The notes beneath the pieces are model-generated. The model did not search any database. It was not told the DNA's origin and saw only the letters and a program-made list of their open reading frames with translations. Positions 1 to 64,000 of a stretch of 64,000 nt of DNA are shown piece after piece. The position numbers were made by a program, and so were the translations under genes. Every line of letters begins with the position of its first letter. The first letter of the stretch is position 1. Source of the stretch: an uncultured Verrucomicrobiota bacterium (GTDB lineage: Bacteria > Verrucomicrobiota > Kiritimatiellia > CAIVKH01); the NCBI GenBank assembly GCA_937872895.1, contig CALMUP010000008.1, positions 351,613 through 415,612 on the forward strand. Reading direction: 5' to 3'.

Positions 1-1
1 G

Positions 2-1348
<1,347 letters not shown>

Positions 1349-1421
1349 TCCGGTGGGCGTGCGTCGTTGGCTTCCGGCTGCAGACAGGGTAGGTTGACCC
1401 GTGATAAGGAGCAGACGCGTA

Positions 1422-3182
1422 ATGAAACTTCGACAAGCAGGTTGGGTGGTGGCGGTGGTCGCCGCCGCGTCGTGGGCCATGGCCGCCGAGGAATTCCCCC
1501 GCGACACGTGGAAGGACGAGCCGAGTCCGCTCGCCAGTTCCTTCGCCGTTCCCGGCGGGTTGGTGAACATCTATGCCCACCAGTACCCGCAGAGCTTCAA
1601 CTACTACCTCGACAACAATGTGTTGAGCGGCGAGCTGTTCGGCAACATGTTCGAGTCGCTGCTCGGCATCGACGGCATGACCGCGGAATACGTGCCGGGC
1701 CTGGCCGAACGCTGGACGATCTCCGACGACAAGCGGACCATCACCTTCACCCTGGATGAGCGCGCCCGCTGGAGCGATGGCACGCCGGTGACCGCCCACG
1801 ATGTGGTCTTCACCTTCAACACCGTGCTCGCCCCGGAAAACCTCACCGGTCCGCACAAGGTCGGCCTCGACAACTTCGAGACCCCGGTGGCGCTGGATGA
1901 CCGGACGGTGAAGTTCGTGGCGAAGGAGGTGCACTGGCGCAACCTGGGCACGGCCGGTGGCCTGCTGATCCTGCCCAAGCACGCGATGGAGGGGAAGGAC
2001 TTCAACCGCATCCTGTTCTCCTTCCCGGTCGTTTCCGGCCCGTACCGGATCGGCGAGGTGAACGAGGGACGCTTCGTGACGATGGAGCGCCGCGAGGACT
2101 GGTGGGCGCGTGAGCTTCCGCGCAACCAGCATACTGCGAACTTCCAGACGCTGGTCTACCGCTTCTTCGCCGATGCCGAGAACGCCTACGAGAGTTTCCG
2201 CCGCGGCCTGCTCGACGTGTTCCCGGTCTATGTCGCCCGCATCTGGGTCAATGAATCCTCGGGCGAGCGCTTCGACCGGAACTGGATCGTCAAGCAGAAG
2301 GTGTACAATTACAACCCGATCGGTTTCCAGGGCTTCGCGATGAACATGCGGCGCCCTCCGTTCGACGACCTGCGGGTGCGCCGCGCGCTGGCCCACCTGC
2401 TCAACCGTGAGAAGATGAACAGCACGATCATGTATGACCAGTACTTCCTGCAACGCTCCTACTACGAGGACCTCTACAGCGAGGAGCAACCTTGTCCGAA
2501 CGAACTGATCGCGTACGACAAGGAGCGCGCCCGCGCCCTGCTGGCCGAGGCGGGTTGGAAGGCGAACCCCTCGACCGGGTTGCTGGAGAAGGACGGCAAG
2601 CCCTTCGTGCTGCGGTTCCTCACCCGAGATCCCTCGACCGACAAGTTCCTCGCCATCTACGGCGAGGATCTGCGCGATGTCGGCATTACCCTGGAAATCG
2701 TCAAGAAGGACTGGGCGGCCTGGACCAAGGACATGGATACCTACGACTACGACATGACCTGGGCGGCGTGGGGTGCCGGTCTGTTCAAGGATCCGGAAAG
2801 CATGTGGCACTCGCGCGAGGCGGACCGGCCGAGCGGCAACAACATCACCGGGTTCCGCCATGCCGAGGTCGATGCATTGATCGAGAAGCAGCGCGAGGTT
2901 TTCGATGTGCAGGCGCGCAACGACATCCTGCGCCGCATCGACGAGATCGTGGCGGCCGAGGTTCCGTATGTCCTGCTGTGGAACATCAACTACACGCGGC
3001 TGCTGTACTGGAACAAGTTCGGCATGCCCGACCAGGTCCTGTCCAAGTACGGCGATGAACGTTCCGCGTTCGGCTTGTGGTGGTACGACGAGGATGCGGC
3101 GGCCGAATTGGACGAGGCGATGAAGGAAGGCCGCGATCTGGCTCCGCGCCCGGTCGAGGTCCGTTTCGACGACCATTTCTGA
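1422..3182 (+). CDS. YejA-like periplasmic solute-binding protein (SBP family 5)
   Basis: Predicted 586-residue periplasmic substrate-binding component of an oligopeptide/microcin C type ABC importer. It opens with a signal peptide (MKLRQAGWVVAVVAAASWAMA, then AEEF). ATG 1422 is preferred over GTG 1401 because AAGGAG at 1406-1411 lies 10 bases before it. Family 5 features include 'LAERWTISDDKRTITFTLDERARWSDGTPVTAHDVVFTF' and 'DDLRVRRALAHLLNRE'. The middle and C-terminus ('REDWWARELPRNQ', 'YDMTWAAWGAG', 'FGLWWYDEDAAAELDEA') resemble YejA more than OppA or DppA. No permease or ATPase gene lies nearby, so its transporter must be encoded elsewhere. menA follows after 2 bases. The substrate is unknown. 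Confidence 0.88.
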   Translation: MKLRQAGWVVAVVAAASWAMAAEEFPRDTWKDEPSPLASSFAVPGGLVNIYAHQYPQSFNYYLDNNVLSGELFGNMFESLLGIDGMTAEYVPGLAERWTISDDKRTITFTLDERARWSDGTPVTAHDVVFTFNTVLAPENLTGPHKVGLDNFETPVALDDRTVKFVAKEVHWRNLGTAGGLLILPKHAMEGKDFNRILFSFPVVSGPYRIGEVNEGRFVTMERREDWWARELPRNQHTANFQTLVYRFFADAENAYESFRRGLLDVFPVYVARIWVNESSGERFDRNWIVKQKVYNYNPIGFQGFAMNMRRPPFDDLRVRRALAHLLNREKMNSTIMYDQYFLQRSYYEDLYSEEQPCPNELIAYDKERARALLAEAGWKANPSTGLLEKDGKPFVLRFLTRDPSTDKFLAIYGEDLRDVGITLEIVKKDWAAWTKDMDTYDYDMTWAAWGAGLFKDPESMWHSREADRPSGNNITGFRHAEVDALIEKQREVFDVQARNDILRRIDEIVAAEVPYVLLWNINYTRLLYWNKFGMPDQVLSKYGDERSAFGLWWYDEDAAAELDEAMKEGRDLAPRPVEVRFDDHF

Positions 3183-3184
3183 TC

Positions 3185-4090
3185 ATGACTTCCCCGGCAC
3201 CCGGACTGATTCATCGCTGGCTGCTGGCCGCGCGGCCGAAGACCTTGTGGGCCGCGGTCGGACCGGTGATGATCGGCACCGCCATGGCTTCCACGACGGA
3301 GGCGGGTGCGCATGCCCCGAGCGCCTGGATGGCGCTGGCCGGGGCGATCCTGCTGCAGATCGGCACGAATTTCTGCAACGACTATGCCGACTTCATCAAG
3401 GGTGCCGACACCGACCGCCGCACCGGTCCGGCCCGCGCGGTGGCGAGCGGATGGATCACCCCGCGCCAGATGCTGATCGCCACCATCCTTGTCTTCACCC
3501 TGGCCGCCCTGGTCTGCGGCTGGCTGGTGCTGCGGGCCGGATGGCCCCTGATCCTGCTCGGTGTGGTATCGATCGCGGCCGGGGTCCTCTACACCGCGGG
3601 TCCGTACCCGCTGGCATACGTCGGGCTCGGCGACCTGTTCGTCCTGGTATTCTTCGGTCCGGTCGCGACCGCCGGTAGCTATTACGTTCAGACCCTCGAG
3701 TTCTCGTGGCTCGCCGCGGCAGCGGGCATCGGGCCCGGATTCCTTTCCGTGGCCATCCTGACGGTGAACAACCTGCGCGACCGGATCAGCGATACCGAAG
3801 CGGGCAAACGCACGCTGGCGGTGCGGTTCGGGGCGGGATTCGCCAGGGTCGAGTACATGCTCTGCCTGCTCATCGCCGCGGTCATGCCCTTTGTGCTGGT
3901 GGCCTGGGCCGGCCCGCAACACCGGAACGCGCTCGCCGCCACCCTGATCCTGTTCGCATCGTGGCCGGTGATTCGTTTGGTCCTGACCCGGACCGGACGC
4001 GAGCTGAATCCCGGCCTCGGCATGACTGCGCTGCTGCTCCTGGCGTACAGTCTGGCGTTCTCGATCGGCTGGGCGATGGTGCGGACATGA
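3185..4090 (+). CDS. menA: 1,4-dihydroxy-2-naphthoate polyprenyltransferase
   Basis: Membrane UbiA-family prenyltransferase of 301 residues that attaches the polyprenyl tail to 1,4-dihydroxy-2-naphthoate, giving demethylmenaquinone. Both Asp-rich prenyl-diphosphate/Mg sites are present: 'NDYADFIKGADTDRRTGPARA' (NDxxD) and 'NNLRDRISDTEAGKRTLAVRFG', separated by several hydrophobic helices. 'ARPKTLWAAVGPVMIGTA' is a typical MenA N-terminus. ATG 3185 lies 2 bases after the previous stop; an in-frame upstream extension lies inside the yejA-like gene and lacks homology. The 3' end overlaps menC by ATGA, indicating translational coupling. Confidence 0.96.
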   Translation: MTSPAPGLIHRWLLAARPKTLWAAVGPVMIGTAMASTTEAGAHAPSAWMALAGAILLQIGTNFCNDYADFIKGADTDRRTGPARAVASGWITPRQMLIATILVFTLAALVCGWLVLRAGWPLILLGVVSIAAGVLYTAGPYPLAYVGLGDLFVLVFFGPVATAGSYYVQTLEFSWLAAAAGIGPGFLSVAILTVNNLRDRISDTEAGKRTLAVRFGAGFARVEYMLCLLIAAVMPFVLVAWAGPQHRNALAATLILFASWPVIRLVLTRTGRELNPGLGMTALLLLAYSLAFSIGWAMVRT

Positions 4091-5103
4091 GGACGGGAGA
4101 GACGGCAGTGGACCGCTCGGTGTTCAGCTACCGACTTCCGTTGCATCACCCGGTGCGGATTGCCGGGAGCGAGCGCACCCATGCGGTTGGCTTCCTGTTA
4201 CGCGAAGAGGTGGCCGGTCAGGTACGCTGGGCGAATGCCGCCCCGCTCGACGGGTACAGCCGCGAGTCGGTACGCGAAACGGGTGACGCCCTGCGTTCCT
4301 GCGTGGCCGGGCGGATCCCGTGGTCCGACGTGGCGGAGCGTTACGCCTCGGTGCGCTGGGCGATGGCCGGATGGTCGATGCACGGGTGGGCACCCGCGGA
4401 AAGCTCGATCCCGCTGGCCCGTTTGATCACGGGAGGGACGGTGGATTCCATCGTGGATCAGGTGGCCGCGGCACAGCGCGACGGCTACCGCGTGGTGAAG
4501 ATCAAGGTGGGTGGCCGGGTGTTCGACGATGATCTCCTCGTTGCGCGAACGGTGATGCGCGAGGCACCATCCGGTATCAAGGTGCGGTTTGATGCAAACC
4601 GTGCCTGGCCGGTCGATCAGGCGGTCCGTTTCGCCCGCGCGGTGGCATCGGACCGGCTCGATTACGTGGAGGAACCATTGGCGGATCCATCCGGTTATGC
4701 CGCGTTTGAGGATCAGTCGGAGACGCCGTGGGCGCTCGACGAGTCGCTGGTGCGTGTGCCGGACCTGTGCCGGGAGCCGTGGCGGCGGCTGGTCGCCTAT
4801 GTGCTCAAGCCGTCGTTGATCGGCGGGTTGATCGACCTGCTGCCGCTGGTCGAGGAGGCGCGCCGGTTCGGTCGCCGCATCGTGGTCAGCGCCCTGTACG
4901 AAAGCGGGGTCGGCATCGTCCATGCGGCGGCGCTGGCGGCGGCCGTCGCCCCGCAGGAGGCGGCCGGACTGGACACCTACGGGGCTCTGGCGTCGGATGT
5001 GCTGGGACAGGCGCTGGAGGTCGCCGGCGGCAACCTGCGAGTGCCGCACCTCGCGGACCTTGATCGCCGTGTGGATAGGAACCGATTGGAGCTGTGGTCA
5101 TGA
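4087..5103 (+). CDS. menC: o-Succinylbenzoate synthase
   Basis: Enolase-superfamily dehydratase of 338 residues converting SHCHC to o-succinylbenzoate in menaquinone synthesis. The catalytic set is readable: KIKVGG (K-x-K acid/base), DANRAW, EEPLAD and DES (the three metal-binding acidic residues), and 'VLKPSLIGG' (the second catalytic lysine). The N-terminal capping domain is short, and the start ATG at 4087 overlaps the menA stop (ATGA). The superfamily also contains dipeptide epimerases and N-succinylamino-acid racemases, but the position between menA and menE decides for MenC. Confidence 0.94.
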   Translation: MRTGETAVDRSVFSYRLPLHHPVRIAGSERTHAVGFLLREEVAGQVRWANAAPLDGYSRESVRETGDALRSCVAGRIPWSDVAERYASVRWAMAGWSMHGWAPAESSIPLARLITGGTVDSIVDQVAAAQRDGYRVVKIKVGGRVFDDDLLVARTVMREAPSGIKVRFDANRAWPVDQAVRFARAVASDRLDYVEEPLADPSGYAAFEDQSETPWALDESLVRVPDLCREPWRRLVAYVLKPSLIGGLIDLLPLVEEARRFGRRIVVSALYESGVGIVHAAALAAAVAPQEAAGLDTYGALASDVLGQALEVAGGNLRVPHLADLDRRVDRNRLELWS

Positions 5104-6527
5104 CAAACCTGCGATGCATGTTGGAGGAGGCAGCGACGATCTCCAAGCACCAGCCGGCCATCCGGCAGGGCGAGCGGATCATCCTGTATTCGGAGTGGAA
5201 TGAACTGTCCGCGGCGGTGGCGCGGCGTCTGGAGGAGCGCGGGGTGCGGCGGGGTGACCGCATCGGGTTGTTCATGGCGACGGACTGGCGGATGCTGGTC
5301 CTGATCACGGGCATCATCCGTGCCGGCGCGGTGGCCGTGCCGGTCTCGACGCGGCTGCCGCGCGCCGGGGTGGTGGCGAGCCTGCGGCGCGTCGATTCCA
5401 ACCGGATCCTGGCGTACCTATCCGAAAAGAAGGATGGCGGATTGGAGGGGATCGAGGTCTGGTCGCCCGATGATTTCCTGGGCACGCCGGAAACTGCGGC
5501 AAGCCCCGCACCGCCGATGCCTCTGGACGCCCCGGCGATGATCGTCTTCACCTCGGGCAGCAGCAACGAGCCGCGCCCGGCCGTGTTGTCGTACGGCAAT
5601 CTCTACTACAACGCACAGGGCGCGAATGCCAACCTGCGGCTGCACTCCAAGGACACGTGGCTGTTGAACCTGCCGCTGTATCATGTGAGCGGGCTCGGCG
5701 TGATGTTCCGGTGCATGCTCGGCGGGGCCAGCGTGGTCATCCCGGAACAACGGGAAACACTGGTGCAGGCGATCGCGCGGTACCGGCCGACCTTTCTGTC
5801 GCTCGTACCGACCCAGTTGTCGGATCTGCTGCGCGAGAACGAGGTGCCGGGCATTGACGCTGCACGTGTGCTGCTCGTGGGTGGTGCAGCGTGTGATCCG
5901 GCCCTGGTCGAACAGGCGGTGGCCAAGCGCTGGCCGGTGTACCTGACCTACGGGATGACCGAGACGGGTTCGCAGATCGCCACGATGCCGGTCGATGCGC
6001 CGCCATCCAGGCGGATGGCCACGTCGGGCAAGGTCCTGCGTCACCGTACCGTCCGGATCGCCGACGACGGGGAGATCCTGGTCCGTGGTCCCTGTGTGTT
6101 CAGCGGTTACTGGCAGGATGGGGCGGTGCAAGCGGCGACCGATGCGGAGGGGTGGTGGCATACGGGTGATCTCGGCGCGGTGGACGCGGACGGGTACCTG
6201 ACGGTGCGGGGCCGGCGTGATGCGTTGATCATTTCCGGCGGCGAGAACATCCAGCCGGAGGAAGTCGAGGCGTGCCTGCGCGCTATCGAGGGTGTGGTGC
6301 AGGCGGTCGTGCTGGGGGTGCCACACCCGCGGTTCGGCCAGCGTCCGGTCGCCGTGGTCAAGGCGACCGGCGGCGATGAGATGCTCTGGCGCAAGCGGCT
6401 GAACGCGGTGCTCCCGGCGTTCAAGGTCCCGGATGCGTTTTTCCCGTGGCCGGATGAACCCTGGGCGGAAGGCATGAAAGCTTCGCGGGCCCGCCTGGCG
6501 GCGTGGATCGCGGAGCGCAGCGCATGA
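5100..6527 (+). CDS. menE: o-Succinylbenzoate--CoA ligase
   Basis: Acyl-adenylate-forming enzyme of 475 residues that activates o-succinylbenzoate with ATP and CoA. Motifs in order: 'FTSGSSNEPRPAVLSYGN' (P-loop-like A3; the usual GTTGxPK is altered to SSNEPRP), 'TYGMTETGSQ' (A5), 'WWHTGDLGAVDADGYLTVRGRRDALIISGGENIQPEEVE' (A7-A8), and 'EGMKASRARL' holding the likely adenylation lysine. ATG 5100 overlaps the menC stop (ATGA) with TTGGAG just upstream; GTG 5094 is less likely. It ends the menA-menC-menE unit; menD, menF, menH and menB are not in this window. Confidence 0.95.
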   Translation: MTNLRCMLEEAATISKHQPAIRQGERIILYSEWNELSAAVARRLEERGVRRGDRIGLFMATDWRMLVLITGIIRAGAVAVPVSTRLPRAGVVASLRRVDSNRILAYLSEKKDGGLEGIEVWSPDDFLGTPETAASPAPPMPLDAPAMIVFTSGSSNEPRPAVLSYGNLYYNAQGANANLRLHSKDTWLLNLPLYHVSGLGVMFRCMLGGASVVIPEQRETLVQAIARYRPTFLSLVPTQLSDLLRENEVPGIDAARVLLVGGAACDPALVEQAVAKRWPVYLTYGMTETGSQIATMPVDAPPSRRMATSGKVLRHRTVRIADDGEILVRGPCVFSGYWQDGAVQAATDAEGWWHTGDLGAVDADGYLTVRGRRDALIISGGENIQPEEVEACLRAIEGVVQAVVLGVPHPRFGQRPVAVVKATGGDEMLWRKRLNAVLPAFKVPDAFFPWPDEPWAEGMKASRARLAAWIAERSA

Positions 6528-6534
6528 TGCGCGA

Positions 6535-6930
6535 TCAGATGCGGCCGAGCACGGCGCGGAGTTGATCCGGAAGGTCCGTGGCCTTGCCGGTGTCCTTTGC
6601 CACCACGGCATGGGTGATGGTCACGTCCACTGCAATGTCTCCGTGTGCGTTCCGGAGCTGGTGGTTCATGGCAAACGAGCGGGCACCGATGGCCGCGGTG
6701 CGTGAAACCACGGTGATGGCATCACCCAGGGCCAGCGGGGCGCGGTAGTCGGCCTCGACGCGCACGACGGGAAGCACGAACGGTTTGCGCTCGAGGATCG
6801 CGCGGAGATCGAGACCGGCGCTGGCCATGGCGTTCTCGAAGGCCTCGTGGGCGAGGCGCAGGGCGGCGGCGAAGTAGATCCGCCCGGCGGCATCGGTATC
6901 AGCCAGTTGCACACGGCAGGTATGGTTCAT
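6535..6930 (-). CDS. Hot-dog fold acyl-CoA thioesterase, possible DHNA-CoA hydrolase
   Basis: 4HBT-family thioesterase of 131 residues. The YbgC/FadM-type signature 'LADTDAAGRIYFAAALRLAHEAFE' near residues 8-33 includes the catalytic-type Asp. The central 'VVRVEADYRAPLALGDAITV' is the usual hot-dog strand. ATG 6930 overlaps the mrp stop (ATGA), and GGGAG lies 8 bases upstream. The gene faces menE with 7 bases between stops. Hydrolases of 1,4-dihydroxy-2-naphthoyl-CoA belong to this family, so a role in menaquinone synthesis is attractive, but this is inference from position. A general acyl-CoA thioesterase is equally compatible. Confidence 0.85.
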   Translation of the reverse strand: MNHTCRVQLADTDAAGRIYFAAALRLAHEAFENAMASAGLDLRAILERKPFVLPVVRVEADYRAPLALGDAITVVSRTAAIGARSFAMNHQLRNAHGDIAVDVTITHAVVAKDTGKATDLPDQLRAVLGRI

Positions 6931-8291
6931 CGTGAGGCTCCCGGGGAGGTCAGGCCGGCCATGTCGGTCAGCAGTTCGTAGGGATAAATGGAGGAGGAAT
7001 GGCCGTCGCTCCACTGCATGGCGATGGCGTAATTGCCCATCGGTTGAAGTTTCACCGGATAGACGCTGTCCTGGATGTCCTCGGGTTTGAGCAATGGGCG
7101 TCCGGAGAATTCGTCCACGCAATGGGCGCAGCGGCAGGCGCGGCGCAGGGCGGCGGGGTGGATCAGGCCTTCGCGGTCGCCTGCACGGACGGCGATGCCG
7201 GCCCCGGCCTTGAAGGCGACGGTGGGGCGGGAGGCTCCGCCGGAGGTCAGGCGTTCGATCTCGCCGTGGACGGCGCGGGCGATGTCGTGGAACAGCCGGG
7301 AGGTTTCCGCCTTCGGGTGGGCGACCACGAAGGGGATGCCGCCGTCGCCGGACAGGGACAACTCGGGATTCACCGGCAGTTCGAAGGCGTGGCGGATGCC
7401 GTACTGGTCCACGATGCGTTGTTTCGCGCCGCGGCCGAACAGGTGATGCACGGTATTGCAGCCGGGACAGCGGAAGTAGCTCATGTTCTCCACCAGGGCC
7501 ACGGTGGGAACCTTCAGCTTGTCGAACATCTGGATGCCCTTCACCACGTCCACGAAACTCAATTGCTGCGGGGTGGTGACGATCACCGCGGCGGTGATCG
7601 GGATCAACTGGGTCAGGGTCAGTTGCACGTCGCCGGTGCCGGGGGGCAGGTCGAGCACGAGGTAATCGAGGTCGCCCCAGTTGGTGGTGGTCAGCAGCTG
7701 GTTGATGATCTGGGTCACCATCGGTCCGCGCATGATCGCCGCGCCACCGGCCGATGGCACATACCCGAACGACATCAGGGGCACGTTCAGGTAGGAGAGG
7801 GGGATGATCAGGTCGTTCTCCTGGTACAACTCGGTGGCGGGGAGTTGCACCATCGTGGGAAGGCTCGGGCCGTAGATGTCGGCGTCGAAGATCCCGGTCT
7901 TGTAGCCGAGGCCGGCCAGGCTGTAGGCCAGGTTCACCGCGGTGGTCGATTTGCCGACGCCGCCCTTGCAACTCGATACGGCGATGATGTGGCGCACGTG
8001 TTTCAGTCCGGGGGCCTTGGCGAGCAGCGGGTTCTCGCGGACCTTGCGTGCCGGCGGCAGCATCACCATGACATCCTGGATCCCGGGGAGGGTGGCGAGC
8101 ACCTGTTCGGCGGCGGTCTTGAGGTTCTGCCGGGTTTCCTCGCCCTGGGTTGCGGCATCAAGGGTGAAGGAGACCATGCCTTCGGCGGAGATCACCAGGT
8201 TCTGGATCAGGCCCAGTGCCACGATATCCTGCTTGGAGACGGGGTCCACGACCCGGCTCAGCCGGACCAGGACATCTTGTTCGGTGATCAT
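6927..8291 (-). CDS. apbC: Mrp/ApbC/NBP35-family Fe-S carrier ATPase with C-terminal DUF971
   Basis: Cytosolic P-loop scaffold or carrier for iron-sulfur clusters, 454 residues. Domains: MIP18/DUF59-like N-terminus (1-85); deviant Walker A 'CKGGVGKST' at 108-116 with 'FDADIYGPSLP' and 'LDLPPGTGD'; the CxxC cluster site 'YFRCPGCNT' (Cys275, Cys278); and a C-terminal DUF971 (GBBH-like) domain from about 360 with 'CRCAHCVDEFSGR' and 'YAIAMQWSDGHSSSIYPYELL'. DUF971 is often a separate small protein, so the fusion is noteworthy. A good promoter lies upstream, and the stop overlaps the thioesterase start. Mrp identity is secure; the client proteins are unknown. Confidence 0.95.
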   Translation of the reverse strand: MITEQDVLVRLSRVVDPVSKQDIVALGLIQNLVISAEGMVSFTLDAATQGEETRQNLKTAAEQVLATLPGIQDVMVMLPPARKVRENPLLAKAPGLKHVRHIIAVSSCKGGVGKSTTAVNLAYSLAGLGYKTGIFDADIYGPSLPTMVQLPATELYQENDLIIPLSYLNVPLMSFGYVPSAGGAAIMRGPMVTQIINQLLTTTNWGDLDYLVLDLPPGTGDVQLTLTQLIPITAAVIVTTPQQLSFVDVVKGIQMFDKLKVPTVALVENMSYFRCPGCNTVHHLFGRGAKQRIVDQYGIRHAFELPVNPELSLSGDGGIPFVVAHPKAETSRLFHDIARAVHGEIERLTSGGASRPTVAFKAGAGIAVRAGDREGLIHPAALRRACRCAHCVDEFSGRPLLKPEDIQDSVYPVKLQPMGNYAIAMQWSDGHSSSIYPYELLTDMAGLTSPGASR

Positions 8292-8335
8292 GACGGGAAG
8301 GCTCCGGACGTTTTTTCCTTGTGTACCATGGGTCG

Positions 8336-8363
8336 ACTATAGACGGTTATGGCGCGCTGGCAA
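8336..8363 (-). promoter_or_regulatory. Predicted sigma70-type promoter of apbC
   Basis: On the minus strand, TTGCCA (8363-8358) is followed after 16 bases by TATAGT (8341-8336), close to consensus. It lies about 45 bases before the apbC start, leaving room for the GGAG element about 10 bases before that start. Confidence 0.6.
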
Positions 8364-8391
8364 CTAGAACGGCGCGGTGAAAGGAGCGGTC

Positions 8392-8805
8392 ATGGTCGAG
8401 ATCACAGGTCGGTATGACGGGGCGTTGCGGTGTTCATTGCGGCACGGACCTTCGGGCACGGTCATCGAGACCGACGCCCCGGCGGACAACCATGGGCGGG
8501 CGGAGCGGTTCTCCCCGACGGACCTGATGGCGGCGGCGCTGATCGCCTGCATGACCACCACGCTGGCCATCAAGACACGGGAGCGGGGCTGGAACCTCGA
8601 CGGGACCACGATGAAGGTCACCAAGGTGATGAGCCCCGATGCGCCGCGCCGGATCGTGGCGCTACCGGCCGAGGTGAATTTCTCCATCCGGCTTGGCGAG
8701 GCGGAGCGGGCCGAGGCCGAGGCGATCCTTCGCAGTTGTCCCGTCTATAAGAGCTTGAATACGGAAATCGCAACACCGTTAACCGTCGTTTGGCCGGCGG
8801 AGTAA
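8392..8805 (+). CDS. OsmC/Ohr-family peroxiredoxin-like protein
   Basis: OsmC-fold protein of 137 residues that probably reduces organic peroxides or persulfides with a cysteine pair. Both reactive cysteines sit in the family contexts: 'DLMAAALIACMTTTLAIKTRERG' and 'LRSCPVYKSLNTEI'. ATG 8392 has AAGGAG at 8380-8385 with a 6-base spacer, so GTG 8377 is not used. The protein resembles the short YhfA/OsmC-like branch rather than Ohr. It is divergent from apbC and convergent with the histidine kinase gene. Substrate is not deducible. Confidence 0.9.
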   Translation: MVEITGRYDGALRCSLRHGPSGTVIETDAPADNHGRAERFSPTDLMAAALIACMTTTLAIKTRERGWNLDGTTMKVTKVMSPDAPRRIVALPAEVNFSIRLGEAERAEAEAILRSCPVYKSLNTEIATPLTVVWPAE

Positions 8806-8843
8806 GCGGATAGGTGCAGGCGAACGAACCGAACGGTCCTACG

Positions 8844-9773
8844 TCACACCTGCGGGAAGGTAACTCGGACACAACAACCACCAAGGTCCGACCGATCGAT
8901 GGACAAGACGCCCTCGTGCATGCGGGCGCAGTAATCGATCGAGAGGAATCCGAGACCATGACCGTGCGACTTGGTCGTGTAGAAGGGCTTGATCACATGG
9001 GCTCGCTGGTCCTCCGGGATTCCCGGCCCATCATCATGCACCTCAAGCGTCACCTGCTCTCCGTTGGTCATTCCACGGATCTCGATCCGCCCGCCTCCTT
9101 TCGTGGCGTCTGCGGCGTTGAGGATTGCGTTCATGAGCATATGGGATACAAGACTCTGGATGACCTTGGTGGTCATGACATCGGGCATTGACAGGACGAG
9201 GGTGCAGGAGGCGACCCGCGGATGGCGTTGCGCCATATCGATGGTAATCTCGGCAAGCGTGCGTAGATTTGCCTTGGTCATTTCGGTATCACGCCGTTGC
9301 CGTCCGGTGGCCAGTAGCTGGTGCGACAACTCGCCCAATTGTTCCACGGCGGATCGCAGGCATCGCATGCATTCGGCGTTGGCCGTAGGCGCAGTCAACC
9401 GCAACTCCTCCATGCCCATGGAAAGAATGGTGATCTGGTTGTTCATGTCATGCGCGATCGACATGGCCATGGCTCCGGCGAGGTTGAGGCGATCCGCTTT
9501 GAGCAATGTCGCCTCCTGATCATGGAGTTGCTCGGCCTGGCGGTGGATCTTCCGCAATACGATGTAAGCAAACATATAAAAGATCGCAGCCGTGATCAGG
9601 ATGAACAAAACACCCTTCCATTGCTCAATCCGGGCGAGAGTATCCAATGAATCGGCATGGCGGGCGGCGAGGGAGGTTGATACAAATATGTAGCCCGCGC
9701 AGAGGACCGTATAGGTCAGCGACAGGACCAATGCCACACGGGCGGGATGTGCCAAGGGATGATGTCGATCCAT
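8844..9773 (-). CDS. Orphan membrane sensor histidine kinase
   Basis: Sensor kinase of 309 residues with two predicted membrane helices (about 14-34 and 53-73) enclosing only ~18 periplasmic residues, so it probably senses the membrane or an internal signal. The phosphoacceptor is His108 in 'SIAHDMNNQITIL', a NtrB/HisKA-like H-box. The ATPase domain has 'HMLMNAILNAADATKGGG' (N-box), 'DDGPGIPEDQR' (G1) and 'FYTTKSHGHGLGFLSID' (F/G2). This arrangement is common in kinases of NtrC-type regulators. No response regulator is adjacent; the OmpR-like regulator at 13.4 kb is separated by another gene and lacks a phosphoacceptor. Ligand unknown. Confidence 0.9.
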   Translation of the reverse strand: MDRHHPLAHPARVALVLSLTYTVLCAGYIFVSTSLAARHADSLDTLARIEQWKGVLFILITAAIFYMFAYIVLRKIHRQAEQLHDQEATLLKADRLNLAGAMAMSIAHDMNNQITILSMGMEELRLTAPTANAECMRCLRSAVEQLGELSHQLLATGRQRRDTEMTKANLRTLAEITIDMAQRHPRVASCTLVLSMPDVMTTKVIQSLVSHMLMNAILNAADATKGGGRIEIRGMTNGEQVTLEVHDDGPGIPEDQRAHVIKPFYTTKSHGHGLGFLSIDYCARMHEGVLSIDRSDLGGCCVRVTFPQV

Positions 9774-9824
9774 GCGCCTTACTTACCACGGAACCGCATG
9801 ATGCGCGACAGTTAAATCCTTCTG

Positions 9825-9853
9825 TTGACGTCGCATCTCACGGTCAGTATGAA
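9825..9853 (+). promoter_or_regulatory. Predicted promoter of the MFS-PlsC-Aas gene
   Basis: TTGACG at 9825-9830, 17-base spacer, TATGAA at 9848-9853. Because start codons at 9825 and 9849 would lie inside this element, it supports translation from ATG 9879, which has GAGGAA at 9864-9869. Confidence 0.55.
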
Positions 9854-9878
9854 GATCGCTTGCGAGGAACCTTTCACG

Positions 9879-12800
9879 ATGAATGAACCCGTACAATCGG
9901 ATCGCGTGGATAAATCGTTTCACTGGCTGAATGCCACCCAGTTTCTCGGCGCGCTGAATGATAATATCTTCAAGTTGCTGGTTACGTTCTTCCTTATCCG
10001 GTCGATTGGACCGGAGCATGCTTCCACACTCAGCGGATTGGGAGGAATCATCTTTGCCCTTCCGTTTATCCTCTTCGTTCCGGCGGCAGGGGTTCTCGCT
10101 GATCGCTTCAGCAAGTCGCGGCTAACCGTGTGGGCGAAGGGAGCTGAAGTTGCCGTGATGGTATCCGGCACCCTCGCATTTTGGTTAGCTCCGCCATGGG
10201 TTGGTTTTGTGATCCTTTTCCTGATGTCCACCCAGAGCGCCTTCTTCAATCCAACCAAATACGGGATCATTCCCGAGTTGGTTCAGCCGCATCACCTTTC
10301 CCGCGCCAACGGATATCTGGTGGCCTTGACCTACCTGTCGATCATCCTGGGAACGGTGGCCGCACCATGGATCACCACGCAGGTGGTTGGAGCCGGGTTG
10401 GAGCAGCGGGATGGCAGCCGATTCGCCTTGGCGGCCTTGGCCTGTGTGATCATCGCCCTGGCTGGTATCAGCACCAGCCTGGGAATCCGTCGCCTGCCAC
10501 CGGTTGGTTCACGCCGCTCACTTGGCTTGAAATTCTGGTCGGACATCCATACCACGTATAAGGCGAACCGCCATGACCGGTTCCTGCTCCTCGCCATTCT
10601 TGCCTCGGCATATTTCTCGCTACTCGGCGCCTTTATTCAGATGAACCTGATTCCGTACGCGATGGAGCATCTGGACTTGAGCGAAACGGAGGGCGGCCTC
10701 ATGTTCCTTTATGCCGCATTCGGTATCGGTTTCGGATCCCTGATGGCCGGGCGTCTGTCCGGGCGCAACATTGAATTCGGCATGATTCCCGCCGGAGCCT
10801 TGCTCATTGCATTCGCTACGTTGCTGCTTTACCTGTTGCCCGCCGGAGTGAACACCACCAAGGTGTTGATCGGCGCGGCCGGACTCGGCGCGGGTCTGTT
10901 CATCATTCCGGTGGAGGCCTTCATCCAGTATCGGGCGCCGCGTGACCAGATCGGGAGCGTGGTAGCCGCCAACGGGTTCCTAAGCTGGGTCGGTGTGTTG
11001 CTGGCCGGGATGCTCGTATTCGGGTTAAGTTTCATTCCCTGGTGGAAACCGTCCTACACCTTCGGCCTGCTCGGTGTCATCACCCTGGTCATGACCGGAG
11101 CATGCCTGCTGGTGCTGCCCGATTTTTTCGTTCGTTTCATCGCCATGCTGCTGGTGCGTTCGGTTTACCGTATCGAACGGATCGGAATCGACAACCTGCC
11201 GCGGGAGGGTGGGGGGCTCCTCGTCGCCAACCACGTATCCCGTTCTGATGCGCTGATCATCCTGGCCAGCCAGCAGCGCCGTATCCGCTTTCTGATGGAG
11301 CGCAGCATTTACCAAGCCCATCCGTTGCGACGGTTGTTTGACCTGATGCGGGTCATCCCGATATCCACGGATGACGGACCCAAGGCGTTGCTCCGCTCGC
11401 TGCACGATGCGCGCAAGGCCATGGACGACGGCTATCTGGTTTGCATCTTCGCCGAAGGTGCCTTGACCCGCAACGGCCAGATGCAGGCATTCCAACCGGG
11501 ATTCGTGCGGATGATGAAGGGTGCCCCGTACCCGATCATCCCGTTACACCTTGGTGGTGTTTGGGGCAGTCGGTTCAGCCATTTCCGCACCATCATCCGC
11601 GGCAGCAAGCCACCCATACGCTGGCGATATCCGGTCACCATGACGGTGGGAGCGGCACTTCCGCCCGACGCCCGGACCTGGCAGGTTTACCGTGCCATCC
11701 AGCAATTGGGCGCACAACATTATGACAACCGCCTTGGCCCTGGCCGCTCGGTCGCCGCCCGGTTTATCGCCAGCGCCCGACGCAACCGCCAGTTACCAGC
11801 CGTAGCCGATACCACCGGCAAATCCCTTACCCACGGGCGACTCCTTATCGCCAGTCTGGCTGCAGCCCGTCTCTTCGGCCGCTCTCTGGCCGGGCAACCG
11901 CGGGTCGGGGTCATCCTGCCCCCCTCCGTTGGCGGTGTTCTGGTCAATCTCAGCCTGATCATGGCCGGCAAGGTTCCGGTCAACTTGAACTTCACGGCAT
12001 CACCTGACGCGTTGCGCTCGGCCATGAAACAGGCCGGTATTGATACGGTAATCACCGCGCGCAAAGTGAAGGACAAGTTGAGCGAAGTGCCATGGCCTTC
12101 GTCGTTGCTTTTTGCCGACGAATTACCATCCATGATCACCGTAAAGGATCGCTTGATCGCCGTGATGTCCGCCTACCTGGCGCCATCGACATGGCTGGCA
12201 CCGAGACTGCCCGAGGGCGGGGATGATCCTCTCACCATTATGTTTTCCTCGGGAACCACCGGCGAGCCCAAGGGCGTCGTGCTCAGCCACCACAACATCC
12301 TGTCCAATATCGAGGCGCTCACGGAAGTATTTCGACCGGACCCGGACCTCCACCTGTGCGCCACCCTGCCGCTGTTCCACTCGTTCGGCTTCACCGCCGG
12401 GATCTGCTTTCCCATGCTCTGCGGCCTGCGTGCCAGTTACCACACGTCGCCCCTGGACGCGGGCCAGGTGGTTGACTTGATTCATCAAGGGCAGTGCAAT
12501 GTGCTGTTCTCGACACCCAGCTTCCTTGGATCCTACATGCGCAAGGCGGATCCGCATCACTTCCAGTCATTGCGGTTCATCCTCGTCGGGGCGGAGAAAC
12601 TTTCCCGTCAGCTTTCCGATGCTTTCCACCAGAAGTTCGGCATACGTCCGCTGGAGGGGTACGGTACGACGGAAATGGCTCCCGTGGTGGCGCTCAATCT
12701 GCCGGAGATTCCCGGAACGCGGCAACTCGGACACAAGGAAGGAAGCATTGGCCGTCCCTTGCCCGGCATCGCAGCCACGGTGGTACATCCGGAGTCCGGC

Positions 12801-13307
12801 GAGGAGCTTCCACCGGAGCAAGCCGGCATGTTGCTGGTCAAGGGTCCGAACAGGATGACCGGCTACCTGAACCGGAAGGATCTCACGGAGAAAGCCTTTC
12901 GTGGCGACTGGTACATTACCGGTGATATCGCGAAAATCGACGAGGACGGCTTCATCTTTATTACCGACCGGTTATTCCGCTTTTCAAAGATCGGAGGCGA
13001 AATGGTACCGCACATCGCCATCGAAGAGGTGGTTGCCGAAGCCCTCCATCTCGCCGAGCTGGCCGTTGCCGTCACCTCTGTACCGGATGAGCGGAAGGGC
13101 GAACGCCTGGCCCTGCTGTACACCCCGGCCATTCCGAACCCTGCCGTTATCAAGCAGGCATTGGACCAATCCAATCTTCCCAACCTGTGGAAACCATCCG
13201 AGTCCATGTTCCTGAAGGTGGATGAACTACCGCTGACCGCCACCGGCAAGGTGGATGTCGCGAAGTTGCGGCAGGTGGCTCGCAGCATGATCGGCCCACC
13301 GACATAA
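9879..13307 (+). CDS. Fused MFS transporter / PlsC acyltransferase / acyl-ACP synthetase (LplT-Aas type)
   Basis: Predicted 1142-residue membrane protein that recycles lysophospholipids. Residues ~1-410 are an MFS module with about 12 helices ('FLGALNDNIFKLLVTFFLI', as in LplT). Residues ~430-620 are a PlsC acyltransferase with the HX4D box 'NHVSRSD' (His452) and 'FAEGALTRNG'. Residues ~680-1140 are an adenylate-forming domain with 'FSSGTTGEPKGVVLSHHN' near 790, 'GYGTTEMAPVV', 'YITGDIAKIDEDGFIFITDR' and 'LPLTATGKVD'. E. coli encodes LplT separately from the Aas fusion; here all three are one chain. The presumed role is to flip lyso-PE inward, activate a fatty acid and re-acylate. Domain calls are firm; the substrate is inferred. 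Confidence 0.93.
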   Translation: MNEPVQSDRVDKSFHWLNATQFLGALNDNIFKLLVTFFLIRSIGPEHASTLSGLGGIIFALPFILFVPAAGVLADRFSKSRLTVWAKGAEVAVMVSGTLAFWLAPPWVGFVILFLMSTQSAFFNPTKYGIIPELVQPHHLSRANGYLVALTYLSIILGTVAAPWITTQVVGAGLEQRDGSRFALAALACVIIALAGISTSLGIRRLPPVGSRRSLGLKFWSDIHTTYKANRHDRFLLLAILASAYFSLLGAFIQMNLIPYAMEHLDLSETEGGLMFLYAAFGIGFGSLMAGRLSGRNIEFGMIPAGALLIAFATLLLYLLPAGVNTTKVLIGAAGLGAGLFIIPVEAFIQYRAPRDQIGSVVAANGFLSWVGVLLAGMLVFGLSFIPWWKPSYTFGLLGVITLVMTGACLLVLPDFFVRFIAMLLVRSVYRIERIGIDNLPREGGGLLVANHVSRSDALIILASQQRRIRFLMERSIYQAHPLRRLFDLMRVIPISTDDGPKALLRSLHDARKAMDDGYLVCIFAEGALTRNGQMQAFQPGFVRMMKGAPYPIIPLHLGGVWGSRFSHFRTIIRGSKPPIRWRYPVTMTVGAALPPDARTWQVYRAIQQLGAQHYDNRLGPGRSVAARFIASARRNRQLPAVADTTGKSLTHGRLLIASLAAARLFGRSLAGQPRVGVILPPSVGGVLVNLSLIMAGKVPVNLNFTASPDALRSAMKQAGIDTVITARKVKDKLSEVPWPSSLLFADELPSMITVKDRLIAVMSAYLAPSTWLAPRLPEGGDDPLTIMFSSGTTGEPKGVVLSHHNILSNIEALTEVFRPDPDLHLCATLPLFHSFGFTAGICFPMLCGLRASYHTSPLDAGQVVDLIHQGQCNVLFSTPSFLGSYMRKADPHHFQSLRFILVGAEKLSRQLSDAFHQKFGIRPLEGYGTTEMAPVVALNLPEIPGTRQLGHKEGSIGRPLPGIAATVVHPESGEELPPEQAGMLLVKGPNRMTGYLNRKDLTEKAFRGDWYITGDIAKIDEDGFIFITDRLFRFSKIGGEMVPHIAIEEVVAEALHLAELAVAVTSVPDERKGERLALLYTPAIPNPAVIKQALDQSNLPNLWKPSESMFLKVDELPLTATGKVDVAKLRQVARSMIGPPT

Positions 13308-13311
13308 GAAA

Positions 13312-13339
13312 ACGCGAGGCCGCCGAAGCGACCTCGCGT
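13312..13339. terminator. Hairpin between convergent genes, probable bidirectional terminator
   Basis: ACGCGAGG (13312-13319) pairs perfectly with CCTCGCGT (13332-13339) across a 12-base loop. A second small stem, GGCTGC/GCAGCC, follows at 13345-13360. It lies between the stops of two convergent genes. A long U-tract is missing (only GTTT follows on the plus strand; TTTTC on the minus strand), so efficiency is uncertain. Confidence 0.5.
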
Positions 13340-13378
13340 CGTTTGGCTGCGTTGGCAGCCTGCGGACAACAGGGAAGA

Positions 13379-14032
13379 TTATTCGCTGAAACGGTAACCC
13401 ACTCCGCGAACTGTCTCGACATGCTCGCCGGCCGCACCGAGTTTCTTGCGCAATCCGGTGACCTGGACATCGACCGCACGTTCAGTGCAGTTGTAATCGT
13501 TGCCGTGCACGGCATGGATAATCTGATCGCGCGAGAAGACCCATCCGGGCTTGGCCGCCAAGGTCTGCAGGATGCGGAATTCACTGAAGGTCAACACGAC
13601 CAACTTGCCGTTTACACGAACTTCGTGACGCCCGGGAATGATCTCGATGTTCTTCACGCGGATCGTGGGTTGGTCATGACCGACCGACGCATCAACGTTT
13701 TCGAACCGGCTCGTGGACTCAACCGGCTTGCGCGAAGCGCTGGCCGAAGCTCCGGCCGTACGGTCCGTCTTCTTGAAGATGAAAACCGGTGAGGGCATCA
13801 TGCCTTGGTCATCCTGCAACAGCTGGCACACGGCCGCCGCCTTGTGCGCCGGGATCACCATTCCCATCACAAAACATTCAATGTCCCCGCTGTCCGACAG
13901 GTTACGCATCAGAAATGCATCCTGGGTGGCCGCCACATGGTAAACGCCCTCGGCCGGAAGGGATTCACTTCCCGCCGCCCGGGATGCGGTAAGGGCATTC
14001 AACTCGCGAACTTTTTCTTTGGTCATGATCAT
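13379..14032 (-). CDS. OmpR/PhoB-type DNA-binding regulator with degenerate receiver
   Basis: Transcription factor of 217 residues. Residues ~123-217 form a clear winged-helix OmpR domain: 'LVVLTFSEFRILQTLAAKPGWVFSRDQIIHAV' and 'CTERAVDVQVTGLRKKLGAAGEHVETVRGVGYRF'. Residues ~30-90 ('DAFLMRNLSDSGDIECFVMGMVIPAHKAAAVCQLL') look like the middle of a receiver domain, but the position of the phosphoacceptor Asp is occupied by Met-Gly-Met (56-58), and the N-terminal acidic pair is absent. A linker rich in Ala/Ser joins the halves. It therefore probably acts without Asp phosphorylation. AAGGAT lies 7-8 bases before ATG 14032. Target genes are unknown; an inverted repeat upstream could be its own site. 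Confidence 0.88.
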   Translation of the reverse strand: MIMTKEKVRELNALTASRAAGSESLPAEGVYHVAATQDAFLMRNLSDSGDIECFVMGMVIPAHKAAAVCQLLQDDQGMMPSPVFIFKKTDRTAGASASASRKPVESTSRFENVDASVGHDQPTIRVKNIEIIPGRHEVRVNGKLVVLTFSEFRILQTLAAKPGWVFSRDQIIHAVHGNDYNCTERAVDVQVTGLRKKLGAAGEHVETVRGVGYRFSE

Positions 14033-14136
14033 GGTATTTATCCTTTGTTGTTAAAACGTTGGATAAGCATACGCCATGCCAAGACCAAATCTGCCTGTGT
14101 TCAAGCTGCATTAACCGCGAAAAGCCAAGCTGTTAC

Positions 14137-14170
14137 GTTACAGTTTATCAGGTAGTCGTAAAATGTAACG
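14137..14170. promoter_or_regulatory. Inverted repeat upstream of the OmpR-type regulator gene
   Basis: CGTTACA at 14137-14143 is mirrored by TGTAACG at 14164-14170, about 105-140 bases upstream of the regulator start. The left arm overlaps a tandem GTTACGTTAC. The arms are 20 bases apart (about 27 bases centre to centre), so this may be two binding half-sites or an unrelated hairpin. Confidence 0.3.
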
Positions 14171-14228
14171 AATGGCATCGATACCGACAATTATGTAATA
14201 TAGAGGCCTGATGAATACAGGATTGTTG

Positions 14229-14891
14229 CTATTGAAGGCGATAGAATCCATTAGCCTGATCAATCAGTTCGCCCAGCGTTGCGGGAGCACCAGGTTGCTT
14301 CATGCCAGCCATGAAGATTTCGACCACGTATGCGGCATCGCTCATGCCACGATGGAATCCATCTCCGGAAATGCCGAGATACTCGGAGAGGGCGGTCAAA
14401 TTGTGGGCGGGAGCATCGGGAAACCAGGCGCGGAACAGGGGCAGGGTATCAACGACGATTAGATCCGGCAGCGACTGGCCGTTTCGTTTGATTTCGGCGG
14501 CGAAGAAGTTCACGTCGAAGCGGGCATTATGGGCCAGCAGCACGGCATCGCCAACAAAGGATATGATTTCCGGATACACCGTACGGAATATCCGCTCGCG
14601 TTTCACCATGTCATGGGTAATGCCATGGACTTTTCTAGCTCCGGCCTGGATGCGGCGGCGTGGATTGATCAGCCAGTTCCTGGAGTCCTGCACTCCCTTC
14701 AGATCGAACCGGATGGCACCATACTCCAGAATTCGCTCGGTCGCCGGGTTCAGTCCGGTTGTCTCGGTATCAAAGGATACAAAGGTGACGTCGGCCATGG
14801 CGAGATCGCGTGGTATGTCGCGGGTGGCCACCACATCCTGCTGCGCCAACACCCCGGCAAAGATTACAAACAACCATTTTGTTAGCTTCAT
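14229..14891 (-). CDS. DnaQ-like DEDDh 3'-5' exonuclease with hydrophobic N-terminus
   Basis: RNase T/DnaQ-superfamily exonuclease, 220 residues from ATG 14891. All three Exo motifs are intact: 'SFDTETTGLNP' (Exo I), 'LLAHNARFDVNFF' (Exo II) and 'GFHRGMSDAAYV' (Exo III, DEDDh type). The first ~22 residues (MKLTKWLFVIFAGVLAQQDVVA) look like a signal peptide or membrane anchor, which is unusual for this family. Initiation at ATG 14798 (MADVTF) would give a normal 189-residue cytosolic protein. Neither start has a Shine-Dalgarno sequence. The promoter at 14901-14927 would start transcription only a few bases before 14891. The start, and hence the location, is unresolved; the exonuclease call is firm. 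Confidence 0.9.
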   Translation of the reverse strand: MKLTKWLFVIFAGVLAQQDVVATRDIPRDLAMADVTFVSFDTETTGLNPATERILEYGAIRFDLKGVQDSRNWLINPRRRIQAGARKVHGITHDMVKRERIFRTVYPEIISFVGDAVLLAHNARFDVNFFAAEIKRNGQSLPDLIVVDTLPLFRAWFPDAPAHNLTALSEYLGISGDGFHRGMSDAAYVVEIFMAGMKQPGAPATLGELIDQANGFYRLQ

Positions 14892-14900
14892 GCTAGCAAA

Positions 14901-14927
14901 AGATTAGCGTTTTGGCTGGTTTGTCAA
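14901..14927 (-). promoter_or_regulatory. Predicted promoter of the DnaQ-like gene
   Basis: On the minus strand a perfect TTGACA (14927-14922) is followed, after a short 15-base spacer, by TAATCT (14906-14901). Transcription would begin near 14894, leaving about 3 bases before ATG 14891, or a 96-base leader before ATG 14798. Confidence 0.5.
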
Positions 14928-14971
14928 ACCGAAACGACATACGCACCCAAGCGTAGCATGTTCCCGCCGTG

Positions 14972-15181
14972 TTACTTGGATACAGAACAACTTCCGGGAA
15001 CACCGAGCTTTTGCAGGATGATTTCCGCCGGGCAGAAGCCGGTCAGGGCTGATTGGATCAGGTTGACCCCGACGAAGACCTCGAGCCAGAGCCAGGCCCG
15101 GGTGCCGGTGTAATGTGCAAGACCGATGCTGGCGAGGACAAGGGTTCCAGCGAGGATACGAATAGCTTTTTCCGTGTTCAT
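14972..15181 (-). CDS. DUF2892 (YgaP transmembrane-domain-like) small membrane protein
   Basis: Membrane protein of 69 residues with two hydrophobic segments; 'IRILAGTLVLASIGLAHYTG' and 'WLWLEVFVGVNLIQSALTGFCPAEIILQKLG' are typical of DUF2892, the membrane domain of the rhodanese YgaP. AAGGA lies about 9 bases before ATG 15181. It is the last gene of the ArsR-controlled efflux operon, 12 bases after the DUF6132 gene. The conserved 'GFCPAE' cysteine and the C-terminal 'GSCSVSK' cysteine suggest a thiol or sulfur-related role, but this is only inference. Confidence 0.85.
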   Translation of the reverse strand: MNTEKAIRILAGTLVLASIGLAHYTGTRAWLWLEVFVGVNLIQSALTGFCPAEIILQKLGVPGSCSVSK

Positions 15182-15193
15182 GGTGGGTTTTCC

Positions 15194-15358
15194 TTAGGGG
15201 TTTCGGGTGATGAACAAACCAAGCAGGGCATACAAGGCAACCGCGATATAGGGATTTCCGGTCAATGGACATGCGCCGGTGCGACATCCGATAAAGCGAT
15301 AAACAAGGTATCCAATAACCGCTCCCGCCAGTCCGCCGATCACCATTCGCATATTCAT
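15194..15358 (-). CDS. DUF6132-like small membrane protein
   Basis: Membrane protein of 54 residues encoded between the pump and DUF2892. It has one N-terminal glycine-rich helix ('VIGGLAGAVIGYLVYRFIG'), a 'CRTGACPLTGNPY' loop with two cysteines, and a second helix ('IAVALYALLGLFIT'). The C-x-x-G-x-C-P-x-T-x-N-P pattern matches what I recall of the uncharacterised DUF6132 family. ATG 15358 overlaps the stop of the RND gene (ATGA). Function unknown; the cysteine loop echoes the cysteine in its neighbour DUF2892. Confidence 0.8.
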   Translation of the reverse strand: MNMRMVIGGLAGAVIGYLVYRFIGCRTGACPLTGNPYIAVALYALLGLFITRNP

Positions 15359-18300
15359 CCTGCACGCTCCTTCTCTCCGTACAACATGACATAGGCAACC
15401 GGAACCACCACCAGTGTGAACGCGGTTGATACAAACAGACCGAACATGATGGACCAGGCGAGGCCGCTGAAGATCGGATCAAGGGTGATTGGCCAGGCAC
15501 CCAGCATGGTGGTGCCGGCTGTGAGGACGATCGGCCGCAAGCGGACGGCACCGGCATTGATTACGGCTTCACGCAGTGGCCTCCCGGCTTGGAGATTGGT
15601 GCGGATGAAGTCGATCAGGATGATACCGTTACGGACCACGATACCGGCGAGGGCGATCATCCCGATCATCGCCGTGGCGGTGAAGAATACGGGATTCTCA
15701 AAACCACCGACTGGACGATTGACCACCAGGTTCAGCAGCCAGAAACCGGGCATGATGCCGATCATGGTCAACGGGATCGACAGCATGATGATGCCCGGCA
15801 ATGCGTACGAACGCGTCTCGTAAACGAGCAGCACATAGATGGCCAGCAGGGCAGCGGCAAAGGCAAGGCCGAGGTCCCTGAACACATCGATGGTGATTTT
15901 CCATTCACCTTCCCCCGACCAGTCGAGTGTAATGCCGGAGGGCAAGGGATGTTCCTCGAAGTGTCGATCCAGTGAAAACACCGCATAGGCGGGCCCACGA
16001 CCAGCCATCTCTGCCGTCACGTAAACGACCCGCTTCAGGTTCTTGTGAAAGATCGTGGCATCCACGATGCCTGGCTCGAAGACGCCCAGCTCGCCCAGCT
16101 GGACCAGGTTGCCTGAGCGATTTTTCACGCCCAGGGTCTTCAGGTACTCGATATCCGAACGGAGTTCCCGCGGGAGCTGCACGAGGATCGGCAATTCGTT
16201 TTGCTCGCGCTCCTGGTGCACCGCACCGGCCATGGCGCCGCCGAGCGCCAAGCCGAGGGTATGCGTCACATCATGGACCGAAACGCCGTTCAAGGCGGCC
16301 TTGTCCCGATCGACGCGGAAAAACAGCTTCGGCTGCGCGGACTCGGTGATGACGTCCGCCTCGACCACCGCATCCTCCAACTCCATGCGCGCCGCGACGG
16401 CATGGGCGGCCTGAACAAGTTCGTCGTAGCGATGGTGCGGCTCACCGTAGACTTCGGCGACCACCGAGGCCAGCACCGGGGGCCCTGGCGGTGTTTCAAC
16501 CAGACGGATCAGCGCACCATGTCGTGCCGCGATCGCCTCGATGTCGTTGCGAATCCGTAGCACCATCGAATGACTGTCCATCGCACGACGCTCCCTGGGC
16601 AGCAGGTTAACGCGTATTTCACCGAGGTGCGGACCCTGTCGCAGGTAGTAGTGGCGCACCATGCCATTGAAATCCATCGGCGAGGCCAGGCCGGCATAGG
16701 AGGTGAAGTCGGTGACTTCCGGCTGGGTGCGCAGGAAATCCTCCAGATCCCGGAGCACCGCATCGGTGGCGGCCAACGCCGAGGCTTCCGGCAAGTCCAC
16801 CACCAACTGGAATTCATTCTTGTTGTCGAACGGCAACATTTTCAGCGGGACGCCGAGCAGGGCGAGCAGCACCGAGCCGGCAAACAGAATGCCAACGACC
16901 AGCATCAGCAAGATCGATACACGCCGCGAATCCAGGAACGGACGCATTATACGTCCATACCAGGCATGCACCCGGCCAGGCCGCTCATCATCGGCATGCT
17001 CAGCGGCCGCGAGGTCCTCGTGGGGAAGCCTGGCCAGCATTCGCGACGAGATCCACGGCGTGATCGTGAAGGAAACGAGCAGGGAACTGATCATGGCCAG
17101 AGGAACATTCAAGGCCATCGGGCGCATGTAGGGACCCATCATGCCGGTGATGAAGAACATCGGCAGGAATGCCACGATAACGGAAAGGGTGGCCAGGACG
17201 ATGGGGGGCATCACCTCGTTCATGGCATCGGATATGGCATCGAGCGTGCGCTTCCTGGATCCCGTCAGGTGACGGTAGATGTTCTCGACCGCGACAATCG
17301 GATCATCGACCAACAGGCCGAGGGCGAGGATCAGCGCAAACAGCGTCACCCGGTTGATGGTGTAGCCGGCCAGCATATTGACAAACAGGGTAAGGGCGTA
17401 GGTGATCGGCACCGCCAAGGCCACGATCAAACCGACCCGCCAGTTCATGACCAGCGTGATCAATACGATCACCGTGATGATCGCCTCGAACAATCCCTTC
17501 ATCAGGTCATTGACCTTGGCGTCGGCCGTCTGTCCGTAATCGCGGGTGATCAGGACCTCGACCTCGTCAGGCAGCACATTGCCACGCAGGGCTTCGAGTC
17601 GCTGGCGGACGTCGCCGGTAACCCGGACGGCATTGCTGCCCTTCTTCTTGGCCACGGCAATGGTGATGGCCGGACGCGATTCCATGTCCCGTCCCGAACC
17701 GGGACCAAACCCGAGCCGGGTGATGGTGGCGAGTTCAGCCGGCCCGTCCATCACCTCGGCCACATCGCGCACATAGACCGGCCGGTCGGCATAGACGCCG
17801 ACCATGACCTCGCCGACCTCCCGTGCATCCGCCAGAAAGGGACCCGCCTCCACCCTGACAACCCGGTTGTCGCGCTCAAGCTGACCGGCGGGAAGCTGAA
17901 CATTCGCGGCGTTCAAACCGGCCATGACATCCATCGGGGATAGACCATGCGCGGCGAGACGATCGCGATCCAGTCGAACGTGAACGATCCGGCGTTCACC
18001 GCCGTGGATGGTGACGGCGGCGGCATTCGGGATATCCTGAAGGTAGGTGACGATTTCCTCGGCTACCCGGTAAAGCGCATGGGTATCAAGATGCTCGCTG
18101 TGCAGGGCCGCTGTGATCACGGGAACATCGTCGATTTCCACCGGCTTGACCACCCAGCCGGTAATGCCCGGCGTGGTCTTGTCGATATTCTGGAAGATCT
18201 TGTTGTAGAGCTTGATCAGGCTTTCCTCCCGGCTCTGGCCGACGAAGAAGCGTACTGTCACCACCGCCTGGCCGGGACGGGACATCGAATAGACATATTC

Positions 18301-18555
18301 CACGCCATCGATTTCGAACAACATCCGTTCGAGGCGCGATGAAACCAGCCGCTCCATTTCCCCGGCGGAAAGTCCGGGCGCGGAGATCAGGACATCGGCG
18401 ACCGGAACCACGATCTGTGGCTCCTCTTCGCGCGGCGTGAGCAACAATGCGGCCGCTCCGGCGGCGAGGCTCACGATGATAAGCAGGATGGTGAGATTGC
18501 CGCGCAGGAATGCATCAATCAGTCCGCTCATCCAGGAGGTCTTTGCCGTGTTCAT
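15355..18555 (-). CDS. RND efflux pump, inner-membrane permease (HAE1-like)
   Basis: Proton-driven RND transporter of 1066 residues, the inner-membrane part of a tripartite exporter. Typical RND layout: helix 1 ('GNLTILLIIVSLAAGAAALLL'), two large periplasmic loops, and helix 4 with the proton-relay pair in 'LALGLLVDDPIVAVENIYRHL' (Asp-Asp as in AcrB Asp407/408). 'LALAVPITYALTLFVNML' and the C-terminal 'GAVRLRPIVLTAGTTMLGAWPI' are also characteristic. Sequence features resemble hydrophobe/amphiphile pumps rather than CzcA metal pumps. The stop overlaps the DUF6132 gene, and the adaptor gene ends 4 bases upstream. Substrate unknown. Confidence 0.94.
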   Translation of the reverse strand: MNTAKTSWMSGLIDAFLRGNLTILLIIVSLAAGAAALLLTPREEEPQIVVPVADVLISAPGLSAGEMERLVSSRLERMLFEIDGVEYVYSMSRPGQAVVTVRFFVGQSREESLIKLYNKIFQNIDKTTPGITGWVVKPVEIDDVPVITAALHSEHLDTHALYRVAEEIVTYLQDIPNAAAVTIHGGERRIVHVRLDRDRLAAHGLSPMDVMAGLNAANVQLPAGQLERDNRVVRVEAGPFLADAREVGEVMVGVYADRPVYVRDVAEVMDGPAELATITRLGFGPGSGRDMESRPAITIAVAKKKGSNAVRVTGDVRQRLEALRGNVLPDEVEVLITRDYGQTADAKVNDLMKGLFEAIITVIVLITLVMNWRVGLIVALAVPITYALTLFVNMLAGYTINRVTLFALILALGLLVDDPIVAVENIYRHLTGSRKRTLDAISDAMNEVMPPIVLATLSVIVAFLPMFFITGMMGPYMRPMALNVPLAMISSLLVSFTITPWISSRMLARLPHEDLAAAEHADDERPGRVHAWYGRIMRPFLDSRRVSILLMLVVGILFAGSVLLALLGVPLKMLPFDNKNEFQLVVDLPEASALAATDAVLRDLEDFLRTQPEVTDFTSYAGLASPMDFNGMVRHYYLRQGPHLGEIRVNLLPRERRAMDSHSMVLRIRNDIEAIAARHGALIRLVETPPGPPVLASVVAEVYGEPHHRYDELVQAAHAVAARMELEDAVVEADVITESAQPKLFFRVDRDKAALNGVSVHDVTHTLGLALGGAMAGAVHQEREQNELPILVQLPRELRSDIEYLKTLGVKNRSGNLVQLGELGVFEPGIVDATIFHKNLKRVVYVTAEMAGRGPAYAVFSLDRHFEEHPLPSGITLDWSGEGEWKITIDVFRDLGLAFAAALLAIYVLLVYETRSYALPGIIMLSIPLTMIGIMPGFWLLNLVVNRPVGGFENPVFFTATAMIGMIALAGIVVRNGIILIDFIRTNLQAGRPLREAVINAGAVRLRPIVLTAGTTMLGAWPITLDPIFSGLAWSIMFGLFVSTAFTLVVVPVAYVMLYGEKERAG

Positions 18556-18559
18556 GGTT

Positions 18560-19603
18560 CTACTCCCGGCCGGCTTCCGGCATGACGATCAAATCACCGG
18601 GTTGCAGTCCGGCCAATACCTCGACGTCCTCACCAACACGGCGTCCGAGTTGAACCATGCGGTTGACCATCCGGCCATCCCTGGCCAGTTGGACCTGATC
18701 AAGCTGACCGATCCGGATCACCGCATGCTGGGGAATGAACAAAGCGGGTGGGGCATCCAGCGTGAGCCGGATCCGTCCAAACGCGCCAGGCAACACCTCG
18801 CCGCCGGTTTGATCCAGACGCAATTTCACACGCCGGGTACGCGATTGGACATCGATCTCGCCGACGATCTCGGTTACCTCCGCCGGCAGGGAGACCGCCG
18901 GGTGATCCAGTACGGCGGTGTATGATTGACCGATGGCGAAACGATCAATCAGGCGGACCGGAACCGGGACTTCCAGGCGCATGTTGACCGGATCGAACAG
19001 GGTCAACAGCAGCTGACCAGGATTGGCCAGGTCACCGGCCTCGACATTCCGCTCCGTGACAACTCCGTCGATCGGGGCACGTACCCGAGCATAGCTGAAC
19101 GTGGCCTTGATCCGGTCAACCTGGGCTCGTGCTGATTGGTAGGCGGCCTCGGCCGCAGTCAAGGCCTGTTCGGTTGCCGCGTTGCGCTGGAACAACTGCT
19201 GGGTGCGGCGGAATTCGGCGAGGGCCTGGTTACCCTGGGCTTCCGCCGCGGCCAGTTGTTCACGAAGCTCACGCTCGTCCAAGCGCACCAGCAGCTGCCC
19301 GTTGGTAACCCGGTCTCCTGCACTTGCCAGTACCGCCTCGACGTACGCGCTCATCCGCGAACTGATCTGGATGCGCCGGTCCGACGTAACCGAGCCCACA
19401 AGATCGACGGTCAACGGGTGGGCGATCTCACCGACTTTCAGAAGTCGCGTATCGGACGCAAGAGGCTTTCCGGCGGCACCATCCACTGTTCCCGGGGCAA
19501 CCTTGTCGTGCAGATAGCCACCGGCATAGACCATCATGACGATCAGGCCAATAAATGCGATGATCGGCTTGATCCAACGGGTTGTACGATTGCGTGTGTT
19601 CAT
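18560..19603 (-). CDS. RND periplasmic adaptor (membrane fusion protein)
   Basis: HlyD/AcrA-family adaptor of 347 residues linking the pump to the TolC-like channel. An N-terminal helix ('IKPIIAFIGLIVMMVYAGGYL') anchors it. Then come a lipoyl half-motif ('MSAYVEAVLASAGDRVTNGQLLVRLDERE'), a coiled-coil hairpin (~115-165) and the second lipoyl half ('ARVRAPIDGVVTERNVEAGDLANPGQLLLTL'). A beta-barrel and membrane-proximal domain follow. There is no lipobox cysteine, so it is membrane anchored. It lies between tolC and the pump with 2- and 4-base gaps. Confidence 0.94.
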   Translation of the reverse strand: MNTRNRTTRWIKPIIAFIGLIVMMVYAGGYLHDKVAPGTVDGAAGKPLASDTRLLKVGEIAHPLTVDLVGSVTSDRRIQISSRMSAYVEAVLASAGDRVTNGQLLVRLDERELREQLAAAEAQGNQALAEFRRTQQLFQRNAATEQALTAAEAAYQSARAQVDRIKATFSYARVRAPIDGVVTERNVEAGDLANPGQLLLTLFDPVNMRLEVPVPVRLIDRFAIGQSYTAVLDHPAVSLPAEVTEIVGEIDVQSRTRRVKLRLDQTGGEVLPGAFGRIRLTLDAPPALFIPQHAVIRIGQLDQVQLARDGRMVNRMVQLGRRVGEDVEVLAGLQPGDLIVMPEAGRE

Positions 19604-19605
19604 GG

Positions 19606-20925
19606 TTAGGGCTCCACCAGAGGATTGACCAGCAGGCCGCGGGCCCGCCGGAGATTCGATTCAGCGATCAGGAAATCATACATCGCGCCAGCTTCCCGGC
19701 TGCGGTTGGATGTCAGGCCGAGTTGAGCGGTCAGCAGTTGCGTGATATCCGCAGCCCCTTGCTCGTACCGTTCACGGGTAATCCGCAAGGCTTCGTCGGC
19801 GCTGGCCTGGCTCTGGCGAGCCACCTGCAGGCGGGACCACGCCTCCTGCACGGACAACCAGCTCTGGGTATGATCGTACTCCACCTGCTGCCGCAAGGCG
19901 GTTTTCCGGGCCGTCGCCTCCCGGGAACGCGCTCTCGCCATGGCCTGTTCAGCCGAGCGTCGTTTGCCGGTAAAGATTTCAACATCCACCATGGCGCCGA
20001 CAAGGTAGCTCTCCTCGAAGTCACCAAGACGATCACTGTCGGCATCGACAGAACCGAACGCCACCAGTTTTGGCCAGCGATCCCGTTGTGCGCCTGTGGC
20101 CTCGCGACTGGCCGCTTCGGCCTCCAGAGAGGCCGCCACCAGGTCCGGCCGCTCATCAAGACCGGCAAACACCGCATCTGCGTCAACCGGCGCATCCAGC
20201 TCCGAGGACACGGGATCCACCTGCTCTGCATCATCAACAAACGTCCGACCGATTGCCGTATTCAATGCCGCGAGGGCCAGTTGCACCCCGTTGCGCGCGC
20301 GGATGACCTGATCCTGCGCTTCGGCCACTTGAACCTCGAGGTTCAGCACATCCGTTTTCACGACCGAGCCGGCTTCGAAGCGCTCCTGGGCCACCCGCAT
20401 ATTCTCCCGCAGGCTGGCGACGGACTCTTCTCCGACCTCGAGCAGTGCCTTGGCCTGCAACACGCCGTAATAGGCGCGGGTAACCAGATGGACCAACTCG
20501 TTGCGCGCAGCGTCACGGGCCGCTTCCGCAGCTTTGGCGCGCAGCTCGGCGGATTGCCCGGACAAGCTGCGGGCTCCCGCGTCGGCTACCAACATCCGGA
20601 ACCCTAGCGTGCCCCGCAGGTTGTCCGTGTCTTCCGGCTGGTTGAAATCATTCTGCAGCGAAGCCTGGCGCTGGTTGAGGTTCATGAAAAAGGCCTGCGG
20701 CGGATTGTCGGTACGCGCATACTGGGCGTTGGCATAAAGGGTGGGGTAGTAGGCCGAACGGGCCATACCGATCGCCGCTTCCGCAGCGGCGACCCGGTGG
20801 GTCATCGCCTCCAGATGGGCATTCCCGGCCAATGCCTCCTCAATGCAAGCCTCGAGGGAACGAGCATGGGAAGGCGCGACCGCCACCATGAACAACCCGA
20901 ATGCGCGCACCAGAAATCCGTTCAT
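19606..20925 (-). CDS. TolC-family outer-membrane efflux channel
   Basis: Outer-membrane factor of 439 residues. It has a signal peptide ('MNGFLVRAFGLFMVAVAPSHA'), then two repeats of long amphipathic helices ('LEACIEEALAGNAHLEAMTHRVAAAEAAIGMARSAYYPTL', 'ARDAARNELVHLVTRAYYGVLQAKALLEV', 'YEQGAADITQLLTAQLGLTSNRSREA') as expected for TolC. AGGAGG lies 7 bases before ATG 20925, which overlaps the arsR stop (ATGA); the longer in-frame start at 20955 is inside arsR. Second gene of the efflux operon. Confidence 0.93.
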   Translation of the reverse strand: MNGFLVRAFGLFMVAVAPSHARSLEACIEEALAGNAHLEAMTHRVAAAEAAIGMARSAYYPTLYANAQYARTDNPPQAFFMNLNQRQASLQNDFNQPEDTDNLRGTLGFRMLVADAGARSLSGQSAELRAKAAEAARDAARNELVHLVTRAYYGVLQAKALLEVGEESVASLRENMRVAQERFEAGSVVKTDVLNLEVQVAEAQDQVIRARNGVQLALAALNTAIGRTFVDDAEQVDPVSSELDAPVDADAVFAGLDERPDLVAASLEAEAASREATGAQRDRWPKLVAFGSVDADSDRLGDFEESYLVGAMVDVEIFTGKRRSAEQAMARARSREATARKTALRQQVEYDHTQSWLSVQEAWSRLQVARQSQASADEALRITRERYEQGAADITQLLTAQLGLTSNRSREAGAMYDFLIAESNLRRARGLLVNPLVEP

Positions 20926-21230
20926 CGCACCGCCTCCTGCTTCTTGCGGATGCAATCAAGAATGGTCAGGGCCCGGTTGTCCGCGATCCGGTACCAGACT
21001 TCTTTCCCTTTGCGAGTCGATGCCAGCAGGCCAACCCGTTTCATGTGGCCCAGATGCTGCGATGTCATCGCCTGGGCAAGATGCAAGCGCTCATGGATCA
21101 ACGACACCGACGCCTCCTTCTCGTCCTCCAGCAACTCGACAATCTTCAGCCGGTGCGGGTGGGCCAGCACCTTCAGCGCCGCCGCCATGCGCTCCAGCAG
21201 GTCGATCGGCAATGGTTGTTTCCTTTTCAT
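20922..21230 (-). CDS. ArsR/SmtB-family repressor of the efflux operon
   Basis: Winged-helix regulator of 102 residues, first gene of the operon it probably controls. 'LAHPHRLKIVELLEDEKEASVSLIHERLHLAQAMTSQHLGHMKRVGLLASTRKGKEVWYRI' is the complete ArsR HTH plus wing. The classical alpha3 metal site (ELCVCD) is replaced by 'EASVSLI', and the only cysteine is near the C-terminus ('LDCIRKK'). A classical alpha3 As/Cd site is therefore absent; another ligand, or a single-thiol switch, is possible. The promoter contains a 24-bp palindrome. ATG 21230 has no convincing Shine-Dalgarno sequence and lies 9 bases past the -10 element. Confidence 0.93.
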   Translation of the reverse strand: MKRKQPLPIDLLERMAAALKVLAHPHRLKIVELLEDEKEASVSLIHERLHLAQAMTSQHLGHMKRVGLLASTRKGKEVWYRIADNRALTILDCIRKKQEAVR

Positions 21231-21238
21231 ACCCGCTC

Positions 21239-21266
21239 AACATATCATGATATCATGATATGTCAA
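21239..21266 (-). promoter_or_regulatory. Promoter with embedded ArsR operator
   Basis: On the minus strand TTGACA (21266-21261) and TATGTT (21244-21239) are 16 bases apart, a near-ideal sigma70 promoter. A perfect 24-bp palindrome (21240-21263, half-site ACATATCATGAT) fills the spacer and touches both hexamers. A dimer bound there would exclude RNA polymerase, which is the expected logic for ArsR autorepression. The predicted transcript start is about 1-3 bases from the arsR ATG. Confidence 0.8.
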
Positions 21267-21306
21267 TGTATATACGGGGGAATAACATCCAGTGCGGAAT
21301 GGTTGT

Positions 21307-22107
21307 TCAAAAACGGTAACCGATCCTCAATCCGGTCACTTCGCGGGTGGAGGCGGGCTGGAAGAACTGGCCGGTGTCATCCAGGTCGGACTGCCCGAAC
21401 TCCATATAGGTGTGGAATACCGCGGCGTGCCAGGCCCCATGGTTGATCCCGACCTCGAGTTGCCAGCCGGGCTTCTCCTCCGGTTCCAACTCAATATCGT
21501 CCCCGCCATCGGCGAGGGGAACACCCACGGCCCATTCGTAGTTGAAGAAGGGCAGTAGCATGGCGGCGGAAGTGAACAGCTCGGTTTCGGTCGCGGTGCG
21601 CCAACCGAGGCGGAATCCGGCCCGCCCATACAGGGTCAGCCAGTATTCATCGTAACCATACCCCTCGTCATCATCGAGGCTGCGCAGCCAATAGTGGGCA
21701 CCGACACCGAGGAACGGTTCGGCGGTGATACCCGACGCCAGGGTATGGCCGTACCCGACATCCCATGAGCCCGCCACGCCCAGATAGGTGGTCTCGGATT
21801 CATAGGGACGTATCGATCCGTCAAGACTGATCAGGAATCCATCGTAATCAACCGTGCCGCCATACACGTCTCCGGCCAGCCGTGAGCGCCATCCGGGCGA
21901 GCGGTGCAGCAGTTCGGTCTCGATACGGAGCCCGAGCAGGCTACCACGCTCTTCGAGTGACAGGCCGTTGGGCAGCTTCTCGGTCCAGGTAAAGTCCTGC
22001 AGATTGGCCGAGATCGTGGCATTGGCGCTGGCCGATGTGACCGTGACGGCCATGAAGGCGATGCCGACGCCGGCGGCAATCAGGGCGGGAAGTCGCGGCA
22101 TGGTCAT
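21307..22107 (-). CDS. Predicted outer-membrane beta-barrel protein
   Basis: Exported protein of 266 residues with a signal peptide ('MPRLPALIAAGVGIAFMAVTVTSASA'). The rest alternates short hydrophobic/aromatic strands with polar turns ('LLGLRIETELLH', 'SRLAGDVYGGTVDYDGF', 'WLTLYGRAGFRLGW', 'WQLEVGINHGAWHAAVFHTYMEFG') and ends in 'TGLRIGYRF', a terminal Phe/aromatic beta-signal recognised by the BAM machinery. AGGAGG is 6 bases before ATG 22107 and overlaps the stop of the upstream DUF2780 gene. I recognise no named family; porin, adhesin-like barrel or OMP assembly substrate are possible. Confidence 0.72.
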   Translation of the reverse strand: MTMPRLPALIAAGVGIAFMAVTVTSASANATISANLQDFTWTEKLPNGLSLEERGSLLGLRIETELLHRSPGWRSRLAGDVYGGTVDYDGFLISLDGSIRPYESETTYLGVAGSWDVGYGHTLASGITAEPFLGVGAHYWLRSLDDDEGYGYDEYWLTLYGRAGFRLGWRTATETELFTSAAMLLPFFNYEWAVGVPLADGGDDIELEPEEKPGWQLEVGINHGAWHAAVFHTYMEFGQSDLDDTGQFFQPASTREVTGLRIGYRF

Positions 22108-22117
22108 CGATTACCTC

Positions 22118-22498
22118 CTAACGGGCAGGAAGCAGCTTTCCGAGCATGGCCGCCAATTCCGGGCCGCCTTTTTGTTTGACGACATCGAGGATAACCGGGA
22201 CGAATTGACTGATGGTCTGGGGGTCCAGCTTAAGCGAAGTCAGGGCACCGGCCAGCGAGGCAAGACCACCCAGCGAGCCGCCACCCAGAGCCCCGGCCAG
22301 TGAACCGAGCAATCCGCCCCCGGAAGCCGGCGGCGCGGACGTGATGAGGGACACCACTTCCGGCAAGGCCTGGGAAAGTTTTGCGAAATCCCCGGCGGCG
22401 AGCTTGTCCTGAGCCAGCTTGAACAGGAGTCCGGCTCCGCCCTTGGCCTGTTGTTCATTGACACCGACGGTATTGACGATTTGCTGAATCAAGTCCAT
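22118..22498 (-). CDS. DUF2780-like protein
   Basis: Small protein of 126 residues. 'MDLIQQIVNTVGVNEQQAKGGAGLLFKLAQDKLAAGDFAKLSQALPEVVSLI' resembles the DUF2780 (VcgC/VcgE) pattern of a helical repeat. It is followed by a Gly/Ala/Leu-rich central stretch ('GGGLLGSLAGALGGGSLGGLASLAGAL') and 'LDPQTISQFVPVILDVVKQKGGPELAAMLGKLL'. There is no signal peptide. AAGGAG stands 6-7 bases before ATG 22498. It is probably co-transcribed with the barrel gene, 10 bases away. Function unknown. Confidence 0.78.
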   Translation of the reverse strand: MDLIQQIVNTVGVNEQQAKGGAGLLFKLAQDKLAAGDFAKLSQALPEVVSLITSAPPASGGGLLGSLAGALGGGSLGGLASLAGALTSLKLDPQTISQFVPVILDVVKQKGGPELAAMLGKLLPAR

Positions 22499-22601
22499 GG
22501 CGATCTCCTTTTCCGCCACCGTAATACCGAAGTGATATACGGGCAATCTCGAACCGTGCTTGACGGCAGGTTTACCGTGGTTACTGTATGGTGCTATCAA
22601 C

Positions 22602-22675
22602 GCGGGCATAGCTTAGTGGTAAAGTTCTAGCCTTCCAAGCTAGCCAGGCGGGTTCGATTCCCGCTGCCCGCTCCA
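22602..22675 (+). tRNA. tRNA-Gly (anticodon TCC)
   Basis: Complete cloverleaf: acceptor GCGGGCA/TGCCCGC, D-arm GCTT/AAGT, anticodon stem CTAGC/GCTAG with loop CTTCCAA (anticodon TCC at 22634-22636), T-arm GCGGG/CCCGC with TTCGATT loop. CCA is encoded at 22673-22675. Only 8 bases separate it from the convergent amylase gene's stop. Confidence 0.97.
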
Positions 22676-22683
22676 ATTTTACC

Positions 22684-25600
22684 TCATGGCGTGGATATGC
22701 GTAGCCGGTACACGCCTTCCTCGAGATCTCGCGCATCCAGCATCGATACCGGTTCATTGTTTCCCGGCATTCCGCTACCCACCGGCAACCATTCGTTGGT
22801 GTCGAGGATGTCCTTCTTCCACTCCAACTGATAGAAACGGCCGCTGGCGGTAGGAACTTCGACCTGGATCGTGCTGGTACGGGAAATACCGAGGACGAAA
22901 GGGAAGTCGAGCGGATCGGTGGGCGACGTCAAGGCCAGGAACTCCTGGTAATTGGTATATCCATCGCCATCCGCATCATCGCCGGCGAACGAGTGGTCCG
23001 CCTCCTGGCCGGTGGAATGGTCGAAGGAGCCCAGCATCCACCAGTTCGGGATACCATCGCCATCCGAGTCGACGTCACCCAACCGTTGCACCTGGACGGC
23101 TGACACCCGTGCGTTGTTCTGCCGCGGAATGAAGGAGACCACCAATCGTGCATCGGTTACCTCGTTGGTGAGCACTTCGACCACGGGCAGATTCATGCCG
23201 CCAGCCCGGGCATAGATGTCATAGTCGGCCAGCATCCGCTGACCCTGGATGTACACATCAAACTGACGCTGACCGGGACCGGTATGCCAGGTTTCCGTCT
23301 CGAGGATGGTGGTCGCATAAATGCCTTCAGGACAATCGAACTGATAGCTGAAGGCGCCGTCCGGCGTGCTGTAGAGTTCCTCCTGGTACATGCGTTGGGC
23401 GCTTGCACAAATACCCGTTATGGTATTTCCGAGGAATCCATTGGTTCCGTTGACCCGACCGAAGGTGCCGAGGGTGTAAATCCGGTCGGCGGACCAGACG
23501 GTCTGGTCGCAGTTGGTAGCGGAGGCGCCACCGGCATTCACCCGGCGCACGTAGTCACCCGGAATATTAAAGAATCGGACGGCCCTTTCCTCGGGAGTGG
23601 AAACATTGCCCGAAGTGTCGATCGCACGGGCACGGATTACATGGGTGCCGTTCAGGAAATGAGCCGATTCCAGCGGGTAACTCCATGCCGTGGTGCCGCT
23701 GGCGTTCACCCACTCCCCACCGTCGATGCTGATCTGCACCGAAGCAACGCCAACGAGGTCGGTTGCGGTACCGGTCAGCAGGATCGAACCGGCGAGTGTT
23801 GTTCCCCCCAAGGGGTTGAGAAAAACGACAGATGGTGGAACGGCGTCGGTATAGGAGGCCGGGGCGGTATGGAAAAACGTCTCGAAGGCGGCATGAAACG
23901 CGTTGGTATGTCCGGCATCCACCGCATTCGTCGAGACACGCAGCGTGACCCTGGTCGAACCGGGAAACCCGGGCGAAGGGCGAAAGGTCATGACGGTATT
24001 GTTGGAGGCCCATGACAGGGTTCCCTGGATGGAAGGCGAAAAGGAGAGGGCTTGCGCCACCGACCCCGTGTTCATCGGCATGCTGAAGGTGAGGACGATG
24101 GCATTCGTCGCCACGACGTTGGACACGCTGTGCGCGGGATACTGCCGGGTCACGACGGGATCCAGCGGCTTCCACAGGGATTTGGCCACGAACATCTTGA
24201 CGGAACTTTCGGTCAGTTCAACCGGAGGCAAGCCATCGGTACCGCCGACCACGGTGAGCGATTCATTGGTGTTGAGGAGATTCACCAGGACGGTGCCGAC
24301 CGGGTAGGTGGTCGGCCGGTTCGGCACGATGAGGGTCCCGCTGGACGTATTGAACATGATCACGACCTCCTCGCCCTGCCATCGCCGCGCATACGCAAAC
24401 CGGCCCGGTCCGACCGGATCATTCCACAAGTTGTGGTGGGTTCCCCGCCGCAGCGACGGGTACAACCGGCGGAGGTTGTTCAGACGGGCCACCTGGAGAA
24501 ACGAACCCTGGGTCATGTTGAAGTTGTCGCCGAGGGATGGCCCCTGCTCGTACAAGCCATCGAACATGTCCTCCCGGTTATCGGGATCGCCGCCGCCATT
24601 GAAGTTCTGCTCGGTTCCGTAATAGAGGCAGGGGATGCCGCGGGCGGAATACAGGAACGCGAGGGCGACCGCCAGGCGGTTGGTATTGTTGTTCGCCCAG
24701 TTCGGACTCATGAACCGTGGTTGGTCATGGTTGTCAAGGAAGGTGACCAGGTGGTATTCGGCGGCGGGATCGTAATTGCCGGCAATGGCATTGAACCGGT
24801 CCTCCAGTTGCTTCGTATTGCCGGACGCCGTGGCGAGGGCGGATTGCAGCTTGTAGTACAAGGGATAGTCCAGCACCGAGTCGTTGGCGAATGCACCGCC
24901 GGCCTTGGTGCCGGTATAGAAACCGCACTTGCTATCGCTGCCATCGAACACCTCACCGAACTGGAAGAAATTGGTTTTTCCCAGCGAGGCCGCATAAGCC
25001 CGGATCGCCGGATTGAAGTGCTGCCAGAACCCCGGCTCGACGTGTTTGGCGGTGTCGAGGCGGAATCCATCGAAATCCGCCGCCTGGATCCAGTAGGCAT
25101 AGATGTTCACCATGTTGGTGCGCACATGCATTGTTTCCGTTCGCAGGTCGTCCAACCCGCTGAGTTCGCCCAGCACCTGGTTGGGATCGATGTAGTATTG
25201 GATGGCCCCGTTGTTGTGGAAGTTGGTCAACTGGTTGAACGGGGCGGGGTATTGGTTGGCGGAGTTGCTCCACCGAACGGGATACCCGGAGGCATTGAAC
25301 ACGGTACCCCAACTGGAGTTGGCGCTATCGATCCGGTTTCCTTGATGGTTGCACACAACGTCCAACACGACATACATGCCTCGGGAATGCGCGGCGGCAA
25401 CCATGCTGGTCAGGTCGGACATCGATCCCCAGTTCGGTTGCAATTGGTAGAAGTTGTCGGCTCCATAGCCGTGGTAACCGGACGAACCGACATTCTGGGG
25501 TATCGGCGTGATCCAGATCGCCGTGGCACCGAGCGCCTGGATGTAATCGAGCTTCTGCTCGATGCCCCGGAAATCACCACCATGGATCCGACGGCTGTTG

Positions 25601-25812
25601 GTCCCGTTGTAGGATGACTGGGGGTTGGCGTTGTTGTTGGATGGGTCCCCGTCGTTAAACCGGTCGGTAAATATGAAGTAGATGTTCTGGTCACGCCAAT
25701 CCGCCGGTGATGGGTGGTACTGGGCCAAAACGAACGATGACGGGATCGCCATCAACAGATACAGGATGATCCGTGTGACGGAACACCGACAAGAGCCTGG
25801 AAATTTCACCAT
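22684..25812 (-). CDS. Secreted multidomain GH13 alpha-amylase
   Basis: Extracellular alpha-glucan hydrolase of 1042 residues. Signal peptide (1-30, 'IILYLLMAIPSSFVLAQ'); GH13 barrel ~35-460 with nucleophile Asp253 ('GFRLDTAKH'), acid/base Glu287 ('FGEVFD') and Asp363 ('FLDNHDQP'); amylase C-domain to ~545. Then an SbsA/Big_5-like Ig domain (~552-648), a second Ig domain (~660-745), a malectin-like carbohydrate-binding domain (~755-910, 'RVNAGG ... GQRQFDVYIQGQRMLADYDIYARAGG'), Asp-rich calcium-type repeats (~913-965) and a C-terminal module. ATG 25812 is chosen because it begins the signal peptide; upstream in-frame ATGs lie in or beyond the divergent intergenic region. A type II secretion route is plausible but not shown. 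Confidence 0.93.
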   Translation of the reverse strand: MVKFPGSCRCSVTRIILYLLMAIPSSFVLAQYHPSPADWRDQNIYFIFTDRFNDGDPSNNNANPQSSYNGTNSRRIHGGDFRGIEQKLDYIQALGATAIWITPIPQNVGSSGYHGYGADNFYQLQPNWGSMSDLTSMVAAAHSRGMYVVLDVVCNHQGNRIDSANSSWGTVFNASGYPVRWSNSANQYPAPFNQLTNFHNNGAIQYYIDPNQVLGELSGLDDLRTETMHVRTNMVNIYAYWIQAADFDGFRLDTAKHVEPGFWQHFNPAIRAYAASLGKTNFFQFGEVFDGSDSKCGFYTGTKAGGAFANDSVLDYPLYYKLQSALATASGNTKQLEDRFNAIAGNYDPAAEYHLVTFLDNHDQPRFMSPNWANNNTNRLAVALAFLYSARGIPCLYYGTEQNFNGGGDPDNREDMFDGLYEQGPSLGDNFNMTQGSFLQVARLNNLRRLYPSLRRGTHHNLWNDPVGPGRFAYARRWQGEEVVIMFNTSSGTLIVPNRPTTYPVGTVLVNLLNTNESLTVVGGTDGLPPVELTESSVKMFVAKSLWKPLDPVVTRQYPAHSVSNVVATNAIVLTFSMPMNTGSVAQALSFSPSIQGTLSWASNNTVMTFRPSPGFPGSTRVTLRVSTNAVDAGHTNAFHAAFETFFHTAPASYTDAVPPSVVFLNPLGGTTLAGSILLTGTATDLVGVASVQISIDGGEWVNASGTTAWSYPLESAHFLNGTHVIRARAIDTSGNVSTPEERAVRFFNIPGDYVRRVNAGGASATNCDQTVWSADRIYTLGTFGRVNGTNGFLGNTITGICASAQRMYQEELYSTPDGAFSYQFDCPEGIYATTILETETWHTGPGQRQFDVYIQGQRMLADYDIYARAGGMNLPVVEVLTNEVTDARLVVSFIPRQNNARVSAVQVQRLGDVDSDGDGIPNWWMLGSFDHSTGQEADHSFAGDDADGDGYTNYQEFLALTSPTDPLDFPFVLGISRTSTIQVEVPTASGRFYQLEWKKDILDTNEWLPVGSGMPGNNEPVSMLDARDLEEGVYRLRISTP

Positions 25813-25971
25813 TCTTTCGTCCGATACGGTTTTACGATTACGTCCTACAACCCGGTACCATACCCGGAACACCCGGACACGTATGTTGTCATTTCCGGAC
25901 ATTTGGCTGTAAATACTGGACACACGAAGGACTTTCATGCGTTGTACCATGATGGTATGAACCAGTAATAC

Positions 25972-27918
25972 ATGAAAACCACATCGCTTTGGCACCCTCT
26001 TGAACTGACCCGGATCCGACCCGGCGGATGGATCCGGGAATTCCTGCAACGGCAACGCGACGGCTTGACCGGTCATCTGGAGGCGGCAGGTTATCCATTC
26101 AATACCGAGGGCTGGTGCCATGATCATCTGAAGCTGGGTGATCGCGGCGGTTCAGGATGGTGGCCCTACGAGCAGGTGGCCTACTGGGTCGATGGCATGA
26201 TTCGCTGCGGCATCCTGCTGGATGATGAATTCCTGAAGTCGAAGGCGCGCCGCCAGATCGATCATGTTCTGGCTCATCCCGACCGCGATGGCTACCTCGG
26301 GCCCGATGCGATGAAGTCCTTGCAGGGCGATTATGGTTCCGAACGGTGGCCCCATGCCGTCTTCTTCCGGGCCATCATGGCCGACTACGAGGATCGACCG
26401 CGCGCCTCGACATTGCGGGCTCTGACCCGTCACTATCTGTCCAATACCGCACCGCACAGCGCCAATCGGAACGTATGCAACCTTGAGGCCATGGCCTGGC
26501 TCCATGAGCGCACGGGTAATACCCGGATACGCGATCTGGCCGAGACCTGGTTCCAGGAATTCCAGCAGCGGGAGCACAAGGATGGTGCAACCATGGCCAA
26601 CATGCGGAAAGCACACCGGATCGGTGATCACGGGCCCCGCCACATGGAACTGTTCAAGATGGGCGCGATCCTGCACCGTATTACCGGCAAGCGTTCCTAC
26701 CTGGAGGCCTCGATCAAGGGCTACCGCAAGTTGAAACGCGACCATGTACTGATCGATGGCGTACCGAGTTCGACGGAGCATCTCCGGGGCGTCTATAGCA
26801 ACGCCGGCCATGAAACCTGTGTCATCTCGGACTACCTGTGGAGCCTGGGCCATCTCCTGGCCAGCACGGGCGATGCCGCCATCGCCGACGACATGGAGCG
26901 TATCTGCTTCAATGCGTTACCTGGTGCGGTGCTGCCCGATTTCACCGCATTGCAGTATTTCTCCGGTCCGAACCAGGTAATCGCCGGTCCGCAAACCAAC
27001 CACCACCCGCACGGCATCGGCTGTGCCCACATCAGTTACCGGCCCAACCCCGCCACCGAGTGCTGTCCCGGCAATGTTCACCGGGCCATGCCGGCCTACG
27101 CGGGAAGGATGTGGATGGAGGATGGACAAGGAGGGCTGGTCGCCGCGTTATACGGTGAATCCACCTGCGTGATCGGGAAGGGGAGGGAGACACTGACCGT
27201 GCAGCAAACGACGTCGTATCCGTTCGACGACCGCATCGTCTTCCACTTCACGGCACGGAAACCCAGGCTTCTTTCGTTTACATTCCGCATTCCCGGCTGG
27301 TGCCGCCGCGCCACCATCACCTTGAACGGGAAACCGGTGCGCCGCACCCTTCGCGCCGGCCGTTTCGTCACCCTACGGCGCGAATACCGGGATGGCGATC
27401 GCATCGAACTCCACGTGCCGATGACGTTGCGCATGGAAAAAGGGCCGGAACACAGTGTGGGGTTTTCACTGGGACCCCTGGTGATGGCATTGCCGATTGA
27501 GGAAAAGCGGACGATCGTGCCTGACACGCGATCGACCAGGCAATTTCCCGCCTGGACCATCGAACCGGTCTCACCATGGAATTACGGTGTACGGAAGTCC
27601 GCCGTCAGATCATCGCGGATTGAGCGCACACAGGGATTCTCGTACCCTTTTGATCCCGAGGGCTCACCGGTTCGCATGGATCTGGAGGCCACCCGGATCC
27701 CGGGATGGCGTTTGATACGGAAGAAGAAACTGGTTCTGCGCCATGGCGACAAGGTACGAATCCACGAGGGAAACATCGTCTTCATGCCACCCATGCCCGA
27801 GGGCACCACCCGGTCCAAGGCCAGCCAGCGCCGTGGAGAAACCGTCACGCTGGCTCCCTATGGCGCAACACGGTTGCGCATCACGTGGTTTCCCTTGCTT
27901 ACTTCGCCCGCACGATGA
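25972..27918 (+). CDS. GH127 (DUF1680) beta-L-arabinofuranosidase-family glycosidase
   Basis: Glycoside hydrolase of 648 residues. The (alpha/alpha) barrel shows GH127 landmarks: 'GNARHETC'-like 'NAGHETCVISDYLWSLGHLL' and the double-cysteine zinc site 'RPNPATECCPGNVHRAMPAY'. In characterised GH127 enzymes a Glu and three Cys bind Zn and one Cys is the nucleophile; all have counterparts here. The C-terminal beta domains include 'RIPGWCRRATITLNGKPV'. No signal peptide is evident, so it is probably cytosolic, acting on imported oligosaccharides. It is divergent from the amylase, sharing a 159-base intergenic region. Exact linkage specificity cannot be read from sequence. Confidence 0.9.
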   Translation: MKTTSLWHPLELTRIRPGGWIREFLQRQRDGLTGHLEAAGYPFNTEGWCHDHLKLGDRGGSGWWPYEQVAYWVDGMIRCGILLDDEFLKSKARRQIDHVLAHPDRDGYLGPDAMKSLQGDYGSERWPHAVFFRAIMADYEDRPRASTLRALTRHYLSNTAPHSANRNVCNLEAMAWLHERTGNTRIRDLAETWFQEFQQREHKDGATMANMRKAHRIGDHGPRHMELFKMGAILHRITGKRSYLEASIKGYRKLKRDHVLIDGVPSSTEHLRGVYSNAGHETCVISDYLWSLGHLLASTGDAAIADDMERICFNALPGAVLPDFTALQYFSGPNQVIAGPQTNHHPHGIGCAHISYRPNPATECCPGNVHRAMPAYAGRMWMEDGQGGLVAALYGESTCVIGKGRETLTVQQTTSYPFDDRIVFHFTARKPRLLSFTFRIPGWCRRATITLNGKPVRRTLRAGRFVTLRREYRDGDRIELHVPMTLRMEKGPEHSVGFSLGPLVMALPIEEKRTIVPDTRSTRQFPAWTIEPVSPWNYGVRKSAVRSSRIERTQGFSYPFDPEGSPVRMDLEATRIPGWRLIRKKKLVLRHGDKVRIHEGNIVFMPPMPEGTTRSKASQRRGETVTLAPYGATRLRITWFPLLTSPAR

Positions 27919-27919
27919 T

Positions 27920-28687
27920 TCATCCGCGAGGGGTGGGGCCGGTACGTGGCGACCGGACGAGGATATAGATATCCAACTCGTTCGGCTTGTCGTCCTCGAA
28001 CCCCGCGGAGATGCGCAATTCCTCATCGATGTAGAGGTTCCACAATTTGCCCGTGATGCCGATCGGGCCGGGTACCCGCTGTACGCCAAGCAATCGCAGG
28101 TTCGCCGCACGGGCCTGCCGACGAAGGTCGATGCCATCCGGCAACGGACCGAACTTGATCCCGTTGTACACGAACTCCAGGTTCACCACATTCAGGAAGG
28201 GCTGCCCGATGTTGCCGGGACCCGCCGGGTTCGCGATCGTGTAGGCTCCCTTGAGGTAGGTGCGGAAGACGAAGGGGATCCTGCCGACGAACAACCGGCT
28301 TTCCGAGATGTTGAAATAGTAGCCATCCTCAACCACCTGGTAAACCTTGTCACGGTTCAGGCGGAGCTGGAAACCACCGAAGGAACCGTTGGAAAACTCA
28401 TCGATCGTCGGGTCATCGTACCACAGGCTTTTCCATGGCTGCTGGGTCAGGGCGATTTCGTTGGCAGGGCGGTTCTGGATGAACCATGCTTCCAGTAGGT
28501 CGAGCAGGGGATCCAACTGGGCGCGCACCGCCGGGATGTTATCGATGCGCAGGGTATTCTCCTTCGCGATGTCGATCACCTGTTGACGGACGGCCACCAG
28601 GTTGGTAGGCAGATTGACCGGCGGTGCCGACCAGGCGAGCGTGATTCCGAAACTAAAAAACACCAGCAGACCAGCGCGAATTGTCAT
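27920..28687 (-). CDS. Exported PAP/fibrillin-like protein
   Basis: Protein of 255 residues with a signal peptide ('MTIRAGLLVFFSFGITLAWSA'). 'WKSLWYDDPTIDEF', 'QLRLNRDKVYQVVEDGYYFNISE', 'LNVVNLEFVYNGIKFGPLPDG' and the C-terminal 'GITGKLWNLYIDEELRISAGF' follow the order and spacing of the PAP/fibrillin (plastid-lipid-associated) domain, whose hallmark ending is '..YLDEDLRISRG..'. Such proteins are lipocalin-like and associate with lipids or quinones in plastids and cyanobacteria. GGAGG is 7 bases before ATG 28687; the longer in-frame start at 28729 is not needed. It is convergent with the GH127 gene (1-base gap). Family call is from memory of the pattern. Confidence 0.68.
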   Translation of the reverse strand: MTIRAGLLVFFSFGITLAWSAPPVNLPTNLVAVRQQVIDIAKENTLRIDNIPAVRAQLDPLLDLLEAWFIQNRPANEIALTQQPWKSLWYDDPTIDEFSNGSFGGFQLRLNRDKVYQVVEDGYYFNISESRLFVGRIPFVFRTYLKGAYTIANPAGPGNIGQPFLNVVNLEFVYNGIKFGPLPDGIDLRRQARAANLRLLGVQRVPGPIGITGKLWNLYIDEELRISAGFEDDKPNELDIYILVRSPRTGPTPRG

Positions 28688-28840
28688 GACCTTGCCTCCA
28701 GATGCCTCACTGTACCCCTTCTTCATCAAAAAGATAGGTGGCTACTCAAAAAGGCTCGGGCGTGGATGGGATTGACGAATCACACGGGGGCCGTTTGTCC
28801 GACGCAATACGGACGTATTACCACCGGGATATATTTCTGG

Positions 28841-28868
28841 TTGATTTTTTAAAACGGAAACCTATTAT
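28841..28868 (+). promoter_or_regulatory. Promoter of the tRNA-Arg/tRNA-Ala operon
   Basis: TTGATT at 28841-28846, 16-base spacer, TATTAT at 28863-28868. Transcription would begin near 28875, 7 bases before the tRNA-Arg 5' end. Confidence 0.72.
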
Positions 28869-28881
28869 TCCGTCCTCTTAC

Positions 28882-28958
28882 GTACCCGTAGCTCAATTGG
28901 ATAGAGCATCTGACTACGGATCAGAAGGTTGCAGGTTCAACTCCTGCCGGGTACGCCA
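28882..28958 (+). tRNA. tRNA-Arg (anticodon ACG)
   Basis: Acceptor GTACCCG/CGGGTAC, D-stem GCTC/GAGC, anticodon stem TCTGA/TCAGA with loop CTACGGA (anticodon ACG, whose A34 is normally edited to inosine), T-arm GCAGG/CCTGC with TTCAACT loop, encoded CCA. First gene of a two-tRNA transcript. Confidence 0.97.
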
Positions 28959-29029
28959 CTTCGGTGGCACGTTGACAGACCGCATGGCCTTGGCTATACG
29001 GAAGATGCGCGTAAGGAAACTTTCCAGAT

Positions 29030-29105
29030 GGGGAGTTAGCTCAGTTGGGAGAGCGCCTGAATGGCATTCAGGAGGTCGAGGGTTCAACTCCCTTACTCTC
29101 CACCA
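29030..29105 (+). tRNA. tRNA-Ala (anticodon GGC)
   Basis: Acceptor GGGGAGT/ACTCTCC (one G-U pair), D-stem GCTC/GAGC, anticodon stem CCTGA/TCAGG with loop ATGGCAT (anticodon GGC), T-arm GAGGG/CCCTT with one G-U pair and TTCAACT loop, encoded CCA. It lies 71 bases after tRNA-Arg and 5 bases before the terminator. Confidence 0.97.
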
Positions 29106-29110
29106 TCTTG

Positions 29111-29137
29111 GCCCGGACTTCGGTCCGGGCTTTTTTT
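29111..29137 (+). terminator. Rho-independent terminator of the tRNA operon
   Basis: A perfect 8-bp stem GCCCGGAC/GTCCGGGC closed by a TTCG tetraloop is followed by seven T residues (29131-29137). It ends transcription before uvrB. Confidence 0.96.
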
Positions 29138-29244
29138 ATGCTCGTTGTCCACCAAGTGAAATCTGCCTCAACCGGTCATGCCTCGCTGTTTTTGCCGATT
29201 TCTCCCGATAGGCTGGACGGGCGAATCTATGGTAGGATGGGGAC

Positions 29245-31311
29245 ATGACCATGGAGGCGACATACCGGGTGGTGGCGGGTTACGAGCCAATGGGCGATCA
29301 ACCGGCGGCGATCGCGGCCCTGGACCGCGGTTTCAGCGAGGGCCACCGTTTCCAGACGCTGGAAGGGGTAACCGGGTCGGGAAAAACCTTCACCATGGCC
29401 CATGTAATTGCCCGTTGCGGGCGTCCGACCCTGGTCATTTCCCACAACAAGACCCTGGCCGCGCAATTGTATGCCGAGTTCAAGAGTTTCTTTCCGGATC
29501 ATGCCGTCGAGTACTTCGTCAGTTATTTCGATTACTACCAACCCGAGGCGTACATCCCGCAGACCGACACCTTTATCGAAAAGGATTCGGCCATCAACGA
29601 GGAGATCGAGCGGTTGCGGTTGTCCGCCACCAACTCGCTGATGAACCGTCGTGACGTCATCATTGTCGCTTCGGTCTCCTGTATCTACGGTCTCGGATCG
29701 CCCGAGGATTACCGGGGCATGATGGTGGAGCTGGCGCGGGGCGACGAACTGGAGCGGGAAGCCTTCCTGCACCGGCTGGTCGACATCCAGTACAACCGGA
29801 ACGACATCGAGAACAGTCCCGGCACCTTCCGGGTCCGCGGCGACGTGGTGGATGTATTCCCGTCGTATGCCACCAAAGGGGTGCGCATCGAGTTCTTCGG
29901 CGACACGATTGAGCGGATCCAGCGCATTGATCAACTGACCGGTCATGCCGAGGCGGAACTAGATCGGGTGGTGGTATCGCCTGCGAAACATTTCGTTACC
30001 CCGGCCTACAAGATGGAGGCGGCGATCGGAGCGATCAAGGCGGAGCTTGAGGAACGCGTCGCCTGGTTCGAACGCAACCAGAAACTGCTCGAGGCCCAGC
30101 GCATCCGCATGCGTACGATGTACGACATCGATATGATGCGCGAACTCGGCTACTGCTCCGGCATCGAGAATTATTCTCGACACCTGACCGGGCGTGAAGC
30201 CGGGGCCCGTCCATTTACCATGCTGGACTACTTTGGTGGTGAATTCCTGACCATCATCGACGAGTCGCATGTGACGCTTCCGCAGATCCGCGGCATGTAT
30301 AACGGAGACCAGGCACGCAAGCGGGTGCTGGTCGAGCACGGCTTCCGCCTGCCCAGTGCACTCGACAACCGGCCCTTGAATTTTGATGAATTCCTGGCGG
30401 TGACCGGGCCGATGTTGTTCGTCTCGGCTACTCCCGCCCCGTACGAGCGCGATTTGTCCGCGCAGGTCGTTCGGCAGGTGATCCGTCCGACCGGCATTGT
30501 GGATCCACCGATTGAAATCAGGCCACTGAAGGGCCAGATCGACGACGTGATCGAGGAGATCCGCCTGCGTGCCGAGCGGGGAGAGCGCACCCTGGTCACA
30601 ACCCTGACCAAGAAGACCGCCGAGGATCTGACCGACTACCTGATGTCATTCAACATGCGTGTGCGTTACCTGCATTCGGACATTGATGCGATTGAACGCG
30701 TGGAGATCCTGCGCAGCCTGCGAAAGAACGAGTTCGACTGCCTGGTGGGAATCAACCTGCTCCGCGAAGGGCTCGATCTTCCGGAGGTGTCACTGGTGGC
30801 CATCCTGGACGCCGACAAGGAGGGGTTCCTGCGATCGGAAACGTCGCTGATCCAGACGGCAGGCCGGGCGGCACGCCACGTTGATGGCCGGGTGATCATG
30901 TATGCCGACCAGGTGACGGATTCCATGCGCCGCACCCTCGAGGTGACCGAACAGCGGCGCACGGTGCAACTGGACTACAACCGCGAGCACGGCATCACCC
31001 CGCGCCAGATCATCAAGAGCCTTCAAGATAGCCTGGCCACGGTAAAGCAGGCCGTGGAGATCGAGGAAACCGTGGTGCGCGAATCGGTCGGACGGTACGA
31101 CGTTCACGAAGTGGTTCAGGAGATCGAGCGCGAGATGCTGGCCGCAGCCGAATCGCTCGAATTTGAACGGGCGGCCTTGTTGCGCGATCAGCTCAAGGAA
31201 TTACGGTCCGCTCATGGCATCAGCGGGACAGGCCCCGCCTCGGCGCTGGCGGAAAAACCTGCGGTTCGCTATAAACGGAGTCCTCGGAAGAAGAATATGC
31301 GCAAACCATGA
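29245..31311 (+). CDS. uvrB: UvrABC system protein B
   Basis: Damage-verification helicase of nucleotide excision repair, 688 residues, normal length. Walker A '[13 protein letters not shown]' near residue 40; the beta-hairpin that clamps DNA in '[36 protein letters not shown]'; helicase motif II '[18 protein letters not shown]'; motifs V-VI '[44 protein letters not shown]'. The C-terminal UVR domain is '[28 protein letters not shown]', which contacts UvrC. ATG 29245 is taken; ATG 29251 (MEATYR) is also possible. The stop overlaps coaX (ATGA). Confidence 0.98.
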
Positions 31312-32072
31312 GCCGGAAACCCCTCATCCTCGTCGCAGACATCGGCAATACGAGCACGTCGATTGCCCTTTACCAAGGCAGCCGCCTCACGCGGGTTCGA
31401 CGCATCGAGAAAGTGGACCAGAACTCTGATTCGGTCAGCAAGGTCGTTGAATCGGTCATGGCCGGGCGTCGATTGAACGGCGTAGCCATTGCCTCGGTGG
31501 TTCCACACCTAACCCCGTTATGGGAGGCGATCGTGCGGCGGGTCACCGGTCATGAGGTGCTGTGGATTGGCCATCAGCTCAACCTGGGCATTCCCCTGAC
31601 GTATCCGAAGCCGGAGACCATCGGTGCGGATCGCCTGGCCAATGCTGCGGCCGGTGTAGTGAAATACGGTGCACCGCTGATCGTTGCCGATTTCGGAACG
31701 GCGGTCACCTTTGACCTGGTTTCCCGGCGGGACGGTTACATGGGCGGAATTATCGCACCTGGTCTGCCGTTGATGTTCGACTACCTGGCCGAGCGAACCG
31801 CACAGCTTCCCCACATCACCTGGTCTGCAGTGCGCAGCCGGGTGGGGCGCAGCACGACGGAGGCGATGCAACTCGGTGCGCAATGGGGATACCGTGGCAT
31901 GGTACGGGAGATCATCCGAGAGTTGAAGCGGAGCCCATCGCTTCGACAAGCCCGTGTCTGCGCAACGGGTGGCTATGCGGCCAGGGTCACGGCCGGCCTG
32001 GTGCCGCAACCAATCGTGGATCAAGGATTAACCCTGTTCGGGATAGGTCACATCTACGAGCTCAATTCCTGA
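31308..32072 (+). CDS. coaX: Type III pantothenate kinase
   Basis: First enzyme of CoA synthesis (pantothenate to 4'-phosphopantothenate), ASKHA fold, 254 residues. Motifs: '[15 protein letters not shown]' (phosphate 1), '[23 protein letters not shown]' (pantothenate pocket), '[32 protein letters not shown]' (phosphate 2) and '[10 protein letters not shown]' (adenosine). The type III enzyme requires a monovalent cation and is not feedback-inhibited by CoA. ATG 31308 overlaps the uvrB stop, so the two are coupled. Confidence 0.96.
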
Positions 32073-32131
32073 CGGCCCGGTCGCCACCTAACACACGACT
32101 TCACCCGCTTCGCGTTTTGTAACCCGGTTCT

Positions 32132-33160
32132 TCAGGATTTCCGGCGGAGCAGGTAGTGGCCGACGTACCACTCCTTGCCGTGATGGAAGCCGAAGAGTTC
32201 GGCGCAGGCCATGAAAAAGATGCGCCAGTACATCCACCAGGTTGTCCAGTCCTTGCCGTAGGTCTGCTTGAACAGCGGAACGAGGTCGTCGCGCTGGTGA
32301 TCCATCTTGACCAGCCACGCATTCAGCGTTTTCTCGTAATGCTGCCCGTTCACCGGCCAGTCCTGTTCAACCACGAGGTGTTTTTCGAAATGGCGGAAGA
32401 TGTCGAACGACGGCATCAGGCCGCCGGTGAAGAAGTAGCGGGCCATCCAGTCGTTATCGCCATCGGTTTCAAACGGGTAGGCAAGGAAGTCGTGGACGAA
32501 GATGTGGACGAACAGTTTGCCGTCGGGCTTGAGCCAGGAGGAGACCCGTTCGAGCAGCAGGTCGTAGTTGCGCATGTGCTCGAACATCTCCACCGAGACA
32601 ACCCGGTCGTAGGTGCCGGGTGCGGCGAAGTCGTTCATGTCGGCGGTGATGACGGTGAGGTTGGGCAGCCCGCACCGCTTGGCCTCGCCGTCGATGTACG
32701 CCTTCTGGGTGCGTGAGTTGGAGACGGCGGTGATGCGGCAACCGGGGAACCGCGCCGCGAGGTACAGGCTCAGCGAACCCCAGCCGCACCCGAGCTCGAG
32801 CACATCCATGCCGTTCTCGATGCCGGCCCGCACCGTGGTCAGGTCCAGCATGGCCAGTTCCGCGCTGTCGAGGTCGCGCACCTCGGGCGTCCACAGGCAC
32901 GAGCTGTACTTGAGCCGGTGGCCGAGCACCTTCCGGTAGAAGTCGGTTGGCACCTCGTAATGCTGTTCGTTCGCCTCGCGTGTGTGGAGGGCGAGCGGGG
33001 ATTTCTTCATCGCGGCGATGAAGGCGGCCTTGCGGCGGGCCGCCTCGTCGCGGTCGTTGGCGCCTTCCTGCGCGAGGCGTTTGCGCAGCAGCGAACGGAT
33101 ACCGGCGCGGATCAGGGAGTCGGGAATGATGCGATGGCGCAACAGGGATTCATACCACAT
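32132..33160 (-). CDS. CFA synthase-family SAM-dependent methyltransferase
   Basis: Methyltransferase of 342 residues of the cyclopropane-fatty-acid-synthase superfamily. 'ANEQHYEVPTDFYRKVLGHRLKYSSCLW' (62-90) is the lipid-enzyme N-terminal pattern; 'DVLELGCGWGSLSLYLAARFPGCRITAVSNSRTQKAYI' is the SAM site; 'VVSVEMFEHMRNYDLLLERV' follows. The sequence is shorter than E. coli Cfa and resembles the branch that includes coclaurine N-methyltransferase-like proteins. The DUF1295 gene ends 2 bases upstream; that pairing is recurrent in bacteria and is associated with fatty-acyl-chain modification. The exact product (cyclopropane, methyl-branched, furan lipid precursor) is not deducible. Confidence 0.87.
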   Translation of the reverse strand: MWYESLLRHRIIPDSLIRAGIRSLLRKRLAQEGANDRDEAARRKAAFIAAMKKSPLALHTREANEQHYEVPTDFYRKVLGHRLKYSSCLWTPEVRDLDSAELAMLDLTTVRAGIENGMDVLELGCGWGSLSLYLAARFPGCRITAVSNSRTQKAYIDGEAKRCGLPNLTVITADMNDFAAPGTYDRVVSVEMFEHMRNYDLLLERVSSWLKPDGKLFVHIFVHDFLAYPFETDGDNDWMARYFFTGGLMPSFDIFRHFEKHLVVEQDWPVNGQHYEKTLNAWLVKMDHQRDDLVPLFKQTYGKDWTTWWMYWRIFFMACAELFGFHHGKEWYVGHYLLRRKS

Positions 33161-33162
33161 GG

Positions 33163-33951
33163 TCAGGCTCTCCTTCGGGGCAGCGGGACAAACACACTGG
33201 TGGTCTGCTGGTAGCGTCGGTAGGCGTCACCCTTCGACTTCAGCGCCTGCTCCTCGGTGGCGGGAATGCCGGTCACCTTGAACAGGAAAAACAGCATGAG
33301 CACCGGGCAGAGCAGGGCCCAGGGACCGTTCGGGGCGCTCCACGCGAACAGGGCGTTGGCGACCCAGATCAGCCACTCGAAAAAGTAATTCGGATGCCGC
33401 GAATAACGCCACCAACCGGCTTCGCAGACGCGGCCCTTCGAGGCGGGATCACGCTTGAAGCGGGCGAGTTGCCGGTCGGCCGAGGCTTCGCCCAGCCAGG
33501 CGAACAGCCAGAGCAGGAAGGCGGCGGTTTCCAGCGGCAGGAGCGTGTTTGCGGTTTGCCCGAGCGATAGCAGGAACGGCAGGCTGAACAGCACGGCGGC
33601 GGCAGCCTGGAACTGGAAGAACAGGAACATCTTCGGTTGGACCCGGGCACCCCAGGCGCGGCGGAGTTCGGCGTAGCGGCCATCCTCCGGTTTGCCATGG
33701 GACCGTTTATGGATGTGCCAGACCAGGCGGCCACCCCACAGCACGGCCATGGCGAGAAGCAGGCCGAGGCGGAGCGGTGACGGATTGCCAAGCAGTGCGG
33801 CAGCACCGACGACGATCAGCGGGATCGTGCCCGACCATCCGATGTCCACGATGCCGGCATTGCCGGTCTTGCGTTGGACCAGCCAGAGCACCGTCATGAT
33901 GGAGAAGGCGAGGGCGAAGGCGGCAAGCAATTGGACGGCGAGGGGGGTCAT
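33163..33951 (-). CDS. DUF1295 membrane protein (steroid 5-alpha-reductase-like)
   Basis: Integral membrane protein of 262 residues with about six helices. 'VDIGWSGTIPLIVVG', 'DGRYAELRRAWG' and 'GWWRYSRHPNYFFEWLIWVANAL' are the DUF1295 signatures; the last resembles the NADPH-binding C-terminus of steroid 5-alpha reductases and isoprenylcysteine methyltransferases. It overlaps DUF2062 by ATGA and precedes the methyltransferase by 2 bases. A reductase acting on methylated or methylene fatty acyl chains made by its neighbour is a reasonable inference. Confidence 0.9.
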   Translation of the reverse strand: MTPLAVQLLAAFALAFSIMTVLWLVQRKTGNAGIVDIGWSGTIPLIVVGAAALLGNPSPLRLGLLLAMAVLWGGRLVWHIHKRSHGKPEDGRYAELRRAWGARVQPKMFLFFQFQAAAAVLFSLPFLLSLGQTANTLLPLETAAFLLWLFAWLGEASADRQLARFKRDPASKGRVCEAGWWRYSRHPNYFFEWLIWVANALFAWSAPNGPWALLCPVLMLFFLFKVTGIPATEEQALKSKGDAYRRYQQTTSVFVPLPRRRA

Positions 33952-34484
33952 GGACGGGGTACTCCGCGAGATGGGAGGGTGCGGGCGATACGGGTGAACA
34001 CCGGGGTCAAGACAAGGCGGAACAGGATGACTGCGGGCATCGCGAAGAGAGCCCAGGCGACTACGCCGCGCAGGGCCAAGCCGCCCAGGTTGCGCAGGCT
34101 GCCCCAGAAATCGGCTTCGAACAGCGCGGTGATTTCCGTGAGGGAAAGCGGGAAGGGGTCCAATCCAAAGAGCAGGTTGCCGAGGCGGAGGAACGGGATG
34201 ATTAGCAGGATCTGGAGCGGGTACACCAGCCAGTTCACCGCTTGCAGGGCGATGTGATTCAGGCGAAAGGCGACGCCGGCGATGCCGCAGAGCGTGGTGG
34301 TGGTGCCGAGGATCGGGAAGATGCCGAGCACGAAACCCCAGCCCACGCTGCGGGCGAGTTGAACGGGGGAGGCGCCTTGGGTGAGCTGGTTCAGCAGCGG
34401 TTGGATCAGGCGGCGACGAAGAAACGATCCCCGTTCAGGCGGGGATGCATCGAAGTGGGTCGTTTCCGAAACCGGTTGGTCCAT
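33948..34484 (-). CDS. DUF2062 membrane protein
   Basis: Membrane protein of 178 residues. 'GASPVQLARSVGWGFVLGIFPILGTTTTLCGIAGVAFRLNHIALQAVNWLVYPLQILLIIPFLRLG' is the DUF2062 core; this helical segment also occurs fused to glycosyltransferases and elsewhere alone. Three to four predicted helices. It starts 48 bases after the stop of the pseudopilin-like gene, so it may begin a new unit with DUF1295 and the methyltransferase. Function unknown. Confidence 0.87.
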   Translation of the reverse strand: MDQPVSETTHFDASPPERGSFLRRRLIQPLLNQLTQGASPVQLARSVGWGFVLGIFPILGTTTTLCGIAGVAFRLNHIALQAVNWLVYPLQILLIIPFLRLGNLLFGLDPFPLSLTEITALFEADFWGSLRNLGGLALRGVVAWALFAMPAVILFRLVLTPVFTRIARTLPSRGVPRP

Positions 34485-34532
34485 TCCTCAATCTACCACA
34501 CCGCGGGATCGGTGCCAATGGCGCGGACGGGT

Positions 34533-35066
34533 TCAGGGCGTAATCGGACCGGTGGCGGGGGGCGGTCGTGACGGTGAGGCCACGATATCGTCGTCGGTAT
34601 AAAAAATCCGGTCGGGTCCGGCCGATCGCACGTCGAGGTGTTGGGCGGCCACGTGGTGGAAGAAGTAGGGGGTGTCCCACGGATCGAGTAATTCGCCGCG
34701 CGCGTTCAGGCGTGGATGATCGGGCGGGATCAGCGGGGGGCGGTTGCCGGAACGCGCGGTCAACTGGCGCATCAGGCCGGCATTGTCCTCGGCGACGGGA
34801 AAACGTCCGGTGACGCGCCGCCAGGCATCCAGCAAGACGAGAACCTGCTGCGGTTCGGCGTGCGGGTCGCGACCGGGCGTGGGTCCGAGATCGGCGGTCA
34901 TGGGATGAACCGAAGGGACGGAGGGGGATGGTGTGGCGGGAGATGGTCCGGGCCCGGGTGTGGATGGCATGGCGGGCGATGGTGGAGGTGCGGTCACGGG
35001 ACGCACCTGCGACCACAGCAACAGGCCGATCACCGCGACGATGGACAACGCGAGCAGGCGTTTCAT
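34533..35066 (-). CDS. Membrane-anchored protein with pseudopilin (GspG)-like C-terminus
   Basis: Protein of 177 residues, not a standard family member. An N-terminal signal-anchor ('MKRLLALSIVAVIGLLLWSQV') is followed by a ~35-residue Pro/Ser-rich linker. The C-terminal part, 'NARGELLDPWDTPYFFHHVAAQHLDVRSAGPDRIFYTDDDIVAS', matches the end of type II major pseudopilins (D-P-W-x-x-P-Y ... S-x-G-x-D ... T-D-D-D-I), including the Asp cluster that binds calcium in GspG. It lacks the prepilin cleavage site and Glu5. Its start overlaps the DUF1501 stop (ATGA). Role unknown; possibly binding to the T2SS or calcium sensing. Confidence 0.75.
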   Translation of the reverse strand: MKRLLALSIVAVIGLLLWSQVRPVTAPPPSPAMPSTPGPGPSPATPSPSVPSVHPMTADLGPTPGRDPHAEPQQVLVLLDAWRRVTGRFPVAEDNAGLMRQLTARSGNRPPLIPPDHPRLNARGELLDPWDTPYFFHHVAAQHLDVRSAGPDRIFYTDDDIVASPSRPPPATGPITP

Positions 35067-36478
35067 GTCGCCATGAAGCCGAGGTCGGGTTGGGCGAAGC
35101 GGCCGATGTTGGGCAGGACCAGCGGGAGGTCGGTCGGGCTGACGCCGAACCAGCGGGCGAGGGTGGCGGCCATTTCATCGGTCGAGACGGTCGGGATCCA
35201 ACTGCCGCGCGTGCCGGTATCACTCGGTCCCTGGATCTGCAGGATCGGCATGTCGCCATACAGACGGCCGCCGTTCACCGCGCCGCCGACCACGATGTGG
35301 TGGCCGCCCCAGGCGTGGTCGGATCCCTTGCCGTTGCTGTTGTAGGTGCGGTTGAAATCGGAGGCGGTGAACAGGGTCACGCGGTCGCTGATGCCGAGGG
35401 CCTCGGTGCCGTGATGGAAGTCGGCCACGGCGTTGCTCAACTGTTCGAGCAGGGCGTGGTGGTCCTCGAGTTGTGCGTCGTGCGTGTCGAATCCGCCGAG
35501 GGCGGCGAAGAATATCTGGCGGCGCATGCCGAGGGTCTGGCGGGCCTCGATCAGGCGGAGGATCATCCGGAGTTGGCTGGCCACGGGGTTGAGGCCGCCG
35601 GTGGGCAGGGTGCTGTTCGCGAAGGTCGCGGTGTGGTCCTGTACCGAGGACAGCGCGGTTTTCAGCAGGGTGTCGTTGGCCACGGCGCGGTTGATGATGT
35701 TGGCGTATTCCTGCTCGAACAGGTGGCCGTAGCTGCGGCCGAGCATCTGGTCCATGGCATGGTACTGCTGCTGGATCGGGGTCCAGTTGGCGTCGTACTG
35801 GGAGAGGCCGATGCTGCCTTGCGGGGTCACATGGTACTGGACCACTTCCTCGCCGACCTGGAAGAAATTGGAACCGGCGATCGAGATGTTCATCGAGACC
35901 TGGGATCCGGCGTTCAGCGATTGGAGCAGGTCGGCGAGGCGGCCGCCCCAACCGGTCTTGCGCGGGGAGTCGGGCACGGAGGTCTGCCATTGCACCTGCT
36001 GGTCGTTGTGCGAAAACAGGTAGGGAGGGACGGCGGCGGCGCCGGAGAGGTACTCCGCCTTGGTGATCGGGGCGACGAGGGTGCCGACGTTGCAGACGAT
36101 GGCCATCTTCTGCTGGTTGAAGATCGACTGCAGCGGGGCCATGGCGGGATGCAGTCCGAAGTCGCGTCCGTCGTCGCCGGGCAGGTTCAAGGGAAGCAGG
36201 GTGTTGCGGGGCAAGGCGAGGATGCCGCGGTCGCGGGCGTACTCGTCGTAGGCGGACTGCTCGCGCGGCACGAGCATGTTGTTCGCATCGTTGCCGCCAT
36301 ACAGGAACAGGCAGACGAGGATCTTGCTATCATCGAGGGGCGGGCCGCCTTGCGCGGAAACGGTCGCATTGAACAGGCGCAGCGTGCCGATGGTCGAGAG
36401 CAGGCCGGCGAAGCTCAGGCCGGAACAGGCGGCTTGCCCGATGAAGGCGCGGCGGGTGATCGGGGTGGATTCTTTCAT
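35063..36478 (-). CDS. DUF1501 protein with Tat-type signal
   Basis: Exported protein of 471 residues with an alkaline-phosphatase-like fold predicted for DUF1501. The N-terminus 'MKESTPITRRAFIGQAACSGLSFAGLLSTIGTLRLF' has a twin-arginine motif (TRRAFIG). Core motifs: 'LVCLFLYGGNDANNMLVP', 'GFDTHDAQLEDHHALLEQLSNAVADFH', 'VTLFTASDFNRTYNSNGKGSDHAWGGHHIVVGGAV'. The Asp, His and 'SDHAWGGHH' residues are likely metal ligands. It always seems to travel with DUF1800 in planctomycetes, verrucomicrobia and others, as here (ATGA overlap). Biochemical function is not established. Confidence 0.92.
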   Translation of the reverse strand: MKESTPITRRAFIGQAACSGLSFAGLLSTIGTLRLFNATVSAQGGPPLDDSKILVCLFLYGGNDANNMLVPREQSAYDEYARDRGILALPRNTLLPLNLPGDDGRDFGLHPAMAPLQSIFNQQKMAIVCNVGTLVAPITKAEYLSGAAAVPPYLFSHNDQQVQWQTSVPDSPRKTGWGGRLADLLQSLNAGSQVSMNISIAGSNFFQVGEEVVQYHVTPQGSIGLSQYDANWTPIQQQYHAMDQMLGRSYGHLFEQEYANIINRAVANDTLLKTALSSVQDHTATFANSTLPTGGLNPVASQLRMILRLIEARQTLGMRRQIFFAALGGFDTHDAQLEDHHALLEQLSNAVADFHHGTEALGISDRVTLFTASDFNRTYNSNGKGSDHAWGGHHIVVGGAVNGGRLYGDMPILQIQGPSDTGTRGSWIPTVSTDEMAATLARWFGVSPTDLPLVLPNIGRFAQPDLGFMAT

Positions 36479-39400
36479 CGTTGCACCAGGAATTCAGGTG
36501 AGTTCAGGACGAGGTACAGGGCGGTATTGGCGCGGAGCCGCTGGTAGGAGGTGCGGTAGTCGAGAACCAGGTCGAGTTGCTGGAACAGCGAGCGCAGGTC
36601 GTTGCGCAGCGTGGTGGACATCGCGCCGAACAGGAAGCGGGTGTCGAGGTGGTTGATCAGGGCTTCCTGGGCGTCGACCGGGGTCAGGCCGGGGGTTTGC
36701 AGGAGGGCGACCAGCGGATCGATCTTCAGGGTCAGGGTGACATTCGAATTGGTGGTCAGCGGTTCGGGAGTCCACATGCCCCAGTGGATCATGCCGAAGT
36801 GCAGGTTGGCTTCGCGGATCGCGGTGGTCTCGGCGAAGATCTGGAACTCGGGTGAAAAGAGGCCGGCGCGGGCGATGGCACCCGGTTGACGGTAACCGGG
36901 CTGGAAGAAGTTGAACACGGAGGAGGCGTACTGCGGGACCTGCTCGGGCATGGACCACTGGAACTCGAGGAACAGGCGCGGATCGCCGTTCGCGGCGAAG
37001 GGGGCATCGGGCAGATAGGCGCGCAACATGCGGGTCAGGCGCATCACCGGTTCGATCGGCTTGCCGAAGCTGACGGAGTTCCGAGGGGCCGCGGCGCGGG
37101 CCTCGTAATCGAGCAGCAAGGCGCGCAGGGTGGCGGCGAGGTCGCCGCGCACGCCGGATCCGTTGTCGTTGAACACCGAGGCGACGCGGTGGATGTAGCC
37201 GGGGCTGGGATTGCTGGTGATGAAGCGCTGGATCAACTGGCGGGCCATGAACGGTCCGAGGTTCGGGTGGTTGAACAACGCGTCGAGGGCGAGGCGCATC
37301 CGCTCCACGCCGTTGGTGCTGCCGGGGATGACCTGGCCGCCGACGATGGTGCGGTCCTGCGTATCGTGGCGCTCGGCGTAGAACGACATCGGACGCATGG
37401 AATCCCAGCCCCAGTAGAACCAGCCTTCGCGGTCAGCGACATTTCCGGGGCTCCATTCAGGTGGGTCCTGTTCATCGTAGTGGGCACTCCACCCGGTGAA
37501 GATGTGGGCGAGACCGACGATGTCGTCCTGGGTATAGGTCGGGATCGGCATGCCGTTGGGGTCGAGGCGGAACGAACCGTCGTTGTGCATCTCGGTCAGT
37601 CCGATCGAGAACAGTTGCATGATTTCACGGGCATAGTTCTCGTCCGGTTCGTGGCCGGTGACCGGATCGGGTTTCTGGTTGCGCATCATGCTCAGGTAGA
37701 CCCCCATCATCGGACTGAGGGTCACCTCCTCGATCAGGTCGCGGTAGTTGCCGAACGCACCGGCGAGCAATTGATCATAAAACAGGGTGATGCCTTCGTG
37801 CTCGCCATCCAGTGCGCCGAACTGGGAGACCACCATGATCTGGCTGAGGGCCCAGGCCATGCGTTGGCGAAGTTGGTCGGGCGCGGCGAGGGCATGTTGC
37901 CACCAGGCCATCTGGCGGGGTTGCTGCCAGCCGTCGCTGCCGTCCCGGGCCATCAATTCGGCGCGCCGTGCCTGGACGTACGGCAAGTGGTAGGTGGCGG
38001 GCAGGGCGAGCTGGTGGTCGATCCAGGCGGCGAAGGTGTTGGTGGACATGCCGGCGATGGTGTCATCGGTCGGGCCGAACGTGGCCTGGGTCAGGAAGCG
38101 GGCACTGTCGGCTTCGTTGGCAGGCGCGGTAGGTGCGGGGGGCGGGGTGATGGGCACGGGCATGGTTTGCCAGCCGGGCGACTGCACGAGGGGACCGATC
38201 AGTTCGCCCGCGGGGTGAGCGGTGGTGGTGATGCGGACCCACAGGTTGCCGGCATCGAGGGCGGCGAGGATGGTTTCGCGGGATACGCCGTTGGTTGCGG
38301 CGAAGTTCCAGGGTTGCAAGGCAACCTGGTCGAGCGGAAGGGAGTGGACGACGGTTCCGGACAGACCGTTGGAGGAAAGGATGATTTGCGCGGCGAGTTC
38401 CGCGGCGGACAATCCATTGAAGGTGAGGTTCACCTGGGCAGAGAGGCTGTTTCCGGTGCGGCGTACGGCGCCCACGCCGGAGCCTCCGGAGGGCAGTCCG
38501 GGGGCGGAACGAAGCTGGGCGACGTAGAGGACATCGGGCGCATCATCGATGGTAACGATGGAGACGGCCGGAGTACCGAGCAGGTAGTTGGTGCCGGGAA
38601 GCAGGGTTACCACGACGGACTCGGCCACTTCGATAGCGGCATCGGGCAGCGGAGGTACGTCGAGGGTCACGGTACGTTCGCCGGGACCGAATACGATGTG
38701 GCTCGGAAGGGATTGGTAATCGATGCCCGGTGATGCGCTTCCGGAGACGGCAAACGGGACGGTTACCGGGTCGATGCCGCCGGACCGGTAGAAGGTAAAT
38801 TGCGCGGCAGCCGCGGTCGACTCATAGGCGCGGGGGATGGTCGCGCCGATGGTGACCGCGTTGCCGCTGTCGAGGATGCGGAGAGCCTCCGGTCCGTCCG
38901 GCTGGCGCGGGGCGGTGGTGGCGGATAAGGGATTGAGACCGAGGAGGTGTTCCTCGAAATCGAACAAGCCATCGAGGTCGGAATCCTGATGGAAAACGGC
39001 GAGACGGAGCGAGAGACGTTCGCTGGTCGCTGCGTAATCATAGAGGGATTCACCCGCCGGTGTCATGTTGGGGAGGGCAATGATCTCGCGTTGGTCGGCA
39101 GCGGATCCGGGACGGACCCAAGCGACGGACAAGTGATCGCCGCCCCACGATTCCCGTTGATAGACTTCAAAGTAGTAGGGCTTACCGGCTTCGAGGTTCT
39201 GCGGGACGGATTCTTGCGAGGCATACTTGGACCATTCGCGGAACCCGGTCCAGCCGTCCACGTATGCAATCCGGGTGCGCGAGGACGGGGTGTTCGACAG
39301 GGAAAGCCACAACTCGCTGCTGTCATCGCTGGCTATCCAGAAGGTGTAGGCACCGGAAACGGGCGGGATCAGCCAGCCTCGCACATACCAACCGAATTGT

Positions 39401-39945
39401 TCCGCGTTGGGAGAGGTCTGGGCGAACTCGAGGGACGACCAGGTGGTCAAGGCGGCCGGAGGTATATTGTTGCTGACTGCGTGCTTGATATAGCCAACGC
39501 CAAATCCGGTCAGGCCGGTCCAGATCGATGCGGTCACGCCACCAGGTGCATACGTGGAGCGAAACGGCACTTCCATGTCATGGAAAAGACCATCACCAAG
39601 GACGGGACGGCCAAAGGAACGCCAGGTCATCAGGTCCGTGGTTGCCTCCACCTGATAGGCCATACCGGGCACGGTTTGGAATTGTACGCGGGCTCGATCA
39701 TTCGCGAGCATCGTAAAAAGCGTTGATCGCGGGAAACTGGCGGCGAGAAATGGATTGGTTCCCGCCCGCGCTTCCTCGGCATTGGTGAAACCGTCGCCAT
39801 CCGGATCATCGCCTGGCGGCAGGTTCCAACCATAAGCGGCCTCCCAGACATCGCTCACCCCGTTCGTGTTCCGATCAACTTGCGCGGAGGTCGTGACGGC
39901 AAGACCGATCCAAACTGCCGGTAACGCCAGATAGCGTGTTTTCAC
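36475..39945 (-). CDS. Secreted multidomain DUF1800 protein (PA14, Calx-beta, CHRD)
   Basis: Exported protein of about 1156 residues. Signal peptide ('KTRYLALPAVWIGLAVTTSAQ'), Asp-rich calcium-type repeat (~25-65, 'DDPDGDGFTNAEEARAGTNPF'), PA14-like sugar-binding domain (~135-290, 'VSGAYTFWIASDDSSELWLS'), second Asp-rich repeat (~320-340), Calx-beta (~370-470), CHRD (~470-595) and DUF1800 to the C-terminus ('RFLTQATFGPTDDTI', 'NYAREIMQLFSIGLTEMH', 'HDTQDRTIVGGQVIPG'). GTG 39945 is chosen because AAGGAG lies 8 bases upstream; other in-frame GTGs lie at 39978 and 39972. The stop overlaps DUF1501 (ATGA). The N-terminal sugar- and calcium-binding modules suggest action at the cell surface. Confidence 0.9.
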   Translation of the reverse strand: MKTRYLALPAVWIGLAVTTSAQVDRNTNGVSDVWEAAYGWNLPPGDDPDGDGFTNAEEARAGTNPFLAASFPRSTLFTMLANDRARVQFQTVPGMAYQVEATTDLMTWRSFGRPVLGDGLFHDMEVPFRSTYAPGGVTASIWTGLTGFGVGYIKHAVSNNIPPAALTTWSSLEFAQTSPNAEQFGWYVRGWLIPPVSGAYTFWIASDDSSELWLSLSNTPSSRTRIAYVDGWTGFREWSKYASQESVPQNLEAGKPYYFEVYQRESWGGDHLSVAWVRPGSAADQREIIALPNMTPAGESLYDYAATSERLSLRLAVFHQDSDLDGLFDFEEHLLGLNPLSATTAPRQPDGPEALRILDSGNAVTIGATIPRAYESTAAAAQFTFYRSGGIDPVTVPFAVSGSASPGIDYQSLPSHIVFGPGERTVTLDVPPLPDAAIEVAESVVVTLLPGTNYLLGTPAVSIVTIDDAPDVLYVAQLRSAPGLPSGGSGVGAVRRTGNSLSAQVNLTFNGLSAAELAAQIILSSNGLSGTVVHSLPLDQVALQPWNFAATNGVSRETILAALDAGNLWVRITTTAHPAGELIGPLVQSPGWQTMPVPITPPPAPTAPANEADSARFLTQATFGPTDDTIAGMSTNTFAAWIDHQLALPATYHLPYVQARRAELMARDGSDGWQQPRQMAWWQHALAAPDQLRQRMAWALSQIMVVSQFGALDGEHEGITLFYDQLLAGAFGNYRDLIEEVTLSPMMGVYLSMMRNQKPDPVTGHEPDENYAREIMQLFSIGLTEMHNDGSFRLDPNGMPIPTYTQDDIVGLAHIFTGWSAHYDEQDPPEWSPGNVADREGWFYWGWDSMRPMSFYAERHDTQDRTIVGGQVIPGSTNGVERMRLALDALFNHPNLGPFMARQLIQRFITSNPSPGYIHRVASVFNDNGSGVRGDLAATLRALLLDYEARAAAPRNSVSFGKPIEPVMRLTRMLRAYLPDAPFAANGDPRLFLEFQWSMPEQVPQYASSVFNFFQPGYRQPGAIARAGLFSPEFQIFAETTAIREANLHFGMIHWGMWTPEPLTTNSNVTLTLKIDPLVALLQTPGLTPVDAQEALINHLDTRFLFGAMSTTLRNDLRSLFQQLDLVLDYRTSYQRLRANTALYLVLNSPEFLVQR

Positions 39946-40107
39946 CCCGGGAACTCCTTGTGTGCGTTTCACACCCACTACCTTACGGAAGGCAAGCGCG
40001 CTTGTATAAAAGATTTAGGGGAATCTCTGATCTTTACTTCAGTAAACCGTGCCATCACCAACCTGCTTGCGGACAAGCAGTTCGGTTAAATCGTTCCATC
40101 TGGATCA

Positions 40108-40136
40108 TTGACTTTCCCCAAGGTGGCCTTTAGTCT
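40108..40136 (+). promoter_or_regulatory. Candidate promoter of the zinc-ribbon gene
   Basis: TTGACT at 40108-40113, 17-base spacer, TAGTCT at 40131-40136, in the 289-base intergenic stretch 39946-40234, in which I see no gene. It would give a leader of about 90 bases before GTG 40235. Confidence 0.4.
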
Positions 40137-40234
40137 CAAAAACTTTGGGATTTTTGACATGTTGATGGGTATTCGCTGCGGGGCTGTTTTTGGAACCGCG
40201 GTGAGCGTGAACAACGAAAAGGAGAGGCCAACCG

Positions 40235-40936
40235 GTGACGACCCTCGAAAAGCTACTCGTATTGCAGGATCGCGACAGAAAACTTCGTCAATTACTTCAG
40301 GAAACCCGGGATATTCCTGCCCGCAAGCAACTGATTGAATCTCGCCTGAAGGCCAACCGGGACGCCCTCCACCTCGCCCAGGAAAATCTCAAGAAGAACC
40401 TCGCTTCGATCAAGTCCGTGGAACTCGAAATCGAGTCGGTCAAGGACACGATTAAGAAATACCGCGGCCAGCAGGGCCAGATCAAATCCAACGACCAGTA
40501 CCGTGCCTTGGAGCGCGAAATTCGCGAACAACTGGGGCGGGTGCGCGAATTGGAAGAGCGTGAGATCGTATTGATGGAGGAAACCGAGACGCTCAAGAAG
40601 GTCGTGACCGAGCGCGAAGGTGCCTTGCAGCAGGATGACAGCGCCGTGCAGGGCGACCTCAAGGTCCTCGACGAGCGGTTGGCCAATCTTCAGGGCGAGA
40701 TCGAGCAGGCCCGCAAGAACCGCGAAGGACTCACCGACGGCATCGACGACTCCTGGCTCAGCCGGTACAGCCGTATTTTCAACAACAAGGGTGATTATGC
40801 CCTGGTGCCGGTGGAAAACGGTACGTGTGGCGGATGCCACATGAAGGTTCCCCCGCAACTGGTGCAGGACGCAAAGCGTGGCGACGCGATGGTGAGTTGC
40901 TCGTACTGCGGACGGCTCTTGTACTGGCAGACCTAA
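40235..40936 (+). CDS. Coiled-coil protein with C4 zinc ribbon (CT398/zf-RING_7 family)
   Basis: Cytosolic protein of 233 residues. Residues ~1-175 form a long antiparallel coiled coil rich in Glu, Lys, Arg and Leu. The C-terminus 'YALVPVENGTCGGCHMKVPPQLVQDAKRGDAMVSCSYCGRLLYW' is a C4 zinc ribbon (CxxC...CxxC). This architecture is the widespread CT398-like family, of which the structure is known but not a firm function; nucleic-acid binding has been suggested. GTG 40235 has AAAAGGAG 10 bases upstream. The rnpB promoter overlaps its 3' end. Confidence 0.92.
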   Translation: MTTLEKLLVLQDRDRKLRQLLQETRDIPARKQLIESRLKANRDALHLAQENLKKNLASIKSVELEIESVKDTIKKYRGQQGQIKSNDQYRALEREIREQLGRVRELEEREIVLMEETETLKKVVTEREGALQQDDSAVQGDLKVLDERLANLQGEIEQARKNREGLTDGIDDSWLSRYSRIFNNKGDYALVPVENGTCGGCHMKVPPQLVQDAKRGDAMVSCSYCGRLLYWQT

Positions 40937-40947
40937 TCCGGTAGGTT
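40919..40947 (+). promoter_or_regulatory. Predicted rnpB promoter inside the preceding gene
   Basis: TTGTAC at 40919-40924, 17-base spacer, TAGGTT at 40942-40947. Six bases later comes G40954, precisely the first base of helix P1 of RNase P RNA, so the predicted and structural 5' ends agree. Confidence 0.5.
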
Positions 40948-40953
40948 GACGTT

Positions 40954-41320
40954 GAAGTTCATGGGGATCCGATCGCTCCCGGTTTCGGCCGGGGGAGGAA
41001 AGTCCGGACTCCACAGGGCAGGTCGTTTCACCTGATAAGGGTGGAAAGGGTCCGGGTAAACCGGGCCGATGGAAAGTGCCACAGAAACAAACCGTCCCGC
41101 TCACGCCGCAAGGCGGGAATCGGGATAAGGGTGAAAAGGCGGTGTAAGAGACCACCGGCGCTGCTGCAAGGCAGCGGGCAAGGCAAACCCCGGCCGGAGC
41201 AAGATCAAATAGGAAGCGAGAGGCGGCCCGCCTCAAGGCGTTTCGGCGCGGGAGCTTCGGGTTGATCGCTCAGATAAATGATCGGTTAAAACAAGATCCG
41301 GCTTATCCCCCATGGACTTC
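40954..41320 (+). ncRNA. rnpB: RNase P RNA, bacterial type A
   Basis: Catalytic RNA of ribonuclease P, which cuts 5' leaders from pre-tRNAs; 367 bases, normal for type A. Terminal helix P1 is GAAGTTCATGGGG (40954-40966) with CCCCATGGACTTC (41308-41320). Universally conserved elements are present: GAGGAAAGTCCGGACTCC at 40995-41012, AGTGCCACAGAAA at 41075-41087, the 'AGAGACCACCGG' and 'AAACCCCGGCCGGAGCAAGA' segments, and ACAAGATCCGGCTTA at 41291-41305. P1 is followed by CTTTTT (41321-41326), a possible terminator. Open frames across this interval are spurious. Confidence 0.97.
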
Positions 41321-41334
41321 CTTTTTCGCAGGCG

Positions 41335-42237
41335 ATGACGATGGATGCCACAGTTGATCGATGGACCACGATGGCCGCGGTGCTTTTGCTCGTGGCGACG
41401 GGCGGGGTGGGGTGGATGGCGTGGCGGCTGATTGGCACGGAGGACCAACATCGCGCTCAACCACAACCAGCGGTACCCGAACCCGGTGTCGTTGCCGATG
41501 TGCGTGCGGCAACCATGCCGCTTCCGGATGAGGCGTGGAAAGCCATCGTTCCCGGTGGTGATGTCGCCGTGCGGCAGCCGCATGACCGGTACCGGTTGGC
41601 CGGGACGTTTTTCCTGATGGGTGGTTCGGACGCCGGACAACGCCTCGCGATCATCGACGACATCACCGGCAACCGCCAGCACATCGTCAGCGAAGGGCAA
41701 TCGTTCGACGGCCACGAAATCCTGCAGATATCTCCGGAACGCCTGATCATGCGGCGCGATGGCATCGAAATCGAACTGAGCCTCAGCTTCCAGGATGGTG
41801 TGGCGGTGGCCGCTGCGCCATCCGAGACCAATCAAGTCGCGGTGGTGGAGGAGCAGGTGCTCGAGACCAGCCGGTTCGGGAAACGCATCGGCGAATCGCG
41901 CTGGGTCATGCAGAAGGAAGCCTTGGTGGGATACTACCAGGAATTGCTGGAGGATCCGGAGCGGATAGCCTCGATCTACATGTCGATGAAGCCCGATTAC
42001 GATCCCGAGGGCCAGGTGGCTGGATACCGGCTGGAGAAGGAAGGCGAGGCGGAGTTCTTCGCGGCGGTCGGCTTGCAGGAAGGGGACACCATCCGACGGG
42101 TCAATTCGATGAACATGACCAGCCAGGCCCGGGCCGAATACTTCATCAGCGAGTTCATGAAGGAGCGGCTGGGTGCGGTGGTCCTGGATGTCGAGCGCAA
42201 CGGCCAGCAGGAAAAGCTGATCTACCTCTTCCGTTGA
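41335..42237 (+). CDS. GspC-like type II secretion protein
   Basis: Inner-membrane protein of 300 residues with the GspC layout. An N-terminal helix ('TTMAAVLLLVATGGVGWMAWRLIG') is followed by a linker and an HR domain ('YRLAGTFFLMGGSDAGQRLAIIDDITGNRQHIVSEGQSFDGHEILQISPERLIMRRDGIEIELSLSF'). The C-terminal PDZ domain is 'VAGYRLEKEGEAEFFAAVGLQEGDTIRRVNSMNMTSQARAEYFISEFMKERLGAVVLDVERNG'. In type II secretion, GspC links the inner-membrane platform to the GspD secretin. No other gsp genes adjoin it. ATG 41335 or 41341 could start translation; no strong Shine-Dalgarno. The last 16 bases overlap the convergent rnr gene. Confidence 0.85.
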   Translation: MTMDATVDRWTTMAAVLLLVATGGVGWMAWRLIGTEDQHRAQPQPAVPEPGVVADVRAATMPLPDEAWKAIVPGGDVAVRQPHDRYRLAGTFFLMGGSDAGQRLAIIDDITGNRQHIVSEGQSFDGHEILQISPERLIMRRDGIEIELSLSFQDGVAVAAAPSETNQVAVVEEQVLETSRFGKRIGESRWVMQKEALVGYYQELLEDPERIASIYMSMKPDYDPEGQVAGYRLEKEGEAEFFAAVGLQEGDTIRRVNSMNMTSQARAEYFISEFMKERLGAVVLDVERNGQQEKLIYLFR

Positions 42238-44507
42238 CGGCGACCGGTGCGTCGCGCGCGGCGCTCATCCTGATCGCGGGACGCCAGTTTCGGCTTGCGC
42301 GGATGACCGTCGCCTTCACCATCTTCCTCCGCCACCCAGCGCAATTCCACGCTGCGGCGGTTGGCATCGACGCGGATCAGCTCGGCCTGGATCACATCAC
42401 CGACCCGCCCGAATACGCGGCCCTTGCGCCCGGTGATCCGCCCGGTCTGTCGATCCACCGACATGGTCGGGTCAGGTAGTCCGTGGGTCGGAACGAAACC
42501 GCGTTGCAATGTATCGATCAGTTCCACGAACAAACCGCGGGTGGTGCCACCGGTCACCATGGCGGGCCACGGCCCGGTTTCGCCCCGTGCCATCAGGGCC
42601 TCGTAGTACTGGACGCGCTTGATGATCAGGCTTTCCTCCTCGGCCTCGGCGGCTTCCCGTTCGCGCCGTGAACAGTGGTCGGCAATTGCTTCGCATTCCT
42701 CGCGGCGATAAAACGCGCCGCGCCGGGCGTCGAGGTGTTTGAGGATGCGATGCACCACGAGGTCGGAATAGCGCCGGATGGGCGAGGTGAAGTGCGTGTA
42801 GCGGTCGAAGGCCAGTCCGAAATGCGGGATGCATTCCACGCTGTACACGGCGCGCTTCAGGTTGCGCAGCATCGCGATGGAGATCGGATAAGCAAGCGGT
42901 TCGCGGGCATACTGGCGGGCGATGCGCTGCATGTCGTGGCGGTCTGCCGGCGCGGCATCGACGCCGAGCTGCTGGAGATCGAGGGCCATCTGCTGCCATT
43001 GGTCGTCGGACGGCTCCTCGTGGATGCGGTAGAGGGCGGGTATGCCCGAGGCGGCCAGGCGTTCCGCCACCGCGATGTTCGCGGCGAGCATGAACTCCTC
43101 GATCAGGTGGTAGGCCTCGGCGGAGGTGCGGCGCTTGATGGAGACGGGTTTGCCTTCGGTATCAAGGGTGCAGGATACCTCCGGAACACTCAGGTCGATG
43201 GCGCCGTTGTGCATGCGCTGTTTGCGCAGCCGGGTGGCCAGTTCATTCATCTCGCGCAACACCGAGTGGTGTTCGTGGGGGATTCCGCCATCGCCCTTGC
43301 CGGTGATGAGTTGCTGAACCTTGTCGTAGTCGAGCAGGATGCGCGGGCGGATCACTGTGGGGGCCATTTCCACGAGGGTGATCTGGCCATCTGCGTTGTA
43401 GGTGATGAACACCGAATAGGCCAGACGATCGCGATCGGGCTTCAGGCTGCACACCTCGGAGGTCAGGTAGGCGGGCAGCATCGGGATGAAGCGATCGACC
43501 ATGTAGACGCTGTTGCCATGGGCACGGGCATCGGCATCGATGGCCGATCCGGGGGTGACGAAGTGGGAGACATCGGCAATGTGCACACCGAGGATCCACG
43601 AACCGTCCGGGCCACGGCGTAGCGATACCGCATCGTCGTGGTCGCGGGCGTCGATCGGGTCGATCACCAGGATTGTTTCACCGCGCAGGTCCAGCCGGTC
43701 CACGAGATCGGCCGGTCCCGGTTCGGTGGATTGGCGGCGTGCCTCCTGCTGGGTTTCCTCGCTGAAGCCGGTGGCGATCTCGTGCTCGCGCAGGATCGAC
43801 AGCACATCCACGCCGGGTGCTCCGGGCAGTCCCAGCGACTCGATGATCGTGCCCTGGAGAAATTCCGAGGTCATGGTTTCGTCAAGCTGCACGACGACCT
43901 TGTGCCCGGCCGGGGCGTCGATGGCGCGGTCGGAGCGGTCGCGACGGATCCGGACATTCTGGTTGATGCGCGGATGATCGGGAATGACATACCAGTAGGC
44001 ATCCGACTTCATCAGCAGGCCGACCAACAGGCGTTTGCGGCGTTCGACGATGCGGACCACCCGGCCTTCCGGGCGGAAGGCCCGGCCGTCGGGGGCGGCC
44101 GGCAGGCTGCGCCGTCCCGGGCGGGCGGTCCGGGGAGGCGATTTCTCCACCTCGACCAGATCGCCGTGAATCGCACCGCCGAGCGAACCGGCCGGGATGA
44201 ATACTTCCGCGTTTTCGCCGGTAGCGCCGGGAATCCGGACCATGCCGTGGCCGAGCGGGGATACGTGGATCGAGCCGCGAACGGTCTCGGCCCGGGCTAC
44301 CGGAGGAGCCCAGCGGCTTCCCTTCACCTTGGTGGCGAGTCCGTCACGGGCCAGGTCGCGCAGCAGGTTGCGGAGCAGGGGGCGTTGCATCACCGACAGG
44401 CCGAGGGTTTCGGCCAGGTGGTGATCCTTCATCGGGCGGAAGGCGGGCGAGGCCATAAATTCTATTAGCCGCTGCCTCAGTTTTTGTATAGGTTCTGTCT
44501 TACTCAT
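42222..44507 (-). CDS. rnr: Ribonuclease R
   Basis: Processive 3'-5' exoribonuclease of 761 residues that degrades structured RNA and acts in RNA quality control. N-terminal winged helix, two cold-shock domains ('RGSIHVSPLGHGMVRIPG'), the RNB catalytic core with 'DLRGETILVIDPIDARDHDDAVSLRR' (metal-binding Asp residues), 'GVHIADVSHFVTPGSAIDADARAHGNSVYMVDRFIPMLP' and 'AEAYHLIEEFMLAANIAVAERL', then an S1 domain ('GLFVELIDTLQRGFVPTHGL') and a basic tail. ATG 44507 directly abuts the glgA ATG on the other strand; an alternative start is ATG 44456 (MASPAF). Neither has a Shine-Dalgarno sequence. Confidence 0.96.
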   Translation of the reverse strand: MSKTEPIQKLRQRLIEFMASPAFRPMKDHHLAETLGLSVMQRPLLRNLLRDLARDGLATKVKGSRWAPPVARAETVRGSIHVSPLGHGMVRIPGATGENAEVFIPAGSLGGAIHGDLVEVEKSPPRTARPGRRSLPAAPDGRAFRPEGRVVRIVERRKRLLVGLLMKSDAYWYVIPDHPRINQNVRIRRDRSDRAIDAPAGHKVVVQLDETMTSEFLQGTIIESLGLPGAPGVDVLSILREHEIATGFSEETQQEARRQSTEPGPADLVDRLDLRGETILVIDPIDARDHDDAVSLRRGPDGSWILGVHIADVSHFVTPGSAIDADARAHGNSVYMVDRFIPMLPAYLTSEVCSLKPDRDRLAYSVFITYNADGQITLVEMAPTVIRPRILLDYDKVQQLITGKGDGGIPHEHHSVLREMNELATRLRKQRMHNGAIDLSVPEVSCTLDTEGKPVSIKRRTSAEAYHLIEEFMLAANIAVAERLAASGIPALYRIHEEPSDDQWQQMALDLQQLGVDAAPADRHDMQRIARQYAREPLAYPISIAMLRNLKRAVYSVECIPHFGLAFDRYTHFTSPIRRYSDLVVHRILKHLDARRGAFYRREECEAIADHCSRREREAAEAEEESLIIKRVQYYEALMARGETGPWPAMVTGGTTRGLFVELIDTLQRGFVPTHGLPDPTMSVDRQTGRITGRKGRVFGRVGDVIQAELIRVDANRRSVELRWVAEEDGEGDGHPRKPKLASRDQDERRARRTGRRQRKR

Positions 44508-45974
44508 ATGAATATTGCTTTCGTTTCCAGCGAAATCACCCCGTACGCCTCAACGGGCGGCTTGGCGGATGTGTGCGGCTCCTTGCCGCGGGCGCTGGTG
44601 GATCTCGGGTGTTCGGTGACCCAGTTCATGCCGATGTACCGGCGGGTTATCGAGGGGGCGTTCGGTATTGAGGATACCGGGATCCGGTTGACCATCCCGG
44701 TCGGGTTCCACCGGTACCGTGCGGATGTCTGGAAAACCAAGAATGCCGTGCCCCCGGTCTACTTCATCCGTCGGGATGAGTTCTTCGACCGGACGGAACT
44801 ATATAACCTATCCGACCGCGATTACGATGATAATTTTGAGCGGTTCGTTTTTTTCCAGAAAGCCGTGACCGCGTTGATCGATCACCTGAAGCGGCCTTTC
44901 GATGTGGTCCACGCCCACGACTGGCAGACCGGTTTGTTGCCGTTGTACCTTCGTCACGGGCTGCAAGGCGAGGGCAGGGGAGGGCGGGAGAAGACGGTCT
45001 TCACCATCCACAACCTGGCGTTCCAGGGAATCTTCAACGGGGACGAGTTTTCCTACTCGAACCTGCCGTTTTCCAGTTTCTCGGTGGAAACGCTCGAGTA
45101 TTACGGGAACGTAAATTGCCTGAAGTCGGGGATTACCACCTCCGACCTGGTCACCACGGTATCGCGCACCTATGCGCGGGAAATCCAGACGGAGGAGAAC
45201 GGGCATGGCCTCCATGGTGTGCTGGCCAACGCAGCGCCGCGGTTGCGCGGAATCGTCAACGGAATCGATCATGAGGTCTGGGATCCAACACGGGACAAGG
45301 CGCTGGCGGCCCGGTACGGGATCCACGACCTGTCCGGCAAGCAGGACTGCAAGTCGGACCTGATTCGACGGCTCAAAATTTCTTTGGCTCCGGACGAACC
45401 GTTGTTTGGTATGGTCACTCGTTTGACCAATCAAAAAGGTGTTGAATTGGTGGACGATGTCTTGCCGTGGATCATGGAGCAGACGAAGGGTGCACTGGTC
45501 CTGCTGGGAAGCGGGAGCGAGGCCTACCAGGAGATGGTCACACGTTGGGGCAAGCGATGGCCGGGTCGGGTCGTAGTCCGGTTTGGATTCGATGCCAAGC
45601 TGGCACACCGGATCGAGGCGGCGGCGGACATCTACCTGATGCCATCCAAGTTCGAACCGTGCGGTCTCAACCAGCTCTACAGCCTTCGGTACGGAACGAT
45701 ACCGATCGTTCACGCGGTGGGCGGGCTGGAGGACACGGTGGTTGATTTGACCGAATCACCGCATGGCGGGTACGGATTCAAGTTCAAGGATTTCTCCAGT
45801 GCGGCGCTGCAGGGATCGGTCCAGCGGGCCTTGGCCGCATACAAGAAACCGTCCATGTGGAAAAGCATCCAGTTGCAGGCGATGAAGCAGGACTTCAGTT
45901 GGCGCAATTCCGCCCGGCAATACCTGGCCAGCTACGGCGAGGTGCTGGGAATCAAACCGGCAGCCAAAATGTAA
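44508..45974 (+). CDS. glgA: Glycogen synthase (ADP-glucose type)
   Basis: GT5 glycosyltransferase of 488 residues that elongates glycogen from ADP-glucose. 'MNIAFVSSEITPYASTGGLADVCGSLPRAL' is the family N-terminus, but the position of the lysine in the usual K-T-G-G motif (Lys15 in E. coli, which contacts the nucleotide sugar) is Ser here. Other motifs are intact: 'HAHDWQTGLLPLYL', 'FTIHNLAFQGIF', 'VNGIDHEVWDP', 'GMVTRLTNQKGVELV' and 'PSKFEPCGLNQLYSLRYGTIPIVHAVGGLEDTV'. ATG 44508 is the family start; TATAGG at 44487-44492 would leave about 9 leader bases. Confidence 0.96.
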   Translation: MNIAFVSSEITPYASTGGLADVCGSLPRALVDLGCSVTQFMPMYRRVIEGAFGIEDTGIRLTIPVGFHRYRADVWKTKNAVPPVYFIRRDEFFDRTELYNLSDRDYDDNFERFVFFQKAVTALIDHLKRPFDVVHAHDWQTGLLPLYLRHGLQGEGRGGREKTVFTIHNLAFQGIFNGDEFSYSNLPFSSFSVETLEYYGNVNCLKSGITTSDLVTTVSRTYAREIQTEENGHGLHGVLANAAPRLRGIVNGIDHEVWDPTRDKALAARYGIHDLSGKQDCKSDLIRRLKISLAPDEPLFGMVTRLTNQKGVELVDDVLPWIMEQTKGALVLLGSGSEAYQEMVTRWGKRWPGRVVVRFGFDAKLAHRIEAAADIYLMPSKFEPCGLNQLYSLRYGTIPIVHAVGGLEDTVVDLTESPHGGYGFKFKDFSSAALQGSVQRALAAYKKPSMWKSIQLQAMKQDFSWRNSARQYLASYGEVLGIKPAAKM

Positions 45975-45990
45975 CCAATCAATTGAACCA

Positions 45991-46038
45991 GGGGATTAAT
46001 CCCCATCGCCCAAGCAACGTCGCATAATATATATTATG
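45991..46038. repeat. Two perfect palindromes between glgA and lepB
   Basis: A 14-bp palindrome, GGGGATTAATCCCC (45991-46004), and a 16-bp AT-rich palindrome, CATAATATATATTATG (46023-46038), lie between two convergent stops. Neither is followed by a T-tract. They may form hairpins at transcript ends. Confidence 0.5.
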
Positions 46039-46081
46039 TCTTGTTGTGGGCGCTTTCAAGGCGGCCAATTGCGGATCGGTG

Positions 46082-47167
46082 TTATTGGATGGAACCCCAG
46101 CGGTGTGTGAACGGCCAGTAGATCATGAAGGCCGGTCCGACGATGTTGTGTTTGTTAACCCCGCCGAAGTAGCGGCCGTCGAGGCTGGACATGGTGTTGT
46201 CGCCGAGCGGAAGGTATTCGTCGACACCAAGCTGGATGGAATCGCCGGCGCGGCGCAGGATCGCCTCGGTCTGGATGTTTCCGACGAGGATGTACCCTTC
46301 ATACGGTGGTTGTAGTTGCCGCCGGAACGCCTCCGGTTCCTCGACCTTCTGGTCATCGGCATACAGGAACGGCGGACGGATCTCCATGCGCTCGCCGGGC
46401 AAACCGACGAGGCGTTTGATGTAGTAGTTGTCAGGTCGGATGTTCGGGTGCCTGATGTCCTTGGTGCTGAAGACGAAGATGTCGCCGCGTTCTGGCGGCG
46501 TGAAATTGTACCGGATGCGGTTGACGAAGATGTGATCCCCCAGCCTCTTGCGGCCGGCGGCGATGACCTGGCCTTTCTGCACGGTTTCGCGAACCTGTGC
46601 GCGCATCGGCATGTCAATCGGTACGAGGTGAGGCACGCCGGCGATACGAAGGACCAGTTGGCCATCATCGGTCTGCTCACCGCGGAACTCGATCGCACCG
46701 GCGGCCTTGGCCTTGATTTCCGTGTAGGACTCGCCCCACAACAGGAACGGGATGATCTTCAGGGGGAACCGGTCCATCCATCCGGGTCCCTGTTGCGGCG
46801 CATACGTGATCCCGTACAAGGTCGGCTGCATCGATCCGGTGGGAATGCGGAACGGCTGCACGAAGAAGGTTCGGAAGGCCATGGCCACGGCGATGGCCAC
46901 GACGATAATCTCGATGTTCTCGCGGATGCGCGGGCTGCGGTGCGGCGGCTGTACGGCGGTGATGGCGGCGGCGATTTGTTCGGCCGCGGCATCGATCCGC
47001 CGCTCATCCCGCTGATCCCAGGCGTCGGACAGCTCCTGCTCCGCCTGTTCCAGCGCGGTGATGCGGGCCGGTTCGACGATGTCCTCGCGCATGTGCCGCG
47101 CATGGCGGGCTTCGTGCAGCAGGTGATGCACGGCCTTCTTGATCTTGCGGCGCTCCCAGAAATTCAT
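46082..47167 (-). CDS. lepB: Signal peptidase I with central insertion
   Basis: Membrane serine protease that removes signal peptides at the periplasmic face, 361 residues. Catalytic Ser112 in 'RIPTGSMQPTLYG', catalytic Lys251 in 'NYYIKRLVGLPGE', and box E 'LPLGDNTMSSLDGRYFGGV'. One transmembrane helix (~84-103) is preceded by a cytosolic coiled-coil-like region (~20-75). About 85 residues separate box B from box D/C ('PQQGPGWMDRF ... TVQKGQVIAAGRKR'), more than in typical short enzymes. ATG 47167 is chosen; in-frame upstream codons reach into lepA. It is the last gene of the leftward run. Confidence 0.95.
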   Translation of the reverse strand: MNFWERRKIKKAVHHLLHEARHARHMREDIVEPARITALEQAEQELSDAWDQRDERRIDAAAEQIAAAITAVQPPHRSPRIRENIEIIVVAIAVAMAFRTFFVQPFRIPTGSMQPTLYGITYAPQQGPGWMDRFPLKIIPFLLWGESYTEIKAKAAGAIEFRGEQTDDGQLVLRIAGVPHLVPIDMPMRAQVRETVQKGQVIAAGRKRLGDHIFVNRIRYNFTPPERGDIFVFSTKDIRHPNIRPDNYYIKRLVGLPGERMEIRPPFLYADDQKVEEPEAFRRQLQPPYEGYILVGNIQTEAILRRAGDSIQLGVDEYLPLGDNTMSSLDGRYFGGVNKHNIVGPAFMIYWPFTHRWGSIQ

Positions 47168-47192
47168 GGTGTTCCCGTCCCGTTGCCGCGCG

Positions 47193-48995
<1,803 letters not shown>

Positions 48996-49003
48996 GGTCA
49001 AGG

Positions 49004-49690
49004 TCACGGTTTGGGATAGGCGGCACGGCAGGCATCGCGCATGGTAATGATGTCGCCGGCCATGGTAGGTGATCGGAACAGGGAGGTGCCGGCTATCAGG
49101 TAGTTGGCCCCTTGGGCGGCACACCAGGTAGCCGATTCAAGGGTAACCCCGCCGTCCACCGAGATCGGCAGACCGGGGGCCAGGGCATGGATTTCAGCGA
49201 TCTTGGGCAGGACTTCCTTCATGAAGGATTGCCCGCCGAAGCCGGGATGCACGGACATCAGCAGGACTTCATCGATGTCGCCGAGGAAAGGCCGGACCGC
49301 GTCGGCGGGCGTTTCCGGATTGAGGACCAGGCCGGGAACCACGCCGCGGGTCCGGATATGGGCGATCAGCGGCCGGATTTCAGTGCGGGCTTCGACGTGG
49401 AACAGCAAGGTCTGCGCGCCCGCATCCATAAACGCGGCGGCGAGTTCATCGGGGCGGGTCACCATGAGATGGACGTGGCGGTACAGGCCGGGCGTTACTG
49501 TCCGGGCCATGCGCACAACGTCGGGACCGAAGCTGAGGTTGGGCACGAAGTGTCCGTCCATGATGTCGAGATGCAAGCCGTCCGCTCCGGCGGCGAGGAC
49601 GGCCTGGCAGGCCCCGGCGAGGTGGCCGGGATCGGCGGCCAGCAACGACGGTAAAATCTTCACGGCGGGCAGGTTGGATGGAGGCTTCAT
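49004..49690 (-). CDS. rpe: Ribulose-phosphate 3-epimerase
   Basis: TIM-barrel enzyme of 228 residues interconverting ribulose 5-phosphate and xylulose 5-phosphate (pentose phosphate pathway). Signature segments: 'ILPSLLAAD', 'GLHLDIMDGHFVPNLSFGPDVV' (catalytic Asp and metal ligands), 'HLMVTRPDELAAAFMDAGAQTLLFHVEA', 'LLMSVHPGFGGQSF' and 'ISVDGGVTLES'. It ends 8 bases before lepA. Confidence 0.97.
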   Translation of the reverse strand: MKPPSNLPAVKILPSLLAADPGHLAGACQAVLAAGADGLHLDIMDGHFVPNLSFGPDVVRMARTVTPGLYRHVHLMVTRPDELAAAFMDAGAQTLLFHVEARTEIRPLIAHIRTRGVVPGLVLNPETPADAVRPFLGDIDEVLLMSVHPGFGGQSFMKEVLPKIAEIHALAPGLPISVDGGVTLESATWCAAQGANYLIAGTSLFRSPTMAGDIITMRDACRAAYPKP

Positions 49691-49756
49691 GAACGGCGAA
49701 CCGTAACCGACCCATACGCCAAGGTCAAGGCAACGGCGGGTTTCGGCTGGATAAGA

Positions 49757-50536
49757 TCAATCCGTAGGAACTCCCGGGATCTTCCCGTAGAAAACGCGCC
49801 AAAGGAAAAGGCCCTGCGGGTCGGCGGTGGGGACCCGCGCGGTCCGGGTCTTCGAGTGCAGGATTGTCGAGGCATCGCTGATCTTCAGGTCCCCCACCCC
49901 GACCCGGATCATGAAGCCGGCGAGGCTGCGCACCATCTTGAAGAGGAAACCGTCGCCGCGGGCGACCAGCACGTGCTGCGGCCCCTTCCTGATCCAATCC
50001 AGGGCGAATACCGTACGCACCGTTCCTTCGCGCTCGTGGCCGGGGTTGGCGGAAAACGCCGCGAAGTCATGACGCCCTACCAGCAGGGCGGCGGCAGCGC
50101 GCATGGCATCGAGGTCGATCGTCCGGTACACATGGGTATGGTAGAGGCGGAGATGCGGCGGCATGATCCGTTCGTTCCAGATGAAGTAGCGGTATTCCTT
50201 GCCGGTGGCGGACATCCGGGCATCGAAGGTCGGCTTTACCTTGGCGGCCTTCAGGGCACGGATATCGTGTTCGAGGAACCGGTTGATGCCGATAACCAGC
50301 TTGTCCGGCTTGATCTCACGATCGAGGTCGAAGTGCACGACCTGGGCGCGGGCATGTACCCCCTTATCGGTGCGGCCGCTGCTGTTGACCCGTGCCGCTT
50401 GCCCGGTGAGTTCCAGCACCGCGCGCTCCATCTCGCCCTGTATGGTCCGCTTGTCCGGCTGGAGCTGCCAACCGGAATAGCGGGTGCCGTCGTACCCGAC
50501 GGTCACCTTGAAGCGTTGACGCGGGGCAGCCTTCAT
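49757..50536 (-). CDS. truA: tRNA pseudouridine(38-40) synthase
   Basis: Forms pseudouridine at positions 38-40 of tRNA anticodon arms; 259 residues. The catalytic aspartate lies in '[18 protein letters not shown]'; '[28 protein letters not shown]'-type N-terminus and '[19 protein letters not shown]' C-terminal motif are present. The start ATG 50536 overlaps the ruvX stop (ATGA). A 66-base gap follows before rpe. Confidence 0.97.
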   Translation of the reverse strand: [259 protein letters not shown]

Positions 50537-50949
50537 GGACTGTGTGAATCGAGGTAGTGCTGGAGCATGATGGTGGCCGAGAGGGTATCGACCAGGCCTT
50601 TGCGACGGTCGCGGCGAGCGCCCGACTCGATCAGGATATCGTGCGCTGTTTTCGTAGTGAGGCGTTCGTCCCAGAGCACGACGGGGATGGACAGTACGGC
50701 GGCGAGGTCATCCCGGAACTTTTCGGCGCGCCGGGCGGCCTCTCCGCGCGATCCATCCATGTTGATCGGATGACCGAGCACGCAGAGGTCCGCGCCGGCC
50801 TCGTTCACCATGCGCACGATGGTGTTGCGGATCTGTCCGTCATTCTGGCATTCGACCATGCCGTGGGTGCTGGCGATAATCCGGTCGGGATCGCTGACCG
50901 CGAACCCGATCCGTTTCGAGCCGAGGTCGACACCGAGCGCACGGCCCAC
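50533..50949 (-). CDS. ruvX: Putative pre-16S rRNA nuclease / RuvX (YqgF)
   Basis: RNase H-fold nuclease of 138 residues, implicated in 16S rRNA 5' maturation. 'ALGVDLGSKRIGFAVSDPDRIIA' holds the first catalytic Asp; 'VLGHPINMDGSRGEAARRAEKFRDDL' and 'VVLWDERLTTKTAHDIL' hold the Glu and other site residues; 'KGLVDTLSATIMLQHYLD' ends the motif set. The start is GTG 50949, immediately after the manC stop. Confidence 0.95.
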   Translation of the reverse strand: MGRALGVDLGSKRIGFAVSDPDRIIASTHGMVECQNDGQIRNTIVRMVNEAGADLCVLGHPINMDGSRGEAARRAEKFRDDLAAVLSIPVVLWDERLTTKTAHDILIESGARRDRRKGLVDTLSATIMLQHYLDSHSP

Positions 50950-52038
50950 TTAGAGGACCTCGTGGTAGGTGCCCTTGCCGCGCAGGAGGACGACCATCTG
51001 CTTGATGTCCTGGGCGCGGTCGCGCGGGCATACCAGCGTGACTCCCTCGCTCTGCACGACGATGAGGTTGTTCACACCCAGCAGGGCGGTCAGGTGATCG
51101 CGGGAGAATACGATGTTGTTGGCCGCATCCAGGGTTTCACAGGTTCCGATGAGGGTGTTCCCGGCGGGATCCTTGGGGAAATGGTTTTCCAGTGCCGTCC
51201 AGGATCCGACATCGTCCCAGGCAAAGGTTCCGCGGGCGGCAATGATGTTGTCGGCCTTCTCCATGACGGCATAGTCGATGGAGATCTTCTCCACCGAGGC
51301 AAACATCTCCTTCAGCACGGCATCGAGATGGCCGGCCCGGGCGGCCGTGCTGATCGTTTCGATGATTGCACCGATACCCGGGCGGTGCTGCAGCAGGGCC
51401 TTTTCGATGCTGGCTACCGACCAGATGAACATGCCGGAGTTCCAGACATAGTCCCCGCTCGCCACGTAGGCTTGCGCAGTGGTCAGGTCGGGCTTCTCCA
51501 CGAAGCGGCGTGCCTTGGCGAACGAGGTGGATGTCCCGGACGGCACGCTGTCGCCGAGTTGGATGTAGCCATACCCGGTGGCCGGTTCGGTGGGCTGGAT
51601 GCCGATGGTGATCAGCACATCCTTGCGGGCCGCGATGCCGAGGGCATCGGCCAGCGTGGCGCGGAACACATCCAGGTTGCCGATCACATGGTCGGCGGTA
51701 AGGATGCAGAACACGCCCTGCGGATCACGGGCCTTGACCAGTGCGGCGGACAGGGCAACGGCCGGGGCGGTATCGCGGCCGACCGGCTCTCCCACCACGT
51801 TTTCCGGTGGCAGATAGGGAGCCGCGCGGCGCGTGGCCTCGACAAGATCCTGGTTGGTGACCACCAGCACACGTTCGTGTGGGATCAGGCCTTCCAGGCG
51901 ATCCACGGCCTGGGCCAGCAGGGCTTTTTCGGCGACGAGCGACAAAAGTTGCTTGGGACGTTTGGCCGTGCTGAGCGGCCAGAAGCGTTCACCGCGCCCC
52001 CCGGCGAGAATGACGGCGTAATAGTGGTTCGAACTCAT
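50950..52038 (-). CDS. manC: Mannose-1-phosphate guanylyltransferase
   Basis: Nucleotidyltransferase of 362 residues making GDP-mannose for surface polysaccharides. 'YYAVILAGGRGERFWPLSTAKRPKQLLSL' is the GxGxRxWPxS...KQ signature. 'PVGRDTAPAVALSAALV', 'FVEKPDLTTAQAYVASGDYVWNSGMFIW' and 'DVGSWTALENHFPKD' follow. It lacks the C-terminal isomerase domain of bifunctional proteins. It lies between trpA (1-base gap) and ruvX; the association with trpA has no obvious metabolic logic. Confidence 0.95.
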   Translation of the reverse strand: MSSNHYYAVILAGGRGERFWPLSTAKRPKQLLSLVAEKALLAQAVDRLEGLIPHERVLVVTNQDLVEATRRAAPYLPPENVVGEPVGRDTAPAVALSAALVKARDPQGVFCILTADHVIGNLDVFRATLADALGIAARKDVLITIGIQPTEPATGYGYIQLGDSVPSGTSTSFAKARRFVEKPDLTTAQAYVASGDYVWNSGMFIWSVASIEKALLQHRPGIGAIIETISTAARAGHLDAVLKEMFASVEKISIDYAVMEKADNIIAARGTFAWDDVGSWTALENHFPKDPAGNTLIGTCETLDAANNIVFSRDHLTALLGVNNLIVVQSEGVTLVCPRDRAQDIKQMVVLLRGKGTYHEVL

Positions 52039-52039
52039 G

Positions 52040-52840
52040 TCAGATTTCCTTTACCGCGTTGACCATCTGGCCGACCCAGGCCGCGGCGGCCTTCCGGCCC
52101 TTGGGCGATGTTCCGGCTTGATGGAATTGGTTCACGATGGCGCTGCCCACCACGACGGCATCCGCGGCGCGGGCGGACGCGGCGGCGAGTTCTGGCGTGG
52201 ATACGCCAAACCCGAGGGCGACCGGTAGATTCACGTGCTTGCGGGTCAGTCGGACCAGATCCGCCGCGCCTTCACTGAGCGTCTTCTGCATGCCGGTGAC
52301 GCCAGCCCGCGAGACGCAATAGACGAACCCGCTGGCATGCTCCACGATCGACTTGATCCGGTGCTCCGGGCTGGTCGGCGTGACCAGGGTGATGTTGTTG
52401 ATCCCGTTCGCCTTCATCAAGACGTTCAATTCGCGCGATTCCTCCACCGGCATGTCAAGGAACAGCAATCCATCCACCCCGGCCTCGGCGGTGCGCTTGA
52501 TCATCTTCGCATAGCCCACGGCATGGTAGGGGTTGAGGTAGGTGTAGCACATGATCGGGATGTCGGTCTGCGTGCGCAACCGGGCGATCATGTCGAGTAC
52601 GCCCACCGGGGTGGTGCCGCTATCCAGCGCGCGGTTCGCCGATTCCTGGTTCACGCGGCCGTCGGCCAGCGGATCGGAAAACGGGATGCCCAGTTCCACG
52701 ACATCCACGCCGACATCGACCAGGCGCAGCACGATGTCCATCGTGTCATCCAGCGAGGGATCACCGGCCGTCACATAGGCGACGAAACCTTTCTTCCCTT
52801 CCTTCTTCAATGCAGCGAAACGCTTGTCTATTCGGGTCAT
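52040..52840 (-). CDS. trpA: Tryptophan synthase alpha chain
   Basis: TIM-barrel subunit (266 residues) that cleaves indole-3-glycerol phosphate and passes indole to TrpB. Catalytic Glu and Asp are in 'VELGIPFSDPLADG'. The following segment reads 'RVNQESANRAL' instead of the common PTIQxAxxRAL. 'LFLDMPVEES', 'LVTPTSPEHRI', 'FVYCVSRAGVTG' and 'ALGFGVSTPE' complete the family set. ATG 52840 is preferred over the longer in-frame start at 52924. trpB and other trp genes are not nearby. A good promoter stands upstream, making it first in the trpA-manC-ruvX-truA run. Confidence 0.94.
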   Translation of the reverse strand: MTRIDKRFAALKKEGKKGFVAYVTAGDPSLDDTMDIVLRLVDVGVDVVELGIPFSDPLADGRVNQESANRALDSGTTPVGVLDMIARLRTQTDIPIMCYTYLNPYHAVGYAKMIKRTAEAGVDGLLFLDMPVEESRELNVLMKANGINNITLVTPTSPEHRIKSIVEHASGFVYCVSRAGVTGMQKTLSEGAADLVRLTRKHVNLPVALGFGVSTPELAAASARAADAVVVGSAIVNQFHQAGTSPKGRKAAAAWVGQMVNAVKEI

Positions 52841-52874
52841 ATACACCTGCTTCCGGGTCACAACATACGCGCCC

Positions 52875-52902
52875 ACTATAAGGATGCGGAGGACGTCAGC
52901 AA
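52875..52902 (-). promoter_or_regulatory. Predicted promoter of the trpA operon
   Basis: On the minus strand TTGCTG (52902-52897), 16-base spacer, TATAGT (52880-52875). The transcript would start near 52868, giving a leader of about 28 bases to ATG 52840. No attenuator or leader peptide fits in that space. Confidence 0.5.
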
Positions 52903-52969
52903 CAGGAAACTTCCTTGCCCGCACACCATCAACGGGTCTTCAGCACCCAACCCGTCCGGGCTCGATCAA

Positions 52970-52997
52970 TTTATCGTGACCACCGGTTGCATATAAA
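52970..52997 (+). promoter_or_regulatory. Candidate promoter of the methyltransferase gene at 53079
   Basis: TTTATC at 52970-52975, 16-base spacer, TATAAA at 52992-52997. The -10 is good, the -35 poor. Confidence 0.35.
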
Positions 52998-53078
52998 CGA
53001 GGATAGGTCATCCTGATGCGTTCGAAGGTGAAATGTCCACAACCGTGAATAACGAACGACAGGCGGTAGGGATGTTCG

Positions 53079-53828
53079 ATGGACAACATGGAGTACTTTC
53101 TGGAAATCTACGGGAACCTGCCCCGTGCCGGACCGGGATCGTCGGCATGCACCCGTCGTGCTTATGCGATGCTTCACGATGTTCCGGAGGGACCAGGGAT
53201 CCTCGACATTGGATGCGGTCCCGGAGTCCAGACCGTGGAGTTGCTCCACCTGTCGGGAGGATCGGTCGTAGCGCTCGATTTCCTCGCCTCGATGCTCAAC
53301 CGGACTCGGGTTGCCGTTGCGGACGCCGGCATGCTCCACCGCGTGGAGCTTCTCGAACAGGATATGCGACGGATGGATTTCGCCCCGGGTCGATTCGACA
53401 TCATCTGGTCGGAAGGAGCCATCTACAACCTGGGGTTTGAGCAGGGTCTGCGCAAGGTGATGCCCTTCGTCCGTCCCGGCGGATATGTCGCGGTCAGTGA
53501 TGCCGTCTGGCTCAAACCTGATCCTCCGGCGCCGGTGGTCGCACTTTGGAACCCGTACCCGGAGATCGATACCGTCGAGAACAAGCGTTCGGTCATTGAA
53601 CGCATCGGCTACGCGTTGATCGGCGACTTCGTGCTTCCGGCGGAAACCTGGACGGACGAATACTACGATCCGATGGAGCGCCTGCTCGCCATCAAGGCGG
53701 AGGAATGGCGCGATAGCCCGGAGGGGATGGCCGTGGTCGAGGAAGCGCGGCAGGAAATCGCGGTTCACCGGAACTATGCCGACTACTACAGCTACGGCTT
53801 CTTCGTCATGCGGCGTCGGCCAGAATAA
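53079..53828 (+). CDS. Class I SAM-dependent methyltransferase
   Basis: Cytosolic methyltransferase of 249 residues with a Rossmann fold: 'GPGILDIGCGPGVQTVELLHLSGGSVVALDFLASML' (motif I and the acidic residue binding SAM ribose), 'VELLEQDMRRMDFAPGRFDIIWSEGAIYNLGFEQGLRKVMPFVRPGGYVAVSDAVW' (motifs II-III). The C-terminal 90 residues are predicted helical and probably shape the substrate pocket. It stands alone, divergent from trpA and convergent with the pilB-type gene. Substrate unknown; small molecule more likely than nucleic acid. Confidence 0.87.
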   Translation: MDNMEYFLEIYGNLPRAGPGSSACTRRAYAMLHDVPEGPGILDIGCGPGVQTVELLHLSGGSVVALDFLASMLNRTRVAVADAGMLHRVELLEQDMRRMDFAPGRFDIIWSEGAIYNLGFEQGLRKVMPFVRPGGYVAVSDAVWLKPDPPAPVVALWNPYPEIDTVENKRSVIERIGYALIGDFVLPAETWTDEYYDPMERLLAIKAEEWRDSPEGMAVVEEARQEIAVHRNYADYYSYGFFVMRRRPE

Positions 53829-53870
53829 TTTCCGCCGAAGCTGCGTAACGGACCTCCATCCCGCCGATCA

Positions 53871-55580
<1,710 letters not shown>

Positions 55581-55585
55581 AAGGG

Positions 55586-56683
55586 TCACCGCTTCCGGTT
55601 GTTTTGGGAGTTTTGGATCTTCTCGACCACACCGTCCACATCCTGGGCACTGGTCACGACCGACTCGTAGCTGATGATGCCGCGTTCATAGAGCGACATC
55701 AGGTGGGCGTCGAGGGTGTTCATGCCCCACTTCGCACCGGTCTGGATATCGGAGTCGATGCGGAAGGTCTTGCCGTCGCGGATCAGCGCCTTGATCGAGG
55801 GCGTGGTGATCATGATCTCGAAGGCGGCGACCCGGCCCGGCTTATCCTGACGCGGGAGCAGCACCTGGGAGATGACCGCGACGATGCTCGAGGCGAGCTG
55901 GGTGCGGATCTGTTCCTGCTGGTTGGTCGGGAAGGCGTCGACGATGCGGTCCACCGTGCGGGCCGCGCCGGTGGTGTGCAGGGTGGCGAAAACGAGGTGG
56001 CCGGTCTCCGCGGCGGTGATCGCCGCTTCCATGGTCTCGAGGTCGCGCATTTCACCGACGAGCATCACATCCGGATCCTGGCGCAGGGCGCGGCGCAGGG
56101 CTTCACCGAAACCGGGCACGTCCACGCCGATTTCGCGCTGGGTGATGATACTCTTCTTGTGAGGATGGTAGTACTCGATCGGATCCTCGATGGTGATGAT
56201 GTGGCAGTCGCGGGTCTCGTTGATGATGTTGATCATGCTGGCCAGCGTGGTGGTCTTGCCCGAGCCGGTGGGCCCGGTCACGAGGATCAGCCCGCGCGGG
56301 CGGTACAGCAGTTCGCGCACCGCCTGGGGCAGGCCGATCTGCTCGAGGGTAAGCAGGGTCTTCGGAATCTGCCGCAGCACGATGCCGACGTGGTGCTTCT
56401 GCTTGAAGATGCTGACGCGGAACCGGGCGCGGTCCTCGAAGCCGAAACCGAAGTCGCTGCCGAGGTCGCGGTGCAGCCGGGCGACATGCTCCTGATCAGT
56501 GATCTCCAGCATCAGCCGTTCGGTATCCTCCGGTTTCAGGGGTTCGGTCTCGATCGGCTGCATGCCGCCATTCAGGCGGAGGACCGGCGGGGAGCCGACC
56601 GTGAGATGGAGGTCGCTGGCCCCCTCCTCCACCACCAGGGTGAGGAGGTCGTGCATATTCAGGGTCGAGGATGGCGTGGTCAT
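55586..56683 (-). CDS. pilT: Pilus retraction ATPase (PilT)
   Basis: Hexameric ATPase of 365 residues powering type IV pilus retraction. Lacks the MshEN domain and zinc tetracysteine of PilB. '[23 protein letters not shown]' is the PilT N-terminal signature; Walker A '[17 protein letters not shown]', '[22 protein letters not shown]', '[28 protein letters not shown]', and '[15 protein letters not shown]' corresponds to the retraction-specific AIRNLIRE motif. The start overlaps the upstream ATPase stop by one base (TGATG). Presence implies twitching motility or pilus dynamics. Confidence 0.95.
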
Positions 56684-58389
56684 CAGTTGTTGTCTCCCAT
56701 GGTCACGCGGAACACTTCCTCCAGCGTGGTCTGGCCGGCAATGACCTTGCGGAGGCCGTCCTCGCGCAACGTGCGCATGCCGAGCTCGCGCGCCTTGGTG
56801 CGGAGGACGCTGGCCGGGGCGCGTTCGAAGATCAGGTGGCGCACCGTGTCATTGATCAGGAAGATCTCGAAGAGGCCGATTCGGCCACGGTACCCGGTGA
56901 ACGCGCAGTCGGAGCAGCCGCGTCCCCGGTAGAGGTTGCTGGCGGCGATCTGTTCGGCGGCGGGACCGAGCAACCGCAATTCGGCGTCGGTCGCCTTGGT
57001 CGGCTCCTTGCACCGCTCGCAGATCTTGCGGACCAGGCGCTGCGCCATGATGGCGCGGGTGGACGAGGCGACGAGGAACGGCTTCACGCCGATGTCGATC
57101 AGGCGGGTCACCGCGCTGGGTGCGTCGTTGGTGTGCAGCGTACTGAACACCAGGTGACCGGTGAGCGAGGCGTTCACCGCGATCTCGGCGGTTTCCAGAT
57201 CGCGGATCTCACCGATCATGATGATGTTCGGGGCCTGGCGCAGCATGGCGCGCAGGGCCGAGGCGAAGGTCAGGCCGATGTCGCTGCGCACGTGCACCTG
57301 GTTGATGCCGGACATCTGGTACTCGACCGGATCCTCGACGGTGATGATCTTGCGGTCGGGCTTGTTGATGTAGTTCAGGCAGGCGTAGAGCGTGGTGGTC
57401 TTGCCGGAGCCGGTCGGACCGGTCACCAGCACGATGCCGTCGGACAGGCCGATCAGGCGCTCGAAGGTCTGCTGGTCATCGGAGAAGAAACCCAGCTTGG
57501 GCAGGCCGAGGCTCAGGCTCTCCTTGTCGAGCAGCCGCATGACGATGGACTCGCCGTGGTTCGAGGGGATGGTCGATACGCGCAGGTCGAGGTCGCGCCC
57601 CATCACGTTGATCTGGATACGTCCATCCTGCGGCATGCGCTTTTCCGCGATGCTCATGTTGGCCATGATCTTGATGCGGCTGATGATCGCCGACTGGAGG
57701 CGCTTGGGTGGGCTCTCCACCTCGTGCAGCACGCCGTCGATGCGGTAGCGCACGCGGAATTTCTTCTCCTGCGGTTCGAGGTGAATGTCCGAGGCGCGGT
57801 TGCGGAAGGCCTCGAGGATGATCAAACTCACCAACTTGATGATCGGGGCATCGGCGTCGGTGACTTCGTCCTGGCCGGCGAGGTCGAGTCCCGCACCTCC
57901 GGTCTGCACCGAGCCCTCGGTCATGTCTTGCAGCATTGAAGCCGCGCTGAGACCGGACGAGGCATAATAGTGATTCAGCGCGGCCTCGATCTCCTCGGGG
58001 GTGGTGACCACGCCCTCTACACCGCATCGCAGCACGTAACGCAAGCTGTCGAGGGTCTCGACATCAAGCGGATCGCTCAGCGCGACGGTGATGGTGTTGT
58101 CGTTGCGGTAGATCGGGACGACCTTGTAGCGGCGTGCCACTTCTCCGGGCACGAGGTCGATGACCTCCTGTTCGATCTCGACGCCGGCCAGCGAGATGTA
58201 TTCCATGCCGAATTGGTTGGCCAAGGCCTTGAGGATATCGGACTTCGACGAGATCCGGAGTTCGACGAGGGCGTCGACGACCGGCTTGTCGTGCTGGCCC
58301 GCCCACGCCAACGCCTCCTGCGATTGGGCCCGGGTGATCAGGCCGACGTTTTCCAGAATCTCCACCACGTATTCGTCGTTTGCGGTCAA
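56683..58389 (-). CDS. PilB/GspE-family assembly ATPase (first copy)
   Basis: Motor ATPase of 568 residues. MshEN domain at the N-terminus ('[57 protein letters not shown]'), then '[41 protein letters not shown]', Walker A '[17 protein letters not shown]', '[48 protein letters not shown]', and tetracysteine 'CERCKEP ... [17 protein letters not shown]'. It heads the three-ATPase run, 63 bases after the pseudouridine synthase gene. Paralogue of the gene at 53871-55580, clearly diverged. Confidence 0.93.
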
Positions 58390-58452
58390 AGGCGTACTCC
58401 CGTTGATAACGCGAAGGTTAGGACAGCACGTTATCCGGGATCACCGGGAGTG

Positions 58453-59244
58453 TCAACGACCGCGGCGAGGCGGGACGGGCTTTTGTCGCGGCGGTCGGTT
58501 GGGCGGGCAATCAGAGCGCGGATCGGGTGCGACACGTCCGGCCAATGCGGCAACCTCTTCGGGATCGAGATGCCGCCAGGAGGCGCGTTTCATCGGGCCA
58601 ATCACAAGATCTCCGATAGCGACCCGCATGAGCCGCAGCGTGGTGCGCCCGGATGCGGTGGCCATCCGGCGAAGGTGTCGGTTGCGTCCTTCACCGAGCA
58701 CCACCCGGTATCCATGACCAGCTCCGGAACGACCCGGCAGCGGGGCGAGGTCCAGCACGCGCAGCAACTCCCCATCATCCTCGATGCCGGCCAGCCAGCG
58801 CGAGCGGTCGGCTTCCTGGAGTGGCGCATCGAGCCAGATCTCGTAAACCTTGCGGATGTTGTGGCGCGGGTGCGACAAGCGGTGGGCAAAGTCCCCGTCG
58901 TTGGTGAGCAGGATCAAGCCCTCGCTGTTGGTGTCGAGCCGGCCGATGGTATAGAGGCGCCCGAGCTCGGCTGGAACCAGATCGATGACCAGGGGGCGGC
59001 CATCCGGATCGCGGGATGAGCAGACATGGCCGGGTGGCTTGTGCAGGGCGATGTAGACGTTTCGTTCCGGCCGGACAATCCGACCGTTGCAGCGGATCTC
59101 CTGTCGCTCCGGCTCCACCTGGGCGCCGGGTTCCCGCACGATCACGCCATCGACCTCGACCCGCCCCTCGGTCATCAGTTGCTCGCAGCGGCGGCGGGAG
59201 GCCACCCCGCATGAGGCGAGGTATTTATGGAGACGGACCGGCAT
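58453..59244 (-). CDS. Pseudouridine synthase, RsuA/RluB family
   Basis: rRNA pseudouridine synthase of 263 residues. S4 domain at residues 2-60 ('VRLHKYLASCGVASRRRCEQLMTEGRVEVDG'), catalytic Asp in 'LYTIGRLDTNSEGLILLTNDGDFAHRLSHPR', and 'GEGRNRHLRRMATASG' (Q to H compared with the common GRNRQVRRM). A Pro/Arg-rich tail (~235-263) ends the protein. The RluB, RluE, RluF and RsuA branches cannot be separated confidently. It ends 63 bases before the ATPase run and starts 3 bases after the zinc-ribbon membrane protein. Confidence 0.93.
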   Translation of the reverse strand: MPVRLHKYLASCGVASRRRCEQLMTEGRVEVDGVIVREPGAQVEPERQEIRCNGRIVRPERNVYIALHKPPGHVCSSRDPDGRPLVIDLVPAELGRLYTIGRLDTNSEGLILLTNDGDFAHRLSHPRHNIRKVYEIWLDAPLQEADRSRWLAGIEDDGELLRVLDLAPLPGRSGAGHGYRVVLGEGRNRHLRRMATASGRTTLRLMRVAIGDLVIGPMKRASWRHLDPEEVAALAGRVAPDPRSDCPPNRPPRQKPVPPRRGR

Positions 59245-59247
59245 GGC

Positions 59248-60258
59248 TCAGGGCGTGGCGTAGCGGATGACCGTTTCGGGTATGTGCGGCTGGTAGGCCT
59301 TGTAGCTCGCCGGCAACTCGGTCACCGCCGTCTCGGTTACCTTGGTCAGGCGCACGCTCTCGCCGTCGGGAACGATCCAGCCATCGCGGATCAACAAGTA
59401 GGGCGAAAAGGATTCGCCGGGTTGAGGATGAATCACCTCGAAGGTCAGCGTGCGGGAAGCCTGGCCGAAATAGTGGAACTGCTGGTCCAACTCCGGGCCG
59501 GTGACATCCATCATACGGTCGAACCGCGCCGCGCCGAGCGTGTCCTCGAGGGTCATGTAAAGATCCTCGCGCAACCCTTCACCCACCTCCGGATAGGTCG
59601 GGATGCTCAGGGTAATCTTGTTGTCACTCTGCTCGGTGATCAGGGCGCGGTCCAGTTCAGCCTCGGTGATGGAGGCGCGCACGAAGTTGAAGACGTCCTG
59701 GACCAGCAGCTTCTCCTGGTCGGTCATGCGCAGGATCTCGGCCAGTTCCCCATTCACCGCGAGCGATTCGTCCATCGGGGTGATGCGGAGCCGCGCGACC
59801 AGGCGTTCCGGCAGCGGATATTTGCCGCGGAAGTTGTCCAGCACCCACTGGGCCATCTTGTCGTACTTGCCCTTGAGCGCGAGGTTCTCGTCCACGAGCT
59901 GCTGGTTGATGGCTTGAGCGGGTGTATCGGCGACCGGCTCGACCGGGGCGTCGGAGGCCGACTCGACCTTCGGGGCAACAACGACCGGTATCGCTTCCGC
60001 CGCGTCTTCCGATGAGGCTGAACGACCGGCGTACCAGAGCCCGCCAACGATCCCTCCAGCAAGCAGGATGACGTGGGTTCCGTACAGCACGACCGTCTTG
60101 AACCAACCCGGCGTCGTCGTCGAGTGGAGCGGGATAGGAATGTTCCGGCGGCAATGCGGACAGTCGGCTCGGTAACCTGCAGCGGTATGGTCCACCACCA
60201 GCCTTTGGGCACAGGACGGACAAAGGAACCAGATGTTGCGCGACCAGAAACGGGCCAT
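59248..60258 (-). CDS. Membrane protein with N-terminal zinc ribbon, unknown function
   Basis: Protein of 336 residues I cannot assign. An N-terminal C4 ribbon ('FLCPSCAQRLVVDHTAAGYRADCPHCRRNIPIP', CxxC...CxxC) resembles the ribbons of bacterial MJ0042-type proteins. A single transmembrane helix follows ('WFKTVVLYGTHVILLAGGIVGGLWYAG'), then a predicted extracytoplasmic domain of ~230 residues with a helical start and mixed beta/alpha content. ATG 60258 overlaps the avtA stop by one base (TGATG), with GGGAGGG just upstream. Position between a transaminase and a pseudouridine synthase gives no clear function. Confidence 0.8.
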   Translation of the reverse strand: MARFWSRNIWFLCPSCAQRLVVDHTAAGYRADCPHCRRNIPIPLHSTTTPGWFKTVVLYGTHVILLAGGIVGGLWYAGRSASSEDAAEAIPVVVAPKVESASDAPVEPVADTPAQAINQQLVDENLALKGKYDKMAQWVLDNFRGKYPLPERLVARLRITPMDESLAVNGELAEILRMTDQEKLLVQDVFNFVRASITEAELDRALITEQSDNKITLSIPTYPEVGEGLREDLYMTLEDTLGAARFDRMMDVTGPELDQQFHYFGQASRTLTFEVIHPQPGESFSPYLLIRDGWIVPDGESVRLTKVTETAVTELPASYKAYQPHIPETVIRYATP

Positions 60259-61529
60259 CACCCTCCCTCCCCGCGATAGGCCTTGGCAACCTCGTCGGCG
60301 ATGATCGCGATCCCCCGTTGCACGGTCGATTCCTGCATGGCGTAGGATAGACGCAGGCAGCGGTGCTGGTGTTCATGCTCCTGATCCAGGCCAAAGAAGA
60401 AGTAGTGCCCGGGAATGACCAGCACGTTGCGCCGCTTGAGCCGGTGGTACAGTTCCTCGGCGGTAATCGGCAACCCGTCCAGCCACAACCACAGGAAGAG
60501 CGCGCCTTCGTTGGCGTGGATGCGGTACGGCAACGACGGGTCGAGGGCTTCGGTCAGCCAGCGCACCGCCTGCTCGGATTTTCGCTGGTAGAAGGGTCGG
60601 ATGACCTTGCGGCTCAGCTCATACAGCGTGCCGTCTCGCAACAATGGCGTGGCGATGTATGGCCCCAGGTTGCCGTTGGCGAGACCGGCGACGGCGTTGA
60701 GCGCAGCAAGGGACTCGATCAGGTCCTCCCGGGCGAGAATGATGCCGGTGCGCGCACCGGGCAATCCAAGCTTGGAAAGGCTCATCACCAGGACTGAATT
60801 GTCCGTCCATGTGGGCTGGATATCGTTGAACAGGATGCCCGGAAACGGCGCACCGTAGGCGTTGTCGATCAACAACGGAATATTATGTCGACCAGCCAGT
60901 CCCTCGAGGTGGGCCACTTCGTCGTCCGTCAGAACATTGCCGCTCGGGTTGGTTGGACGCGACACGCAGATGGCCGCAGTGTCCCGATCGATCACCAACC
61001 GATCGAAGTCGATGCGATACTTGAAGCGGTGATCGCCCAGCAATTCCACCCGCGGGGGGAAGGCCTGGAACAGTCGCGGACTGATCCCCTGGTCGGCATA
61101 TCCGATGTATTCCGGCGTCAGCGGCAGCAGGATCCGCCGGGACGGCCGGTCACTGAAGCGCCCCGCCAGCATGTTGAACAGGTAGAAGAAGGCGGTCTGG
61201 CTGCCATTGACCACGGCGAGGTTGGCGGCGGTGACATCCCAGCCAAACCGGGTGCGCAGGCTGGACGCCATGGCGTCGAGGAAGTCCGGGTTTCCCTGCG
61301 GTCCGTCGTAGTTCCCGAGTAACCGTTCCATCTCATCGCCATTCGCCGCGATGCTGTCCCAGCGGGAACGCCATACCGCTTCCACTTCCGGAATGTGGGC
61401 CGGATTGCCCCCGCCCAGCATCAACAGGTCGTTTCTTCCGGAAGTCGCGGAACCCAGATCCCGCATCAATTCGTTGATGCCGGTGGGTGCGCTCAGTTTT
61501 TCGCCAAAGGTCGACAAAGGCCACGTCAT
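60258..61529 (-). CDS. avtA: Valine--pyruvate aminotransferase
   Basis: PLP-dependent transaminase of 423 residues converting 2-oxoisovalerate plus alanine to valine plus pyruvate. The sequence follows E. coli AvtA closely along its length: 'LSTFGEKLSAPTGINELMRDLGSA', 'IMLGGGNPAHIPEVEAV'-like block, 'NYDGPQGNPDFLDAMA', 'VVNGSQTAFFYLFNMLAGRF', 'LTPEYIGYADQGI', 'CVSRPTNPSGNVLTDDEV', 'DNAYGAPFPGILF', and the PLP lysine in 'VLVMSLSKLGLPGARTGII'. ATG 61529 is the family start; a longer in-frame version begins at 61613. TATACT lies 8 bases before it. Confidence 0.95.
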   Translation of the reverse strand: MTWPLSTFGEKLSAPTGINELMRDLGSATSGRNDLLMLGGGNPAHIPEVEAVWRSRWDSIAANGDEMERLLGNYDGPQGNPDFLDAMASSLRTRFGWDVTAANLAVVNGSQTAFFYLFNMLAGRFSDRPSRRILLPLTPEYIGYADQGISPRLFQAFPPRVELLGDHRFKYRIDFDRLVIDRDTAAICVSRPTNPSGNVLTDDEVAHLEGLAGRHNIPLLIDNAYGAPFPGILFNDIQPTWTDNSVLVMSLSKLGLPGARTGIILAREDLIESLAALNAVAGLANGNLGPYIATPLLRDGTLYELSRKVIRPFYQRKSEQAVRWLTEALDPSLPYRIHANEGALFLWLWLDGLPITAEELYHRLKRRNVLVIPGHYFFFGLDQEHEHQHRCLRLSYAMQESTVQRGIAIIADEVAKAYRGEGG

Positions 61530-61537
61530 AACGGCAC

Positions 61538-61543
61538 AGTATA
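61538..61543 (-). promoter_or_regulatory. -10 element of avtA, close to the start codon
   Basis: On the minus strand TATACT (61543-61538) lies 8 bases before ATG 61529; the predicted start site would be about 2-3 bases before the ATG. No good -35 hexamer is seen at 17 or 18 bases. No Shine-Dalgarno sequence lies between. Confidence 0.45.
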
Positions 61544-61658
61544 GAAGGTAGCCCCGCCGGGAGTACATGATTTTCATCCAATTCCCTATAGACAAACCGC
61601 TTGATTTCGCCACGTATCGTGCTTTACTCGCGGATTAATCAGTGGAGCAAAAGACCGC

Positions 61659-62801
61659 ATGAAACTATTCTACGCCAGGGAGAACACTCCCGGAGAAACA
61701 CGGATCCCGGTAACCCCGGCGATTACCGAGAAACTGATCAAGCTCGGCGCCGAGGTCTTCGTTGAAACCGGCATCGGCGCTTCCCTCGGCCTCTCCGATG
61801 AAGCATTTACCAAGGTCGGTGCAACCGTCGTGGGACTCACCGAAGGTCAGGGACAGGCCGACATAGTATTGCGGTTGCGCAAGCCGACGACCGCCGGGCT
61901 GGACGGCATGAAGCCCGGCACCCTGCATGTCAGCTACCTGGACCCCTTCAACGAACACGGCCTGATCCAGGCCTTGGCCGAACGGCAGATCAGCGCGGTC
62001 AGCCTCGAGATGATCCCCCGCTCGACCATCGCCCAGAAGATGGACGTGATCAGTTCCCAGGCGAACCTCGGCGGCTACGTGGCGGTGATCCTCGCCGCCG
62101 AGCGGCTGACCAAGATCTTCCCGATGATGACCACCCCCGCCGGCACCATCGCCCCGGCCAAGGTCTTCATCATCGGTGTCGGCGTGGCCGGCCTCCAGGC
62201 CATCGCAACCGCCAAACGCCTCGGCGCGCTCGTCGAGGCCTTCGACACGCGGCCGGTGGTCGAGGAGCAGGTCAAGTCCCTCGGCGCCAAATTCGTCAAG
62301 GTGGACCTCGGGGAAACCGGACAGACCAAGGATGGCTATGCCAAGGCCCTGACCGAGGAACAACTCGCGATACAACGCCAGGCCATGGCCAAGCATTGTG
62401 CCGCGGCCGACGTGGTCATCACTACCGCCCAGGTGTTCGGCCGCAAGGCGCCGGTCATCGTCACCAGGGACATGGTCGCCGGCATGAGCCCGGGCAGCGT
62501 GGTCGTGGACATGGCGGTGGAGACCGGCGGCAATGTCGAGGGCTCGGTGCTGAACGAGGAAGTCGACCTGAACGGCGTCCGCCTGATCGGCCTCGGCAAC
62601 CTGCCCGGCCGCGTGGCCGTCCACGCCTCGCAGATGTTCGCCAGCAACCTCTACAACTTCATCGAGCACTTCTGGGACAAGAAGGCCAAGACCTTCACCC
62701 TCAAGCGCGAGGATGACATTATCCAGGGCAGCCTGATCACCCACGAAGGCGCCATTGTTCACCCGACCATCAAGGGGCTGTCCGCCCCGCAGAAAGGATA
62801 A
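61659..62801 (+). CDS. pntAA: NAD(P) transhydrogenase, alpha subunit part 1 (PntAA)
   Basis: Peripheral NAD(H)-binding domain I of the proton-translocating transhydrogenase, 380 residues. 'YARENTPGETRIPVTPAITEKLIKLGAEVFVETGIGASLGLSDEAF' is the alanine-dehydrogenase/PNT N-terminal domain. 'AKVFIIGVGVAGLQAIATAKRLGALVEAFDTRP' is the NAD Rossmann motif and 'VITTAQVFGRKAPVIVTRDMVAGMSPGSVVVDMAVETGGNVEGS' is typical of PntA. The hydrophobic domain II is encoded separately downstream, so this is the split three-gene form. GGAG lies about 12 bases before ATG 61659. Confidence 0.97.
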   Translation: MKLFYARENTPGETRIPVTPAITEKLIKLGAEVFVETGIGASLGLSDEAFTKVGATVVGLTEGQGQADIVLRLRKPTTAGLDGMKPGTLHVSYLDPFNEHGLIQALAERQISAVSLEMIPRSTIAQKMDVISSQANLGGYVAVILAAERLTKIFPMMTTPAGTIAPAKVFIIGVGVAGLQAIATAKRLGALVEAFDTRPVVEEQVKSLGAKFVKVDLGETGQTKDGYAKALTEEQLAIQRQAMAKHCAAADVVITTAQVFGRKAPVIVTRDMVAGMSPGSVVVDMAVETGGNVEGSVLNEEVDLNGVRLIGLGNLPGRVAVHASQMFASNLYNFIEHFWDKKAKTFTLKREDDIIQGSLITHEGAIVHPTIKGLSAPQKG

Positions 62802-62804
62802 CCC

Positions 62805-63101
62805 ATGGAACTGACCCTGCTGTTCTTCGTCTTCGTCCTGGCGATCTTCCTCGGCTTCGAGCTGATCGTGAAGGTCCCCTCGCAGTTGCACACACCCCTG
62901 ATGTCCGGGTCCAACGCGATCTCCGGCATCACCATCGTCGCGGCCATTATCGCCGCGGGCGTGGATGACGGGCACCTGGTCACCTCGGTTCTCGGGTTCC
63001 TTGCCGTAACGCTGGCCACCGTCAATGTGGTCGGCGGCTACATGGTGACCAACCGCATGCTGGGCATGTTCAAGAAGAAAGATGGAGCCTCGAAATCCTG
63101 A
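62805..63101 (+). CDS. pntAB: NAD(P) transhydrogenase, alpha subunit part 2 (PntAB)
   Basis: Small membrane subunit of 98 residues with three predicted helices ('LTLLFFVFVLAIFLGFELIVKVPSQLHTPLMSGSNAISGITIVAAIIAAG', 'LVTSVLGFLAVTLATVNVVGGYMVTNRML'). It supplies the alpha-chain part of proton channel domain II. It starts 3 bases after pntAA and overlaps pntB by one base (TGATG). Confidence 0.96.
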   Translation: MELTLLFFVFVLAIFLGFELIVKVPSQLHTPLMSGSNAISGITIVAAIIAAGVDDGHLVTSVLGFLAVTLATVNVVGGYMVTNRMLGMFKKKDGASKS

Positions 63102-64000
63102 TGAACCTTCAATTTGTCATAGATATCAGTTACATCGTATCGGCGGTGTTGTTCATCATCGGATTGAAAATGCTCGGTTCCGCCAAAACCGCGGTCCGGG
63201 GTAATTTCATCTCCGCCATCGGCATGCTGCTCGCCGTGGTCGCCACGCTGATCATGAAGGATGTGATCTCGTTCAAGCTGATCGCCGCCGGTTTCATCGT
63301 CGGCGGGCTGATCGGTGCCATCGCCGCCCAACGGGTGAAGATGACATCGATGCCGGAAATGGTGGCCTTGTTCAACGGATTCGGCGGACTGGCCAGCCTG
63401 CTCGTCGGCTGGTCCGAATACCACCGCGGCGTTCATGCCGAGACCGTGAACCTTCCGGCCTTCACCATGGTCGCGACCTATCTCGCGGTCATCATCGGCG
63501 GCATCACCTTCACCGGCAGCATCATCGCTTATGCGAAGCTGGCCGAGAAGATGAACAGCAAGCCGATCCTGTTCAAGGCGCAGAAACCGGTCAACGCCGG
63601 TTTGCTGATCGCGAGCATCGTGATTCTCGTCCTCGGCAGTATCGCCCCGGAAACCACCTATCCGTTATTCCTGATTGCCGTCATTATCTCGTTGATCCTC
63701 GGCGTGCTGGCGGTTATCCCGATCGGTGGCGCAGACATGCCGGTCGTCATATCGCTGCTCAACAGTTACTCGGGACTGGCCGCCTGTGCAGCCGGCTTCA
63801 TCATCTTCAACAACGTGCTGGTCGTCGCGGGCTGCCTCGTCGGCGCCAGCGGTATCATCCTGACCCAGATCATGTGCAAGGCGATGAACCGCTCGCTGAG
63901 CAACGTACTGTTCAGCGGCTTCGGCGCGACCTCTTCCTCCGCGAAGTCCGGCACAGTGCAAGGTGAAGCGAAGCCGATCACGGCGGAAGACGCCTACTAC
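63101..64000 (+). CDS. pntB: NAD(P) transhydrogenase, beta subunit, 3' end outside window
   Basis: Membrane beta subunit: channel domain II plus the NADP(H)-binding domain III. The first 300 codons are visible, open to the right edge. 'DISYIVSAVLFIIGLKMLGSAKTAVRGNFISAIGMLLAVVATL', 'MPEMVALFNGFGGLASLLVGW', 'MPVVISLLNSYSGLAACAAGFIIFNNVLVVAGCLVGASGIILTQIMCKAMNRSLSNVLFSGFG' are PntB blocks containing the proton-pathway helices. The NADP-binding domain has not yet begun. ATG 63101 shares its A with the pntAB stop. Confidence 0.97.
   Translation, partial: MNLQFVIDISYIVSAVLFIIGLKMLGSAKTAVRGNFISAIGMLLAVVATLIMKDVISFKLIAAGFIVGGLIGAIAAQRVKMTSMPEMVALFNGFGGLASLLVGWSEYHRGVHAETVNLPAFTMVATYLAVIIGGITFTGSIIAYAKLAEKMNSKPILFKAQKPVNAGLLIASIVILVLGSIAPETTYPLFLIAVIISLILGVLAVIPIGGADMPVVISLLNSYSGLAACAAGFIIFNNVLVVAGCLVGASGIILTQIMCKAMNRSLSNVLFSGFGATSSSAKSGTVQGEAKPITAEDAYY

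Follow-up and report, generated by a model that had tools for sequence, protein, structure and literature searches.

A six-gene ArsR-controlled RND efflux operon of a Kiritimatiellia bacterium with a probable role in the response to reactive sulfur

We analyzed a 64-kb stretch of DNA, referred to below as the window, from a genome of the Kiritimatiellia (Verrucomicrobiota). Its minus strand carries six genes in the order arsR-tolC-adaptor-RND-DUF6132-DUF2892, with no gap exceeding 12 bases and a single promoter in front. The individual features are as follows.

21239..21266, minus strand: promoter with embedded operator (TTGACA at 21266-21261, palindrome at 21240-21263, TATGTT at 21244-21239)
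20922..21230, minus strand: arsR, ArsR/SmtB-family repressor, 102 aa (NF033788, 76.2 bits)
19606..20925, minus strand: tolC-like outer-membrane channel, 439 aa (PF02321 [OEP], 198 bits)
18560..19603, minus strand: RND periplasmic adaptor (membrane fusion protein), 347 aa (TIGR01730 [RND_mfp], 199 bits)
15355..18555, minus strand: RND permease of a distinct subfamily, 1066 aa (PF00873 [ACR_tran], 552 bits; identities, tree, and residue conservation)
15194..15358, minus strand: DUF6132-like two-helix membrane protein, 54 aa (PF19628, 18.0 bits, subthreshold; family alignment and predicted helices)
14972..15181, minus strand: DUF2892/YgaP-like transmembrane protein, 69 aa (PF11127, 49 bits, cut-off 25.3)

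The original prediction had described this minus-strand order with ATGA overlaps or gaps of 2 to 12 bases, which was read directly from the sequence and is matched by the family models, in the case of DUF6132 below the cut-off. ATGA overlaps join arsR (21230-20922) to tolC (ATG at 20925) and the RND gene to the DUF6132 gene (ATG at 15358), and the remaining gaps measure 2 (tolC to adaptor), 4 (adaptor to RND), and 12 bases (DUF6132 to DUF2892). The extent then given, 14972-21266, holds for the genes; its upper end is the first base of the -35 box, from which promoter and operator run to 21239. The sole promoter-like match between 14700 and 21500 is a predicted sigma-70-type promoter at arsR, shared by the small genes and the pump gene, so that separate transcription of the small genes was not borne out. 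The spacer between -35 and -10 is filled by the 24-bp perfect palindrome ACATATCATGATATCATGATATGT (21240-21263), the longest perfect one in the 64-kb window. A search of the window genome returned one copy of this operator even with 3 mismatches allowed, and TTGACATAT...ATGATATnTTGA was found again upstream of orthologous arsR genes. The position and conservation of the site suggest that an ArsR dimer bound to it would block transcription.

To place the operon in a genomic context, we searched 289 Verrucomicrobiota genomes for the pump, without prior selection of loci, and counted neighbors within 3.5 kb on the same strand. Among 31 pump orthologues with at least 59% identity, DUF6132 was near in 20 and DUF2892 in 23, and either small gene was near in 27. 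DUF2892 was also near 20 of 39 relatives at 40 to 50% identity, and many RND relatives at 45 to 50% identity had neither small gene nearby. The original prediction had recommended a search for DUF6132, DUF2892, and RND genes adjoining one another under ArsR; such adjacency was found repeatedly, and RND and ArsR genes recurred close to the small-gene homologues across genomes. Judged from sequence, the arrangement is not due to chance, since relatives in different genera and families retain the operon order and the small genes. It appears highly improbable that the two small genes are passengers, encoding a pair for sulfur homeostasis that came under this promoter by accident. Such a reading would account for the genomes in which DUF6132 or DUF2892 lies on another contig than the pump (G053, G265, G044, G071, and G121), but it is opposed by the frequency of at least one small gene near the close orthologues, by the ATGA coupling of RND and DUF6132, and by locus L078, where an ArsR of this type and the same operator are followed by another kind of exporter, of the MMPL family, and DUF6132 and DUF2892 are still in the cluster. 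The window genome contains 8 RND genes and one DUF2892 gene, the latter adjoining this pump.

The repressor matched the ArsR/SmtB models, with 28.2 bits for HTH_5 (cut-off 22) and a score for NF033788 above its cut-off of 55. Its single cysteine, C93, is located in the predicted C-terminal helix alpha5, and the corresponding position is a cysteine in all readable cluster orthologues. The persulfide-sensing SqrR/BigR/YgaV class is defined by two conserved cysteines, in alpha2 and near the C terminus. Because both are missing from the window ArsR, this class was rejected, and the BigR model reached 51.1 bits against a cut-off of 155. TsoR (NF045707; 52.9 bits, cut-off 115) was also rejected as the identity of the regulator, and our literature search found no TsoR paper. 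Several relatives possess a CxC/CC motif and an N-terminal cysteine besides that in alpha5, and an alpha5 CxxxC layout is seen in other Verrucomicrobiota; one exporter/small-protein module occurs under three different ArsR cysteine layouts. An ArsR/SmtB-family regulator with an alpha5 cysteine, accompanied in several relatives by these additional cysteines, would also fit metal or metalloid efflux, in which the alpha5 cysteines of ArsR would detect As(III), Cd, Zn, or a metal-thiolate and the ion, alone or complexed with sulfide or thiolate, would leave through the pump. Metal-sulfide export was proposed for H2S-induced pumps by the authors of a study on Azospira (PMC5358917). We nevertheless consider metal efflux unlikely, and several properties of the pump argue against it.

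The permease shows the RND superfamily features, namely, the PF00873 match and the proton-relay residues D417, D418, R1005, and T1012. It is 37 to 69% identical to members of its own subfamily across phyla, and its identity to E. coli pumps and to its paralogues is 22 to 27%. In both the tree and the identities, the pumps of Paracoccus, Shinella, Novosphingobium, and Salinivibrio group with it, apart from canonical pumps; the rooting of this tree is uncertain because the outgroup branches are very long. AcrB Lys940 corresponds to Arg975 in 64 of 65 family members, and the subfamily can be defined by this Arg in place of the relay Lys, an invariant Asp at AcrB Phe136, and an extra segment at about 630 to 640. 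With respect to metal efflux, (i) CusA Met573/623/672 are V/L/A in the window pump as aligned, and the family does not conserve Met at these positions, (ii) pump and adaptor both lack cysteines, (iii) the heavy-metal model TIGR00914 scored 290.8 against a cut-off of 701, and the HME (CusA/CzcA) class was rejected, and (iv) no arsenic or metal genes were present among the recurrent unannotated neighbors. The HAE-1 multidrug (AcrB-like) class was likewise rejected (NF033617, 479 versus 1250; TIGR00915, 337 versus 940), and most of its Phe residues are not kept as aligned: AcrB Phe136/178/610/628 align to D/H/T/R, so that the hydrophobic trap seems absent, in a region where the alignment is weak (22% identity). 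These data bear on a further alternative, a general multidrug or xenobiotic pump with expression coupled to redox or sulfur stress, alongside small proteins that maintain thiols outside transport. The retained relay residues and the nearest solved structures, which are multidrug permeases such as MexK, are compatible with it; the apparent loss of the trap, the low NF033617 score, and the retention of the DUF2892 link across phyla make it quite unlikely.

The DUF6132-like protein is below the cut-off of PF19628 (23.2), and it aligns with a thioredoxin-fused relative that scored 60.6 bits. The predicted structure (mean pLDDT, 74.5) has helices at residues 2 to 23 and 36 to 51, between which lies the motif GC-R-T-G-A-CP. 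C25 and C30 of this CxxxxCP motif were invariant in 18 aligned relatives, and the 60.6-bit relative has the motif as well. Elsewhere, DUF6132 is fused to rhodanese (L142, L143, and L152) or thioredoxin (L092 and L167). The literature searched contained no described function for DUF6132; a specific hypothesis can now be stated for it that names two cysteines and draws on the natural thioredoxin and rhodanese fusions. The DUF2892 protein carries, where helix 2 ends, a GFCP motif, the cysteine of which was found in nearly all relatives, whereas that of its C-terminal GSCS was not conserved. The conserved-looking cysteines noted in the original prediction are thus conserved in the former two motifs and not in GSCS. 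Its statement that DUF2892 is the membrane domain of YgaP agrees with the PF11127 match and with an alignment to the membrane portion of E. coli YgaP (33% identity, 55 aa). An identity as YgaP sulfurtransferase was rejected, since the 69-aa protein consists of PF11127 alone and has no N-terminal rhodanese domain.

The genes added to the relatives' clusters are nearly all related to sulfur or thiols, comprising thioredoxin, rhodanese, CoA-disulfide reductase (in some clusters as CoA-disulfide reductase-rhodanese), YeeE/YedE, DUF302, and peroxiredoxin. At 75 cross-phylum loci, we compared gene densities per 100 kb within 3 kb of DUF6132 with those beyond 6 kb and obtained 7.6 versus 0.3 for thioredoxin, 6.1 versus 0.6 for RND, and 4.2 versus 0 for DUF2892. 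Candidate DUF6132 matches at L199, L201, L209, and L210 were unconfirmed and left out of the evidence. An RND-adaptor-DUF2892 unit occurs next to SQR-like genes in Shinella and Novosphingobium and next to CoA-disulfide reductase and YeeE/YedE in Salinivibrio; in Paracoccus denitrificans, its neighbors encode persulfide dioxygenase (570 bits with the Blh model), SQR-like, and sulfurtransferase proteins. Each of these clusters has an ArsR with a cysteine at the SqrR alpha2 position, and BigR ranked first or second among the models for the four ArsRs tested (BigR/SqrR-type repressors). A Roseibium plasmid pump had neither DUF2892 nor ArsR as a neighbor. The window cluster itself contains no thioredoxin, rhodanese, SQR, or persulfide dioxygenase gene, and the SQR model used gave no match in its genome, which encodes, at other sites, three rhodaneses and one YeeE-like match above cut-off.

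Comparison with known systems revealed several partial counterparts. (i) The MFP-SQR-RND operon of Azospira suillum PS (Dsui_3440-3443), compared here by its published description, resembles the window in combining RND and adaptor and is highly expressed under H2S oxidation, as is a DUF2892 gene, Dsui_0042, induced about 10-fold (PMC5358917). It differs in that SQR is inside the operon, DUF2892 is elsewhere, and no DUF6132 is reported. The original prediction knew of no characterized function for such a six-gene unit, a statement that needs softening in view of this published induction and of a paper that counts RND genes among the likely targets of sulfane-sulfur-responsive ArsR repressors (PMC12423496). 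(ii) A plasmid of P. denitrificans PD1222 (L216) likewise unites a pump of the subfamily (39% identical to the window pump), adaptor, DUF2892, and ArsR, of the BigR/SqrR type. Unlike the window, it has adjacent persulfide dioxygenase, sulfurtransferase, YeeE, and SQR-like genes, lacks TolC and DUF6132, and its ArsR has the alpha2 and C-terminal cysteine pair. The window thus shares with this sulfide-responsive type the same-subfamily RND, DUF2892, and ArsR, as judged by tree and gene order (for Azospira, by description), but not the SQR or persulfide dioxygenase. (iii) The sulfide-responsive ygaVP operon of E. coli (PMC9774250) also combines an ArsR regulator with a DUF2892 membrane domain; however, the operon lacks a pump, YgaP includes a rhodanese domain, and the two cysteines of YgaV are at positions where the window ArsR has none. 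(iv) CusCFBA and CzcCBA share the tripartite RND architecture and differ in regulator type, in the Met triad, and in the family model, for which the window pump is far below cut-off. A paper on P. putida in which SqrR and RND are mentioned deals with MexEF and selenite and has no bearing on the operon.

On the basis of sequence comparisons, we propose that the locus is probably a self-regulated, reactive-sulfur-responsive efflux/detoxification operon. Its most likely role is cell defense by the export or clearance of reactive sulfur, since in several phyla relatives of the operon are surrounded by genes that handle sulfide and persulfide. Several observations count against a sulfur-related role, namely, that the cysteine pair typical of known persulfide sensors is missing from the window ArsR, that deletion of the Azospira RND-SQR operon or DUF2892 gene left the H2S oxidation rate unchanged (PMC5358917), that thioredoxin, rhodanese, and SQR genes are absent from the window cluster, and that many RND relatives at 45 to 50% identity are accompanied by neither small gene. 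A thiol, sulfane sulfur, or metal-thiolate substrate had been suggested originally; the gene company (thioredoxin, rhodanese, CoA-disulfide reductase, SQR-like, persulfide dioxygenase, and others) favors sulfane sulfur or thiols, and the lack of recurrent arsenic or metal genes speaks against a metal. In the proposed mechanism, a reactive sulfur species (persulfide, polysulfide, or sulfide derived) would modify the invariant alpha5 cysteine, perhaps bridging two ArsR subunits, and release the repressor from DNA. The TolC-adaptor-RND pump would then be made, belonging to a subfamily with a sulfur association, and would most likely carry a sulfur compound that is small, polar, and possibly anionic, for example, a persulfide or polysulfide of low molecular weight, which would enter the pump from the periplasm; organic thiols are possible substrates. 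Given the DUF6132 fusions to thioredoxin and rhodanese and the kinship of DUF2892 with the YgaP membrane part, the small proteins probably serve at the inner membrane as acceptors of sulfane sulfur or as thiol shuttles.

A more specific and rather doubtful proposal is that the RND subfamily is a dedicated sulfane-sulfur exporter, with DUF2892 and DUF6132 forming a cysteine relay from the cytoplasmic side to the periplasmic entry of the pump and with an ArsR sensor based on the single alpha5 cysteine. If true, one alpha5 cysteine per subunit would add a third type of sensor to those with the SqrR pair and with alpha5 CxxxC. As the RND subfamily can be defined and travels with sulfur genes in several phyla, RND export of reactive sulfur by bacteria becomes concretely testable in hosts available in culture, for instance, Paracoccus or Opitutales.

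All six genes of the operon were found where the original prediction had placed them, and their families were upheld by Pfam and NCBIfam, except for the DUF6132 protein, which scored below threshold (18.0 bits; cut-off, 23.2). Since an aligned, thioredoxin-fused relative with the same motif scores 60.6 bits to the DUF6132 model, this assignment is sound as judged by homology. ATGA overlaps join arsR to tolC and the RND gene to DUF6132, and the remaining intergenic gaps are 2, 4, and 12 bases. A scan of positions 14700-21500 gave a sole promoter-like site (TTGACA-16-TATGTT), located ahead of arsR, and its spacer holds the longest perfect palindrome of the window. The features flanking the operon are as follows.

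21240-21263: palindrome ACATATCATGATATCATGATATGT, occupying the promoter spacer ahead of arsR
14955-14940: weak terminator-like hairpin after DUF2892

Allowing up to 3 mismatches, the 22-bp core of the palindrome occurs once in the 3.87-Mb assembly, so that the ArsR repressor probably controls this operon only. Terminator-like hairpins were no more common in the same scan than in shuffled sequence. A DUF2780 (VcgC/VcgE) family protein is encoded upstream (22118-22609, minus strand); no link between it and the operon was found.

The operon is real and conserved. We used the pump as a query in 289 genomes of the phylum, disregarding its neighbors. Among 31 orthologues of at least 59% identity, a same-strand DUF6132 gene lay no more than 3.5 kb from the pump in 20, DUF2892 in 23, both in 16, and at least one in 27; these survey counts are lower bounds, short by at least one, because the cluster of one genome (G065) is split across two contigs. 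At 40 to 50% identity, DUF2892 was near 20 of 39 homologues and DUF6132 near 3. The window genome contains eight RND genes above the cut-off versus a single DUF2892 gene, which adjoins the operon pump. In 34 Kiritimatiellia-type loci, partly picked for the presence of the small genes, 22 carry a same-strand ArsR and 18 have the full set of six gene types. Every readable ArsR of these loci has a Cys at the position of window C93, and most ArsR genes are preceded by TTGACATAT...ATGATATnTTGA-like operators. The class-level relatives are Kiritimatiellae/Lentisphaerae MAGs, and the nearest named record with the cluster is an uncultured Verrucomicrobia MAG (L102).

The original prediction, that accessory proteins may handle a thiol, sulfane sulfur, or metal-thiolate substrate, is supported, as regards sulfur, at the level of comparative genomics, with sulfur compounds as candidate inducer and cargo. 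(i) In relatives, the genes located between or directly after those of the operon encode a P-II-like protein, DUF302, thioredoxin, peroxiredoxin, an FmdB-type zinc ribbon, CoA-disulfide reductase-rhodanese, and YeeE/YedE. (ii) A search of 84,980 species genomes retrieved 363 DUF6132 relatives, the best 80 of which belong to Verrucomicrobiota, Myxococcota, Elusimicrobiota, Latescibacterota, Neomarinimicrobiota, KSB1, Bacteroidota, Spirochaetes, Omnitrophota, and others. In the 75 loci of these 80 where DUF6132 could be placed, a sulfur/thiol gene lay within 3 kb in 48 and an RND gene in 25, and gene densities per 100 kb dropped with distance from DUF6132, steeply for thioredoxin (7.6 to 0.3) and likewise for RND (6.1 to 0.6), DUF2892 (4.2 to 0), and FmdB (3.0 to 0). 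The neighborhood scan revealed DUF6132 fusions in four loci. (iii) Recurrent families among otherwise unannotated neighbors included OsmC, a metallo-beta-lactamase bearing rhodanese repeats, a second DUF2892 type, and MMPL exporters; no metal-resistance genes were recognized in this inventory.

Beyond the phylum, RND, adaptor, and DUF2892 genes accompany an ArsR gene on plasmids of Paracoccus denitrificans, Salinivibrio, Azospirillum, Shinella, and Novosphingobium, and occur without ArsR in Vibrio HDW18. The Paracoccus ArsR matches the BigR model. Its neighbors match the Blh persulfide dioxygenase/sulfurtransferase model and show a weak match to an SQR model, and a Salinivibrio neighbor is a CoA-disulfide reductase-rhodanese; since all these matches, that of the ArsR included, fall below curated equivalog cut-offs, the identities are family level only. 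The window pump shares 36 to 49% identity with the plasmid and other cross-phylum pumps versus 22 to 27%, where alignable, with AcrB, MdtB/C, CusA, and its own-genome paralogues. In the tree, the canonical pumps group together, apart from the window-pump set, with long outgroup branches, an uncertain root, and one paralogue (own_L187) misplaced by its extreme branch.

Three ArsR cysteine layouts accompany one RND-DUF2892 module: Proteobacteria have one Cys in alpha2 and a C-terminal one, another Verrucomicrobiota family (f38) has CxxxC in alpha5, and Kiritimatiellia have one invariant alpha5 Cys, frequently accompanied by a further Cys that is either N-terminal or also in alpha5. The window ArsR has neither of these additions and lacks the SqrR/YgaV-type alpha2 Cys, leaving C93 alone; by its sequence, it is unlike known persulfide sensors. 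The pump keeps the proton relay, with Arg replacing Lys940 in 64 of 65 family members. As aligned, AcrB Phe136 is replaced by Asp in all 65 members and Phe178/610/628 by His/Thr/Arg in the pump, and the CusA Met triad is missing; these changes, in a weak alignment, point to a polar, perhaps anionic cargo. The DUF6132 protein has two predicted helices with a Cys loop between them, which would lie on the periplasmic face if the fused thioredoxin/rhodanese domains are cytoplasmic, and analogy with YgaP would place the DUF2892 GFCP motif on the cytoplasmic side. This possible topology gave rise to the more speculative idea that both proteins might relay sulfur to the periplasmic entry of the pump.

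That RND pumps are connected with sulfide-responsive repressors is already known in outline: in Azospira suillum, an MFP-SQR-RND operon is induced under H2S oxidation, as is a DUF2892 gene, and their deletion left the H2S oxidation rate unaltered (PMC5358917); RND efflux genes appear to be targets of sulfane-sulfur-responsive ArsR regulators (PMC12423496); and ygaVP is sulfide responsive (PMC9774250). The literature searched contained no published work on DUF6132. What is new, to the extent of these searches, is the definition of the subfamily, its partnership with DUF6132, the conservation of the operator, and an ArsR with a single Cys.

Several relatives differ in gene content. A 96-amino-acid P-II-like protein (PF00543, 32.6 bits) directly follows the pump and precedes DUF6132 in loci L065, L073, L074, and L082; such an insert is found in 16 of the 34 loci, is absent from the window, and could possibly regulate the pump. 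In an Ignavibacteria cluster (L143, 9399-10007), a thiopurine methyltransferase-like gene, possibly for thiol methylation, lies between ArsR and a DUF6132-rhodanese fusion. In locus L078 (5750-11761), the place of the AcrB-type pump behind the same ArsR type and operator is taken by an MMPL-family exporter together with a LolA-like protein, with DUF6132 and DUF2892 still downstream, a natural pump swap. DUF2892 may partner more than one type of RND-superfamily exporter, since two relatives from the same class (L097 and L099) carry it close to MMPL-type exporters. Elsewhere in the window, a single 1160-amino-acid reading frame (9825-13307, plus strand) combines an MFS transporter with an acyltransferase and an AMP-binding enzyme, which is the layout of a fusion between a lysophospholipid transporter and an Aas-like acyltransferase/synthetase.
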